38,358 nt of DNA from a virus, in the IMG/VR virus record IMGVR_UViG_3300008120_009909, positions 1-38,358 of that record. One strand, written 5' to 3'. Both the position numbers and the translations under genes were made by a program. How positions within the stretch are numbered: the first letter of the stretch is position 1; each line of letters starts with the position of its first letter. Positions 1-38,358 of this stretch are shown here, piece after piece. The notes beneath the pieces are model-generated. The model made no database searches, was not told where the DNA came from, and saw only the letters and a list, made by a program, of their open reading frames with translations.

Positions 1-1
1 G

Positions 2-2812
2 TATTTAAACGAAAATAAAGAACAAAATATAAAAAATATTAAAAATATGATAGAAGGTTTTGAAATTATTTCTTCTTCGGTTACTGCTGAAGATTTTGAT
101 GTAGTTTTTGAAGGAGAAAATAAAATTAATTTTAACTATAAAAAAGCAGACCAATTTGATTGTAAAATAGTAGTAAAAGAAAAATATTCTAATGCTCCTA
201 TGTTTTGGTTTGATGCTACATTTGCAAATTACGGTTCATGGTGGTGTATTCCTAATTCAAACTATTCTATCAAAGATTCTTGGGTAACAGAATTAACTTT
301 AGAATTTTATTCTCCTGAAAAGCGGTTTTTATTTTCTAAAGAAGCTTTTATTAAAGAAAATGGGATTAAACCTGATATAAAACTAGATTTAGCAAATCCT
401 TTTGATTGTCTTTTCCACAATTATGATGAAATGTTTGTGGAAAAAAAATATGATTTTTTATTTAAAAATAAATTAGATATTGTTTTAGATATAGGAGCTA
501 ATGCTGGAACTTTTTGTAAATTATTTTTAGAAAACGGGGTTAATAAAGTATATGCTTTTGAACCTAATCAAGATGCTTTAATTAACTTAAATTATCTAGC
601 TTCTAAAGAATTAAATTTAAAAGTAATTGAAAAAGCAGTTCATACTAATGAAGAAGATTTAAAATTTTATATTGATAAAGGAAATACTACAATTGGCAGT
701 TTTGATCCCAATCATGTTAATATTAATAATAATGGTAAAGTAGAAGAAATTGTAGTACCTACTATTACTCTTCAAAATTTTATAAAACAAGAAAATTTAT
801 CTAAAATAGATTTAATTAAGATTGATATAGAAGGAGCAGAATATAACCTGATTGAACATCTAACAGATTCTGTATTTAATATAACTGATAGATTTTTAAT
901 AGAATGGCACAACAACACAGATCAAAGGGTTCAAAAATTAGTAGATAAATTAATTTCTAAAGGATACTCTTTAACTAAAATTTTTAACCAAAATTCAAAA
1001 GAAAATTTAACTGATTCATACCAAGATAGTACTATAGGTACTCTTTTAGCGGAAAAACAATACAAAGTTACAGTAGTTATACCTACTTATAATCATGAAT
1101 CTTATATAGAACAATGTGTTAATAGTGTTTTAGCCCAACAAACTTCTTTTCCCTTTAACATCCTAATATCAGACGACTGTTCTAATGATAATACATTTAA
1201 GATTATCCAACAGTATAAAAATCTTCCTAATGTAACCATTCATCAAACCCCAAGTAATGAGGGACCTACTCATACACGAATACATAATCTTTATAAAATG
1301 TGTTCTAGTAATTACATAGCTCTTCTAGATGGTGATGATTATTTTACAGATCCTTATAAATTAGAAAAACAAGTTAATTTTTTAGATAACAATTCTGATT
1401 ATATATTGCACTCTACGGGATGGACTTACACTTCTAAAGAGGGAAAAGATGAATTAGTTAATATGAAATCTTTAAAAGAAGAAATTTTAGATTTTAAAGA
1501 AAATATAGAAGGTAATTATGTAGGATTTGGTTTTATGTTTAGAAATATTTTAGATTGGAACTCTATACCAAATCTTCCTTATGAACAACATACTGATTGT
1601 AGATGGGTAGATAATATTTTATTACTCCAAAAAGGAAAAGCCAAAAACGAAGAATGGAAAGGAGGATCTTATCGTTTTACTCCGGGGGGCCAATTTGGCG
1701 AAAAAACTCAAGAAGAAAAAGATCAACTTAATAAAAAATGGGTGGAATTAAATAAGCAATTTTTCTTAACTCCATCCCAAGAACCTAAACCTATTATTAT
1801 AGTAGATGCATTTTTCCACGATGTAAATGTTTTAACTCAATTAAAAAAATATCTTTCTTTTATTAAAAAGTTAGATTTACCTTTAATGTTAGTTACTAAT
1901 AGTGAATTTGATTCTTCTTTAATTAAAGAGTTTGATTATATTTTATACGATACCAATAATCGACTTTTTGAACGAACCTATAATATACCTGATCAATATG
2001 TACATTTATATTTCAAAAATTCTAATTATAAATTTACTTTGGGGATAAATGGTGATCAAAAACATGGTTTATCTGTACTATCTAATTTATATCACTCAAC
2101 AAATTTAGCTAAGTCTTTAGGTTATACTCATTTTTATAGAATAGAATGTGATTGTTTTATCGAAAATTTAGATCCTGTAAAAGATATTATAGATCAAGTA
2201 AAAAATAGTAATAAAAAAGGATATGGATATTTAAATGGTAATTATTTTTCCTTTCAATTATTTTATATGGAATTAGAATATTTTACTAAAAATTTTCCTC
2301 AAATTAATAATGAACAGGATTATTGTGATTTTATCCCTAATTGGACACAAAAAGATTGGTTAACTGCAGAAGAATTCATAACCGAAATGATTAAAAATTC
2401 TGAAGGAGGAGAAAGCAATCTATTAATTAGACCTGCAGAATCTTTATACACCGATTTTGGGAATTGTTTGTGGAATACCATCAGTACTCCTACAGAATCT
2501 GACAAGATTAAAAATAATTATGTGGCTGCCCCCTTTAAATTTACAAATAATAACTCCAAAGTAGCTTTAATCACATGGAACATCAGCACCGAAGGAACTA
2601 GGTCAGCTAATTATAAAATTATACCCCCTAATGGAGAAATTATTACCTTTAGCCACACTATTACAGGAGACAACAGTCATGATATCTATATTTTAGATCT
2701 ACAACAAGAAGACACCCAAATAGAAATCAATTATGGGGGAGTTTTAAAAACCTATTCTTTAAATACTGAAAATGTTTCTTATTTAGATAATACTTATACC
2801 CCTTACTCATGA
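2..2812 (+). CDS. Multidomain FkbM methyltransferase / GT2 glycosyltransferase, 5'-partial
   Basis: The reading frame is open to the first base of the window and no stop lies before the ATG at 47, so the gene probably begins upstream; residues below count from that ATG. Residues 143-305 form an FkbM-type SAM methyltransferase (DIGANAG at 148-154, FEPN at 171-174, KIDIEGAE at 258-265). Residues 340-590 form a GT2 (GT-A fold) glycosyltransferase with VVIPTYNH, the DDCS nucleotide-sugar motif at 376-379 and DGDD at 428-431. Residues about 597-800 look like a third, divergent GT-A domain with an ECDC metal-type motif, and a short beta-rich tail follows. It overlaps the next gene by 4 nt (ATGA). 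It probably builds and methylates a glycan on a virion protein or on the host surface. The acceptor is unknown. Confidence 0.85.
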   Translation, partial: YLNENKEQNIKNIKNMIEGFEIISSSVTAEDFDVVFEGENKINFNYKKADQFDCKIVVKEKYSNAPMFWFDATFANYGSWWCIPNSNYSIKDSWVTELTLEFYSPEKRFLFSKEAFIKENGIKPDIKLDLANPFDCLFHNYDEMFVEKKYDFLFKNKLDIVLDIGANAGTFCKLFLENGVNKVYAFEPNQDALINLNYLASKELNLKVIEKAVHTNEEDLKFYIDKGNTTIGSFDPNHVNINNNGKVEEIVVPTITLQNFIKQENLSKIDLIKIDIEGAEYNLIEHLTDSVFNITDRFLIEWHNNTDQRVQKLVDKLISKGYSLTKIFNQNSKENLTDSYQDSTIGTLLAEKQYKVTVVIPTYNHESYIEQCVNSVLAQQTSFPFNILISDDCSNDNTFKIIQQYKNLPNVTIHQTPSNEGPTHTRIHNLYKMCSSNYIALLDGDDYFTDPYKLEKQVNFLDNNSDYILHSTGWTYTSKEGKDELVNMKSLKEEILDFKENIEGNYVGFGFMFRNILDWNSIPNLPYEQHTDCRWVDNILLLQKGKAKNEEWKGGSYRFTPGGQFGEKTQEEKDQLNKKWVELNKQFFLTPSQEPKPIIIVDAFFHDVNVLTQLKKYLSFIKKLDLPLMLVTNSEFDSSLIKEFDYILYDTNNRLFERTYNIPDQYVHLYFKNSNYKFTLGINGDQKHGLSVLSNLYHSTNLAKSLGYTHFYRIECDCFIENLDPVKDIIDQVKNSNKKGYGYLNGNYFSFQLFYMELEYFTKNFPQINNEQDYCDFIPNWTQKDWLTAEEFITEMIKNSEGGESNLLIRPAESLYTDFGNCLWNTISTPTESDKIKNNYVAAPFKFTNNNSKVALITWNISTEGTRSANYKIIPPNGEIITFSHTITGDNSHDIYILDLQQEDTQIEINYGGVLKTYSLNTENVSYLDNTYTPYS

Positions 2813-4920
2813 AAATTTGCCAAGTTAATCCTGGTTGCGGATTAGAAATTCCACCAAAAGGATGGGGGGCTATTGAAAAAATTGTATGGGAATTTACTAC
2901 TAATTTACGTAAACAAGGACACCAAGTTGATATAAAATGGGCAAATGAAGTTAAAAAGGGAGAATATGATTTAGTTGTAGTTCATGTTGCTAATTTAGCT
3001 CTATTTTTAGCCGAACAAGACATTCCTTATGTGTTCCAATGCCATGACCATCATGCTTTTTATTATGGAAAGGGCAGCCCAGTTTTTAAAGAAAATTTAG
3101 AAGCAATACAAAAATCTGAATTATCTATACTTCCTGCTAAGTATTTAGTAGATTATTTTGGTTCTAATAAGGCAATTTATTTTTCTCATGGGGTAGATAC
3201 TGAATTTTTTGTGCCTAATCTAGAAAAAAAACCACATAAATTACTTATGGTAGCTAATAATGGATTAGGTGGGGGAGGAGCATATGATAGAAAAGGATTT
3301 ACTGAAGGAATCCAAGTTGCTAAAGGAATAGGATTACCCCTTACAATAGCAGGACCTGAAAACAATGGGAAATTTATAGAAGAAAACCCTTGGGTAAAGT
3401 CTCATAATATTAATTGGGTGTTTAATCCCACCCAAGAAGAACTCCTTAAACTATACCAAGAGCATACAATATTCCTCCATCCTTCAGAACTTGAAGCAGG
3501 TCATCCTAATTTAACTTTGTTAGAAGCTATGGCTTGTGGTTTGCCTGTAGTAGGCTGTATGGAAGATGATTTAGAAGGCATGGTAATAACAAAAAAGAAA
3601 ACTCGTAGTCTATATGAAGGAATTAGACAGGTATTAGATAATTATCAAGAATACCAAGCTAAAGCTCTTCATACTTCTCATAAATTATCTTGGTTTAATC
3701 GAAGTAAAGAATTAATTAATTTAGTTAAAAAACCTATTGGTATGAAAGAAATTTTGGTTAAAGAATACTCCAACACTATAAAACGTTTTATTACTCCTAA
3801 ACCTTCTAAAGTTGAAGTTATCATTGATTTTATTGATGGTGCTAGATGTGAACTTAAAGGTAATTTTTCTGATTCCTACAAAATAGAATTTATTGACAAA
3901 AATAATGTAGTTTGGCAGGATACTATTCAATGTGGTATGTGGACTAAAGTTAGTAAAAAATATTTTATTCCATGGAAAATTAAAATTACAAATCTTACTA
4001 CAAATGAATTGATTTTTGATTATGATTTTAATTGTAAAAATAAAAAAGTTTATATCTATTTTGATAGTAAATCAATTGGTGATACTATAGCATGGTTTCC
4101 TTATGTAGAAGAATTTAGAAAAAAACATGGGTGTGAAGTTATTTGCTCTACTTTCCATAACGAATGGTTTGAGCCCAATTATCCTGAAATAAAATTTGTC
4201 CCCCCAGGTTACCAACCTGAAAATTTGTATGCTAGTTTTGGAATAGGGTGGTATTATTTCAATAATAATGAACTTGATATGAGCAAACATCCTCAAAATA
4301 TTTTAAATATTCCCCTTCAACAAACTGCTTCTGATATTTTAGGTTTAGATTTTAAAGAAATTTCCCCAAAACTTAAAACTCTTCCTTTATCCCCAATAAA
4401 AGAAAAATATGTAACTTTATCTATCCAATCTACTTGTCAAGCTAAATATTGGAACCACCCAACAGGGTGGGAACAAGTAATAAAATATATTCAAAGTAAG
4501 GGATATAAAGTAGCTATAGTAGATCAACATAGAACATTTGGGGCCTCTTCTTTTATGAATACTTCCCCCCAAGCTGACTATCATTTTCATGAAACTACAC
4601 TAGAAAATGTTATGTCTGTTATTAGAGGGGCCGAATTTCACATAGGAGTAGGTTCGGGGTTATCGTGGGTTGCATGGGCTTTAGGTACTCCTGTAGTATT
4701 AGTTTCTTCCTTTTCTAAACCATTTTGCGAATTTACCTCTAATTGCACCCGAATTTATAATGAATCCCCAACCTCAGGATACTTTAACACTCACAAACTA
4801 GATCCTTCAGATTGGAATTGGCATCCTTATAGAAAAATAAATTCAATGGAAGATTGGTATGAAATAGAAACCATTACACCTGAACAAGTAATAGAAGCTA
4901 TTAAAACAAATTTGTTATGA
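2809..4920 (+). CDS. GT4 glycosyltransferase fused to TibC/Aah-like O-heptosyltransferase domain
   Basis: A 703-residue fusion. Residues 1-310 are a GT4 (GT-B) enzyme: GAIEKIVWEF near the N-terminus and the C-terminal donor-binding segment with HPSELEAGHPNLTLLEA at 224-240 (E-x7-E pattern). Residues about 335-410 are a beta-rich linker. Residues 413-703 match the autotransporter O-heptosyltransferase family (TibC/Aah, GT9-like): SKSIGDTIAWFPYVEEFRKK, the GVGSGLSWVAWALGTPVV donor-site region at 613-630 and the family-typical ITPEQVIEAI end. TibC-type enzymes transfer ADP-heptose to serines of autotransporters. The cysteines that form the iron finger in TibC appear substituted here (WHP and YEI where the family has WCP and FEC, and no CxxC). 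It overlaps both neighbours by 4 nt, so it is co-translated with them. The domain calls are strong; donor and acceptor are not known. Confidence 0.85.
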   Translation: MKICQVNPGCGLEIPPKGWGAIEKIVWEFTTNLRKQGHQVDIKWANEVKKGEYDLVVVHVANLALFLAEQDIPYVFQCHDHHAFYYGKGSPVFKENLEAIQKSELSILPAKYLVDYFGSNKAIYFSHGVDTEFFVPNLEKKPHKLLMVANNGLGGGGAYDRKGFTEGIQVAKGIGLPLTIAGPENNGKFIEENPWVKSHNINWVFNPTQEELLKLYQEHTIFLHPSELEAGHPNLTLLEAMACGLPVVGCMEDDLEGMVITKKKTRSLYEGIRQVLDNYQEYQAKALHTSHKLSWFNRSKELINLVKKPIGMKEILVKEYSNTIKRFITPKPSKVEVIIDFIDGARCELKGNFSDSYKIEFIDKNNVVWQDTIQCGMWTKVSKKYFIPWKIKITNLTTNELIFDYDFNCKNKKVYIYFDSKSIGDTIAWFPYVEEFRKKHGCEVICSTFHNEWFEPNYPEIKFVPPGYQPENLYASFGIGWYYFNNNELDMSKHPQNILNIPLQQTASDILGLDFKEISPKLKTLPLSPIKEKYVTLSIQSTCQAKYWNHPTGWEQVIKYIQSKGYKVAIVDQHRTFGASSFMNTSPQADYHFHETTLENVMSVIRGAEFHIGVGSGLSWVAWALGTPVVLVSSFSKPFCEFTSNCTRIYNESPTSGYFNTHKLDPSDWNWHPYRKINSMEDWYEIETITPEQVIEAIKTNLL

Positions 4921-5297
4921 AAGTAGAAATATCAACTGGGGAATTGATTGATAAAATCTCAATTTTAGAAATTAAACTTTTAAATATTAAAGATTCTTCA
5001 AAAATAATTAATGTTTATAAGGAATTACAAATACTAAATATCCATTTTCAAGAATTGTTAGACGAATATGGGTCAAAAATTAAGGAGTTATACATTAAAA
5101 TATCTAATGTAAATAAAACTTTATGGGATATTGAAGAAAATATTCGTAAAAAAGAATCTTTAAAAGAATTTAATGAAGAATTTGTAGAATTAGCAAGACA
5201 ATTATATCTTGTTAATGATCAACGAACAAATTTAAAAAAAGAAATAAATCTACTTACTAAATCTAAGTTTGTAGAAGAAAAGTCGTACCTTCATTAA
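4917..5297 (+). CDS. DUF6165 family protein
   Basis: A 126-residue, mostly alpha-helical protein. It opens with the family signature VEISTGELIDKISILEIKL and carries the second signature, NKTLWDIEENIRKKE, near residue 66, followed by FVELARQLYLVNDQRTNLKKEIN and a closing VEEKSY. This matches the DUF6165 family throughout. From memory, members often sit beside glycosyltransferase or TPR genes. No enzymatic residues are evident and it may be an accessory coiled-coil partner. It overlaps the upstream fusion gene by 4 nt (ATGA), which supports membership of the glycosylation cassette. Confidence 0.8.
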   Translation: MKVEISTGELIDKISILEIKLLNIKDSSKIINVYKELQILNIHFQELLDEYGSKIKELYIKISNVNKTLWDIEENIRKKESLKEFNEEFVELARQLYLVNDQRTNLKKEINLLTKSKFVEEKSYLH

Positions 5298-6545
5298 ATG
5301 TTTTGGTTAATAGAAAATAACGAACAATTACAAGTCTTTAAACAAAAGGGGTTCAAAAGAGTATTTATTGAACCCCTTTATTCTAATGATAATGTTCATC
5401 CTTTTTTAAGAGGAATAGTAGGATTCTATATTAGAGAAATAAATTATAAAAAGGGGTTTATAATTAGTGTAGATCATAGTGAAACTACAAATTGTAATTT
5501 AGAACAAGTATACAATTTGATAGGAAACTTTGAAGAGATATTTGTTAGAGATAAAAAGGAATTTTTGCATATTTTACCTTTAAAGCAGCTTAGTGACATC
5601 CATTTCATCTCCCCTACAGATATACCGGATTCATTTCCTTGTCATGAATTTTTCTATAGGAAATATCCCCATATTGGCAACATAGGCGCCATAATTCCGA
5701 TTGTAAAGCATTATGAACGTTGTGAAACGATATATGACGCTTTAAAGCATGTGTTTTTGATGGATAAACCACAGCACTTTGAATTCTATAACAATAAAGC
5801 TACTAATGTATTTTATTGGATTGAATCTACGGGGCTTAAAGTTGATCCTAAATTATTTGAAGAACATTTTGGGGTAGAAAAGGAATGGACTTATTCTCAA
5901 TTTAATTTAAAAACAACAACTACTCGTCCTTCTAATAGTTTTGGTGGAGTTAATTATATGGCTTTAAATAAGGAAGATGGTAGTAGAAAATCGTTTATCC
6001 CCGATAATGATTTTTTGTTAGAAATTGACATAAGTGCTTATCACCCTACTTTAGCGGCTCAACTTGTAGGATACAAATTTGAGCATGATGATATCCACCA
6101 AGCGTTTGCTGATATGTACGGAGTAGATTATAAAAAAGCTAAAGAGCTTACGTTTAAACAATTGTATGGTGGGGTGTTTGAAGAATATAAAGAATTAGAA
6201 TTTTTTAAAAAGGTAGAAAAATATATAGATGATATAAGTAGTAAGGAAGAATATGTTTGCAACTCTGGATATGTTTTTAAAACAGATATGAAAAAACAAA
6301 AATTATTTAATTATATACTCCAGAATACAGAAACATATTATAATGTACTTATTTTAGAAAAAATTATTAGGTTGTTAAAGTCTAATAAGACACGAATTAT
6401 ACATTATACTTATGATTCTTTTTTGTTTGACGTGAGTAGAGAAGAACGAGATATAATTCAATCTATCATAGATGTATTTGTAGAATATGGGTTTAATATA
6501 AAAATTGAGGCCGGTCCCAATTATGGTTCTTTACAGAGGGTCTGA
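5298..6545 (+). CDS. Short family A DNA polymerase-like protein
   Basis: A 415-residue protein with the polymerase motifs of family A in order: the TxRxS motif (TTTTRPSNSF, 206-215), motif A LLEIDISAYHP with D244, motif B (O-helix) KKAKELTFKQLYGG with K282, F286 and YGG at 290-292, and motif C HYTYDSFLFDV with D373. Both metal-binding aspartates are kept, but the usual HDE of motif C is YDS. Full PolA-type enzymes run 600-900 residues. Here residues 20-100 may be a decayed 3'-5' exonuclease fold, without clear DEDD residues, and the thumb seems short. It starts directly after the DUF6165 stop and lies far from the replication operon at 27.8-35.8 kb. A role in repair, gap filling or genome replication cannot be settled from sequence alone. 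Confidence 0.75.
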   Translation: MFWLIENNEQLQVFKQKGFKRVFIEPLYSNDNVHPFLRGIVGFYIREINYKKGFIISVDHSETTNCNLEQVYNLIGNFEEIFVRDKKEFLHILPLKQLSDIHFISPTDIPDSFPCHEFFYRKYPHIGNIGAIIPIVKHYERCETIYDALKHVFLMDKPQHFEFYNNKATNVFYWIESTGLKVDPKLFEEHFGVEKEWTYSQFNLKTTTTRPSNSFGGVNYMALNKEDGSRKSFIPDNDFLLEIDISAYHPTLAAQLVGYKFEHDDIHQAFADMYGVDYKKAKELTFKQLYGGVFEEYKELEFFKKVEKYIDDISSKEEYVCNSGYVFKTDMKKQKLFNYILQNTETYYNVLILEKIIRLLKSNKTRIIHYTYDSFLFDVSREERDIIQSIIDVFVEYGFNIKIEAGPNYGSLQRV

Positions 6546-6552
6546 TATTTAT
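6545..6552 (+). promoter_or_regulatory. ATATTTAT motif, late-promoter-like
   Basis: This 8-mer overlaps the stop codon of the polymerase gene and lies 18 nt before the ATG at 6571. The same motif precedes several other genes. No -33 element is evident. Confidence 0.35.
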
Positions 6553-6570
6553 ATATAAAACCCCTAAAAT

Positions 6571-6957
6571 ATGAACAACAAACTATTTTGTACCTTTACT
6601 TCTCTTGAGGAGTTGGAACCGACGTTGGTAGAGGTAAAATCTAGTTACGATATACTTTATAAAAAAATATTCATATTATATATAAAGAGCAATGACGAAT
6701 ACGTGTGTACATACAACGTAGAGCCTAGCAGCGTAGAAGAGATTTTACCCAATACTATTTTGGTCCATAGAAAAAAGGAGTCTAACACTTTGTATACTAT
6801 TAATGCTCTTAATGAATTGATAAAATTATTAAATGGAGGAGTAGTTGATGTGAGATACAAAGTGAATTGGAATCATTATAAAAATACAATACTCCTAACT
6901 CAACACAATGAACTTAAACAACTCAAAACTAAAATTTATCAAATAATAGAGTTGTAA
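6571..6957 (+). CDS. Conserved phage hypothetical protein
   Basis: A 128-residue protein with no recognised domain. It alternates strand and helix and is lysine-rich; NALNELIKLLNGGVVD near residue 75 and KVNWNHYKNTILLTQHNELKQL near residue 97 look like conserved blocks. It has no signal peptide or membrane segment. It follows the polymerase-like gene, with an ATATTTAT motif 18 nt before its ATG, and ends just before a strong promoter. Function unknown. Confidence 0.7.
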   Translation: MNNKLFCTFTSLEELEPTLVEVKSSYDILYKKIFILYIKSNDEYVCTYNVEPSSVEEILPNTILVHRKKESNTLYTINALNELIKLLNGGVVDVRYKVNWNHYKNTILLTQHNELKQLKTKIYQIIEL

Positions 6958-6959
6958 GA

Positions 6960-6975
6960 GTCATTTTAAAGTCAT
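6960..6975 (+). promoter_or_regulatory. Tandem GTCAT direct repeat (PhoB/OmpR-type operator candidate)
   Basis: Two exact GTCAT copies start at 6960 and 6971, 11 bp apart with an AT-rich spacer, and end 8 nt upstream of the TTG of the -33 element. Identical geometry occurs at 23239. The arrangement resembles the E. coli Pho box, an 11-bp tandem repeat of TGTCA-type half-sites. Confidence 0.5.
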
Positions 6976-6983
6976 ACGAATTT

Positions 6984-7014
6984 TTGGGATCGCAAGATCC
7001 CTTTCGTATCTTTA
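6984..7014 (+). promoter_or_regulatory. Bacteroidota-type promoter (TTGG-N20-TATCTTTA)
   Basis: TTG at 6984-6986, a 20-nt spacer and TATCTTTA at 7007-7014 fit the Bacteroidota housekeeping consensus TTTG/TAnnTTTG. The following GGGTAAAG leader is shared with other promoters in the window. It drives the gene at 7034. Confidence 0.75.
6986..7004 (+). terminator. Hairpin inside promoter spacer, possible weak terminator
   Basis: GGGATC (6986-6991), GCAA loop, GATCCC (6996-7001), then TTT. A 6-bp stem with a stable tetraloop and a short T run lies between the -33 and -7 boxes, so read-through from upstream could stop where the new transcript starts. Confidence 0.45.
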
Positions 7015-7033
7015 TGGGGTAAAGTTAAGGCAA

Positions 7034-7606
7034 ATGAACATTACCCAAAAAGTTACCGTTGTTAGCCAAAAGTTGAATGGTATCCTCACATATGAGGAAA
7101 TTAAACCTGAGTATTTTGTTAACTCGGGGAGTTTAGCTTATAAACAGAGTAGTTTAGCTAAACAAGAAACTAACGATTGTGTTGTTAGGGCTTTTATGGC
7201 TGCTCTTGATATTTCTTATGATCAAGCACATTCTTGGGTTGGCGAAAAGTTTAATAGAATTAATCGCCAAGGTACCTACACAACCTGCCATATTAAGAAT
7301 GTGCTGGGTACAACCAAAGCAGGTAAAAAATTAGTAGCTTATGGTTGTCACCCCTCTAAAAAAAATATTATGGAGTTTTATGGTTTTAAAGTAGTTACTA
7401 ACCCTAAATATAAAAATAAAGAGGTTGGATATACTTTAAAGTCATTTATTGAAAATCACCCAAAAGGCCGTTATTTTGTGATCCTTAAACGCCATGCCGT
7501 TGCTGTTGTTGATGGTGTGCTTTATGGAAATTCAAACGAACAGCACCAAGCTCTTTACCGCTCAGTGGAGTGGGTAGTAAAATGTGAAAATGTTTCTAAA
7601 TCGTAA
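7034..7606 (+). CDS. Papain-like cysteine peptidase-fold phage protein
   Basis: A 190-residue protein. The block ETNDCVVRAFMAALDISYDQAH around residues 45-66 carries a candidate nucleophilic cysteine at the start of a helix, as in papain-like and C39-like peptidase folds of phages. The later GRYFVILKRHAVAVVDGVLYGN supplies a candidate catalytic histidine and the following acidic strand. There is no signal peptide, so action in the host cytoplasm is likely. It is the first gene after a strong early-type promoter carrying tandem GTCAT repeats. The fold call is moderately sure; the substrate and even peptidase activity are unknown. Confidence 0.6.
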   Translation: MNITQKVTVVSQKLNGILTYEEIKPEYFVNSGSLAYKQSSLAKQETNDCVVRAFMAALDISYDQAHSWVGEKFNRINRQGTYTTCHIKNVLGTTKAGKKLVAYGCHPSKKNIMEFYGFKVVTNPKYKNKEVGYTLKSFIENHPKGRYFVILKRHAVAVVDGVLYGNSNEQHQALYRSVEWVVKCENVSKS

Positions 7607-7633
7607 AAAACAAAACCTTTCAATTAATTAACT

Positions 7634-8143
7634 ATGGCTCATAGTAATTTACAAAAACAGCTAACCTATAATTTAGCTACAGAACATCTTATTAAATTGT
7701 TTGATAAGGAAGGTATTCCTTATGGTACATTTCAAAGGAGTACAAGTTATGAAAGTGGAGGAATAAAGGATAAAGATAAAGTAGCTAATGCTGAAACAGC
7801 TGTATATGTAAAAAATAGTGTTTATGCTTGGGTGGTTAGTTATAGTGTAGAATTGGGTAAGTATACTGTATTTAACAGTTTCCAAACTCATGGAATATAT
7901 GATTGGCGTAAACCTCTGTTTCCCCCAACATTTAATCCTTTTATTGAAACGTATACTGATGAAACATGTATGCTAGATCCAAAGTTTGTTAACTGGAGTG
8001 ACCCTTTTTACTGTGAATGTCATAAAATCATTGCAGGTTTTACTAAACCTAGCTATAAAGGAGGTGGTGTTGAAAACTTGGATGAATTTTTGGAATGTGT
8101 CAGGGAGTTTATTGCTCTTTCACCTAAAGAAGTAGAAGCGTAA
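7634..8143 (+). CDS. Hypothetical protein
   Basis: A 169-residue protein with no family I recognise. It has mixed alpha/beta character and no signal peptide or membrane segment. It contains cysteines in TDETCMLDP and in DPFYCECHK, which could form a small metal site but do not fit a clear CxxC pair arrangement. It follows the peptidase-like gene by 27 nt with no promoter between, so the two are probably co-transcribed. Confidence 0.65.
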   Translation: MAHSNLQKQLTYNLATEHLIKLFDKEGIPYGTFQRSTSYESGGIKDKDKVANAETAVYVKNSVYAWVVSYSVELGKYTVFNSFQTHGIYDWRKPLFPPTFNPFIETYTDETCMLDPKFVNWSDPFYCECHKIIAGFTKPSYKGGGVENLDEFLECVREFIALSPKEVEA

Positions 8144-8155
8144 TATTACCGTCAT
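8140..8155 (+). promoter_or_regulatory. Imperfect GTCAT direct repeat upstream of promoter
   Basis: GTAAT at 8140 and GTCAT at 8151 are 11 bp apart; the first copy has one mismatch. The second ends 9 nt before the TGG of the -33 region. Position and period match the perfect copies at 6960 and 23239. Confidence 0.4.
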
Positions 8156-8164
8156 AAAAAAGGG

Positions 8165-8194
8165 TGGATTTATCATTCTTTTTTTGTATCTTTA
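8165..8194 (+). promoter_or_regulatory. Bacteroidota-type promoter with weak -33 box
   Basis: TATCTTTA at 8187-8194 is followed by the shared CAGGGTAAAG leader. The -33 position holds GTGG rather than TTTG at the standard 20-nt spacing. It drives the gene at 8228. Confidence 0.65.
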
Positions 8195-8227
8195 CAGGGT
8201 AAAGTTAAGAAAAAACCAAAACAAAAA

Positions 8228-8563
8228 ATGAACAACGTAATTGCAGTGAATCTCCAAGACGGAAAAACAAGGGCATTAGGTTTTATTAATGAGTTGTACC
8301 ACGATACTATTTCTGATTATATCGGTCAACTTAATGATTGTAACCCAATCCAGAATTCAGGACTTACTAATGACATATCTAAAACCATATCTCATCTATT
8401 AGAAGATCATAAAAATATTACTAATGATCTTGAAGCAATTGACTGGCCATCACTTCACGGTATTGTATCCCTAATTGCAAAATACCCTATGCTTGAGCAC
8501 TTGGAAGATTCAGTTATTGGAGCATTTTTAGGTGTAGACATAGTTATTAGTGTCTCAAAATAA
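8228..8563 (+). CDS. Hypothetical protein
   Basis: A 111-residue, largely helical, acidic protein with no recognised domain. The start fits the promoter about 34 nt upstream, and the gene is flanked by its own promoter and that of the next gene, so it is probably monocistronic. The hydrophobic stretch near the C-terminus is too broken for a convincing membrane helix. Confidence 0.65.
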   Translation: MNNVIAVNLQDGKTRALGFINELYHDTISDYIGQLNDCNPIQNSGLTNDISKTISHLLEDHKNITNDLEAIDWPSLHGIVSLIAKYPMLEHLEDSVIGAFLGVDIVISVSK

Positions 8564-8581
8564 AAAAACTTTTTAGAAAAG

Positions 8582-8613
8582 TTTGGTTTTAAGATAAAAA
8601 GTTCGTATCTTTA
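8582..8613 (+). promoter_or_regulatory. Bacteroidota-type promoter upstream of the tRNA cluster
   Basis: TTTGG at 8582-8586 and TATCTTTA at 8606-8613 with 20 nt between TTG and TA. No GTCAT repeat is visible here. It probably drives the small gene at 8644 and reads on into the tRNA genes. Confidence 0.7.
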
Positions 8614-8643
8614 AAGAAGAAAGAAACAAAAAACTAAGAAATT

Positions 8644-8730
8644 ATGAATGATCGTTTTATTGATATTGAAGTTGAAGCAGATCGTTACGAAGAGTTAAAA
8701 AAACTTCTTCAAGAAGACTTGGAAGATTAA
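8644..8730 (+). CDS. Small acidic peptide, 28 aa
   Basis: ATG at 8644, stop at 8728-8730. The peptide is rich in Asp, Glu and Lys (starts MNDRFIDIEVEADRYEELK) and would form one amphipathic helix. It sits about 30 nt downstream of a well-formed promoter and before the tRNA cluster. It may be a true micro-protein or a leader ORF. Confidence 0.45.
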   Translation: MNDRFIDIEVEADRYEELKKLLQEDLED

Positions 8731-8760
8731 ATTTTTAGTCGTAGATTTAGATTATGAAAT

Positions 8761-8845
8761 GGCCGGTTGATGAAATAGGTAAACATACCACACTTAAAAT
8801 GTGGCGACCCGAAGGGTCTTGTGGGTTCGATTCCCACACCGGCTA
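8761..8845 (+). tRNA. tRNA-Leu (TAA)
   Basis: Acceptor GGCCGGT pairs with ACCGGCT. The anticodon stem CCACA/TGTGG holds loop CTTAAAA with anticodon TAA. A long class II variable arm and the T-arm GTGGG-TTCGATT-CCCAC follow. Discriminator is A; CCA is not encoded. Confidence 0.93.
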
Positions 8846-8885
8846 CCTAGAAGTTCTTTGATATATTGGCATAGGTAACTAATAA

Positions 8886-8957
8886 GCCCCTATAGTTAAA
8901 CGGATATAACAGAACTCTTCTAAAGTTCCATTCCTAGTTCGATTCTAGGTGGGGGTA
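8886..8957 (+). tRNA. tRNA-Arg (TCT)
   Basis: Anticodon stem GAACT/AGTTC with loop CTTCTAA, anticodon TCT. T-arm CCTAG-TTCGATT-CTAGG. Acceptor GCCCCTA pairs with TGGGGGT with wobbles. Decodes AGA, a favoured Arg codon in AT-rich phage genes. Confidence 0.9.
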
Positions 8958-8975
8958 CAAAAAGTTATTATTGTG

Positions 8976-9009
8976 ATATTTATGGATAGACATAAAAATT
9001 TCTATCCAT
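8976..9009 (+). promoter_or_regulatory. Late-type motif plus start-codon-sequestering hairpin
   Basis: ATATTTAT at 8976-8983 runs into a perfect 9-bp hairpin: 8982-8990 pairs with 9001-9009 around a 10-nt loop, and the 3' arm contains the AT of the HNH start codon at 9008. A transcript from far upstream would fold and hide the start. One initiating about 6-7 nt after the motif would lose most of the 5' arm. This is the logic known for T4 late genes such as I-TevI and lysozyme e. Confidence 0.5.
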
Positions 9010-9355
9010 GTGTATAAAATGTGAATCACCTGAAAAGTATTTAGATAAATCATATTGTTATGATTGTTATAAAACTGATGCTTTAAATAAGCAAAGTAAT
9101 ATTAGAAATCGTAATAGATATTTTATTTTTAGATATTTAAAATTATTTGGTAAATGTGTTGATTGTGGTAATAATGACTGGAAAGTATTAGAATTTGACC
9201 ATCTTAAAGACAAAATAATGAATGTTAGCCGAATGTATAGTAATCATTATTCACTTAAAAAAATAAAAAGTGAGATTAGAAAATGTGAACTTAGATGTGC
9301 TAATTGTCATAAAATAAAAACACGAAAACAATTAGGATGGTTTAACTTTGAATAG
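9008..9355 (+). CDS. HNH endonuclease, free-standing, within tRNA cluster
   Basis: A 115-residue protein with zinc-ribbon cysteines at the N-terminus (MCIKC and CYDCY) and an HNH core: CVDCG near residue 50, EFDHLKDK with the catalytic-type histidine at about 74, and the closing CANCHKIKTRKQ. This is the compact phage HNH family, usually mobile homing endonucleases. It lies between tRNA-Arg and tRNA-Ile, a common place for such genes. A second member of the family is at 10269. Its start codon is buried in a hairpin directly after a late-promoter-like motif, which suggests timed expression. Confidence 0.8.
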   Translation: MCIKCESPEKYLDKSYCYDCYKTDALNKQSNIRNRNRYFIFRYLKLFGKCVDCGNNDWKVLEFDHLKDKIMNVSRMYSNHYSLKKIKSEIRKCELRCANCHKIKTRKQLGWFNFE

Positions 9356-9422
9356 ATACAAAATTTACAAAATAGAAAAAATATGGCTGGGTAAGGTTGT
9401 TAATAGTTAATTTTTCGCGTTC

Positions 9423-9451
9423 TGCACCTCTACGAATTAAAAAAAGGTGCA
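9423..9451 (+). other. Hairpin upstream of tRNA-Ile
   Basis: TGCACCT (9423-9429) pairs perfectly with AGGTGCA (9445-9451) around a 15-nt A-rich loop. It lies 7 nt before tRNA-Ile and has no T tail, so it may be a processing or structural element rather than a terminator. The rest of 9356-9458 shows nothing recognisable. Confidence 0.35.
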
Positions 9452-9458
9452 ATCAATT

Positions 9459-9535
9459 GGGGGCGTAGCTCAGTTGGTCAGAGCAGGATGCTTATATCAT
9501 CAAGGTCACAGGTTCAAGTCCTGTCGCCCCTACCA
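9459..9535 (+). tRNA. tRNA-Ile (TAT)
   Basis: Acceptor GGGGGCG pairs with CGCCCCT. D-arm GCTC-AGTTGGTCA-GAGC, anticodon loop CTTATAT with anticodon TAT, T-arm ACAGG-TTCAAGT-CCTGT. Encoded CCA at 9533-9535. TAT would read AUA directly; bacteria usually use CAT with lysidine. Confidence 0.85.
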
Positions 9536-9716
9536 AAGCGGTAGTAAAGCTGTAGTTAAGAGGTAGAGTGTATTAATTTCCGAAAAAGGGTTTATAGTAG
9601 GAAGGCGTCACTTATTGCACTTAACCAGAAACCCCGAAAGACCCGAAGCCGCTTGGGTTTGATCGTTTAAAGCTATTTAGGTTCTGCCGGTAGTGTCCTT
9701 TAAAAACGATCCTTAG
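9536..9716 (+). ncRNA. Untranslated structured segment between tRNAs, function unknown
   Basis: About 180 nt without an ORF or foldable tRNA. It starts with a D-arm-like stretch (GTAGTTAAGAGGTAGAG, about 9553-9569) but has no matching anticodon or T arm. ACCCGAAG (9640-9647) pairs with CTTGGGT (9651-9657) with one bulge. GATCGTTT (9661-9668) pairs with AAACGATC (9704-9711). It is GC-richer than the neighbouring coding DNA, as expected of structural RNA. It could be a novel phage RNA or decayed tRNA genes. Confidence 0.35.
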
Positions 9717-9789
9717 GTTTGTGTCCGCTAACTGGTAAGCACTCGGGCTAATCACTCGGGAGATGTGGGTTCAAGTCCCACCACAAACT
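9717..9789 (+). tRNA. tRNA-like, anticodon AAT by standard numbering (isotype uncertain)
   Basis: Acceptor GTTTGTG pairs perfectly with CACAAAC. The T-arm is GTGGG-TTCAAGT-CCCAC and canonical numbering fits to position 73. The D-stem is weak (2 bp). The anticodon stem TCGGG/CTCGG has two wobbles, and loop CTAATCA gives AAT (Ile) with C at 37, where a purine is nearly universal, and T at 73. A34 is unusual in bacteria. Confidence 0.6.
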
Positions 9790-9811
9790 CATTAAATCCA
9801 TCGATGGATTC

Positions 9812-9884
9812 ACTCAGATAGCTCAATTGGTAGAGCAGTGGCCTCCAAAACCACCGGTTGTGGGTTCGATTCCTACTCTGAGTG
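9812..9884 (+). tRNA. tRNA-Trp (CCA)
   Basis: Acceptor ACTCAGA pairs with TCTGAGT. D-arm GCTC/GAGC, anticodon loop CCTCCAAA region with CCA at 34-36, T-arm GTGGG-TTCGATT-CCTAC, G73 as in bacterial tRNA-Trp. One mismatch at the base of the anticodon loop. Confidence 0.88.
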
Positions 9885-9908
9885 CTAATGTTTAAATAGA
9901 TTTATATT

Positions 9909-10145
9909 ATGAAAGCAACATTAAATTTTGATTTGCCTGAAGATAGTTTTGAATTTCAATGTGCTATTAATGGAATTGCATTGAGACGTTCTATATGTGA
10001 TTTTCAAGAATATATGCGTCAGTTGTATAAATATAACCAAGCTATATCTGAAGAAGAGAGACAAATGATTCAACATTTACGTGACCACTTCCAAGAGATG
10101 CTTGAGGATAATGGGGTAAATAACCTAATTAACAGCCCAGATTAA
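9909..10145 (+). CDS. Conserved small phage protein (MKATLNFDLPED family)
   Basis: A 78-residue protein whose opening, MKATLNFDLPEDSFEFQCAINGI, matches a widespread small phage family of unknown function. In that family an N-terminal beta strand is followed by helices, and the C-terminus is acidic with EMLEDNGVN. It lies between tRNA-Trp and tRNA-Lys. The AT-rich block AGATTTAT 3 nt before its ATG resembles the ATATTTAT motif seen elsewhere. No catalytic residues stand out. Confidence 0.8.
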   Translation: MKATLNFDLPEDSFEFQCAINGIALRRSICDFQEYMRQLYKYNQAISEEERQMIQHLRDHFQEMLEDNGVNNLINSPD

Positions 10146-10151
10146 AATAAT

Positions 10152-10224
10152 GATCTCGTAACTCAGCTGGTAGAGTAGCACTCTTTTAAAGTGCGAGTCA
10201 TGGGTTCGAGTCCCATCGGGATCA
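10152..10224 (+). tRNA. tRNA-Lys (TTT)
   Basis: Acceptor GATCTCG pairs with CGGGATC (one wobble). Anticodon stem GCACT/AGTGC, loop CTTTTAA with anticodon TTT. T-arm ATGGG-TTCGAGT-CCCAT. A73. Confidence 0.93.
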
Positions 10225-10256
10225 CTTTTAATGATTGTGTTTTATTAAAAGGGAGT

Positions 10257-10264
10257 ATATTTAT
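10257..10264 (+). promoter_or_regulatory. ATATTTAT motif 4 nt before ATG
   Basis: The motif is followed by AAAC and then the HNH start codon at 10269. The same motif and AAAC spacer recur at 35759. No -33 box at the standard distance. Confidence 0.5.
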
Positions 10265-10268
10265 AAAC

Positions 10269-10673
10269 ATGAAACAATGCCAAAGATGTAAACAAGAAAA
10301 GTCATTAGATTTTTTTAATAATAACAAAAGAGAAAAAGATGGCAAACAAAGAGCATGTCGTGAATGTACTAAGATTGAACATCAAAAATGGTATACCCAA
10401 AATAAAACCACTCAATTAGAAAAAAATGAGGAGTTAAGAAAGAAAAAAATAAACAGATACTTAGAATTTAAAAAACAGCATAAATGTATTAAATGTGGTG
10501 ATAATAGACATTATGTTTTAGATTGGCACCATAGAGATCCTTTAACTAAAACAGCAGCTATATCAGATTTAATTGGTAGATCTGAAAAAAAATTATATGA
10601 AGAAATAGCTAAATGTGATCCTATATGTCGTAATTGTCACGCTGAGTTACATTGGCTTGAAAAAAAACAATAA
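10269..10673 (+). CDS. HNH endonuclease, second copy in tRNA cluster
   Basis: A 134-residue protein with two parts: an N-terminal zinc ribbon (CQRCKQEKSLDFF, later CRECTK) and a C-terminal HNH core (CIKCG, LDWHHRDP with the HH pair, CRNCHAELHWLE). I take the ATG at 10269 as start; a longer frame would overlap tRNA-Lys, and an ATATTTAT motif lies 4 nt upstream of this ATG. It is related in its C-terminal half to the HNH protein at 9008. It is flanked by tRNA-Lys and tRNA-Thr, consistent with a homing endonuclease that spread into the tRNA cluster. Confidence 0.82.
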   Translation: MKQCQRCKQEKSLDFFNNNKREKDGKQRACRECTKIEHQKWYTQNKTTQLEKNEELRKKKINRYLEFKKQHKCIKCGDNRHYVLDWHHRDPLTKTAAISDLIGRSEKKLYEEIAKCDPICRNCHAELHWLEKKQ

Positions 10674-10680
10674 AAAATAT

Positions 10681-10753
10681 GCTTCTGTAGCTCAATTGGT
10701 AGAGCACTTGATTTGTACTCAAGCGGTTGAGGGTTCGACTCCTTTCAGAAGCT
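10681..10753 (+). tRNA. tRNA-Thr (TGT)
   Basis: Acceptor GCTTCTG pairs with CAGAAGC. Anticodon stem CTTGA/TCAAG, loop TTTGTAC with anticodon TGT. T-arm GAGGG-TTCGACT-CCTTT with wobble and mismatch. T73. Confidence 0.9.
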
Positions 10754-10867
10754 CATTAGTCCCTGATCAGGAACCGAAGACGTGGGTTGCCTCTAATTGC
10801 TCCCATCTAAATCGTAGGTTAGCACAGTTTGTAAGTTCTGGGGGTATTTTAAAAACTTACTTTTTTT
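10754..10867 (+). terminator. Non-coding spacer ending in hairpin plus T run
   Basis: No gene is visible here. GTAAGTT (10831-10837) pairs with AACTTAC (10854-10860) around a 16-nt loop, followed by seven T (10861-10867) directly before tRNA-Tyr. It resembles an intrinsic terminator with a large loop, or a processing hairpin. A 10-bp palindrome CCTGATCAGG lies at 10762-10771. Confidence 0.4.
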
Positions 10868-10948
10868 GGGGGTATCGCATAGTGGCAATTGCTGCTGACT
10901 GTAAATCAGCTCCTTATAGGTTCGGAGGTTCGAGTCCTTCTACCCCCA
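10868..10948 (+). tRNA. tRNA-Tyr (GTA)
   Basis: Acceptor GGGGGTA pairs with TACCCCC. Anticodon stem GCTGA/TCAGC, loop CTGTAAA with anticodon GTA. Class II long variable arm. T-arm GGAGG-TTCGAGT-CCTTC. A73. Confidence 0.93.
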
Positions 10949-10974
10949 CACCGCTGAAGACTGCGTTTAAAAAG

Positions 10975-11014
10975 AAAAAGGGTGATAGAACTTGGTTTCT
11001 TGATCCCTTTTTTT
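10975..11014 (+). terminator. Intrinsic terminator closing the tRNA cluster
   Basis: AAAAAGGG (10975-10982) pairs with CCCTTTTT (11005-11012), with further imperfect pairing of AGAA with TTCT inside, and a long T run. It overlaps the promoter for the next gene. Confidence 0.6.
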
Positions 11015-11022
11015 TATCTTTA
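10992..11022 (+). promoter_or_regulatory. Bacteroidota-type promoter overlapping terminator
   Basis: TTGG at 10992-10995 and TATCTTTA at 11015-11022 with the standard 20-nt spacing. The spacer contains the 3' arm of the terminator hairpin. It drives the phosphoesterase gene at 11038. Confidence 0.65.
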
Positions 11023-11037
11023 GATAAATAAGAAAAA

Positions 11038-11751
11038 ATGAAAACAGTCTTTATAGGTGATATTCATGGGCGTGATGTTTGGAAAAACATCATTGATAAT
11101 GAAACTCCTAATCGAGTTGTTTTTATGGGTGATTATTTTGACAGTTTTGATATTAGCCCCGCTGAACAACAATATAATTTTAAAGAAATTATTGAGTTTA
11201 AAGAAAAGGGTGAGTGTGAAGTTATTATGTTAGTTGGTAACCACGACTTCCATTACTACCCAGGTGGTGAACAATATTCAGGTTATCAACATGGAGCTGC
11301 CCCAGCAAATAGACAATTGTTAGAGGAAAATAAACACCACCTACAAATGTGTTATTTGATGGATAATATTTTATGTTCACATGCTGGTATTGGTTATGAT
11401 TGGTTGGTGACTCAAAATGGGTATGGTGATGAACCAATTGATGAATTTGTAAATCATATTTGGCAATATAGACCTAATTCATTTATGTTCTTTGGTCTTG
11501 ATCCTACAGGTGATAGTAAAACACAAACACCAATTTGGATTCGTCCATTGAGTTTATTGAGAGGAAATCGTGATACTTTCCTTAAAGAAAAATACATCCA
11601 AATTGTAGGTCACACTCAAGTAAATATGATTGATATTAAAGGTAAAGCAACTGGTGGTAATTATTATCTTATTGATGCTTTAGGTATTGGTGAATATTTG
11701 ATTCATGAAGATGGTGAGTTTAAATTAGGAAAATTTAATATTGAAATTTAA
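11038..11751 (+). CDS. Calcineurin-like metallophosphoesterase
   Basis: A 237-residue protein with the metallophosphoesterase motifs in order: GDIHGR at 7-12, GDYFD near 31, GNHDFH near 66, SHAG near 118 and GHTQ near 195. These supply the two-metal site of PPP-type phosphatases. Length and layout fit phage Ser/Thr phosphatases and relatives of lambda protein phosphatase. It could dephosphorylate host proteins or act on nucleotides or RNA ends; the sequence does not decide. It opens an operon of small genes that ends with thymidylate synthase. Confidence 0.88.
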   Translation: MKTVFIGDIHGRDVWKNIIDNETPNRVVFMGDYFDSFDISPAEQQYNFKEIIEFKEKGECEVIMLVGNHDFHYYPGGEQYSGYQHGAAPANRQLLEENKHHLQMCYLMDNILCSHAGIGYDWLVTQNGYGDEPIDEFVNHIWQYRPNSFMFFGLDPTGDSKTQTPIWIRPLSLLRGNRDTFLKEKYIQIVGHTQVNMIDIKGKATGGNYYLIDALGIGEYLIHEDGEFKLGKFNIEI

Positions 11752-11754
11752 AAA

Positions 11755-12024
11755 ATGATTACTGAGTTTTTAGATAACCAAACTCGACTGAGTTATGACT
11801 ATAGAGTAATAGCTCATGAGTATATTAAGGGATATGTATTCTCAATCCATACTGTGTATTATGATGAAGATCATAATCCAATTTCATACTCAGTAAACCC
11901 AGTCTGGGTTGAGAGAGAGGATATGGAAGAAATTCATACTCTATTAGATAGAATGCGTGACGCAACTCTTAAACCTATATTATCAGCTGATAATTTTCCA
12001 AACGAATTTGATATTGAAGAATAA
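11755..12024 (+). CDS. Small conserved phage protein (IHxVYYDEDxxPISY family)
   Basis: An 89-residue protein. The core FSIHTVYYDEDHNPISYSVNPVWV, followed by a helix with LLDRMRDA, matches a common small family in phages and bacteria. In that family the pattern is a beta hairpin with YYDxxGxxISW and a closing LxxMLxA helix. A paralogue is at 19210. Function unknown. Its stop overlaps the next start by one base (TAATG). Confidence 0.75.
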   Translation: MITEFLDNQTRLSYDYRVIAHEYIKGYVFSIHTVYYDEDHNPISYSVNPVWVEREDMEEIHTLLDRMRDATLKPILSADNFPNEFDIEE

Positions 12025-12254
12025 TGAAACAAAGAACCGCAATGCAAACCTTGATTCATGAGATAAGCAAATCCCCAATCTCAAATCTGTCTATTTTAAA
12101 TCTGATTGAGAACTTGCGACTGCTTGAGGTGGAGAAGGAGCAGATTGAACAGGCATTTAATGGAGGAAGAGAAGAAAGAGATTATAAAAGCAGTCTTTGG
12201 GATTGTAAAAGTGGGTTAGACTACTATAACGAAACCTTTAACACTGAAGGATAA
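12024..12254 (+). CDS. Hypothetical helical protein
   Basis: A 76-residue protein, mostly helical, with a leucine- and glutamate-rich middle (NLRLLEVEKEQIEQAFNGG) suggesting a short coiled coil. No recognised family. It is linked to both neighbours by TAATG overlaps, and its first codons repeat those of the next gene (ATGAAACAAA). Confidence 0.65.
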   Translation: MKQRTAMQTLIHEISKSPISNLSILNLIENLRLLEVEKEQIEQAFNGGREERDYKSSLWDCKSGLDYYNETFNTEG

Positions 12255-12595
12255 TGAAACAAACAAAACTATCTCACGAAGAGAATATCACCTCAGGATT
12301 AAACGGATTAAAAAAAGAGAGAGACTTCTATCGAGATAGGACCCAAACATTACAAGCTCGTCTTGATTTATTAATCGCTTGGTATGAAAGTAACCCACAA
12401 ATCTCTGATACGTGGATAAATCAATGTATTCAAGATTGGAAAAATAATCAAGTACATAATATTCAAGAATCACTTCTTTCAACTGATTATATAGTAGAAG
12501 GAATTGAAAAGAGAAATATTAAAACAAACATACCTGATAAAAAACAAGCACCACCTTCTCCTTCACCACAACCTTCAAATAACAAAGAGAAATGA
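12254..12595 (+). CDS. Hypothetical protein with coiled coil and Pro-rich tail
   Basis: A 113-residue protein. Residues 15-48 form a likely coiled coil (LKKERDFYRDRTQTLQARLD). The middle is polar and the tail is low-complexity with Pro, Ser and Gln (PPSPSPQPSN). No recognised domain. It overlaps the next gene by 4 nt (ATGA). Confidence 0.65.
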   Translation: MKQTKLSHEENITSGLNGLKKERDFYRDRTQTLQARLDLLIAWYESNPQISDTWINQCIQDWKNNQVHNIQESLLSTDYIVEGIEKRNIKTNIPDKKQAPPSPSPQPSNNKEK

Positions 12596-12780
12596 AAGTT
12601 TATGTTGTAACAGCTCATAACTTATATCAAGGAAACCAACACTCTTATGTTGTTGGTGTATATGATAATTTTGATGATGCTGAAAAAGCATCTAATATTG
12701 AAGAAATGAATAGAGGGGGGAAGTATGAATGTAGAATTGTTGATTGTACACTCAATACTATACCTGAAGATTTAATATGA
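12592..12780 (+). CDS. Small phage protein, VYVVTAxN / DUF7336-like
   Basis: A 62-residue protein with the pattern KVYVVTAHNLY...VVGVYDNFDDAEKA...YECRIVDCTLN. This resembles a small phage family (DUF7336-like) in which two beta strands flank a helix carrying a VFDSxEKA-type segment. Function unknown. It sits in the phosphoesterase-ThyA operon. Confidence 0.6.
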   Translation: MKVYVVTAHNLYQGNQHSYVVGVYDNFDDAEKASNIEEMNRGGKYECRIVDCTLNTIPEDLI

Positions 12781-12781
12781 A

Positions 12782-13237
12782 ATGAATAAGAACTCAAAAA
12801 GATATAGGTTTATACTCCACGAGAATTTCAACGATAAAGGTGTGATTGACAGTAAGTATTACACAGTTCAAAAGAGAAAAAATATTTTGGGCTTTTCTTA
12901 CTGGAAAGATATTAAATCTCAAAAAATAATCAGAGATAAATTTTTTGAATTTAAAACAACGTTTAGATCGTTGAAAGATGCTCAAAAATTTATTGATGAT
13001 ATTTTGTTTCGTGATATCCCAAGAAATAAAACATTAAAAACAATTATCTATAATAAAATGAAAACAAAATTTCAAGTAGGCGATAAAGCATATAAACCAA
13101 AAGGTTATAAATTCCCTTGCACAATTGTAGGTGTATTTAAAACAATAGAAGGCAATATTAGAGTTGTAGGAGAGATGGATGGATTTGGTCTCCTTCATAT
13201 CTTTAATGAGGAACAATTAGAACATTATGGCAAATAA
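12782..13237 (+). CDS. Hypothetical phage protein, two domains
   Basis: A 151-residue basic protein. The N-terminal part, residues 1-70, contains YYTVQKRKNILGFSYWKDI, a pattern seen in small phage proteins. The C-terminal part, from about residue 95, reads KFQVGDKAYKPKGYKFPCTI and ends VVGEMDGFGLLHIFNEEQLEHY, resembling a small SH3-like beta barrel. No catalytic motif. It overlaps thyA by 11 nt. Confidence 0.65.
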   Translation: MNKNSKRYRFILHENFNDKGVIDSKYYTVQKRKNILGFSYWKDIKSQKIIRDKFFEFKTTFRSLKDAQKFIDDILFRDIPRNKTLKTIIYNKMKTKFQVGDKAYKPKGYKFPCTIVGVFKTIEGNIRVVGEMDGFGLLHIFNEEQLEHYGK

Positions 13238-14252
13238 TTTAGATAAACAATATCAATCACTCCTTCAAGACATTCTTGATAATGGAGTAGAGAAAAAAGA
13301 CCGTACAGGTACAGGAACCATCTCAGTTTTTGGTAGACAGATCCGTCATAAGATGAGTGATGGATTTCCACTTCTCACAACTAAGAAGATGGCATTCAAA
13401 ACTATGGTAACTGAGTTGTTATGGTTTTTGAGAGGTGATACTAACATCAAGTACCTTGTTGATAATGATTGTCACATTTGGGATGGTGATGCTTATAAGA
13501 ATTACACTAAATCATTTCTTGGCTATGAAGATATACCTTCCCAAGAGTGGTTTATAAATGAAATCAAAACCAACCCAGATTTTGCTAATCGATTTGGTGA
13601 TCTTGGTCCAATTTATGGTAAGCAATGGAGAAATTGGGGAGCTGGGTTTGGGAATAAAAATATAGACCAAATCTCTAATCTAATCAATGACCTTAAAACA
13701 AACCCAGACTCAAGACGATTGATGGTTAATGCTTGGAATGTAGGTGAGATTGACCAAATGGTTCTTCCACCTTGTCATTATGGATTTCAAGTTTATACAA
13801 GAGAGTTGAGTTTGAATGAGAAATGGGAACAATATACTAAATCAGGACTAAATATAGAAATAAATGGAACACCATTAGAATTAAAACATATGGGAACTCC
13901 ATTCTATCCTAAATTATTACCACAACGAGCAATCTCTTTAATGTGGAATCAACGTTCAGTAGATACTGGGTTAGGGTTAGGTTTTAATATAGCATCTTAT
14001 GGTCTATTATTAGAAATGATTGCTAAACAAGTCAATATGATCCCAGATGAATTAATAGGAAATTTAGGAGATGTACATTTATATCTTGATCATGTAGAAC
14101 CTATTAAGGAACAATTAAATAGAGAGCCATTTAACTTACCTACATTAAAGATACATGGTAAGGTTGATGATATAGCTCATTATAAAGTTAATGATTTTGA
14201 ATTGATTGGTTATCAATTTCATCCTACTATTAAACTTCCTCTGTCAAACTAG
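13227..14252 (+). CDS. thyA: Thymidylate synthase
   Basis: A 341-residue ThyA, converting dUMP to dTMP with methylene-tetrahydrofolate. The family blocks are clear: RTGTGTISVFGRQIRH, the LLWFLRGDTNI helix, CHIWDGDAY, GDLGPIYGKQWRNW, the active-site PPCHYGFQVY near 184-193, the dUMP-binding QRSVDTGLGLGFNIASYG, and GDVHLYLDHV. At 341 residues it is longer than E. coli ThyA (264), mainly from insertions before the active site and at the folate side. The start overlaps the preceding gene. It supplies dTMP for an AT-rich phage, with the RNR genes at 32.8-35.8 kb. Confidence 0.97.
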   Translation: MANNLDKQYQSLLQDILDNGVEKKDRTGTGTISVFGRQIRHKMSDGFPLLTTKKMAFKTMVTELLWFLRGDTNIKYLVDNDCHIWDGDAYKNYTKSFLGYEDIPSQEWFINEIKTNPDFANRFGDLGPIYGKQWRNWGAGFGNKNIDQISNLINDLKTNPDSRRLMVNAWNVGEIDQMVLPPCHYGFQVYTRELSLNEKWEQYTKSGLNIEINGTPLELKHMGTPFYPKLLPQRAISLMWNQRSVDTGLGLGFNIASYGLLLEMIAKQVNMIPDELIGNLGDVHLYLDHVEPIKEQLNREPFNLPTLKIHGKVDDIAHYKVNDFELIGYQFHPTIKLPLSN

Positions 14253-14300
14253 TGTAGAAAAACAGCTTTTGGTTATGTTTGGAAATATAAAAAATAAAAC

Positions 14301-14321
14301 AATTAAAGCACCGTTATCTAA
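14301..14321 (+). repeat. Direct repeat copy 1 flanking the ParB-like gene
   Basis: A 21-nt stretch beginning AATTAAAGCACC and ending TTATCTAA-like recurs at 14761-14781 with only two differences. The two copies bracket the gene at 14341. Confidence 0.55.
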
Positions 14322-14328
14322 TTAATTC

Positions 14329-14336
14329 ATATTTAT
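14329..14336 (+). promoter_or_regulatory. ATATTTAT motif 4 nt before ATG
   Basis: The motif is followed by TAAT and the ATG at 14341. No -33 box at the standard distance. Late-promoter-like. Confidence 0.5.
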
Positions 14337-14340
14337 TAAT

Positions 14341-14742
14341 ATGATACGATTAATAGATTTATTGAGTGAAAATACTTTAGATGTTGCAAATCAGAGAATT
14401 GACGCACTGCCAAAAGGTAAGTTATTTGATGATGCTAAAAACATAGAAAGAATTTTCGATAAAAGCCGACATAGTTGGAGCGAAACAACTGAAGCTTTTG
14501 AAACCAATAAATCTGAGAGTAAACTGCAACCCGTAAATATAACTGATATTTACATAACACAACCAAATATTCAAAGTAATAAAGTAAAACAGATGATAGT
14601 AGATATTGATAAATTACCTACCATTAATGCAGTTAAATTTCCTGATGGTGAAATAGTAATTTATGATGGCCACCATCGTCTAATAGCTAATTGGGCTTTA
14701 GGTAACCCCCAGATAAAGTTAAATTTAGTATCAATAATCTAA
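14341..14742 (+). CDS. ParB-like fold protein with capsid-targeting-like N-terminus
   Basis: A 133-residue protein. The first ten residues, MIRLIDLLSE, form an amphipathic helix ending in L-x-E. This is the pattern of T4 capsid-targeting sequences, which gp21 protease cuts after (L/I)xE in internal proteins and Alt. The C-terminal half carries the ParB/sulfiredoxin-type motif DGEIVIYDGHHRLIANWALG at about 101-120, with the DGHHR signature. ParB-like domains can bind nucleotides or act as nucleases or kinases. The late-type motif 4 nt upstream fits a virion-packaged protein. It is flanked by 21-nt direct repeats. The packaging inference needs proteomics. Confidence 0.7.
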   Translation: MIRLIDLLSENTLDVANQRIDALPKGKLFDDAKNIERIFDKSRHSWSETTEAFETNKSESKLQPVNITDIYITQPNIQSNKVKQMIVDIDKLPTINAVKFPDGEIVIYDGHHRLIANWALGNPQIKLNLVSII

Positions 14743-14760
14743 CGTAATCTGAATTAATTA

Positions 14761-14781
14761 AATTAAAGCACCTTTATCTAA
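14761..14781 (+). repeat. Direct repeat copy 2 flanking the ParB-like gene
   Basis: Near-identical to 14301-14321 with two differences, 460 bp downstream. It may be a duplicated regulatory block or the scar of an insertion that brought the intervening gene. Confidence 0.55.
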
Positions 14782-14801
14782 CTAAAAAAATTTACTTAGA
14801 A

Positions 14802-14833
14802 TTTTGTTATGTGAAATAGGATTCATATATTTA
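14802..14833 (+). promoter_or_regulatory. Bacteroidota-type promoter (TTTTG-N19-TATATTTA)
   Basis: TTTTG at 14802-14806 and TATATTTA at 14826-14833 with 19 nt between. No GTCAT repeats. It drives the gene at 14854. Confidence 0.65.
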
Positions 14834-14853
14834 GGTTATAAAATTTAAAAGTT

Positions 14854-15114
14854 ATGAATATACAACTATTAGAGCAATTAGGATTTATCAAAGAAGATGG
14901 TTTTGATACTAGCGATAATGACACTCCTGATTTCTATTATTATGTTTTAGATATTGGGGGTGTTTGTCTTATCACTAACGATAGTGATGATGCTGAAAAA
15001 AATGGTTGGTACGTTGAATTATTTGAAGGAGACATCAGATTTACTGATATTGAAGAATTAAGGAATCTGATTGATATTTTAAATAGAAACCTTAAGCAAA
15101 CCCTAAGTGAGTGA
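14854..15114 (+). CDS. Small acidic phage protein (LGF...CLITN...GWxVELF family)
   Basis: An 86-residue acidic protein: LGFIKEDGFDT, then DFYYYVLDIGGVCLITNDSDDAEKNGWYVELFEGDIRF, then a helix IEELRNLIDILNR. The same plan occurs in the proteins at 17415 and, more loosely, 18322, so these are paralogues. The acidity and beta-hairpin plus helix layout recall small host-takeover or DNA-mimic proteins, but no function is known. It overlaps the GTG start of the next gene by 8 nt. Confidence 0.7.
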   Translation: MNIQLLEQLGFIKEDGFDTSDNDTPDFYYYVLDIGGVCLITNDSDDAEKNGWYVELFEGDIRFTDIEELRNLIDILNRNLKQTLSE

Positions 15115-15274
15115 TAATAAAACAAGCGGGTTCACCAAATTTCTTATAATAGGATTTATTCTACTAGGTATAGGTTTTATTATCAAATGGTTTTTTAAAT
15201 TTATATTTTCTATTCCTATTCACATTTGGTTTTGGATTATTTTACTATTTCTAATTATTCGTTATTCTAATTGA
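15107..15274 (+). CDS. Small two-helix membrane protein, GTG start
   Basis: A 55-residue protein read from GTG at 15107, overlapping the previous gene by 8 nt. It has two hydrophobic segments (FLIIGFILLGIGFII and IHIWFWIILLFLII) and a short basic hinge. The C-terminal half closely matches the protein ending at 19980 (IPxxIWFWIIL), so the two are paralogues. Possible roles are superinfection exclusion or membrane interference; nothing in the sequence decides. Confidence 0.6.
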   Translation: MSDNKTSGFTKFLIIGFILLGIGFIIKWFFKFIFSIPIHIWFWIILLFLIIRYSN

Positions 15275-15281
15275 TATTTAT
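15274..15281 (+). promoter_or_regulatory. ATATTTAT motif 4 nt before lipoprotein ATG
   Basis: The motif is followed by TAGT and ATG at 15286. Its first base is the last base of the preceding stop codon. Confidence 0.5.
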
Positions 15282-15285
15282 TAGT

Positions 15286-16455
15286 ATGAAACTTTTTCCA
15301 ATAGGATTTTTATTTATTTTTATTGTAGTGATAACATCTTGCACTAAAAGTGAATTCGAGACTCCAACATACCCCTCTACCAGTAATAAAATTATCCAAA
15401 CTAATATTACTGAAAATACCACTTGGTATAGAGATACCGTATATCAACTCTCAGGGAGAATATCAGTATCTAATGGGGCTACATTAACTATAGAAAGTGG
15501 AACTATAATTAAGGGAGAATCTGGAACAGGGGCAAATGCTTCTCTTTTATTGATATCTAAAGGTTCTAAATTAATAGCAGAAGGAACTGAATTTTCCCCC
15601 ATTATATTTACTTCAGTTGTTGATGAATTAACCCCGGATCATATAAAAAATGGGATTTTTAACAGCCCTAACCTTAATCCTACAATATCGGGGCTATGGG
15701 GAGGAGTTATATTATTAGGAGAAGCCCCTATTTCAGCGTCTAATGAAATAAATGGAGTTTCCCAAACCCAAATAGAAGGAATCCCAACATCAGATTTTTT
15801 GGGTAGGTATGGGGGGGTTAATTCACATGATTATTCTGGGGTATTAAGATATGTTTCTATTCGCCACGGGGGGGCTAATATTGGGGCTGGAAATGAAATT
15901 AATGGTTTAACCTTAGGAGGAGTAGGATCTAATACCTTAATAGATAATATAGAAATAGTAGCTAACCAGGATGATGGTATAGAATTTTTTGGGGGAACTG
16001 TAAATATTACTAATGCTATTATCTGGAATGTAGGGGATGATGCTATTGATGCCGATCAATCTTGGAGTGGTGTATTAGATAATTTTGTAATTATATCCCC
16101 CCAAGGCCATTGTTTTGAATTAGATGGACCTGAAGGGTCTTTATTAGGAAGTTATACTATTAAAAATGGTAAAGTTATAGCTTCAAACGAAGTGTGGGAT
16201 TCTATGGATTTAATTAATACCGACGATAATACTAGGGCCCAACTAGAAAATATATCATTTTTTTCTATAAAAGAAAATCAAAAAGTTAATCGTACTCTTT
16301 ATGGAATAGGCTCTGTTACTTTTACTAACATTTGGTTAAATCTAGAACACAGAGAACTTTCAGATCATATTATGGGGCCTACTAGAGGATTTTATAAAGG
16401 AGAAGAAAACTACTTTAACAAAAGTGGATTTGAGTGGACTTGGGCCCCTATTTAA
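15286..16455 (+). CDS. Bacteroidota-type surface lipoprotein with beta-helix repeats
   Basis: I place the start at the ATG at 15286 (389 residues), 4 nt after an ATATTTAT motif, rather than at the upstream TTG. The N-terminus is a lipoprotein signal: basic start, hydrophobic stretch and lipobox VITSC with Cys at about residue 19. The rest is rich in short Gly/Asn/Ser strands (SGRISVSNGATLTIESGTII, LWGGVILLGEAPIS, DDGIEFFGGTVNITNAIIW), which suggests a right-handed beta helix. It is like cell-surface proteins of flavobacteria often annotated only as hypothetical. In a phage it may coat the infected cell, block a receptor, or be a host-derived gene. It begins a surface module with the next two genes. 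Confidence 0.75.
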   Translation: MKLFPIGFLFIFIVVITSCTKSEFETPTYPSTSNKIIQTNITENTTWYRDTVYQLSGRISVSNGATLTIESGTIIKGESGTGANASLLLISKGSKLIAEGTEFSPIIFTSVVDELTPDHIKNGIFNSPNLNPTISGLWGGVILLGEAPISASNEINGVSQTQIEGIPTSDFLGRYGGVNSHDYSGVLRYVSIRHGGANIGAGNEINGLTLGGVGSNTLIDNIEIVANQDDGIEFFGGTVNITNAIIWNVGDDAIDADQSWSGVLDNFVIISPQGHCFELDGPEGSLLGSYTIKNGKVIASNEVWDSMDLINTDDNTRAQLENISFFSIKENQKVNRTLYGIGSVTFTNIWLNLEHRELSDHIMGPTRGFYKGEENYFNKSGFEWTWAPI

Positions 16456-16457
16456 AA

Positions 16458-16643
16458 ATGAAGTTTATAAGATTTTCCTTAATTTGGATTTCTCAAAATT
16501 TATCAATCCCATTTTGGATGGTAGGACATATCCATTTAGATATGAATGTTTACCATGATATAATTGAAATATTATCTTCAGTTGGAATGAATCTTTTAGT
16601 TGCTATTGGTTTTTGGTTAGATTGGAAACAAAACAGTAAATAA
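16458..16643 (+). CDS. Small membrane-associated protein
   Basis: A 61-residue protein from the ATG at 16458, directly after the lipoprotein stop. It has hydrophobic stretches (FSLIWISQNLSIPFWMVGHI and ILSSVGMNLLVAIGFWL), a His-containing turn between them, and ends DWKQNSK. That ending resembles DYWKNNSK of the small protein at 23136. Function unknown; context suggests a partner of the lipoprotein. Confidence 0.6.
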   Translation: MKFIRFSLIWISQNLSIPFWMVGHIHLDMNVYHDIIEILSSVGMNLLVAIGFWLDWKQNSK

Positions 16644-16645
16644 AA

Positions 16646-16966
16646 ATGAATCGTTTTATCAAACACACTATCTTTTTCTTAGGGTTATTATTTGCTACCC
16701 CCCTTAGTAGTCAAATTATATATGAAACTAATAACAAATATGCTGCAGATTATGTTATTTACATAACTGATAATAGATGGGAAGCAGATTGGACTATTTT
16801 TATAACTGAGAGTTATTGGGATGCCCAAGCAAAAAGAGGTTGGTGGCTGCTATCAGACCATTTTCTCTCATCAGAATACAGAATTTATATAACTAATAAC
16901 AAATACGAGGCAGATCGTTTAGTTTTTATAACTAAAAATAAATGGGAGGCCGAAATGGGGCTTTAA
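16646..16966 (+). CDS. DUF6150 family secreted protein
   Basis: A 106-residue protein with a signal peptide (IKHTIFFLGLLFATPLSSQ) and a series of short repeats: NKYAADYVIYITD, NRWEADWTIFITE, NKYEADRLVFITK and KWEAE. This repeated (K/R)(Y/W)xAD-hydrophobic-I-T pattern is the hallmark of DUF6150, a family common in Bacteroidota. It likely acts in the periplasm or at the surface. It begins 2 nt after the previous stop, so it belongs with the lipoprotein module. Function unknown. Confidence 0.8.
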   Translation: MNRFIKHTIFFLGLLFATPLSSQIIYETNNKYAADYVIYITDNRWEADWTIFITESYWDAQAKRGWWLLSDHFLSSEYRIYITNNKYEADRLVFITKNKWEAEMGL

Positions 16967-16972
16967 TTTTTA

Positions 16973-16988
16973 GTCATAATTTAGTCAT
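16973..16988 (+). promoter_or_regulatory. Tandem GTCAT direct repeat
   Basis: GTCAT at 16973 and 16984, 11 bp apart, ending 9 nt before the TTG of the -33 element. Confidence 0.5.
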
Positions 16989-16989
16989 C

Positions 16990-17046
16990 CTAAAAATTTG
17001 GGTTTTTAAAAATATGTTCGTATATTTACGGTATAAGATTTAAAAA
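16990..17046 (+). repeat. Promoter cassette repeat, copy 1
   Basis: About 55 bp from before the -33 box through the leader is nearly identical to 20484-20541, with only a few substitutions, though the genes downstream are unrelated. Confidence 0.6.
16997..17028 (+). promoter_or_regulatory. Bacteroidota-type promoter (TTTGG-N20-TATATTTA)
   Basis: TTTG at 16997-17000, TATATTTA at 17021-17028, 20-nt spacer. It drives the small-gene operon from 17047. Confidence 0.75.
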
Positions 17047-17196
17047 ATGAATAGACAAGAAAATTGGAAAGAAATGGGATTCAAAAGTGAAAAAGAATAT
17101 ACCCAATTTCTGGAAAATAAGTTGGAGGCATTGATGGATATGATTAAGGGTAATCCTGAGCTGATGGATGTATTTAAGAGACTCAAAGATAAATAA
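17047..17196 (+). CDS. Hypothetical helical protein, 49 aa
   Basis: ATG at 17047, stop at 17194-17196. The charged, helical sequence (opens MNRQENWKEMGFKSEKEYTQ) may form a coiled coil. First gene after a strong promoter with tandem GTCAT repeats. No recognised family. Confidence 0.6.
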   Translation: MNRQENWKEMGFKSEKEYTQFLENKLEALMDMIKGNPELMDVFKRLKDK

Positions 17197-17199
17197 ATT

Positions 17200-17418
17200 A
17201 TGATTCGTAGTAAAGAACAAAACCGAGGTCCTATTGTGATTGATCTCACCGGACCTGATGGAAATGCTTTTGTGTTGTTGGGTAAGGCCAAGCAACTTGC
17301 TCGTCAATTAGGATTGGATGGTAATGCTATCACCAATGAAATGATGAGTGGTGATTATGAAAATTTGATTGAGGTATTTGATCGTGAATTTGGTGATTTT
17401 GTAATTTTGGAACGATGA
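17200..17418 (+). CDS. Conserved small phage protein (GPIVIDLTGPDGNAF family)
   Basis: A 72-residue protein with RGPIVIDLTGPDGNAFVLLG, then AKQLARQLGLDG, EMMSGDYENLIEVFDREFGDFV. This is a recognisable small family found across phages and some bacteria, function unknown. It overlaps the next gene by 4 nt. Confidence 0.75.
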   Translation: MIRSKEQNRGPIVIDLTGPDGNAFVLLGKAKQLARQLGLDGNAITNEMMSGDYENLIEVFDREFGDFVILER

Positions 17419-17669
17419 TTAATATCACTGAAACTGATTTGATTCGTCTTGGGTTTGAACGCCAAGATACTTGGGAAGATGATGATTATTACTTCACTAA
17501 AGAATTTGGTGAAGAATATGGGCTGTGTCTAATTACAAATTGTGAAAGTGAATCAAAAGATGGGTGGGTAGTAGATTTTTTTGACATTTCTGGTACTAAA
17601 GCAATTAAAAATTTGGAATTGTTGGAAGAATTTATTAACGTTATGAATAAAATTCAAAATGCCAACTGA
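17415..17669 (+). CDS. Small acidic protein, paralogue of 14854 gene
   Basis: An 84-residue acidic protein with LIRLGFERQDTWEDDDYYF, then YGLCLITNCESESKDGWVVDFF, then a closing helix LELLEEFINVMNKI. The LGF, CLITN and GWxV-acid blocks align with the protein at 14854. Function unknown. It overlaps the next gene by 11 nt. Confidence 0.7.
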   Translation: MINITETDLIRLGFERQDTWEDDDYYFTKEFGEEYGLCLITNCESESKDGWVVDFFDISGTKAIKNLELLEEFINVMNKIQNAN

Positions 17670-17988
17670 AGTAACATACCATAATCGTTATAACGATCGT
17701 ATTATTTTTGAGCCAGTTGATGACTCAATTGTAATGACTATCCCAGATGATGCTATGGATTATGTTAGGGTAGGTCACTATGATGACTCACCATATGATG
17801 AATGTACTAATTTTAGTATGGTTGATCCCTCAGGTGGTCCATTTATAGCTACTAGAAAATATGATGGAATAGTTAGCGCTACTAATATGGGTAATTTTCA
17901 TACATCATGGGAAGGGTTACTTGTTAAAGATATTGAGCGGATTGGACCTGGTAAATATAAATTAATTGTAGATAGAAATGAAGATTGA
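17659..17988 (+). CDS. Hypothetical phage protein
   Basis: A 109-residue, beta-rich, acidic protein with no recognised family. The pattern NDRIIFEPVDDSIVMT, YVRVGHYDD and GPGKYKLIVD suggests a small beta sandwich. It overlaps neighbours on both sides within the same operon. Confidence 0.65.
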   Translation: MPTEVTYHNRYNDRIIFEPVDDSIVMTIPDDAMDYVRVGHYDDSPYDECTNFSMVDPSGGPFIATRKYDGIVSATNMGNFHTSWEGLLVKDIERIGPGKYKLIVDRNED

Positions 17989-18325
17989 TAGATTTATTAT
18001 CCCAACTAATATTGAGAAAACCAAATTTAATTTGGTTAGGGAAATTGAAATCAAAGAATCTAAATCTAAGTTGGTTAGAGAAAATGATGGGTTAACCAAA
18101 CATGCCTCAAGAATTAAATGGATGGAATGGAATGAAGATGGGACACTTAAAGCCCACCATGACACTCCAGCCATTGGACTTTCATTATTGATGTCTCCAT
18201 TTGATGAATCTTATACTTGGTTAACAACTCCTATTACTGAGATTGTTGAGGAACAAGAGGGGTATATTAAATTTAATACCCAAAATAGTGTTTATGAGTT
18301 ATGGAGTAATGTTGAAGAGAAATGA
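17978..18325 (+). CDS. Conserved phage hypothetical protein
   Basis: A 115-residue protein. The block HASRIKWMEWNEDGTLKAHHDTPAIGLSLLMSPFDESYTWLTTPITEI is strongly patterned, with conserved-looking Trp, Gly and Pro, and looks like a known small phage family of unknown function. It overlaps the next gene by 4 nt. Confidence 0.68.
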   Translation: MKIDRFIIPTNIEKTKFNLVREIEIKESKSKLVRENDGLTKHASRIKWMEWNEDGTLKAHHDTPAIGLSLLMSPFDESYTWLTTPITEIVEEQEGYIKFNTQNSVYELWSNVEEK

Positions 18326-18543
18326 AACCAGAATTAAACAAAGCAAGCTTTCACTTTACTCAAGAGGGAAACACCGAAGGGACTACAAGTGATATCGAGG
18401 AAATCACTATTGACTATGAGGTGGTTGCTGATGAAGGGGGATTTTTTGTCCTTAGGACTGAAGGATGGTCTGTGGATAGTGTAGAAGAGTTAGAAGAGTT
18501 GTTTAACCGGATTAGAAAAATTCATAACACTAAAGAGAAATGA
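18322..18543 (+). CDS. Small acidic hypothetical protein
   Basis: A 73-residue acidic protein (ITIDYEVVADEGGFFVLRTEGWSVDSVEELEELFNRI). The strand-hairpin-helix plan and the GW followed by an acidic helix recall the paralogues at 14854 and 17415, but sequence identity is low. It overlaps the next gene by 4 nt. Confidence 0.65.
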   Translation: MKPELNKASFHFTQEGNTEGTTSDIEEITIDYEVVADEGGFFVLRTEGWSVDSVEELEELFNRIRKIHNTKEK

Positions 18544-19064
18544 ATACAATCAAAATTGGCTCACAAGAATGGGCAACCGAAGACCTCAAGGTCACCAAGT
18601 TCCGTAACGGTCAAGACATCCCACTGGTAACAGATGATGTTGAGTGGGCTAAATTGGGTACAGCTGCCTATTGCATTGCCCCAAATGGTCATTATTTGTA
18701 TAACTGGTACGCAGTCAATGACGAAAGAGGACTTGCTCCTGATGGATTCCACGTCCCGTCTGACGATGAGTGGAAGGAGTTGTTCGAGTATTTGGGTGGG
18801 GAAAAGGTTGCGGGGGAGAAGATGAAAACCAGCTCTTGGGATGGGTCGAATACCAGCGGCTTCTCGGCCTTGCCAGGTGGCTTCCGACACTACTCCAGTG
18901 GCCACTTTGACTTTCTCGGTTCCGACGGCTACTGGTGGAGTTCCTCTTCTATCGATTCTTTTGTTTGGTACGTCTCCTTGAGCTTTGGCTATACCAGTGT
19001 TGTCCGATCCCTCAGCGACTATGTTCGAGACGGCTTTTCTGTCCGTTGCTTGAAAACCCTTTAA
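18540..19064 (+). CDS. FISUMP-domain protein (C-type-lectin/FGE-like fold)
   Basis: A 174-residue protein matching the Fibrobacter succinogenes major paralogous domain (TIGR02145): IGSQEWATEDLKVTKFRNG, YNWYAVNDERGLAPDGFHVPSDDEWKEL, LPGGFRHYSSGHF, YWWSSSSIDS and the closing GFSVRCLKTL. The fold is related to C-type lectin and formylglycine-enzyme domains, which phages use as adhesins and as diversity-generating-retroelement targets. Base composition is clearly GC-richer than its neighbours, especially after 18700, suggesting recent transfer. No reverse transcriptase or template repeat is seen in the window. There is no signal peptide. It sits in an operon of small genes. Confidence 0.8.
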   Translation: MNTIKIGSQEWATEDLKVTKFRNGQDIPLVTDDVEWAKLGTAAYCIAPNGHYLYNWYAVNDERGLAPDGFHVPSDDEWKELFEYLGGEKVAGEKMKTSSWDGSNTSGFSALPGGFRHYSSGHFDFLGSDGYWWSSSSIDSFVWYVSLSFGYTSVVRSLSDYVRDGFSVRCLKTL

Positions 19065-19077
19065 CTCTCAAAGAGAA

Positions 19078-19194
19078 ATGACACCTAAAGAAAAAGCCCA
19101 AGATTTAGTTAATCGATACAGAGCTATTCTGATGAATGAGAATACAGATTGTGGAGAGGAAATTCTCTGTACTACAATTGCTTTTAGGTTATAA
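19078..19194 (+). CDS. Small hypothetical protein, 38 aa, possibly truncated
   Basis: ATG at 19078, stop at 19192-19194. MTPKEKAQDLVNRYR resembles the N-terminus of a common small phage protein family that is usually about 60 residues, so this may be a shortened member. It follows the AAAGAGAA-ATG context seen at several starts in the window. Confidence 0.5.
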   Translation: MTPKEKAQDLVNRYRAILMNENTDCGEEILCTTIAFRL

Positions 19195-19209
19195 GTTAAA
19201 AAAGAAAGT

Positions 19210-19425
19210 ATGAGTACATGGAATCATAGGGTTGTTAGGGCCCAATACGCCACTGAAGTTTGGTACGGCATCCATGAAGCGTATTACGATGATAATGGAA
19301 AAGTTATTTCATGGACAATGAGGCCTGTAGAAGTAGCAGGTAACTCAATTCAAGATTTGCGTAAGACTTTAGAACAAATGTTAGAGTGTTTGGATAAAGA
19401 AGTAATTGATGATCAAGTAGAATGA
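19210..19425 (+). CDS. Small conserved protein (WNHRVV...YYDDxGxxISW family)
   Basis: A 71-residue protein: TWNHRVVRAQY, YGIHEAYYDDNGKVISWTMRPVEV, LRKTLEQMLECLDKEVID. This is the same small family as the protein at 11755, in its more typical form with the WNHR start. It is widespread in phages and bacteria; function unknown. It overlaps the next gene by 4 nt. Confidence 0.78.
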   Translation: MSTWNHRVVRAQYATEVWYGIHEAYYDDNGKVISWTMRPVEVAGNSIQDLRKTLEQMLECLDKEVIDDQVE

Positions 19426-19853
19426 AAAACAAAGTATATTTACAAAAAATCACACTTAAAGATATTAGGGTTATTTTCTTCCCTAAAAACTTTTATGAAA
19501 AGTATAGTTACTTAGGATCAGTCCCTTATAAGGATGAAAAGAGTATGTTTCATGCTTTGGTAATTGCAATGGATCATGAAGCAAAGCCCAAGTGGTGCCC
19601 TCGTTGGTTCTTGAGGTTTTTGTATCTTTTTGGCAATGATAATTCAATTGTTAGAGTTCGGAATTTTACCTTACACCGTTTATTTCAAAAGTTAACAAAA
19701 GGTATTAGGATTTGGGATTATAAAACTAAATGGACTGATTATGATTTGAGAATTTCAGTATCAGCCCCTAAGTATCTTTTTGATTTATCTCAAGCGATTG
19801 AATTGTATACTTATAATGAAGGAGAAAGAAAATCAAAAGCTGACATGGATTGA
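19422..19853 (+). CDS. Hypothetical phage protein
   Basis: A 143-residue basic protein with no recognised domain. Trp- and Pro-rich blocks (KPKWCPRWFLRFLYLFGND) and a closing RISVSAPKYLFDLSQAIELYTYNEGE suggest a compact globular fold. It overlaps the start of the small membrane protein gene that follows. Confidence 0.65.
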   Translation: MKNKVYLQKITLKDIRVIFFPKNFYEKYSYLGSVPYKDEKSMFHALVIAMDHEAKPKWCPRWFLRFLYLFGNDNSIVRVRNFTLHRLFQKLTKGIRIWDYKTKWTDYDLRISVSAPKYLFDLSQAIELYTYNEGERKSKADMD

Positions 19854-19980
19854 TAAGTTGTTTATCCTTTCCATGATTACCTTAGGAATAAGTTATGTAA
19901 TTAAATGGATCTTTCGAATCCCAATCTATATTTGGTTTTGGATCATTTTAATTTATGTGATTATATTTTATTCTAAATAA
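19816..19980 (+). CDS. Small two-helix membrane protein
   Basis: A 54-residue protein from the ATG at 19816; a longer start at 19780 is possible but overlaps more. Two hydrophobic segments (LFILSMITLGISYVIKW and IPIYIWFWIILIYVIIFY). The C-terminal half matches the protein at 15107, so they are paralogues. It ends 9 nt before tRNA-Pro. Confidence 0.65.
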   Translation: MKEKENQKLTWIDKLFILSMITLGISYVIKWIFRIPIYIWFWIILIYVIIFYSK

Positions 19981-19989
19981 TTTTTACAT

Positions 19990-20063
19990 CGGGATGTAGT
20001 TCAGTTGGTAGAACGCTCGGTTTGGGACCGAGAGGATCGCGAGTTCGAGTCTTGCCATCCCGA
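19990..20063 (+). tRNA. tRNA-Pro (TGG)
   Basis: Acceptor CGGGATG pairs with CATCCCG. Anticodon stem CTCGG/CCGAG, loop TTTGGGA with anticodon TGG. T-arm GCGAG-TTCGAGT-CTTGC. C1-G72 and A73 as in bacterial tRNA-Pro. It stands alone, 9 kb from the main cluster. Confidence 0.94.
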
Positions 20064-20077
20064 CTATTATTAATAAT

Positions 20078-20266
20078 ATGAAAATAGGAGATAAAATAAA
20101 ATTTTTTTTATTTGGCGTGGAGACTGAAGGAGAAATTTATAACTTAAATAAAAAAGAAAAAACTGTAGATATTTTATGTGAAGGTTACAAATATCCAAAC
20201 GTTAAAACATTTAAAAATTTACCTAATAAACAAAAAGATATTCCACCTTGGTATATTAAAAAATAA
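20078..20266 (+). CDS. Hypothetical small protein
   Basis: A 62-residue basic protein (MKIGDKIKFFLFGVETEGEI) with the look of a small beta barrel of the SH3/KOW type. No recognised family. It is separated by 5 nt from the next gene. Confidence 0.62.
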   Translation: MKIGDKIKFFLFGVETEGEIYNLNKKEKTVDILCEGYKYPNVKTFKNLPNKQKDIPPWYIKK

Positions 20267-20271
20267 AAAAC

Positions 20272-20487
20272 ATGAAAATATTTGATCAAGTTGTTTTTAA
20301 AAATTCCAACAAAAAAAGGGATTATGTTATCACCGCAGAAATTAGTAAAGTAGCATTTGATGACAGAGAAGGACCATATTTCTTTATTCAAGAAGTAGAT
20401 AAAGGAAAATCTTCTAAAGTAAACAAAGCTAACTTTCTTGATGGGGCTTGGATGCACCATTCTGAAGTCATGGTTCCGTCATCTTAA
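20272..20487 (+). CDS. Hypothetical small protein
   Basis: A 71-residue protein (MKIFDQVVFKNSNKKRDYVITAEISKV), probably also a small beta-barrel like its upstream neighbour. Its last codons contain both GTCAT repeats of the next promoter, so coding and control sequence overlap here. Function unknown. Confidence 0.62.
   Translation: MKIFDQVVFKNSNKKRDYVITAEISKVAFDDREGPYFFIQEVDKGKSSKVNKANFLDGAWMHHSEVMVPSS
20467..20482 (+). promoter_or_regulatory. Tandem GTCAT direct repeat, partly inside coding sequence
   Basis: GTCAT at 20467 and 20478, 11 bp apart, ending 9 nt before the TTG of the -33 element. Both copies lie in the end of the gene at 20272, yet keep the exact period. Confidence 0.5.
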
Positions 20488-20541
20488 AAATTTGGATTTT
20501 TAAAAATATGTTTGTATATTTACGGCATAAGATTTAAAAGT
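20484..20541 (+). repeat. Promoter cassette repeat, copy 2
   Basis: Nearly identical to 16990-17046 through the -33 box, spacer, -7 box and leader. Confidence 0.6.
20491..20522 (+). promoter_or_regulatory. Bacteroidota-type promoter (TTTGG-N20-TATATTTA)
   Basis: TTTG at 20491-20494 and TATATTTA at 20515-20522 with a 20-nt spacer. It drives the operon from 20543. Confidence 0.75.
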
Positions 20542-20542
20542 A

Positions 20543-20785
20543 ATGATGAAAACCAAAATGACCGTTTCTGATTGTTATGCCAGTGCACGTGAAGCACTCG
20601 CTAGTGGTAATCGTGATCAAGCTCGTGATTTTGCTGACTTTGGTCTAGTAAAAGTAGCAGAAGCTCGTGGTGAAGGTAAAGATATTGATGATACTATTGA
20701 TAGGGTTAAAGTTGGATTATGGCTTGAACGTTTTTGGTATTTCCTTGAAAACAATAATTTGATGCTCGATGGTACAAATGACTAA
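20543..20785 (+). CDS. Hypothetical helical protein
   Basis: An 80-residue, all-helical protein. SDCYASAREALASGNRDQARDFADFGLVKVAEARGEG resembles one tetratricopeptide-like helix pair. No recognised family beyond that. First gene of its operon; it overlaps the next. Confidence 0.65.
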   Translation: MMKTKMTVSDCYASAREALASGNRDQARDFADFGLVKVAEARGEGKDIDDTIDRVKVGLWLERFWYFLENNNLMLDGTND

Positions 20786-20981
20786 TTTGACTTATATTAA
20801 AGGCCAAGCTAAACTAATTAGTAATAGCCTAGAAGAAATTAATCAATTTCACTACAATTCTATTTCTCCTGAAGTTGATGCTCTTCTCCGACAAATTGAG
20901 TTTGCAGCTGATGAAATTATAATGTCAATTCAAAATGACGAATATTCTAGCCCGTCTGAAGAAGGCCGAGAAAGAAATTGA
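20769..20981 (+). CDS. Hypothetical helical protein
   Basis: A 70-residue helical, acidic protein. It could start at the ATG at 20769 or at 20778; the latter overlaps the previous gene by only 8 nt. No recognised domain. It overlaps the next gene by 47 nt in a different frame. Confidence 0.6.
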   Translation: MVQMTNLTYIKGQAKLISNSLEEINQFHYNSISPEVDALLRQIEFAADEIIMSIQNDEYSSPSEEGRERN

Positions 20982-21186
20982 TTTACAAATCATTGAAGAA
21001 CGTAAACATCCTTTTTATGCTATAGATGAATACGCTCGAGTGTTTGCTGGGTTTAGAAAAGGTTATCCTTATTTTAGTGAAGATTTAAATGAAGCTAAAG
21101 CTCTTTATAATGAAGAGCAATTGAGGCATGTTAAAAGAGGAGTTTATTTAAAAGTTGAAAGAATTGAAGTTAAAGATTTATTGTGA
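20935..21186 (+). CDS. Hypothetical phage protein
   Basis: An 83-residue protein. The N-terminal helix LKKAEKEIDLQIIEERKH is followed by ARVFAGFRKGYPYFSEDLNEAKALYNEEQL, a pattern recurring in small phage proteins of unknown function. It overlaps the nucleotidase gene. Confidence 0.62.
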   Translation: MTNILARLKKAEKEIDLQIIEERKHPFYAIDEYARVFAGFRKGYPYFSEDLNEAKALYNEEQLRHVKRGVYLKVERIEVKDLL

Positions 21187-21643
21187 TATGGATGGGGTGC
21201 TTGTTGACTTCAATAAGCAATTTACCAAATATGTTTCTCCTTTAGAACCACAACAATTTATTGCTGAAAATGGTTTAAATAAATTTTGGGAAGAAATAGA
21301 TAAACATGGAGTAGGATTTTGGGTGGGAATGAATTGGATGGAAGATGGAGAAGAATTATTTAAATTACTTAAAACCAAATTTGAACTAGAACTACTATCT
21401 TCCCCTTCACGATCAGAACATTCCCGTTTAGGAAAGCATTTGTGGGTTCGAAACCATAAATTGGGTGTTAAACTAAATTTGGCTTATTCTCATAATAAAC
21501 AAAAATATGCTTCTCCTAACCATGTTTTAATTGATGATAGAGAAGATATTATTAAGGAGTGGGAAAAGAAAGGAGGAATTGGTATCTTACATACATCAAC
21601 CCAAAACACAATTGAATGGCTGAAAAAAAAGGAAATACTGTAA
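21155..21643 (+). CDS. HAD-superfamily 5'(3')-deoxyribonucleotidase-like
   Basis: A 162-residue protein with the HAD nucleophile motif IYCDMDGVLVDFN at 8-20, a motif II-like LELLSSPSRS near 78, and the acidic motif NHVLIDDREDIIKEW near 121. This is the 5'(3')-deoxyribonucleotidase / phage 5' nucleotidase layout, which removes phosphate from (deoxy)nucleoside monophosphates. Start is a TTG at 21155 overlapping the previous gene, with another TTG at 21164; no ATG precedes the motif. It would tune dNMP pools with ThyA and RNR. Confidence 0.8.
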   Translation: MKELKLKIYCDMDGVLVDFNKQFTKYVSPLEPQQFIAENGLNKFWEEIDKHGVGFWVGMNWMEDGEELFKLLKTKFELELLSSPSRSEHSRLGKHLWVRNHKLGVKLNLAYSHNKQKYASPNHVLIDDREDIIKEWEKKGGIGILHTSTQNTIEWLKKKEIL

Positions 21644-21951
21644 AACTTAAATATGACTTTCCTAGCCAACGAAGCTGTGAAGTTTATATCCCAAGTTTAG
21701 AAAATTGGTTTAGAGTTACACCTCGAGAATTTAGAAGCTGGGTAGGTTCTAGAAGGATTCTCCACATCACAAATGAATCTAAGCCAGACCAAAAAACCCA
21801 TTATGAAGAATATGATGGTCCTACCTATTTGTTTGAGTCCAATATTAAAATAAACCCTAGTAAATATCCACAAGGTAAAATTGCATTTTTGCACGATAAA
21901 GATCCAAGAGAAGCTAAATTAAGAAATCATGAACAACATCTTTTACCCTAA
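21616..21951 (+). CDS. Hypothetical protein
   Basis: A 111-residue basic protein, beta-rich in the N-terminal two thirds (CEVYIPSLENWFRVTPREFRSWVG). No recognised family. It overlaps both neighbours by more than 20 nt in other frames. Confidence 0.6.
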   Translation: MAEKKGNTVKLKYDFPSQRSCEVYIPSLENWFRVTPREFRSWVGSRRILHITNESKPDQKTHYEEYDGPTYLFESNIKINPSKYPQGKIAFLHDKDPREAKLRNHEQHLLP

Positions 21952-22120
21952 TTCCTCAAAAAAGATTAATTCTAATTTGATGGAAGAACTTTCACGTCAA
22001 GGTTTTGATCCCCGAAATATGGACGATTTAGATCTTGAAGATTTTATTGATGAATATGATGATTACTCCCCTAGTAAAGATTATAAAGGAGAGTATGGAG
22101 ATGATGATTATGATTATTAA
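21929..22120 (+). CDS. Small highly acidic protein
   Basis: A 63-residue protein with an extremely acidic C-terminal half (DDLDLEDFIDEYDDYSPSKD, ending in GDDDYDY). Possible DNA mimic or adaptor; no family recognised. Confidence 0.6.
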   Translation: MNNIFYPNSSKKINSNLMEELSRQGFDPRNMDDLDLEDFIDEYDDYSPSKDYKGEYGDDDYDY

Positions 22121-22136
22121 TTATAATAATATTTAA

Positions 22137-22940
22137 ATGAAAGACAAGATAGTTTTAAGTTTGTGTACCTGTAAAAGATTAGATGCTTTTACTCAAACTA
22201 TCAATAGTTTAGGAAAACATCTTAAGGATAAAGAAATTATATCTTTAATTATCCATTATGACGATTCTTCTAGTCTAGAGGATAGGAAAAAAATGAGAGA
22301 ACTTCTAGGTGAGGTTTTTCCTCACTGTTTCATAGTAAATAAACATTTTGAAAGAGAAGATATTCCTACTCCTATTAGACATGGTTATATAATGAATATT
22401 TGGTCTTCTGATATTAAAGAAATTGGGGCCAACTATGTATTCCATTTGGAAGATGATTGGAATTTTATTGGGGATTTTTATTTAGGAGATGCTATTAAAT
22501 TACTAAAAACCACCCCCACAGCACTAGCAGTTGGTGTTAACTTGCCAGATAAAGCAAGTGATCAAAACCCATATAAAATAGAATATAAAGGTGAATTTTA
22601 TAAATGGATTTTTGATCCCACTAAAGAAGAAAGAGAAATATTATTTGATGATATAGTTGAAGCCAATTTCGTACGTTCTACTTGGCCCCATCTTTCCGAG
22701 TACTGGCAAAAGTATTGTAATTGGTATGGTATTGGTTGTTTTGGAATTTATGATGTTGCTAAAACTGCTATTATAGATAATTGGATAAGGGTAGAAGAAG
22801 ATTGTGAACATTTGTTAGGAAGAAGAGCATACCAAGCAGGATTTGAGGGGTGGCAATATAAAAAAAGAATTTGCCACCACATGTTTCCTCCTTTTTCAAA
22901 AGATAGTTCTGCTTATACTTTAAATGAATCTAAAAGATAA
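22137..22940 (+). CDS. GT-A (GT2-like) glycosyltransferase
   Basis: A 267-residue protein. KIVLSLCTCKRLDAFTQTINSL is the GT2 opening strand-helix, YDDSSS at 41-46 fits the nucleotide-sugar acid pair, and YVFHLEDDWNF with E105-D106-D107 is the DxD-type metal motif. The C-terminal half includes IRVEEDCEHLLGRRAYQAG. It lies away from the glycosylation cassette at the left edge, with AATATTTAA just before its ATG, and could glycosylate phage DNA, virion or host surface. Confidence 0.78.
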   Translation: MKDKIVLSLCTCKRLDAFTQTINSLGKHLKDKEIISLIIHYDDSSSLEDRKKMRELLGEVFPHCFIVNKHFEREDIPTPIRHGYIMNIWSSDIKEIGANYVFHLEDDWNFIGDFYLGDAIKLLKTTPTALAVGVNLPDKASDQNPYKIEYKGEFYKWIFDPTKEEREILFDDIVEANFVRSTWPHLSEYWQKYCNWYGIGCFGIYDVAKTAIIDNWIRVEEDCEHLLGRRAYQAGFEGWQYKKRICHHMFPPFSKDSSAYTLNESKR

Positions 22941-22948
22941 TCATCTTT

Positions 22949-23149
22949 ATGATTGCTCCTGCTTTTTTTTGGGTATACTACCTGCTATCTGGGATTATTA
23001 TAGCCTTTACTCTAGAAAGTATTTTAAGATGGTTAGGCAATACTGTTAGTGGAATTGAAAGACTTTATCTGGTCGTTTTATGGCCTGTTATGTTAATCTC
23101 AGTTGTATTTTATTTTATAAAATCTTTATTTGAAGATGATGACTATTAA
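22949..23149 (+). CDS. Small membrane protein, two TM segments
   Basis: A 66-residue protein with two hydrophobic helices (FFWVYYLLSGIIIAFTL and LYLVVLWPVMLISVVFYFI) and an acidic C-terminus, EDDDY. No recognised family. It overlaps the next small gene by 14 nt. Confidence 0.65.
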   Translation: MIAPAFFWVYYLLSGIIIAFTLESILRWLGNTVSGIERLYLVVLWPVMLISVVFYFIKSLFEDDDY

Positions 23150-23237
23150 AGATTTAATTATTTTTCTTCTTTCATTTATAGGAATTATAGGATATAGTTG
23201 GTTTTTATTAGATTATTGGAAAAACAATTCTAAATAA
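23136..23237 (+). CDS. Small membrane peptide, 33 aa
   Basis: ATG at 23136, stop 23235-23237. One hydrophobic helix (DLIIFLLSFIGIIGYSWFLL) and the tail DYWKNNSK, similar to the end of the protein at 16458. It overlaps the previous gene. Confidence 0.5.
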   Translation: MMTIKDLIIFLLSFIGIIGYSWFLLDYWKNNSK

Positions 23238-23238
23238 A

Positions 23239-23254
23239 GTCATTTTAAAGTCAT
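23239..23254 (+). promoter_or_regulatory. Tandem GTCAT direct repeat
   Basis: GTCAT at 23239 and 23250, 11 bp apart with the spacer TTTAAA, ending 8 nt before the TTG. The 16-bp block is identical to that at 6960. Confidence 0.55.
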
Positions 23255-23262
23255 ATTAAAAA

Positions 23263-23293
23263 TTGGGTCTTTAAAATTTCTTTCGTATCTTTA
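23263..23293 (+). promoter_or_regulatory. Bacteroidota-type promoter (TTGGG-N20-TATCTTTA)
   Basis: TTG at 23263-23265 and TATCTTTA at 23286-23293 with a 20-nt spacer, followed by the CGGGGTAAG leader. It drives the gene at 23340. Confidence 0.75.
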
Positions 23294-23339
23294 CGGGGTA
23301 AGGTTGAGAAAGAAACAAAACCCATTAAAACCCAACACT

Positions 23340-23738
23340 ATGAAATGTGTAATTGAAGCCTTGATCGAAGCCCAAGAAACGGTGCTTAATTCTTACAACA
23401 GCCCCACCTCCCCAGTTGTAGCTGAAGTAAAAGTTCATTATTTGGATGATTACTCCATGAAAAATGAATATTATTTTCATGTTTATAAATCCTCTTATTC
23501 GTTTAAGTGTGAAATTTGTCTTTTTAGATATGGTTCTATTGTGGGGTTTGTTGAAATTCAAAAAAATAAAAAAGCAGTAGTAGTTACTGATTATTTCTTT
23601 GGAAAGAAAATGACTAAAACCCTTCCCTCACACTCATTAGAATTGATTTCATTAACCCAACAAGATGCTTTTGTTCCTCAAGCTTTTGAAAATAAAAATG
23701 AGGATTCTGTTGAAGAACTTGCTAATTTGCCTTTCTAA
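23340..23738 (+). CDS. Hypothetical protein
   Basis: A 132-residue protein. I use the ATG at 23340 because the longer TTG start at 23304 would lie almost on the predicted transcription start. It is beta-rich in the middle (VKVHYLDDYSMKNEYYFHVY, FRYGSIVGFVEIQKNKKAVVV) with an acidic C-terminus. No recognised family. It overlaps the next gene by one base (TAATG). Confidence 0.65.
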   Translation: MKCVIEALIEAQETVLNSYNSPTSPVVAEVKVHYLDDYSMKNEYYFHVYKSSYSFKCEICLFRYGSIVGFVEIQKNKKAVVVTDYFFGKKMTKTLPSHSLELISLTQQDAFVPQAFENKNEDSVEELANLPF

Positions 23739-23947
23739 TGAATAATTTACTTATTTTTGGTATGCTTTCTTGTATGGAAAACAACCAAATTGTTAGCATG
23801 CTTAAAGAACTCCGCGAGGTAGCTGAAATGTCTCCCCTTGAACGTAATCTTTATGCATTGATAAACCCAGATGCTATGGTTTTTGGATTAGTAGATAAAA
23901 ATGCTATTATTGCTACTCGGGAAGAAATTTTGATGAATCTTAATTAA
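23738..23947 (+). CDS. Hypothetical small protein
   Basis: A 69-residue helical protein; an alternative start at the ATG at 23774 would remove a hydrophobic opening (MNNLLIFGMLSC). No recognised family. It sits between the 23340 gene and the esterase in one operon. Confidence 0.6.
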   Translation: MNNLLIFGMLSCMENNQIVSMLKELREVAEMSPLERNLYALINPDAMVFGLVDKNAIIATREEILMNLN

Positions 23948-23950
23948 AAA

Positions 23951-24430
23951 ATGAACGTTTTATATTTGCACGGGTTAGAAAGTAAACCCTCGGGCCCTAA
24001 AATGCGTTATCTAAAAGATCGCTTTGAACATTTTTATGCTCCTAAAATTGATTACACTAATCCGGATTCATATGAAGAAATCCTTGATTTGTGTATTGCT
24101 GAGGAATTTGATATGATTATCGGTTCTTCTATGGGGGGTTATTACGCCTGTGCTATTGGATCTACTCTTGGTACACCTGTTATTGTATTTAATCCTGCCT
24201 TGCATTCTCGTAGTTTTGAACCATATGGGGTTGTATTTGGTAATAAACCTCTTGATGGGGTTGCAGTATTGGGTATGGATGATACTGTTATCGACCCTAT
24301 TAAAACCTTTGAGATTCTCCAATCCCACGAAAAAGTGGCAATTCGACCTATTGAAAAATTAGGCCACCGTATTCCCTTCACAACTTTTATTGATACCATC
24401 GAAAAAATCGTACCAGAAGAGATTGAATAA
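23951..24430 (+). CDS. YqiA/YcfP-like alpha/beta-hydrolase (esterase)
   Basis: A 159-residue small alpha/beta hydrolase of the UPF0227/YqiA type. VLYLHGLESKPSGPKMRYL at 3-21 holds the oxyanion-side HG, the nucleophile elbow is GSSMGGYYA with Ser near 60, the acid is in VLGMDDTVIDP near 107-117, and the histidine is in LGHRIPF near 140. It should hydrolyse short acyl or thio esters in the cytoplasm. A role in lysis or host takeover is not indicated by the sequence. Confidence 0.82.
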   Translation: MNVLYLHGLESKPSGPKMRYLKDRFEHFYAPKIDYTNPDSYEEILDLCIAEEFDMIIGSSMGGYYACAIGSTLGTPVIVFNPALHSRSFEPYGVVFGNKPLDGVAVLGMDDTVIDPIKTFEILQSHEKVAIRPIEKLGHRIPFTTFIDTIEKIVPEEIE

Positions 24431-24437
24431 TATTTAT
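24430..24437 (+). promoter_or_regulatory. ATATTTAT motif 4 nt before ATG
   Basis: The motif is followed by TGGC and ATG at 24442; its first base is the last base of the esterase stop codon. Confidence 0.5.
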
Positions 24438-24441
24438 TGGC

Positions 24442-25005
24442 ATGATAAAACTAATAGACTTACTTTTTGAAGATTTTCCTAAAGGAAAATATATTTCTTT
24501 AAAAGGAGAAGAATTAGTTCAGGCCAAACAAGATTTATTTAATCTAATTCAAACTGCGTACAAAGATGTTGGGGGGCATTTAAATTTTAAATCCCCTGAA
24601 AATATTTTAGATCCTGATATTGATTTTTGGAGAGCGGCTGACCTAGATGAAGATCCTGGATTGGATGTAGTGTATTTTGGAAAGAAAACTTCATTTGGTA
24701 ATAAACATACTGGAATGGGTCACGATGGGAAAAAACCCAACATTAAAAATCTTTTAATTAAAAAATCAAATGACCTAAAAGCTCCTGGTAATTATATTGA
24801 AGTAAGTGGAGACGCCTATAAAGTGTTTGTAGAAAAAGGAGGAGTACCGGTAATTGAAGATGAAAATTTAGTACGTTCTATCCTTAAAGGAAAAGATATT
24901 AAATGGCACGGTAAGCATCCTTCAAATAAATATTCTGGTAATGGGTGGTATACTCGTAATATAGGAGGAGTTCCTGTTACTAAAGTTATGGCGGGGAATG
25001 TATAA
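24442..25005 (+). CDS. Phage GNAT-like protein with capsid-targeting-like N-terminus
   Basis: A 187-residue protein. It begins MIKLIDLLFED, nearly the same as the N-terminus at 14341 and like T4 Alt's (L/I)xE-terminated targeting peptide. The body has blocks found in a phage family sometimes annotated as N-acetyltransferase: LFNLIQTAYKDVGGHLNFKS, FWRAADLDEDPGLDVVYFGK, HTGMGHDGKK, IKWHGKHP and GWYTRNIGGVPVTKVMAG. A late-type motif sits 4 nt upstream. It is likely a late protein packaged in the head and possibly injected. The enzyme activity is uncertain. Confidence 0.7.
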   Translation: MIKLIDLLFEDFPKGKYISLKGEELVQAKQDLFNLIQTAYKDVGGHLNFKSPENILDPDIDFWRAADLDEDPGLDVVYFGKKTSFGNKHTGMGHDGKKPNIKNLLIKKSNDLKAPGNYIEVSGDAYKVFVEKGGVPVIEDENLVRSILKGKDIKWHGKHPSNKYSGNGWYTRNIGGVPVTKVMAGNV

Positions 25006-25025
25006 TAACGATTAAAAAATAAACT

Positions 25026-25820
25026 ATGGAATTTATATCAAAATTTAAACAATATCTTAACGAAAATTTCGGTAACTCCCCTGAAGAAAGATGGGAGTAT
25101 ATTCAACCCAAACTAGTAAATCTTCCTGATACACCTGACACTCAAGCTCTTATTAAGGGTATGGAAGATGCGATGATGGAGGATAACAAATTCGAATTTG
25201 ACTATTACTTTGTAGAAGCTATGAAAATGTTAGGATTAGAGAATGAATTAGGAGATTCTGAAGATGATAATCCTAGTTCTAAAAGTAATTTTACTGATAG
25301 AGAATTAGCTAATATTTTTGTTAGGGAAAATGATAAAGTATTAGATGAAATAATTAAAGAAGGTACTTGGAGTTTGGGTTCACCTGAAGAAATAGAAGAC
25401 GTAATTCAAAGCCTACAAGGTGTTTTTAAAATGGCTGATAATGCTGAAGATGTTTTTCAACACCAACTTAAAGATGAGCAATTGACTGGCCTCCTTTATA
25501 AAATATTAGGTGATGATATATTCTTTGATCACTATGATGCTGCTAAAACAGCGGCTGAAGCAGAAGATTTTGATAGAGCAAAAAATTACTTAGGTGATGC
25601 TATTAACAGAGCTAAGGAATTAAAAGCCACAACATTAAAAAATAACGAAGTTAAAGGTGAAGTACAAACTGAGTCTATTAAAAAAGTACTTGATGCTTCT
25701 AACGACCTAGAAACCGCCCTTAATAATGCTTCTGATGAGCTTACTGATGATCAAATTGATTCTATTACAAATATGATTCTTGATTTGAGGGATAAAGTAA
25801 AAGCTGAACTAAAAAAATAA
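25026..25820 (+). CDS. Acidic helical protein, possible internal or scaffold protein
   Basis: A 264-residue, acidic, largely helical protein. The N-terminus MEFISKFKQYLNENFGN resembles T4 internal-protein targeting peptides in having a hydrophobic helix ending in LNE. Asp/Glu-rich segments surround residues 75-90. The C-terminal half has long helices (AAEAEDFDRAKNYLGDAINRAKEL) suggesting coiled coils. No known domain. It follows the GNAT-like gene by 20 nt and is probably co-transcribed late. Confidence 0.65.
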   Translation: MEFISKFKQYLNENFGNSPEERWEYIQPKLVNLPDTPDTQALIKGMEDAMMEDNKFEFDYYFVEAMKMLGLENELGDSEDDNPSSKSNFTDRELANIFVRENDKVLDEIIKEGTWSLGSPEEIEDVIQSLQGVFKMADNAEDVFQHQLKDEQLTGLLYKILGDDIFFDHYDAAKTAAEAEDFDRAKNYLGDAINRAKELKATTLKNNEVKGEVQTESIKKVLDASNDLETALNNASDELTDDQIDSITNMILDLRDKVKAELKK

Positions 25821-25822
25821 AA

Positions 25823-25838
25823 TTCATATTAACGTCAT
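25823..25838 (+). promoter_or_regulatory. Imperfect GTCAT direct repeat
   Basis: TTCAT at 25823 and GTCAT at 25834, 11 bp apart; one mismatch in the first copy. It ends 9 nt before the TGG of the -33 region. Confidence 0.42.
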
Positions 25839-25843
25839 ACAAG

Positions 25844-25868
25844 AGGGTGGCTTTGCCACCCTTTTTTT
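25844..25868 (+). terminator. Strong intrinsic terminator inside promoter spacer
   Basis: GGGTGGC (25845-25851), TTT loop, GCCACCC (25855-25861) and seven T (25862-25868). It ends the 25026 gene and lies within the spacer of the next promoter. Confidence 0.8.
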
Positions 25869-25877
25869 GTATCTTTA
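25848..25877 (+). promoter_or_regulatory. Bacteroidota-type promoter overlapping terminator
   Basis: TATCTTTA at 25870-25877 followed by CGGGGTAAA. The -33 position holds GTGG at the standard distance, the same variant as at 8165. It drives the gene at 25897. Confidence 0.65.
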
Positions 25878-25896
25878 CGGGGTAAAATTGATAACA

Positions 25897-26184
25897 ATGA
25901 CAAAGAAAGAGAAAATCACCGAAATTAACAAAGCTTTTTATGAGTTTTGTGAATCAAAAGGATTTACTGCTTTTGATGATGGGTTTGGTTATTGGTTAGT
26001 TACCCCAATAGAAAACGATATGGCTTCTGAAAATGATGATGTATTTTCTTGTAATGCCATCGAAGTAACCCGTCGTGATTATGAGGTATTTTTAAGTAAA
26101 GATTATACAAAACCCGAAATATTGGAATTTGCCAAAGAACTCGAAATTAGACTTGAAGAACTTCAAAGAATGTTTAATCTTTAA
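25897..26184 (+). CDS. Hypothetical protein
   Basis: A 95-residue protein from the ATG at 25897; the longer frame overlaps the promoter and is rejected. Opens with a helix (KEKITEINKAFYEFCESKGF), then GYWLVTPIEND, and closes with a helix (ELEIRLEELQRMFNL). No recognised family. Confidence 0.65.
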   Translation: MTKKEKITEINKAFYEFCESKGFTAFDDGFGYWLVTPIENDMASENDDVFSCNAIEVTRRDYEVFLSKDYTKPEILEFAKELEIRLEELQRMFNL

Positions 26185-26196
26185 TTTTAAGAAAAA

Positions 26197-26385
26197 ATGA
26201 AAAAGTTTATTTTTAACTTGGGAGTAATGGTAGGAAGTGCTGCTGTTATTTTGGCTATTGGTAATTATACTCTTCCAATTACTTCTGAGCTTAAAGCTTT
26301 TAGTTTAGCTTTTGCAGCTTCGATTGCTGTCCTAGTAAGTTTTTTTAATATTGTAGATATGGTTTTTAAATCTAAAAAAAGTTAA
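26197..26385 (+). CDS. Small membrane protein, two TM segments
   Basis: A 62-residue protein with two hydrophobic helices (GVMVGSAAVILAIGNYTL and AFSLAFAASIAVLVSFFNIV) separated by a short loop, and a basic tail. The topology could suit a small holin or antiholin, but similar peptides are common in phages. No family recognised. Confidence 0.62.
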   Translation: MKKFIFNLGVMVGSAAVILAIGNYTLPITSELKAFSLAFAASIAVLVSFFNIVDMVFKSKKS

Positions 26386-26387
26386 TT

Positions 26388-26519
26388 ATGTTTGAAACAG
26401 AAGAAGAATTTGATAATGCTCTTACTGGCCTTTTGCGTAAAGGTATTGTAGAAATTGTAGGGGTTAACAGTAAAGGTGAATTTATTTATCAATTTAATAA
26501 AAATATAACTATAAGTTAA
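26388..26519 (+). CDS. Small hypothetical protein, 43 aa
   Basis: ATG at 26388, stop 26517-26519. EEFDNALTGLLRKGIVEIVG and GEFIYQFN look like a miniature winged-helix or helix-plus-hairpin unit common in small phage proteins. Confidence 0.55.
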   Translation: MFETEEEFDNALTGLLRKGIVEIVGVNSKGEFIYQFNKNITIS

Positions 26520-26526
26520 TTATTAA

Positions 26527-26610
26527 ATGAAAGTTTTTTTGATCCTTTTTTCAATTTCAATAACACTTGGTGCTATTTATAGATACCATTGTTATAAAAA
26601 CGATCTTTGA
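26527..26610 (+). CDS. Small membrane peptide, 27 aa
   Basis: ATG at 26527, stop 26608-26610. One hydrophobic segment (VFLILFSISITLGAIY) and a short basic tail. Its stop overlaps the next ATG by one base (TGATG), which supports translation. Confidence 0.45.
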   Translation: MKVFLILFSISITLGAIYRYHCYKNDL

Positions 26611-26876
26611 TGCAAGGTAGGCCTAAATTAGACATTGCCCCTCCTCGAAAATATACTAGAGTATTTGAAGGGGCTGATGGCAATAAAGAAACTTGGTTTT
26701 ATGATTTAGATAAGTTTCCTAACGGGCCGATTAAAGTAGAGATAGACCACTCGGCACCCTCTAAATCACCCCCCAGTAAAAACGCTGAATTATCTCTTAC
26801 CGAACGCAAATATTATAATCCCTCTACCGGAAAGTACGTAGGTTACGGTAGGGCTAAACAACTTAAATTAATATGA
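26610..26876 (+). CDS. Hypothetical protein
   Basis: An 88-residue protein from ATG 26610. Basic, Pro- and Lys-rich in the middle (HSAPSKSPPSKNAELS) with a closing YYNPSTGKYVGYGRAKQLKL. No recognised family. It overlaps the muramidase gene by 4 nt. Confidence 0.6.
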   Translation: MQGRPKLDIAPPRKYTRVFEGADGNKETWFYDLDKFPNGPIKVEIDHSAPSKSPPSKNAELSLTERKYYNPSTGKYVGYGRAKQLKLI

Positions 26877-27310
26877 TAAGTAAAGTAATTCCTTTTTTGC
26901 TTTTTGTGGGAGTGTCTTCCCAAGTTTCTAATAATAATAATCTTGTTATTCTTGTTCATGAACCTCCCCTGGTTGAAACCGGGTTAGTAGCTGCCTTGGT
27001 TTATGTTGAAAGTAGAGGGGATACTAAAGCATTTAATCCTAAAGAAAATGCAGCTGGGATTCTTCAAATTCGACCTATTATGGTAGAAGAAGTAAACCGA
27101 ATTCTTTCTTTAGAAGAAAAAGATTTTAGATTTAACTTAGAAGACAGGTGGGATGTTAAAAAATCAGTCCAAATGTTTTATATTTGGAAAAACTACCACC
27201 ACTCTAACAGCTCAGAAGAGGTAATTGCTAGAAATTGGAACGGAGGGCCTAAAGGTTATGTTAAAGAATCAACTTTAGGTTATTGGGAACGAGTTAAATC
27301 TCGACTATGA
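26873..27310 (+). CDS. SLT-type lytic transglycosylase/muramidase with signal sequence
   Basis: A 145-residue protein. Residues 1-17 are a signal or anchor sequence (VIPFLLFVGVSSQ). The body has the SLT/lysozyme-like layout: LVAALVYVESRGDTKAFNPKENAAGILQI with the catalytic-type Glu near residue 46 in YVESRGD, the GILQI strand typical of transglycosylases, and NWNGGPKGYV for the late Asn-Gly motif. It would cleave peptidoglycan after export. It is a candidate endolysin or spanin-independent lysis enzyme. It lies 7 kb from the nearer holin-like gene. Confidence 0.78.
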   Translation: MISKVIPFLLFVGVSSQVSNNNNLVILVHEPPLVETGLVAALVYVESRGDTKAFNPKENAAGILQIRPIMVEEVNRILSLEEKDFRFNLEDRWDVKKSVQMFYIWKNYHHSNSSEEVIARNWNGGPKGYVKESTLGYWERVKSRL

Positions 27311-27765
27311 ATTTTCCCTCTCAAAGTGGGGTCTATTATTGGTATATAACCCCAACCGGAGCTTCTCAGCTAGGTATTGATGTTAGTAATTGTTTTCAAA
27401 AAGAAGACAAATACCTAGTTTATATAGGATTAGCTAAAAATTTAAATGAACGATTAGATTGGCACCTTAATGATGCTCATTCTAATTCTTCAATTAAATC
27501 AGGATTTGTTTCTACTTTAAGACAAACTTTATCTGCTTTATTAGTAGGGGAGATGGTTACTTCTAAAGAAGTAGTAGACCATTTTTTAAGAAAAGAAATG
27601 AAAGTAGAATATGAGGTGTGTAGTAATTATAAAGAAAGAGAGTTAGAATTAATTTCTAAATATGATTTACCTCTTAATTTAAAAAATAATAGTAGGCATC
27701 CGTTTTATAAAAAATTAAAGCAATTGCGTAAAGATAGTAAAAAAAAGTCTTTAAATATGCTTTAA
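27307..27765 (+). CDS. GIY-YIG nuclease-like protein
   Basis: A 152-residue protein with VYYWYI near 9-14, LVYIGLAKNLNERLDWHLND near 37-56 matching the second half of the GIY-YIG module (YIG-x-AK-x8-10-R), and ELELISKYDLPLNLKNN near 115-131 with the candidate metal Glu. It is likely a small phage nuclease. It overlaps the muramidase gene by 4 nt and is followed by the replication promoter. Confidence 0.65.
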   Translation: MNFPSQSGVYYWYITPTGASQLGIDVSNCFQKEDKYLVYIGLAKNLNERLDWHLNDAHSNSSIKSGFVSTLRQTLSALLVGEMVTSKEVVDHFLRKEMKVEYEVCSNYKERELELISKYDLPLNLKNNSRHPFYKKLKQLRKDSKKKSLNML

Positions 27766-27770
27766 TTTAA

Positions 27771-27802
27771 TTTGGTTTTTTTAATCTCGTTTATTATTTT
27801 TA
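27771..27802 (+). promoter_or_regulatory. Bacteroidota-type promoter for the replication operon
   Basis: TTTGG at 27771-27775 and TATTTTTA at 27795-27802 with a 20-nt spacer. No GTCAT repeats, so its control may differ from the accessory-gene promoters. Confidence 0.6.
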
Positions 27803-27819
27803 AATAAAAAAGTTACATT

Positions 27820-28626
27820 ATGGATTTAAATGCAATTAGAAACAAGCTGAACTCCCTACAGCAAAACAATAAGGGAGGTGGAAACAATGACAAAAACTTG
27901 TTTTGGAAACCTAGTATTGGAAAACAAGTAATTCGCATTGTCCCTAATAAGTTTAACACAGCTAATCCTTTTACGGAAGTATATTTCCATTATGGGATTG
28001 GTGAACGTACAATGATTTCTCCAATCAATTTTGGGGAAAAGGATCCTATTGTAGAATTTGCTAAACAACTTCGCAAAACTAGCGACAAAGAAAACTGGCG
28101 TTTGGCTAAAAAATTGGATCCTAAAATGAGGGTATTTGTGCCTGTAATTGTTCGAGGTGAAGAACATGAAGGTGTTAAATTGTGGCAATTTGGTAAAGAG
28201 ATATACATGGAATTCCTTTCTATGGCTGATGACGATGATATTGGAGACTACACAGATATTCACCAAGGACGAGATATTACTGTAGATACTGTTGGTCCTG
28301 ATGTTACTGGTACTTCATACAATAAATCCTCAATTAGGGTTAAAACTAAACAAACTCCTCTTGGGGATGCCAACCAAATTCAATTGTGGTTGAATGAACA
28401 GAAAAACCCAGTTGAAGTATTTAAGCGTTATTCTTTTGAAGAAATGAAGGATAATCTTCAAAAATTCTTGTCTCCTGAAGAACCACAGGAAGGAGATATT
28501 ATTGATGATGAACAAGAAACGAGTGATCTTCCTTTTGATAAAGAAGAATCTCAAGTTAATTATGCCCTAAAAACTCAACCTGCTAAAGTAACAAAAGCAG
28601 ATCAATTTGATAAACTATTTGACTAA
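27820..28626 (+). CDS. Single-stranded DNA-binding protein, gp32-like
   Basis: A 268-residue protein of the T4 gp32 type as found in marine T4-like phages. The core has FWKPSIGKQVIRIVPNKF and PFTEVYFHYGIGERTMISPINFG with the basic and aromatic residues of the OB fold. An acidic tail (IIDDEQETSDLPFDKEE) and a short closing peptide, DQFDKLFD, should dock partner proteins. It coats ssDNA and recruits UvsX, helicase and polymerase. It is first in the replication operon and its stop overlaps the uvsX start (TAATG). Confidence 0.85.
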   Translation: MDLNAIRNKLNSLQQNNKGGGNNDKNLFWKPSIGKQVIRIVPNKFNTANPFTEVYFHYGIGERTMISPINFGEKDPIVEFAKQLRKTSDKENWRLAKKLDPKMRVFVPVIVRGEEHEGVKLWQFGKEIYMEFLSMADDDDIGDYTDIHQGRDITVDTVGPDVTGTSYNKSSIRVKTKQTPLGDANQIQLWLNEQKNPVEVFKRYSFEEMKDNLQKFLSPEEPQEGDIIDDEQETSDLPFDKEESQVNYALKTQPAKVTKADQFDKLFD

Positions 28627-29705
28627 TGCCTAGAGGAAAAAAAGCGTCATTAACCGAGGCAGTCTCTAAAGAACTTAAGGCAAGTTTTGACTTGTCTAAG
28701 TTTAAGGAGAAAAAAATGCTTAACTCTAATGTTAAGTTTAAACCTCAACAATGGATTCCTCTTTCTGAAGCATTTCAAGAAGTTACCTCAATCCCCGGCA
28801 TTCCTGCTGGCCATATCGTTATATTGAGGGGACACTCTGATACAGGTAAGACAACCGCCTTAATTGAGGCGGCTGTCTCTGCCCAAAAGAGAAGTATACT
28901 CCCCGTATTCATTATCACTGAAATGAAATGGAACTGGGAACATGCTATTCAAATGGGATTAGAAGTTGATACCGAAATAGATCCGGAAACTGGAGAAATC
29001 CTAAACTATGGTGGGTCATTTATCTATGTAGATAGAGAAAATATTAACTCTATTGAAGATGTAGCTGCTTTTATTTTAGATTTGTTGGATGAACAAAAGA
29101 AAGGTAATCTACCTTATGACTTATTGTTTTTGTGGGACTCAATTGGTTCTGTTCCTTGTGAAATGTCCATTAAATCGAATAAAAATAATAATGAATGGAA
29201 TGCCGGGGCTATGTCTACTCAATTTGGGAATAATGTGAATCAAAAGATTACTTTGTCTCGTAAAGAAAGTAGCCCATACACTAATACTTTGGTTTGCATT
29301 AATAAGGTGTGGACTTTAAAAGCAGAATCTCCTATGGGTCAACCTAAATTAATGAATAAGGGAGGTTATGCTATGTGGTTTGACTCTACATTTGTTGTTA
29401 CATTTGGTAATGTAATGTCTGCTGGTACTTCTAAAATTAAAGCCATTAAAGATGGTAAACAGGTAGAATTTGCCAAACGAACTAATGTCCAAATTGATAA
29501 AAATCACATTAATGGAGTTACCACTAGGGGCAAAATCATTATGACTCCCCATGGGTTTATTGGTGATACAGATAAAGAAATCAAAAATTACAAAGATACC
29601 CATGCTGAAAGTTGGAGAAGTATTTTAGGAGGGATAGACTTTGATATAATGGAAGAAGACCAAGAAGTACAAGATATAACCTCATTTGAAAGAGAACCTG
29701 AGTAA
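28626..29705 (+). CDS. uvsX: RecA-like recombinase UvsX
   Basis: A 359-residue RecA/UvsX protein for strand exchange and recombination-dependent replication. Walker A GHSDTGKTT at 69-77, Walker B LLFLWDS at 166-172, the loop region NEWNAGAMSTQFGNNVNQK and the closing acidic tail fit the phage UvsX family. One-base overlap with the SSB gene before it and with the FkbM gene after it. Confidence 0.92.
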   Translation: MPRGKKASLTEAVSKELKASFDLSKFKEKKMLNSNVKFKPQQWIPLSEAFQEVTSIPGIPAGHIVILRGHSDTGKTTALIEAAVSAQKRSILPVFIITEMKWNWEHAIQMGLEVDTEIDPETGEILNYGGSFIYVDRENINSIEDVAAFILDLLDEQKKGNLPYDLLFLWDSIGSVPCEMSIKSNKNNNEWNAGAMSTQFGNNVNQKITLSRKESSPYTNTLVCINKVWTLKAESPMGQPKLMNKGGYAMWFDSTFVVTFGNVMSAGTSKIKAIKDGKQVEFAKRTNVQIDKNHINGVTTRGKIIMTPHGFIGDTDKEIKNYKDTHAESWRSILGGIDFDIMEEDQEVQDITSFEREPE

Positions 29706-30436
29706 TGATAAAAACAATAAATAAACCTTTATTTAATTGGGGTAATAGTTCTAATAATTTTAGACATTATCTTGAAAAAGAAATTTTTGAAGGAAAAATA
29801 TATGAAACCCTATACCAGGTTCAAGAGGGAGACATAGTACTAGACTTAGGAGCTAGTATTGGGCCTTTTGTATGGGACATTATGGATAAAGCCTCTAAAG
29901 TAATAGCCGTAGAACCTTCTTTACCTAATTGTGAATTAATTAAACTAAACTCAAAAGGGTTTCCTGTTGAAATTATTCCAAAAGGATTAACTAAATATAA
30001 TTATAGTATACTCCCTAGAAATAAAATTTATGATAATATTAATAATGAACAAAATTGGGAAGGAAATATATTTGAGAAAGTAGGTGAAGTTATTACTTTT
30101 TATGATATTATCCAAACATATAATTTAGATAAAATTGATTTTATTAAAACTGATTGTGAAGGAGGAGAATATGCTCTTTTTACAGATGAAACTATGCCTT
30201 TTTTGCTTAATAATGTAAGAAATATAGTAGGAGAATTTCATTTAAGTAATGAAGAATTAAAAATAGAATTTAGATATTTTAGAGATAAATTTTTAAAACG
30301 CTTCTCAAAATACACAGCCTATTCTTGTGATGGTGTTGATATAACTTGGGATTTAAAAAATGGAATTGAGGACGCTACAAATAACCATTTTATAAATTAT
30401 TATAATGAAGTAATTCTTCATATAAGTAATCAATAA
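29705..30436 (+). CDS. FkbM-family SAM methyltransferase
   Basis: A 243-residue methyltransferase: DIVLDLGASIGPFVWDI at about 43-59 (motif I), VIAVEPSLPNCELIKLN near 71-87, and DFIKTDCEGGEYALF near 144-158 (the FkbM acid motif). FkbM enzymes usually methylate sugar hydroxyls. Its position, stitched by one-base overlaps between uvsX and the RNase H-like gene, is odd for a glycan enzyme. Either it was inserted into the operon or it has a nucleic-acid-linked role. Confidence 0.82.
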   Translation: MIKTINKPLFNWGNSSNNFRHYLEKEIFEGKIYETLYQVQEGDIVLDLGASIGPFVWDIMDKASKVIAVEPSLPNCELIKLNSKGFPVEIIPKGLTKYNYSILPRNKIYDNINNEQNWEGNIFEKVGEVITFYDIIQTYNLDKIDFIKTDCEGGEYALFTDETMPFLLNNVRNIVGEFHLSNEELKIEFRYFRDKFLKRFSKYTAYSCDGVDITWDLKNGIEDATNNHFINYYNEVILHISNQ

Positions 30437-31467
30437 TGGCTAAAACCAATTACCTAGAGATGCTCAATTCTATCGAGCCAGAAGAAAACCAGGCTAAGCC
30501 AGGCCCCCATGAACGAGTAATTTTTATAGATGGCCTTAACCTGTTTTTGAGAAACTTTGCTATATTAAATTTTGTAAATGAAAGTGGTAATCATATAGGA
30601 GGCTTAGCAGGTTTTCTTCGTTCTCTAGGTTCCCTTATTAATCAAATTCAACCAACAGCAGTTTATGTTATATTTGATGGGATAGGTGCCTCTACTAATA
30701 GGAGGTACCTACTCCCTGAATATAAAACAGGTCGAAATATAAATAGAATTACAAATTGGGATGTATTTGAAAGCATTGATGATGAAAACGATGCTAAAGT
30801 AGATCAAATTATTAGGCTTATCCAATATCTAAAATGTCTCCCTGTTAAAGTAGTTTCTATAGATAAAGTAGAAGCAGATGATATTATAGCGTATATGTCT
30901 AAAGACATGGCAAAACGTTTTAATACAAAATCATATATTGTTTCTAGTGACCGGGATTTCCTTCAATTAATAGATGATAACATAATAGTTTATCGTCCTA
31001 TAGAACGGGAATTTTATGACGTTAATACTGTAAAAGAAAAATTTGGTATAGTCCCTCAAAACTTTATTCACTATAAAGTATTAGTGGGTGATGCTTCAGA
31101 TAAAGTACCTGGTGTAAAGGGACTAGGAAAAGCAGGAGTGCTTAAACGATTCCCTGAGTTAGCAGAAGAGATTTTACCTTTTGATAAATTGTTTGAATTA
31201 AGTGAACAAAAACTTAAAGAAAGTGTAGTGTATGCTAGAATTATCCATGATTGGGATAGACTATTAAATACTAAAAAAATTATGGATTTAAGTCTACCTA
31301 TGGTATCTGATGAAGAAAAGGAATATCTTTCTCAATTACCTTTGGAACCCTTAAATGAACTTCGTATTTTGGAGTTCATGAGTTTATATAATGAAGATGG
31401 ATTAAATCACATTATTAAACATACTGAATTTTGGCTTAAAGATACATTTACTAAATTAACATACTAA
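30436..31467 (+). CDS. 5'-3' exonuclease / RNase H-like flap nuclease
   Basis: A 343-residue PIN/FEN-family nuclease like T4 RNase H. IFIDGLNLFLRNF with D32, VIFDG near 78, VEADDIIAYM with E146-D148-D149, SSDRDFLQL with D172 and D174, and the helix-hairpin-helix GDASDKVPGVKGLGKAGV near 217-234. It removes RNA primers and flaps on the lagging strand. It overlaps the FkbM gene by one base. Confidence 0.88.
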   Translation: MAKTNYLEMLNSIEPEENQAKPGPHERVIFIDGLNLFLRNFAILNFVNESGNHIGGLAGFLRSLGSLINQIQPTAVYVIFDGIGASTNRRYLLPEYKTGRNINRITNWDVFESIDDENDAKVDQIIRLIQYLKCLPVKVVSIDKVEADDIIAYMSKDMAKRFNTKSYIVSSDRDFLQLIDDNIIVYRPIEREFYDVNTVKEKFGIVPQNFIHYKVLVGDASDKVPGVKGLGKAGVLKRFPELAEEILPFDKLFELSEQKLKESVVYARIIHDWDRLLNTKKIMDLSLPMVSDEEKEYLSQLPLEPLNELRILEFMSLYNEDGLNHIIKHTEFWLKDTFTKLTY

Positions 31468-31471
31468 AATC

Positions 31472-32833
31472 GTGACGCTTTCTACTTTAGACAAATACGG
31501 GACTTCTTTTCAAGTTAAAGTAATTTCTTCACTTTTAACTCATAAAGAATTCCTCCAAAATATAAATGATATTTTATCACCTGAATATTTTAGTAATCAG
31601 GCTCATTCTTGGATTATAAATCAAATTTTAGATTACTACGAAAAATATCATACTACTCCTACAATGGAGGTGTTAAAAGTAGAAATGAAAAAAGTATCTA
31701 ATGAGGTACTTCAACTTTCTATTAAAGAACAACTTCGAGAAGCATATCAAACTTCTGATGAAGATTTAAAATATGTAGAAGAAGAGTTTGCTAATTTTTG
31801 TAAAAACCAACAATTAAAAAAAGCACTATTAAACTCAGTAGATTTGCTCAATTCTGGGGATTTTGAATCTATTAGAGGATTGATTGATAGTGCTTTAAAA
31901 GCAGGTGCAGAAAAAAATATAGGCCATGAATATAGTAAAGACACTGAAAACCGTTACAGAGAAGAGTCAAGAAAAATTGTACCTACTCCTTGGGACAAAT
32001 TTAATGAACTTATGCAAGGGGGGATTGGCAATGGAGACTTTGGTCTTATATTTGGTAATCCTGGAGGAGGTAAGTCGTGGACTATGGTTGCAATTGCGGG
32101 TTATGCCGTAAAGTTAGGTTATAATGTAGTTTACTATACTTTAGAACTTGGCGAAGATTATGTGGGACGACGATTTGATGCTTATTTTACAGGTCATTCA
32201 GTAGATACATTATTTAACCATAGAAAAGATATCAACGATATAGTTGAGCAACTCCCCGGTCAACTTATCATTAAAGAATATGCCCCAGGACAAGCTACTG
32301 TAAATACACTTCGTTCTCATATCCAGAAATGTTCTGACTTAAACTTTAAGCCAGACCTAGTTGTTATTGATTATGTAGATCTTCTTTCTTCAAGAAAACG
32401 AGTTCAAGACCGTAAAGGAGAGATAGATGATATTTATTTGAGTACTAAAGGACTTGCTAAAGAATTACAAATCCCAGTCTGGTCAGTTTCTCAAGTAAAC
32501 AGAGCAGGAGCTAAGGATGATGTAATTGAAGGTGATAAGGCAGCTGGTAGCTATGATAAAATTATGGTTACTGACATAGCAATATCTCTTTCACGCAAGA
32601 AGGAAGATAAAGTTAATGGCACTGGTAGATTTCACATTATGAAAAATAGATATGGGATGGATGGTATGACATTCTCGGCAAAAATAGACACATCTACAGG
32701 CCATTTTGAGGTTACGGATCACCATTTTGATGGTGATGAAACTCCTCCTTCTAATAAGTTTGCAAGCAATGCAAATTTTAATAGCTTAGACCGAGAACTT
32801 TTAGCACAACAATTTTTTCAACTAAATTCCTAA
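31472..32833 (+). CDS. DnaB-type replicative helicase, gp41-like
   Basis: A 453-residue protein with an N-terminal helical domain (1-145) and a RecA-fold helicase domain: Walker A FGNPGGGKSW with K201-S202, VVYYTLELGEDYVGRR (motif 1a), PDLVVIDYVDLL (Walker B) near 290, and VWSVSQVNRAGA with the sensor Gln. It unwinds the fork 5'-3' as a hexamer. Start is GTG at 31472, 4 nt after the previous stop; no nearby ATG fits the N-terminal domain. Confidence 0.9.
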   Translation: MTLSTLDKYGTSFQVKVISSLLTHKEFLQNINDILSPEYFSNQAHSWIINQILDYYEKYHTTPTMEVLKVEMKKVSNEVLQLSIKEQLREAYQTSDEDLKYVEEEFANFCKNQQLKKALLNSVDLLNSGDFESIRGLIDSALKAGAEKNIGHEYSKDTENRYREESRKIVPTPWDKFNELMQGGIGNGDFGLIFGNPGGGKSWTMVAIAGYAVKLGYNVVYYTLELGEDYVGRRFDAYFTGHSVDTLFNHRKDINDIVEQLPGQLIIKEYAPGQATVNTLRSHIQKCSDLNFKPDLVVIDYVDLLSSRKRVQDRKGEIDDIYLSTKGLAKELQIPVWSVSQVNRAGAKDDVIEGDKAAGSYDKIMVTDIAISLSRKKEDKVNGTGRFHIMKNRYGMDGMTFSAKIDTSTGHFEVTDHHFDGDETPPSNKFASNANFNSLDRELLAQQFFQLNS

Positions 32834-32847
32834 AACACAACAACAAA

Positions 32848-33831
32848 ATGGCAAAAAGTAACCTTTTGCAGGAGAGAATTGTCTACAAACCCTTTGAATA
32901 CCCAGAGGCACATGACTATTGGCTTAAACAACAACAAGCGCATTGGCTTCACACTGAAGTTCCAATGATGGGAGATATAAATGACTGGAAACAAAATTTA
33001 ACAGAAACAGAAAAAAATATAGTAGGTTCTATTTTAAAAGGTTTTGCTCAAACCGAAACAATTGTAAATGATTATTGGAGTGGTCTTGTAACTAAATGGT
33101 TCCGTAAACCTGAAGTTATTATGATGGCTACTACGTTTGGAGCATTTGAAACCATACACGCTGAAGCATATTCTTTATTAAATGAAACACTCGGACTTGA
33201 CGACTTTTCGGAGTTTCTCGAAGATGAAACTACGATGGCTAAAATTGAAAACCTTATGTCTACTAGGGATGGTCTTAATGGTGAGGAAGATTTGCAACAT
33301 ATCGCTAAGTCTCTCGCTATCTTCTCGGCGTTTACCGAAGGGGTTAATTTATTCTCTTCGTTTGCCATCTTATTATCTTTCAAGATGCGAAATAAGCTTA
33401 AGGGGGTTGGTCAAATTGTTGAATGGTCTATTAGAGATGAATCAATGCACTCCGAAGCGGGATGTTGGTTATTTAGAACACTTATCAAGGAAAACCCTAA
33501 GCTCAAGACTCCGGAGCTCAAAACCGCAATAAACGAAGCTGCACTGTTATCTCTAAAACTTGAGCTTGATTTTATTGATAAAGTTTATGAGTTAGGAGAT
33601 TTAGAAGGATGTCCTAAATATGATCTTCAAAACTTCATTAAAAATAGAGTTAATACCAAACTGAGCGACTTAGGATACCCAGCAATTGTTGATGATATAG
33701 ATTTAACTGCTGTTGATAGAATGAAATGGTTTGATGCTTTATCAGCAGGTAAACAACATACAGATTTCTTTGCTTCAAGAGTAACTAATTATTCTAAAGG
33801 GCACTTGACTTGGGATGAGTCAATATTTTAA
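32848..33831 (+). CDS. nrdB: Ribonucleotide reductase class I beta subunit
   Basis: A 327-residue NrdB. The dimetal ligands can be read as E70 (in AQTETIVND), E101 and H104 (FETIHAEAY), E164 (AFTEGVN), E198 and H201 (RDESMH), with Tyr108 at the radical-tyrosine position. The first ligand is Glu where E. coli NrdB has Asp84. That substitution occurs in atypical class I subgroups with Mn-containing cofactors. There is no N-terminal ATP cone. It supplies dNDPs with NrdA, from which it is separated by a holin-like gene. Confidence 0.92.
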   Translation: MAKSNLLQERIVYKPFEYPEAHDYWLKQQQAHWLHTEVPMMGDINDWKQNLTETEKNIVGSILKGFAQTETIVNDYWSGLVTKWFRKPEVIMMATTFGAFETIHAEAYSLLNETLGLDDFSEFLEDETTMAKIENLMSTRDGLNGEEDLQHIAKSLAIFSAFTEGVNLFSSFAILLSFKMRNKLKGVGQIVEWSIRDESMHSEAGCWLFRTLIKENPKLKTPELKTAINEAALLSLKLELDFIDKVYELGDLEGCPKYDLQNFIKNRVNTKLSDLGYPAIVDDIDLTAVDRMKWFDALSAGKQHTDFFASRVTNYSKGHLTWDESIF

Positions 33832-33833
33832 AA

Positions 33834-33841
33834 ATATTTAT
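33834..33841 (+). promoter_or_regulatory. ATATTTAT motif upstream of holin-like gene
   Basis: The motif lies 24 nt before the ATG at 33866, just after the nrdB stop. Late timing would suit a lysis gene set between two nucleotide-metabolism genes. Confidence 0.45.
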
Positions 33842-33865
33842 AAACATAACTAAAAAGTTAATAAA

Positions 33866-34030
33866 ATGAAAAAAGAACAAATTTTAGGTATAATTAGACA
33901 TACTTTAACCTTTGTAGGTGGTGTTTTAATCACTAAAGGTGTTATTGATGAAGCTTCTTTTGTAGAAATTTCGGGTGCTCTTTTAACTCTAATTGGAACA
34001 GTTTGGTCCGTAGTAAATAAAAATTCTTAA
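33866..34030 (+). CDS. Small holin-like protein (Pam3-gp28 type)
   Basis: A 54-residue protein: ILGIIRHTLTFVGGVLITKGVIDEASFVEISGALLTLIGTVWSVVNKNS. The pattern of two helices, with RHxLTxxGG in the first and a GAxxTLIGxVWSVxxK ending, is that of the short putative holins like Pam3 gp28. It would make the inner membrane permeable at lysis. It sits between nrdB and nrdA with its own late-type motif. Confidence 0.72.
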   Translation: MKKEQILGIIRHTLTFVGGVLITKGVIDEASFVEISGALLTLIGTVWSVVNKNS

Positions 34031-34048
34031 GAATAATTAATTTAAAAT

Positions 34049-35758
34049 ATGGACAATAATTTAATATCCAATGTTCAAGATTGGGTAAGAGGGAAAGATT
34101 ATCCTGAGTGGATGGATGAAATTTCTCTTTCTACCATATCTAAAGGTTATCTCCTCCCTGGAGAAACACCTAAAAAAGCATACCGCAGAGTATCAAAAGC
34201 AATAGCTGAACGAGTTAACAGACCAGATCTAGAAGCTAAATTCTTTAAATACATTTGGAACGGGTGGTTAGGACTAGCTAGTCCTGTTCTTTCAAATACT
34301 GGCACAGATCGTGGTCTTCCTATTTCTTGTTTTGGTATTGATACCCCTGACTCAATTAGAGGTATTGGTTTGACTAACGCTGAGTTAATGAAACTAACTG
34401 CTTTAGGAGGTGGGGTAGGAGTTAGTGTTTCCCGTATTAGACCTAGAGGAACTGAAATAACGGGTAATGGTAAATCCGAGGGTGTAGTTCCTTGGTGTAA
34501 AATTTATGATTCATCTATTATAGCTACTAACCAAGGCTCAGTCAGAAGAGGAGCAGCCTCGGTTAACTTAGACATCAACCACCCAGATATTAAAGAGTTT
34601 CTCCAAATTAGACGCCCTAAAGGAGATCCAAATAGACAATGTCTTAATCTCCATCAATGTGTAGTTGTAGATGATAGTTTTATGAGACGTTTAGGAGAAA
34701 GAGATAGTGAAGCTATGTCTACTTGGTTAGAAATTCTTAAAACTAGAGTAGAGACAGGTGAGCCTTACATTATGTTTAAAGATAATGTAAATAAGGCTAA
34801 TCCATTAGCTTACGCTATGAATAATTTGGATGTTACTATGACTAATATCTGTACTGAAATCACACTCCACACAGATGAAGAACATTCATTTATTTGCTGC
34901 CTTTCATCAATTAATTTAGCTAAATATGATGAATGGAAAGATACTGATTTGATTGAAATTTCAATTAGATTCTTAGATGGAGTTATGCAAGAGTTTATAG
35001 ATAAGAGTAATGGTAAAGATTCACTTATTAGAACTCACAGACATGCCAAAAAAGGTAGAGCACTTGGTTTAGGTGTAATGGGTTGGCATACCTTTCTTCA
35101 ACAAAAGAATTTACCATTTAACTCAATTGCTTCTACAGCTTGGACACATACCATATTTAGTGATATTAAACAGAAAGCTGAGGCTACTTCACGCCAATTA
35201 GCAGTAGAATATGGCGAACCAGTTTGGTGTAAAGGAACAGGTATGAGAAATACCCACTTGTTAGCTATAGCACCTACAGTATCTAACTCAAGAATCTCAG
35301 ACTGTTCAGCGGGCATTGAACCAATCCCCGCTAATGTTTATACTTTTAATGGAGCTAAAGGAACATTTATTGTTAAAAATAAAATTCTTGAGAAATTGTT
35401 AGAAGAAAAAGGACATAACACAAGTAAAGTTTGGGATCAAATCTTAGCTGATAAAGGTTCAGTCCAAAATTTATCTGATAGTATTCTTTCACCTGACGAA
35501 AAAGAAGTATTCTTAACTTTTAGTGAGGTTAATCAATTTGAACTTGTTAAACAGGCTGCTATTAGACAAAAATATATTGACCAAACACAATCACTTAACC
35601 TAAGTTTTGACCCAACAGACTCACCTAAGTGGATTAATCAGGTTCATATGGAAGCTTGGAAATTAGGAGTTAAAACATTATATTACTTACGTACTGATAG
35701 TGTGATTAAAGGAGATTTAGGATCTAGAACGGCAGATTGTTTAAGCTGTGATGGGTAA
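34049..35758 (+). CDS. nrdA: Ribonucleotide reductase class I alpha subunit
   Basis: A 569-residue NrdA, short because the N-terminal ATP-cone is absent. Active-site residues: C94 in PISCFGID and C283/C284 in FICCLSSIN as the redox pair, N266-x-C268-x-E270 in NICTEI for the thiyl radical and acid-base chemistry, the tyrosine pair in TLYYLRT near 549 for radical transfer, and the C-terminal CLSCDG (C564/C567) that takes electrons from thioredoxin or glutaredoxin. It makes deoxynucleotides with NrdB. Confidence 0.95.
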   Translation: MDNNLISNVQDWVRGKDYPEWMDEISLSTISKGYLLPGETPKKAYRRVSKAIAERVNRPDLEAKFFKYIWNGWLGLASPVLSNTGTDRGLPISCFGIDTPDSIRGIGLTNAELMKLTALGGGVGVSVSRIRPRGTEITGNGKSEGVVPWCKIYDSSIIATNQGSVRRGAASVNLDINHPDIKEFLQIRRPKGDPNRQCLNLHQCVVVDDSFMRRLGERDSEAMSTWLEILKTRVETGEPYIMFKDNVNKANPLAYAMNNLDVTMTNICTEITLHTDEEHSFICCLSSINLAKYDEWKDTDLIEISIRFLDGVMQEFIDKSNGKDSLIRTHRHAKKGRALGLGVMGWHTFLQQKNLPFNSIASTAWTHTIFSDIKQKAEATSRQLAVEYGEPVWCKGTGMRNTHLLAIAPTVSNSRISDCSAGIEPIPANVYTFNGAKGTFIVKNKILEKLLEEKGHNTSKVWDQILADKGSVQNLSDSILSPDEKEVFLTFSEVNQFELVKQAAIRQKYIDQTQSLNLSFDPTDSPKWINQVHMEAWKLGVKTLYYLRTDSVIKGDLGSRTADCLSCDG

Positions 35759-35766
35759 ATATTTAT
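35759..35766 (+). promoter_or_regulatory. ATATTTAT motif 4 nt before ATG
   Basis: The motif overlaps the end of nrdA's stop region and is followed by AAAC and ATG at 35771, the same arrangement as at 10257. Confidence 0.5.
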
Positions 35767-35770
35767 AAAC

Positions 35771-36124
35771 ATGCCCAAATTAAAAGATTTAATATTAGAA
35801 ATGTTATTTTCTTATAAAGTAACAGCATATATTGTTACTTCTTCTGAAATTAACATTACTGATATACTTGATAGGATCAGAGCTACTAAACAAATTACGG
35901 TGGTTAACACTTTACCTTCGGATTCTTTAGACAAAAGAAATACATCTAGAAATGATGGGAAAGAAGAACATTTAATTGAAATTAAATTTTTATCTGCTAA
36001 CCCTCCATCAGATTTAGATATGTTTAAAAAATCAATGACTATTTTAGATAAAGAAGATACTACTAAAAAAATTCAAGGGCTTCAAACTATTAAGTTTTTA
36101 CAAGATACTTTAACAAAGATTTAA
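35771..36124 (+). CDS. Hypothetical protein with capsid-targeting-like N-terminus
   Basis: A 117-residue protein starting MPKLKDLILEM. A hydrophobic-basic helix ends in I-x-E, the pattern of T4 head-protein targeting peptides and of the proteins at 14341 and 24442. The rest is an alpha/beta domain (KVTAYIVTSSEINITDILDRIRATKQITVV) with a ferredoxin-like rhythm. A late-type motif sits 4 nt upstream. Virion packaging is an inference. Confidence 0.65.
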   Translation: MPKLKDLILEMLFSYKVTAYIVTSSEINITDILDRIRATKQITVVNTLPSDSLDKRNTSRNDGKEEHLIEIKFLSANPPSDLDMFKKSMTILDKEDTTKKIQGLQTIKFLQDTLTKI

Positions 36125-36132
36125 ATATTTAT
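36125..36132 (+). promoter_or_regulatory. ATATTTAT motif upstream of second holin
   Basis: The motif lies 7 nt before the ATG at 36140, or 55 nt before the alternative ATG at 36188. An AAGGA that could serve as a ribosome site lies between. Confidence 0.42.
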
Positions 36133-36139
36133 CCAAGGA

Positions 36140-36616
36140 ATGAAGGGTTGTAAGCTAAAATCTTGTGTCACCGATTTAACATTTTACATGAAAACTAATT
36201 TGCTTACAATTATACTCTTGTCAATATCTACTACTTTCTCCTTTATTTGTTCCTATTTTTGGAACTTAACTCTTGATAATGCCGAACAATATATGGCATT
36301 AGTAGGGGTCTTATTTGTAGATGGATTCTTTGGAATTTGGGCAGGAACTAAACGTGAAGGATTTAAAACTTACAAAGCTTTAAAAGTTCTTAAATCTCTT
36401 TTCTTTTGGATAATCCTTTTAACCACAGTATTAAGCATTGAATCTGCTTTTCCTGGAACTGGGTGGTTAAGTGAAACAATAACCATTCCTTTCCTCCTTT
36501 TCCAATTAACTAGTATTTTAAAAAATGCTTCTATGTTGGATTTAATCCCCTCAGATCTGCTAAAGAATGCTTTAGAAAAAATAGATCAACACAAAAATAT
36601 TAATCCTGAAGATTAA
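36140..36616 (+). CDS. Phage holin family protein
   Basis: A 158-residue membrane protein, or 142 from the ATG at 36188, which begins MKTNLLTI and may be the real start. About three membrane helices: LLTIILLSISTTFSFICSYF, YMALVGVLFVDGFFGIWAG and LFFWIILLTTVLSI. The middle segment with LVGVLFVDGFFGIWAGTKREGFKTYKA is the signature of the holin/toxin-secretion family (holin 4 type). It would set lysis timing. A strong terminator follows. Confidence 0.75.
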   Translation: MKGCKLKSCVTDLTFYMKTNLLTIILLSISTTFSFICSYFWNLTLDNAEQYMALVGVLFVDGFFGIWAGTKREGFKTYKALKVLKSLFFWIILLTTVLSIESAFPGTGWLSETITIPFLLFQLTSILKNASMLDLIPSDLLKNALEKIDQHKNINPED

Positions 36617-36635
36617 AAGCAAATTTAAAAAAATT

Positions 36636-36663
36636 AGGCTTGGCTTTTGCCAAGCCTTTTTTT
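36636..36663 (+). terminator. Strong intrinsic terminator
   Basis: AGGCTTGGC (36636-36644), TTTT loop, GCCAAGCCT (36649-36657) and a T run to 36663. It lies inside the spacer of the promoter at 36640-36670. Confidence 0.85.
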
Positions 36664-36670
36664 ATCTTTA
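36640..36670 (+). promoter_or_regulatory. Bacteroidota-type promoter inside a terminator
   Basis: TTGG at 36640-36643 and TATCTTTA at 36663-36670, 20-nt spacer. ATG of the next gene follows only 4 nt later, so the mRNA would be leaderless or nearly so. Confidence 0.62.
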
Positions 36671-36674
36671 TGAT

Positions 36675-37181
36675 ATGAATCACTCAATTGAGTTTGTTGA
36701 AAAAGAGTTATCTAAACTCCAAAAAATCAATTATAACCAATTTTTTTGGTGGAGGAGGTGGTCAGTTAAAAATAAACCCCTTCCTAAAAATTCTCCCCTG
36801 ATGGATAAAATTAAAAATGGTGACTATAATTTTAGTCCCTATTTTTGGCAATTGCAGTATTGTGATTGGGAAATCGAACAAAAGCGACTAAAATATTTAG
36901 GAGACATTGAACGTTTTTGTGAAGAAACAACTATGGATTTTCAACGTCGTAAGAGACTACGTGAAGATCACGAAAAATATGAAACAGAAAATTTGGCTCA
37001 ATTAAAAAAAGATTTTGTTTCTACATTTCGTATGACTAAAGAAGATTATGATGATGAAGTAATTAAGGTTGGAGGGACGGTAGAGGATTTTTATAATCAC
37101 TGTGAAATGAGATATAGAAAATATAATCGTCCTGACAATATGCCAAAAAGAGGTCGTCCTCCTAAAAATAAAATTAAATGA
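36675..37181 (+). CDS. Hypothetical protein with C-terminal AT-hook
   Basis: A 168-residue, highly charged helical protein. The end MPKRGRPPKNKIK contains the RGRP core of an AT-hook, a minor-groove binder for AT-rich DNA. The first two thirds (KELSKLQKINYNQFFWWRRW, WQLQYCDWEIEQKRLKYLGD) have no recognised family. It overlaps the DpdA-like gene by 4 nt, so a link to DNA modification is possible. Confidence 0.68.
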   Translation: MNHSIEFVEKELSKLQKINYNQFFWWRRWSVKNKPLPKNSPLMDKIKNGDYNFSPYFWQLQYCDWEIEQKRLKYLGDIERFCEETTMDFQRRKRLREDHEKYETENLAQLKKDFVSTFRMTKEDYDDEVIKVGGTVEDFYNHCEMRYRKYNRPDNMPKRGRPPKNKIK

Positions 37182-37960
37182 AAATATCACACGAAGTACC
37201 CATAGCTTATTTAAAAGCAAGTATGTGGTTTAATGATTATGACTATCTATTACCCCACCTTTATGACCAATTCCCAGAATATAAAGAATATTTCCAGGAA
37301 AGTAAGGGTGTAAGGTATATAGTAATGGATAATTCTCTTCATGAATTAGGTGTGCCATATTCTAAGGGTAGACTTCTTTCTATTATTGAAGAGGTCCAAC
37401 CAAATGAATTTATAGTCCCCGATGAATGGGAAAATGCTATCTATTCTATGCGTAATGCTAAAGAATGGAGTTACATCGAACTACCAGAAAATGTAAAAAA
37501 AGTAGCTGTAGTTCAAGGTAAATCGTTTGCTGAAATTGTTAAATGTTATCAAACCTATAAATGGTTAGGTTATACAAAGATAGCATTTAGTTATGGGGCT
37601 AATTATTATAAAGAAATGTTCCCCCATCCTAATGTTAATATTAGTAAAGCATTAGGTCGTCAACTGGTTATTGTTAAAATGATTGAGATGGGAATGATTG
37701 GAGAAACAGATGAAATTCATCTTTTAGGTTGTTCTATTCCACAAGAATTTTTATATTATAACGGAATACATCAAATCAAAACTATAGATACTTCAAATCC
37801 TATTATGGCGGCATATGATGGTGTAGAATATAATGATTGGGGGCTATTTGAAAAACCCAAAACTAAAATTGATGATGTTATCAATGATGAACCCAATTCA
37901 GTTATATATGAAAGGATTGTACATAATGTAGAAACATTTAGAAAAATAAATAATTTATGA
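37178..37960 (+). CDS. DpdA/TGT-like 7-deazaguanine DNA transglycosylase
   Basis: A 260-residue TIM-barrel-type protein resembling phage DpdA, the DNA relative of tRNA-guanine transglycosylase. RYIVMDNSLHELG near 46-58 holds an acid at the position of the substrate-binding Asp. EFIVPDEW near 78 fits the second catalytic-acid strand, followed by VAVVQGKSFAEIVKCYQTYKWLGYTKIAF, EIHLLGCSIPQEF and IKTIDTSNPIMAAYDG. DpdA swaps guanine in DNA for preQ0 or a derivative to evade restriction. The adjoining queC, with a 4-nt overlap, would make the preQ0. I see no zinc-binding Cys cluster. Confidence 0.75.
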   Translation: MKISHEVPIAYLKASMWFNDYDYLLPHLYDQFPEYKEYFQESKGVRYIVMDNSLHELGVPYSKGRLLSIIEEVQPNEFIVPDEWENAIYSMRNAKEWSYIELPENVKKVAVVQGKSFAEIVKCYQTYKWLGYTKIAFSYGANYYKEMFPHPNVNISKALGRQLVIVKMIEMGMIGETDEIHLLGCSIPQEFLYYNGIHQIKTIDTSNPIMAAYDGVEYNDWGLFEKPKTKIDDVINDEPNSVIYERIVHNVETFRKINNL

Positions 37961-38358
37961 ATAAACAAGCAGTACTTAGCCTATCAGGGGGGATGGATTC
38001 CAGTACATTACTTCTCCACTTGTTAGCAAACGATTACGAGGTTACTTGCCTCTCTTTTGATTATGGGCAAAAACACAGAGTAGAACTTGAACGAGCCCAA
38101 TCACTTGTTGATTATCTTAATGATAAAGGACAAAATATAAAATATGGAGTAATTAAACTTGATGGTTTAGCTCCTATGCTTAATAGTGCTCTTGTAGAAG
38201 GTGGAGATGAAGTACCTGAGGGACACTATGAGCAAGAAAATATGAAAGAAACAGTTGTACCTAATCGTAATAAGATTTTTAGTTCAATTATTCAAGCTGT
38301 AGCCTTGTCAAAAGCTAACGAACTTGATACAAACGTTTACATCTCTTTAGGTATTCAT
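37957..38358 (+). CDS. queC: 7-cyano-7-deazaguanine synthase QueC, 3'-partial
   Basis: The first 134 residues of QueC, running off the window. VLSLSGGMDSSTLL at 6-19 is the PP-loop ATP pyrophosphatase motif, followed by CLSFDYGQKHRVELERA and VVPNRNKIFSSIIQAVA, typical of QueC. It converts carboxy-deazaguanine to preQ0 with ATP and ammonia. The zinc cysteines would lie beyond the edge. It overlaps the DpdA-like gene (ATGA). Confidence 0.93.
   Translation, partial: MNKQAVLSLSGGMDSSTLLLHLLANDYEVTCLSFDYGQKHRVELERAQSLVDYLNDKGQNIKYGVIKLDGLAPMLNSALVEGGDEVPEGHYEQENMKETVVPNRNKIFSSIIQAVALSKANELDTNVYISLGIH

Follow-up and report, generated by a model that had tools for sequence, protein, structure and literature searches.

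A TATTTAT motif and a predicted start-codon hairpin at an HNH endonuclease gene in the tRNA cluster of a relative of a T4-like phage: a possible late-release leader

Results

An HNH gene between two tRNA genes

The window analyzed here (the whole stretch of 38,358 nucleotides, IMG/VR record IMGVR_UViG_3300008120_009909) belongs to a virus related to immuto (Immutovirus), a T4-like Flavobacterium phage that possesses T4-like gp20 and gp23 and was the nearest annotated relative found, its helicase being 60.5% identical to that of the window. A close relative, L012, encodes a protein 95% identical to the one encoded at window position 11038. The features of the tRNA-cluster locus are as follows.

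8582..8613, + strand: host-type promoter-like site (Bacteroidota TTTG-N20-TAtcTTTa), a pattern match of putative function
8761..8847, + strand: tRNA-Leu (TAA), by ARAGORN and Rfam
8886..8958, + strand: tRNA-Arg (TCT), left neighbor of the HNH unit, by ARAGORN and Rfam
8976..8983, + strand: ATATTTAT, putative late promoter with core TATTTAT at 8977-8983, from its sequence and the late association in immuto and relatives; flanks weak
8982..9009, + strand: 9-bp hairpin with a 10-nt loop and a 3' arm ending inside the start codon, from sequence and RNA folding
8990..8990, + strand: predicted late-transcript 5' end, placed by T4 spacing and folding
9008..9355, + strand: HNH endonuclease of 115 aa with CxxC zinc-ribbon pairs and a DH...ANCH motif, from phrog_2255 (E 1.3e-24) and tblastn to annotated phage HNH endonucleases
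9459..9535, + strand: tRNA-Ile (TAT), right neighbor of the HNH unit, by ARAGORN and Rfam

The phrog_2255 match bears out the HNH identity proposed in the preliminary description for the gene at 9008, while a search of its product against Pfam gave no match at E 0.001. The only Rfam families in the window are tRNAs, and the hairpin matches no known RNA family. Host-type promoter patterns occur at 16 sites in the window against 9.2 expected, and a similar site, TTTG...TATATTTA, lies 5' of tRNA-Leu in L012; the tRNA-cluster early transcript could be driven from the putative site at 8582, judging by its sequence. No terminator-like site was found between tRNA-Arg and the HNH start.

L012 shares tRNA-Leu, tRNA-Arg and tRNA-Ile, and a small unrelated ORF replaces the HNH gene between the latter two; neither a TATTTAT motif nor a hairpin was found there between tRNA-Arg and the small ORF. 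Close relatives hence differ at this one site in having or lacking the HNH gene, and the unit is absent from the immuto tRNA region as well. As judged by eye, the window and L012 sequences diverge at ~8970 and realign before 9390, which places the motif, the hairpin and the HNH gene all inside the variable segment. A possible remnant (GWVR) of the L012 small ORF can be discerned at 9385-9420, 3' of the HNH stop.

Two further observations concern the surroundings of the cluster. A second HNH endonuclease gene (phrog_2255) lies at 10270-10673, flanked by tRNA-Lys and tRNA-Thr; GTATATTTATAAAC abuts its ATG on the 5' side, and it has no strong hairpin; related genes in L015 and L016 carry TATATTTATAAATAAAAAC 5' of the ATG, likewise without a hairpin. 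Adjoining the tRNA cluster at 47-4920 is an unusual cargo of two long ORFs (921 and 703 aa), each with glycosyltransferase and FkbM methyltransferase domains.

The TATTTAT motif in the phage group and at 8976

The preliminary description had termed ATATTTAT a late-type motif, a label that is justified for the group because TATTTAT precedes late-region genes of immuto: it lies at most 45 nt upstream of 15 of the 42 late-region genes versus 11 of 158 others (p = 1e-5), where late genes are those in the annotated head and tail (structural) region, a definition by annotation and not by timing. Across five phage sequences 50 starts have TATTTAT at 9-35 nt upstream, versus a mean of 13 for permuted 7-mers; TATATTT, which overlaps TATTTAT and the host -7 element alike, ties with it for this enrichment. 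That the promoter motif differs from the one in T4 is likewise upheld at group level, with TATTTATA here versus TATAAATA in T4. In immuto, where TATAAATA occurs 15 times on the + strand, only 3 of the 42 late starts carry it, as against the 15 with TATTTAT. A search of the open-licence literature found no description of late promoters of Flavobacterium or Bacteroidetes phages.

At 8976 itself an exact core is set in poor flanks. The site scores 7.3 against the group late motif, below all training sites (9.6-19.7), and ranks 16 on the + strand, with nine - strand sites scoring as good; a G follows TATTTAT where A is usual. Two other promoter assignments were rejected for this site, namely the host type (no -33/-7 pattern match there) and the T4 gp55-dependent class defined by TATAAATA, the motif here being TATTTAT.

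The poor flanks leave some room for a rival account, in which the hairpin silences HNH in the tRNA read-through RNA while the ATATTTAT at 8976 arose by chance in AT-rich sequence and does not act as a late promoter, the gene being kept low or opened otherwise. The frequency of ATATTTAT in the window is indeed at chance (12 found, 10.9 expected), and abundant tRNA-cluster transcripts would be a reason to restrain a nuclease. We nevertheless regard a chance motif as rather unlikely, since the core is exact, the 23 nt between the 8-mer and the HNH ATG lie inside the 9-35 nt range of the group, and the 5' end predicted from the motif sits exactly where the start is freed.

A second spacing class, with TATTTAT 4-5 nt before ATG, was observed at window positions 10258, 14330, 15275, 24431 and 35760; in the group, TATTTAT stands 0-8 nt upstream of 22 starts against a mean of 4.3 for permuted 7-mers. 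Were the 5' end to lie 6 nt on, these motifs would be too near the ATG to leave room for an ordinary leader; they could possibly give rise to leaderless late mRNAs or act as translation signals.

A hairpin over the start codon and its predicted opening

The coordinates given earlier for a perfect 9-bp stem burying the HNH start proved correct throughout, including those of ATATTTAT at 8976-8983: the reverse complement of ATGGATAGA (8982-8990) reads exactly as TCTATCCAT (9001-9009), and the 3' arm extends over the first two bases of the ATG (9008-9010). When 8960-9030 is folded, the hairpin is both the MFE and the centroid structure (-14.1 kcal/mol, z -2.8, equaled by 3 of 200 shuffles), and the modeled fold is stable, given how AT-rich the stretch is. 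A role as intrinsic terminator was discarded, there being no terminator-like site at 8982-9009. No relatives carrying the same HNH leader were found; the viral HNH homologs found resemble the protein chiefly in its C-terminal part, have TATTTAT upstream in no case and are uninformative on hairpin conservation.

T4 late promoters have TATAAATA at -13 to -6. With this spacing, the late transcript from the 8976 motif is predicted to start at 8990, within the range 8989-8991 named in the preliminary description, and would lose eight of the nine 5'-arm bases. RNAs from 8989, 8990 and 8991 contain no hairpin when folded and have an opening cost of 1.4-1.5 kcal/mol. In long transcripts, by contrast, an RNA structure sequestering the start region is predicted, with an opening cost of 8.6-10 kcal/mol (10 kcal/mol for RNA from the tRNA-Arg 3' end), so that the gain on shortening amounts to 7.2 (MFE) to 8.5 (ensemble) kcal/mol. 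Shuffling the leader alone matched this long-versus-short difference in 3.3% of cases (p 0.033, for one gene that had been picked by eye). The positive controls, T4 gene e and I-TevII, display the same pattern more strongly (gains 11-14, p 0.003), indicating that the HNH case is of the same kind and weaker than the textbook cases.

It could be argued that the hairpin merely follows from the AT-richness of the sequence and has no regulatory role, whether or not the motif is a promoter. Perfect 9-bp repeats with 3-15 nt loops number 12 in the window versus 5.9 expected (shuffle maximum 15), and chance pairing is common in AT-rich leaders (shuffle means 0-10 kcal/mol); the existence of the hairpin is on this count weak evidence and its position better evidence. 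As to position, the HNH start is the costliest to open among the 63 called starts of the window (10.9 kcal/mol, median 3.3), the second-costliest being a false start inside a tRNA, and it is 6th among 608 starts pooled over five related phage sequences. Together with the four G-C pairs of the stem in an AT-rich region and the leader-shuffle result, this makes a mere by-product an unlikely explanation. That the inverted repeat serves the HNH protein as a DNA operator, in the manner of I-TevI autorepression, and not as an RNA switch is very improbable; this reading was rejected along with homing-site mimicry, because, even though T4 intron endonuclease operators overlie their promoters and resemble homing sites (PMC2988022) and GGATAGA-N9-TTCTA is present also in the L012 tRNA-Arg, 8966-9015 is no more similar to the L012 region than shuffles are (178 of 200 as good).

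Possible recurrence of the layout at lysis genes

Among 49 motif-bearing genes in the five sequences, 5 gain at least 6 kcal/mol; when 557 genes were assigned a mock promoter at a comparable distance, 10 did so (p 0.005). The largest gain belongs to an endolysin-family gene (phrog_33083 endolysin) of G002, which is followed by a gene for a GH19/peptidoglycan-binding endolysin; the window HNH gene has the second-largest. The third-largest is that of a 94-aa G002 gene with no family match, which is termed holin-like from its hydrophobic sequence only. The leaders of homologs of these two G002 genes differ in sequence and often retain the layout, as with AATATTTATAGATAAATTATTATCTATG in L105 and L106. 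After removal of duplicates, 12 of 40 lysis-gene leaders gain at least 6 kcal/mol versus 5 of 49 other motif-bearing leaders from the same loci (p 0.03; p 0.08 without the two discovery genes). This modest enrichment is suggestive, and not proof, of a recurrence of the motif-in-hairpin layout at lysis genes.

A candidate late sigma factor

The immuto gene immuto26A_153 (L088:6174-6872), annotated as hypothetical, encodes a sigma-70-like protein that the T4 late sigma family (phrog_234) and sigma-70 models match weakly. Its ortholog in G002 (reverse complement, 64822-65502) is 42% identical and gives weak phrog_234 or sigma-70 matches. On these sequence similarities, immuto26A_153 is a candidate for the late sigma factor of the group. 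No gp55-family sigma factor was found in the 38 kb window, and no match to the phrog_12791 late sigma was obtained, control searches likewise giving none.

Discussion

The analysis presented here concerns a leader in which a putative late-promoter motif abuts a hairpin over the start codon of a homing-type nuclease gene. With moderate confidence, the HNH leader can be regarded as the device of T4 gene e and I-TevI built with another promoter motif, where we infer promoter activity, silencing, timing and homing from the sequence and its modeled folding. A mobile free-standing HNH nuclease gene may have inserted between tRNA-Arg and tRNA-Ile, bringing its own control element along. Early in infection, a host-type promoter 5' of the tRNA cluster would give a long RNA in which the 9-bp stem would engage the HNH start codon, whether or not the RNA is trimmed at the tRNA-Arg 3' end, and ribosomes are proposed to start poorly there since the start codon is paired. 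In the late phase, an RNA polymerase programmed by the phage would initiate at the TATTTAT promoter on the 5' foot of the hairpin, and the resulting short RNA, devoid of the 5' arm, would leave the start open so that the nuclease is made late.

The preliminary description had held that the same timing device as in T4 evolved here. The hairpin, the predicted 5' end at 8990, the drop in opening cost and the like behavior of the T4 controls speak for the sameness of the device, and the score of the 8976 site below all training sites speaks against it; an origin at this locus is plausible because L012 is without the whole HNH, motif and hairpin unit. If the reading of a late-release leader is true, an early-silent, late-released leader would be a solution that recurs among T4-like phages and no peculiarity of T4, in settings that differ in nuclease family, promoter motif and host phylum and that match in the tRNA gap. 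Bacteria of the host phylum of the window make little use of Shine-Dalgarno sequences. TATTTAT also offers a testable late-promoter motif for T4-like phages of Bacteroidota. Only tentatively can it be proposed that these phages have a distinct late promoter, TATTTATA, which a divergent sigma factor of their own recognizes and which has repeatedly been set in start-burying hairpins that delay lysis genes and a homing endonuclease, gene classes which T4 controls likewise.

The T4-type device has been described for e, soc, 49, I-TevI, I-TevII, I-TevIII, segB and Aeh1 mobE (PMC2988022, PMC3014915). In T4 e, I-TevI, I-TevII and I-TevIII the promoter motif lies within or next to the 5' arm of a start-covering hairpin and late RNAs are made without that arm (PMC2988022, PMC3014915), an arrangement that the HNH leader is predicted to share. 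The T4 hairpins, however, carry TATAAATA and hide the Shine-Dalgarno sequence, whereas the HNH leader carries TATTTAT and has a weaker stem in which the start codon itself is paired. Aeh1 mobE, a free-standing HNH homing endonuclease gene with an RBS-sequestering hairpin (PMC2988022), resembles the window gene in nuclease type and start-region hairpin, but belongs to an Aeromonas phage, where it resides in a ribonucleotide reductase gene region and not in a tRNA cluster. Immuto, with its T4-like gp20 and gp23, carries TATTTATA upstream of late genes; unlike the window, it has a tRNA region without the HNH unit.

A counterpart in location is T4 segB, for which a start-sequestering RNA structure and a predicted late promoter have been reported (PMC2988022). 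Like the window HNH gene, segB is free-standing, encodes a homing-type endonuclease and sits between tRNA-Arg and tRNA-Ile, and the tRNA-Arg anticodon is TCT in both. The T4 gene is of the GIY-YIG and the window gene of the HNH family, the promoter motifs differ, the tRNA order relative to transcription is reversed, and the T4 tRNA-Ile reads CAT (ARAGORN) in place of TAT. Two phage groups thus have different nucleases in matching gaps and behind matching leaders, and on this comparison the resemblance may be one of convergence or of coincidence.

Follow-up and report, generated by a model that had tools for sequence, protein, structure and literature searches.

The operon at the right edge of the window very likely serves to modify DNA with a 7-deazaguanine, as judged from sequence and structure models. 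The window is the whole IMG/VR record IMGVR_UViG_3300008120_009909, a linear phage fragment of 38,358 bp with 31.9% GC. This reading is based on the fold and the conserved aspartates of a DpdA-type transglycosylase, on the relatives of this protein in the phages immuto and CP220, and on the pathway genes of a near-identical contig, L002. A fuller reading would be that the operon both synthesizes the 7-deazaguanine and inserts it via DpdA into DNA in place of most or all guanines, with an AT-hook protein as partner. We consider this likely as well, but less certain than DNA 7-deazaguanine modification as such, since it additionally specifies the DNA substrate, near-complete replacement, and the AT-hook partner. 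Sequence or predicted fold supports the assignment to enzyme families, the order of the genes, and the residue conservation.

Operon layout and the 260-aa transglycosylase

The initial annotation had described an AT-hook gene, a DpdA/TGT-like gene, and queC as linked by ATGA. All three ORFs were recovered on the + strand, with neighbors sharing ATGA at 37178-37181 and 37957-37960. The features of this region are as follows:

36636-36657, + strand: intrinsic terminator (9-bp stem, T7 tail) separating the operon from a holin-like gene
36675-37181, + strand: ORF of a candidate AT-hook protein (168 aa, helical), candidate DpdA partner
37146-37172, + strand: AT-hook-like motif KRGRPPKNK in the C-terminal tail of the 168-aa protein
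37178-37960, + strand: DpdA-type transglycosylase (260 aa) of the CP220/immuto type, assigned from fold, profile, and relatives
37328-37330, + strand: codon of D51 (MDNS), the presumed general acid/base aspartate; invariant and aligned with DSGAF of DpdA1
37787-37789, + strand: codon of D204 (IDTSNP), the presumed nucleophilic aspartate; invariant and aligned with CDSSSW of DpdA1
37957-38358, + strand: N-terminal 134 residues of QueC (PF06508), the remainder lying past the contig end

Upstream of the operon, the window encodes the large and small subunits of ribonucleotide reductase, a DnaB helicase, and a 5'-3' exonuclease. An FkbM-type methyltransferase gene (29705-30436) lies between the latter and a UvsX-like recombinase and was seen only in the window and L002 among the relatives compared. 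The order AT-hook-dpdA-queC-queD-queE is repeated in the closest relatives of sufficient length, and this recurrence places the arrangement far beyond chance. The terminator is likewise present in the closest relatives (L002, L003, L004, L006, L008, L046, and L108) and is absent from more distant ones.

The 260-aa protein gave no match in Pfam, NCBIfam, or a single-sequence PDB search, and its PHROGs matches were families of unknown function only. Its AlphaFold model, built from 17 sequences, reached a mean pLDDT of 92.8 and has a TIM-barrel fold of the TGT type. The PDB fold search placed tRNA-guanine transglycosylases, whose bacterial members normally use preQ1 as substrate, on top (2pot, E=5.7e-8), with the DNA preQ0 insertase DpdA (7ui4, E=1.9e-6) ranked sixth and followed by other TIM barrels. 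A search against viral models returned annotated queuine transglycosylases together with R9TGF0 from Vibrio phage nt-1, which, judging from organism and protein length, is taken to be the DpdA2 of nt-1. At the profile level, the family of the 260-aa protein matches 7ui4 (E=0.0071) and aligns co-linearly, if weakly (E=3.7e-4, hhalign probability 36%), with the DpdA1 proteins of 9g, CAjan, Arbiter, and phi38:2, which puts D51 on DSGAF and D204 on CDSSSW. A tblastn search with the window protein against the 9g and CAjan records gave no match, and DpdA2 (nt-1, YP_008125322) gave no significant profile match to the family, so that its likeness is found at the fold level only. Additional profile matches to de novo designed TIM barrels were dismissed as repeat-unit matches of single barrel segments. 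Thus, the proposed DpdA/TGT-like identity of the 37178-37960 product holds at the level of fold, where a confident model retrieved TGTs and DpdA rather than an unrelated fold. The search against DpdA profiles agrees with it for 7ui4 and, weakly, for DpdA1, but not for DpdA2.

Across 13 aligned relatives, including CP220, immuto, MA9V-3, and BSP7, the residues D51, N52, D82, H181, G184, and D204 are invariant, both aspartates being conserved down to 23% identity. The nearest annotated relatives are a 'DNA guanine transglycosylase' of immuto (36.5% identical) and a hypothetical protein of CP220 (gp056, L026:8001-8777; 35.7% identical), both of which match the full length of the 260-aa protein (E values from 3e-37 to 4e-44). 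Judged by sequence, the protein is of this CP220/immuto type and neither a DpdA1 nor a DpdA2. We take the type to be the 'DpdA3' of Cui et al. 2023, a name that was reportedly given to it there and linked to complete replacement. In 2019, Campylobacter phages including CP220 were placed among phages without DpdA (PMC6884629), and 100% of dG has been reported to be replaced by dADG in CP220 and CPt10 (PMC8306585). The modified guanine proposed in the initial annotation is therefore retained as far as the 7-deazaguanine operon is concerned, but since the transglycosylase groups with the CP220/immuto type, replacement may be complete and not, as assumed there, partial.

Pathway genes beyond the window and a QueC without zinc cysteines

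The IMG/VR contig L002 is 99.93% identical to positions 29845-38358 of the window (8514 bp) and continues the operon in the order AT-hook, dpdA, queC, queD, queE, phosphoribosyltransferase, folE, and a gene for a PRA-PH-like pyrophosphohydrolase. The preQ0 genes that had been predicted to lie beyond the window (folE, queD, and queE) are thus present downstream in a near-identical contig. Together with the fold described above, this upholds the core of the earlier reading, a DpdA-type transglycosylase encoded with QueC and preQ0 genes. More than 500 stretches in IMG/VR match. Among the related dpdA loci that are distinct and extend 5.9 kb or more downstream, queC, queD, and queE are all present in 42/42, folE or folE2 in 28/42, and a phosphoribosyltransferase in 30/42, the latter two counts being lower bounds because the fragments are finite. 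In the L021 group, FolE is substituted by the unrelated FolE2 (PF02649, L021:12695-13711).

The phosphoribosyltransferase of L002 (10914-11423) has hypoxanthine-guanine enzymes as its closest matches (TIGR01203, E=2e-33, under the curated cut-off of the model; PDB HPRT, E=4.5e-24), and other phages of the clade have a second, xanthine-like type (L021:13687-14187) in this neighbourhood. Immuto likewise has a phosphoribosyltransferase in a comparable neighbourhood. A purine-salvage enzyme therefore often accompanies the operon in these relatives, which is a new observation.

The QueC ORF of the window (PF06508, E=1.7e-25, residues 4-121) is open at the contig end, and its full-length copy in L002 (8113-8910) keeps SGGMDS, YGQKHRVE, VPNRN, and YPDC, corresponding to the canonical motifs SGGxDS, YxQxHxxE, VPxRN, and YPDC (PMC13329287), while the zinc motif is gone. 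The same applies to the whole clade: the canonical motifs other than zinc are kept, with the essential Tyr, Arg, and YPDC among them, and CxxCxxC, part of the canonical zinc motif C(x)8CxxCxxC, was found in 0/98 distinct QueCs, most of which read NTSY...SDYKSASS at the former zinc site. This combination of lost zinc cysteines with retained catalytic motifs is, as far as the searchable literature shows, new. The zinc motif is kept in the QueCs of CPt10, CP21, CAjan, Arbiter, KVP40, phi38:2, 9g, and BSP7. In a phylogeny of 37 QueCs from phages, those without zinc cysteines, including that of immuto, fall on one side with a branch support of 100/99, long branches elsewhere making the deeper placement unsure. 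A QueC scan of 148 Flavobacteriales genomes returned only a phage-like contig, and its first filter was perhaps too strict for concluding that zinc-less QueC is missing from bacteria. The zinc-less QueC offers a test of whether zinc has a structural or a catalytic role in preQ0 synthesis.

In the phages studied so far, the minimal set of FolE, QueD, QueE, QueC, and DpdA leads to dPreQ0 (PMC6884629). QueF is absent from the 24 related IMG/VR records and occurs in immuto only, DpdC is absent from all related records, a formyltransferase was seen only in immuto and the L159 record, and the clade QueC is, judged by its length, not a Gat-QueC fusion. Therefore, dPreQ0 ranks first among the candidate end products and is somewhat favored, dADG comes second as a tentative option, and a product other than these two appears improbable. 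Weak QueF matches in G007 and G011 have the frame lengths of the FolE ORFs there (211-219 aa) and were not counted.

It should be noted that the loss of the zinc cysteines makes the QueC product uncertain. The zinc-less enzyme might stop at the amide ADG, and the phage DNA would then carry dADG instead of dPreQ0. ADG is an intermediate of the QueC reaction (PMC13329287), QueC, described as a zinc enzyme, lacks these cysteines throughout the clade, the related CP220 transglycosylase goes with dADG, and the related records offer neither DpdC nor QueF to process the QueC product further. However, CPt10 and CP21 belong to the dADG-making group and retain the zinc site, so that zinc loss alone does not predict dADG. 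Furthermore, immuto combines a zinc-less QueC with QueF, which requires preQ0, so that loss of the zinc site has probably not abolished preQ0 synthesis, and the clade retains the remaining motifs with the essential Tyr, Arg, and YPDC. We therefore regard a halt at ADG as doubtful, and the zinc-less QueC was rejected as a general marker of dADG on account of CPt10, CP21, and immuto.

The AT-hook protein encoded beside dpdA

The 168-aa protein belongs to no Pfam or PHROG family, and its model (pLDDT 90.2), which is almost wholly helical with a less certain tail, has no PDB fold match at E<=0.001. Its family has YNQF-WWR as a conserved region, besides a long helix and a tail with RRGRPxK at the C terminus. 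Pfam AT_hook stays below threshold in the window protein (E=0.11), in which the RGRP core motif is present (KRGRPPK), and [RK]GRP was found in 149/163 family ORFs, a redundant count that includes fragments cut at contig ends. The family comprises 112 distinct members, 101 of which have dpdA on the same fragment. Ten of the 11 others have 3.6 kb or less of sequence downstream of the AT-hook gene, and the eleventh, L158, carries dpdA elsewhere within its 43-kb record. The two genes overlap or abut in 47 cases and lie kilobases apart or in reversed order in other phages, with both retained. A dpdA without an AT-hook gene was found in immuto, CP220, MA9V-3, BSP7, and a 159,934-bp record (G011).

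Since dpdA occurs alone and the AT-hook gene essentially never does, the latter depends on dpdA and not the reverse, and this one-way dependence is what would be expected of an accessory. The linkage has to be read with the caveat that both genes share one replication module and that the scans favor close relatives. The AT-hook gene noted beside dpdA in the initial annotation has thus turned out to represent a real, conserved, dpdA-linked family, and its essentially constant association with dpdA of the CP220/immuto type appears to be new. The targeting to AT-rich DNA suggested there for the protein is speculative. An apparent homologue in CP220 (E=0.0024) was rejected as a generic helical protein without WWR or GRP motifs, and in L174 a long 'AT-hook fusion', in which an HtpG-like ORF reads through into the tail on a MAG contig, was regarded as a chimeric assembly.

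In other systems with DpdA, the proposed partner is DpdB, a ParB-like protein (PMC12839542; PMC6392294). Neither the window nor the 24 related IMG/VR records contain a ParB_N domain (PF02195), no ParB match was obtained for the AT-hook family, and phi38:2 gave a sub-threshold ParB_N match. There is a substantial possibility that the AT-hook protein is unrelated to DpdA chemistry, being a transcription regulator or a chromatin-like protein of the replication module that is a neighbor by synteny. This would fit the 5 phages with dpdA alone, the position of the gene as the first of the operon, directly after the terminator in the window lineage, and the synteny of the nrd-dpdA-que module as a whole. 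Moreover, the DpdA of 9g puts preQ0 into DNA in E. coli without a phage partner, which counts against a needed one. On the other hand, the AT-hook gene was seen only in dpdA phages, even where the two genes are far apart or reversed, and these phages lack ParB/DpdB, both of which argue for a role as DpdA partner. The combination of an AT-hook cofactor of DpdA, unrelated to DpdB and acting on AT-rich DNA, with a zinc-free QueC and guanine recycling that together achieve near-total exchange is put forward tentatively.

Proposed guanine exchange, known systems, and hosts

In the proposed pathway, FolE, QueD, and QueE would convert GTP into 7-carboxy-7-deazaguanine, from which QueC would produce preQ0. 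The two aspartates of the 260-aa DpdA would cut the glycosidic bond of guanine in DNA and re-form it with the 7-deazaguanine base, probably after replication and at most or all guanines, in line with what is reported for the relative CP220. DpdA may be held on or fed onto AT-rich DNA by the AT-hook protein, whose gene would fill the slot proposed for the ParB-like DpdB in some other DpdA phages, and the HGPRT-like enzyme would convert expelled guanine into GMP and thereby refuel FolE. Such salvage is plausible because at every site the exchange frees one guanine and consumes a GTP for the new base. With a genome of 100-160 kb and 32% GC, complete replacement would concern approximately 32,000-51,000 guanines and thus imply a large flux. 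The link to the HGPRT-like enzyme suggests a guanine economy, which to our knowledge has not been considered before. What we infer from the evidence above is that the substrate is DNA and not tRNA, how far guanine is replaced, which end product results, and what the AT-hook and HGPRT-like proteins do.

Alternatively, the genes could serve tRNA queuosine, with the phage raising preQ0 levels and the transglycosylase acting on host tRNA, thereby tuning translation. The fold is also that of tRNA-guanine transglycosylases, the highest-ranking PDB matches, and preQ0 is the normal queuosine precursor. Nevertheless, we consider this very unlikely: the 24 related IMG/VR records lack QueF, although bacterial TGT normally uses preQ1 (PMC8306585); dADG is found in the DNA of the relative CP220, and the same protein is annotated as a DNA transglycosylase in immuto; and a protein with a DNA-binding-type tail travels with dpdA. 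In the preferred reading, guanine replacement in phage DNA probably acts as a shield against host restriction enzymes. If correct, a large group of uncultured phages carries guanine-modified DNA, which bears on restriction evasion and on how such phages are sampled by sequencing. The conserved AT-hook partner would then provide a handle on how a DpdA could achieve complete instead of partial replacement. Under the more tentative cofactor reading given above, a large clade of aquatic phages would possess a dedicated machine for whole-genome guanine replacement.

Systems of this kind are known, and the AT-hook partner, zinc-less QueC, and salvage enzyme make the present one a variant for which no description was found in the searchable literature. 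The Flavobacterium phage immuto (MW353176) resembles it in the DpdA described above, in a QueC that is 61% identical and also zinc-less, and in having queD, queE, folE, the phosphoribosyltransferase, and the pyrophosphohydrolase in the same region. It differs from most relatives of the window by its own QueF and a formyltransferase-like gene next to dpdA, and furthermore by a queC that lies apart and by the lack of an AT-hook gene. The Firehammervirus phages CP220 and CPt10, which make dADG, are similarly large AT-rich phages encoding QueC and a transglycosylase related end to end, whereas their QueC has a zinc site, dpdA lies away from the que genes, and there is no AT-hook gene. In the Rosebushvirus Arbiter, dpdA, queC, queD, and queE occur in the same order. 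The DpdA1 of CAjan/Rosebush-type phages, which replace approximately 30% of G with dPreQ0, represents another subfamily with weak profile similarity, and their QueC contains zinc. In mycobacteriophages, by contrast, a proposed DpdB-like gene precedes dpdA (PMC6392294). The bacterial Dpd island (DpdA-DpdB-DpdC) also encodes a transglycosylase with a candidate DNA-handling partner, but it is a bacterial restriction island and not a phage operon. Moreover, the related phage records contain neither a ParB-type DpdB nor DpdC, and the candidate partner of the phages is an unrelated, helical AT-hook protein.

The hosts are probable Bacteroidota. The host of immuto is a Flavobacterium, which points the relatives toward this phylum, and relative L012 encodes, between queE and thyX (L012:11538-15052), a metallopeptidase-like protein and a protein with a CHU_C type IX secretion signal, the latter of which suggests Bacteroidota hosts as well. 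Furthermore, TTTGG-N19-TATNTTTA occurs 5 times on the + strand of the window (6983, 8582, 16997, 20491, and 27771), compared to 0.16 copies expected from mononucleotide shuffles, and several copies lie approximately 50 bp 5' of a gene start. These elements resemble the Bacteroidota promoter consensus and look like phage promoters of this type. In relatives such as L010-L019, similar elements finish 3-4 bases 5' of the AT-hook start codon, a spot that in the window lineage is occupied by the strong terminator hairpin (region 36636-36674), 17 bases 5' of this codon. One relative was binned in a Flavobacteriales MAG, but since others scatter over MAGs of different phyla, the binning is no host evidence. 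At the left edge of the window (47-4920), two large proteins (921 and 703 aa) are encoded that match methyltransferases and glycosyltransferases and possibly function in glycan or O-antigen conversion.
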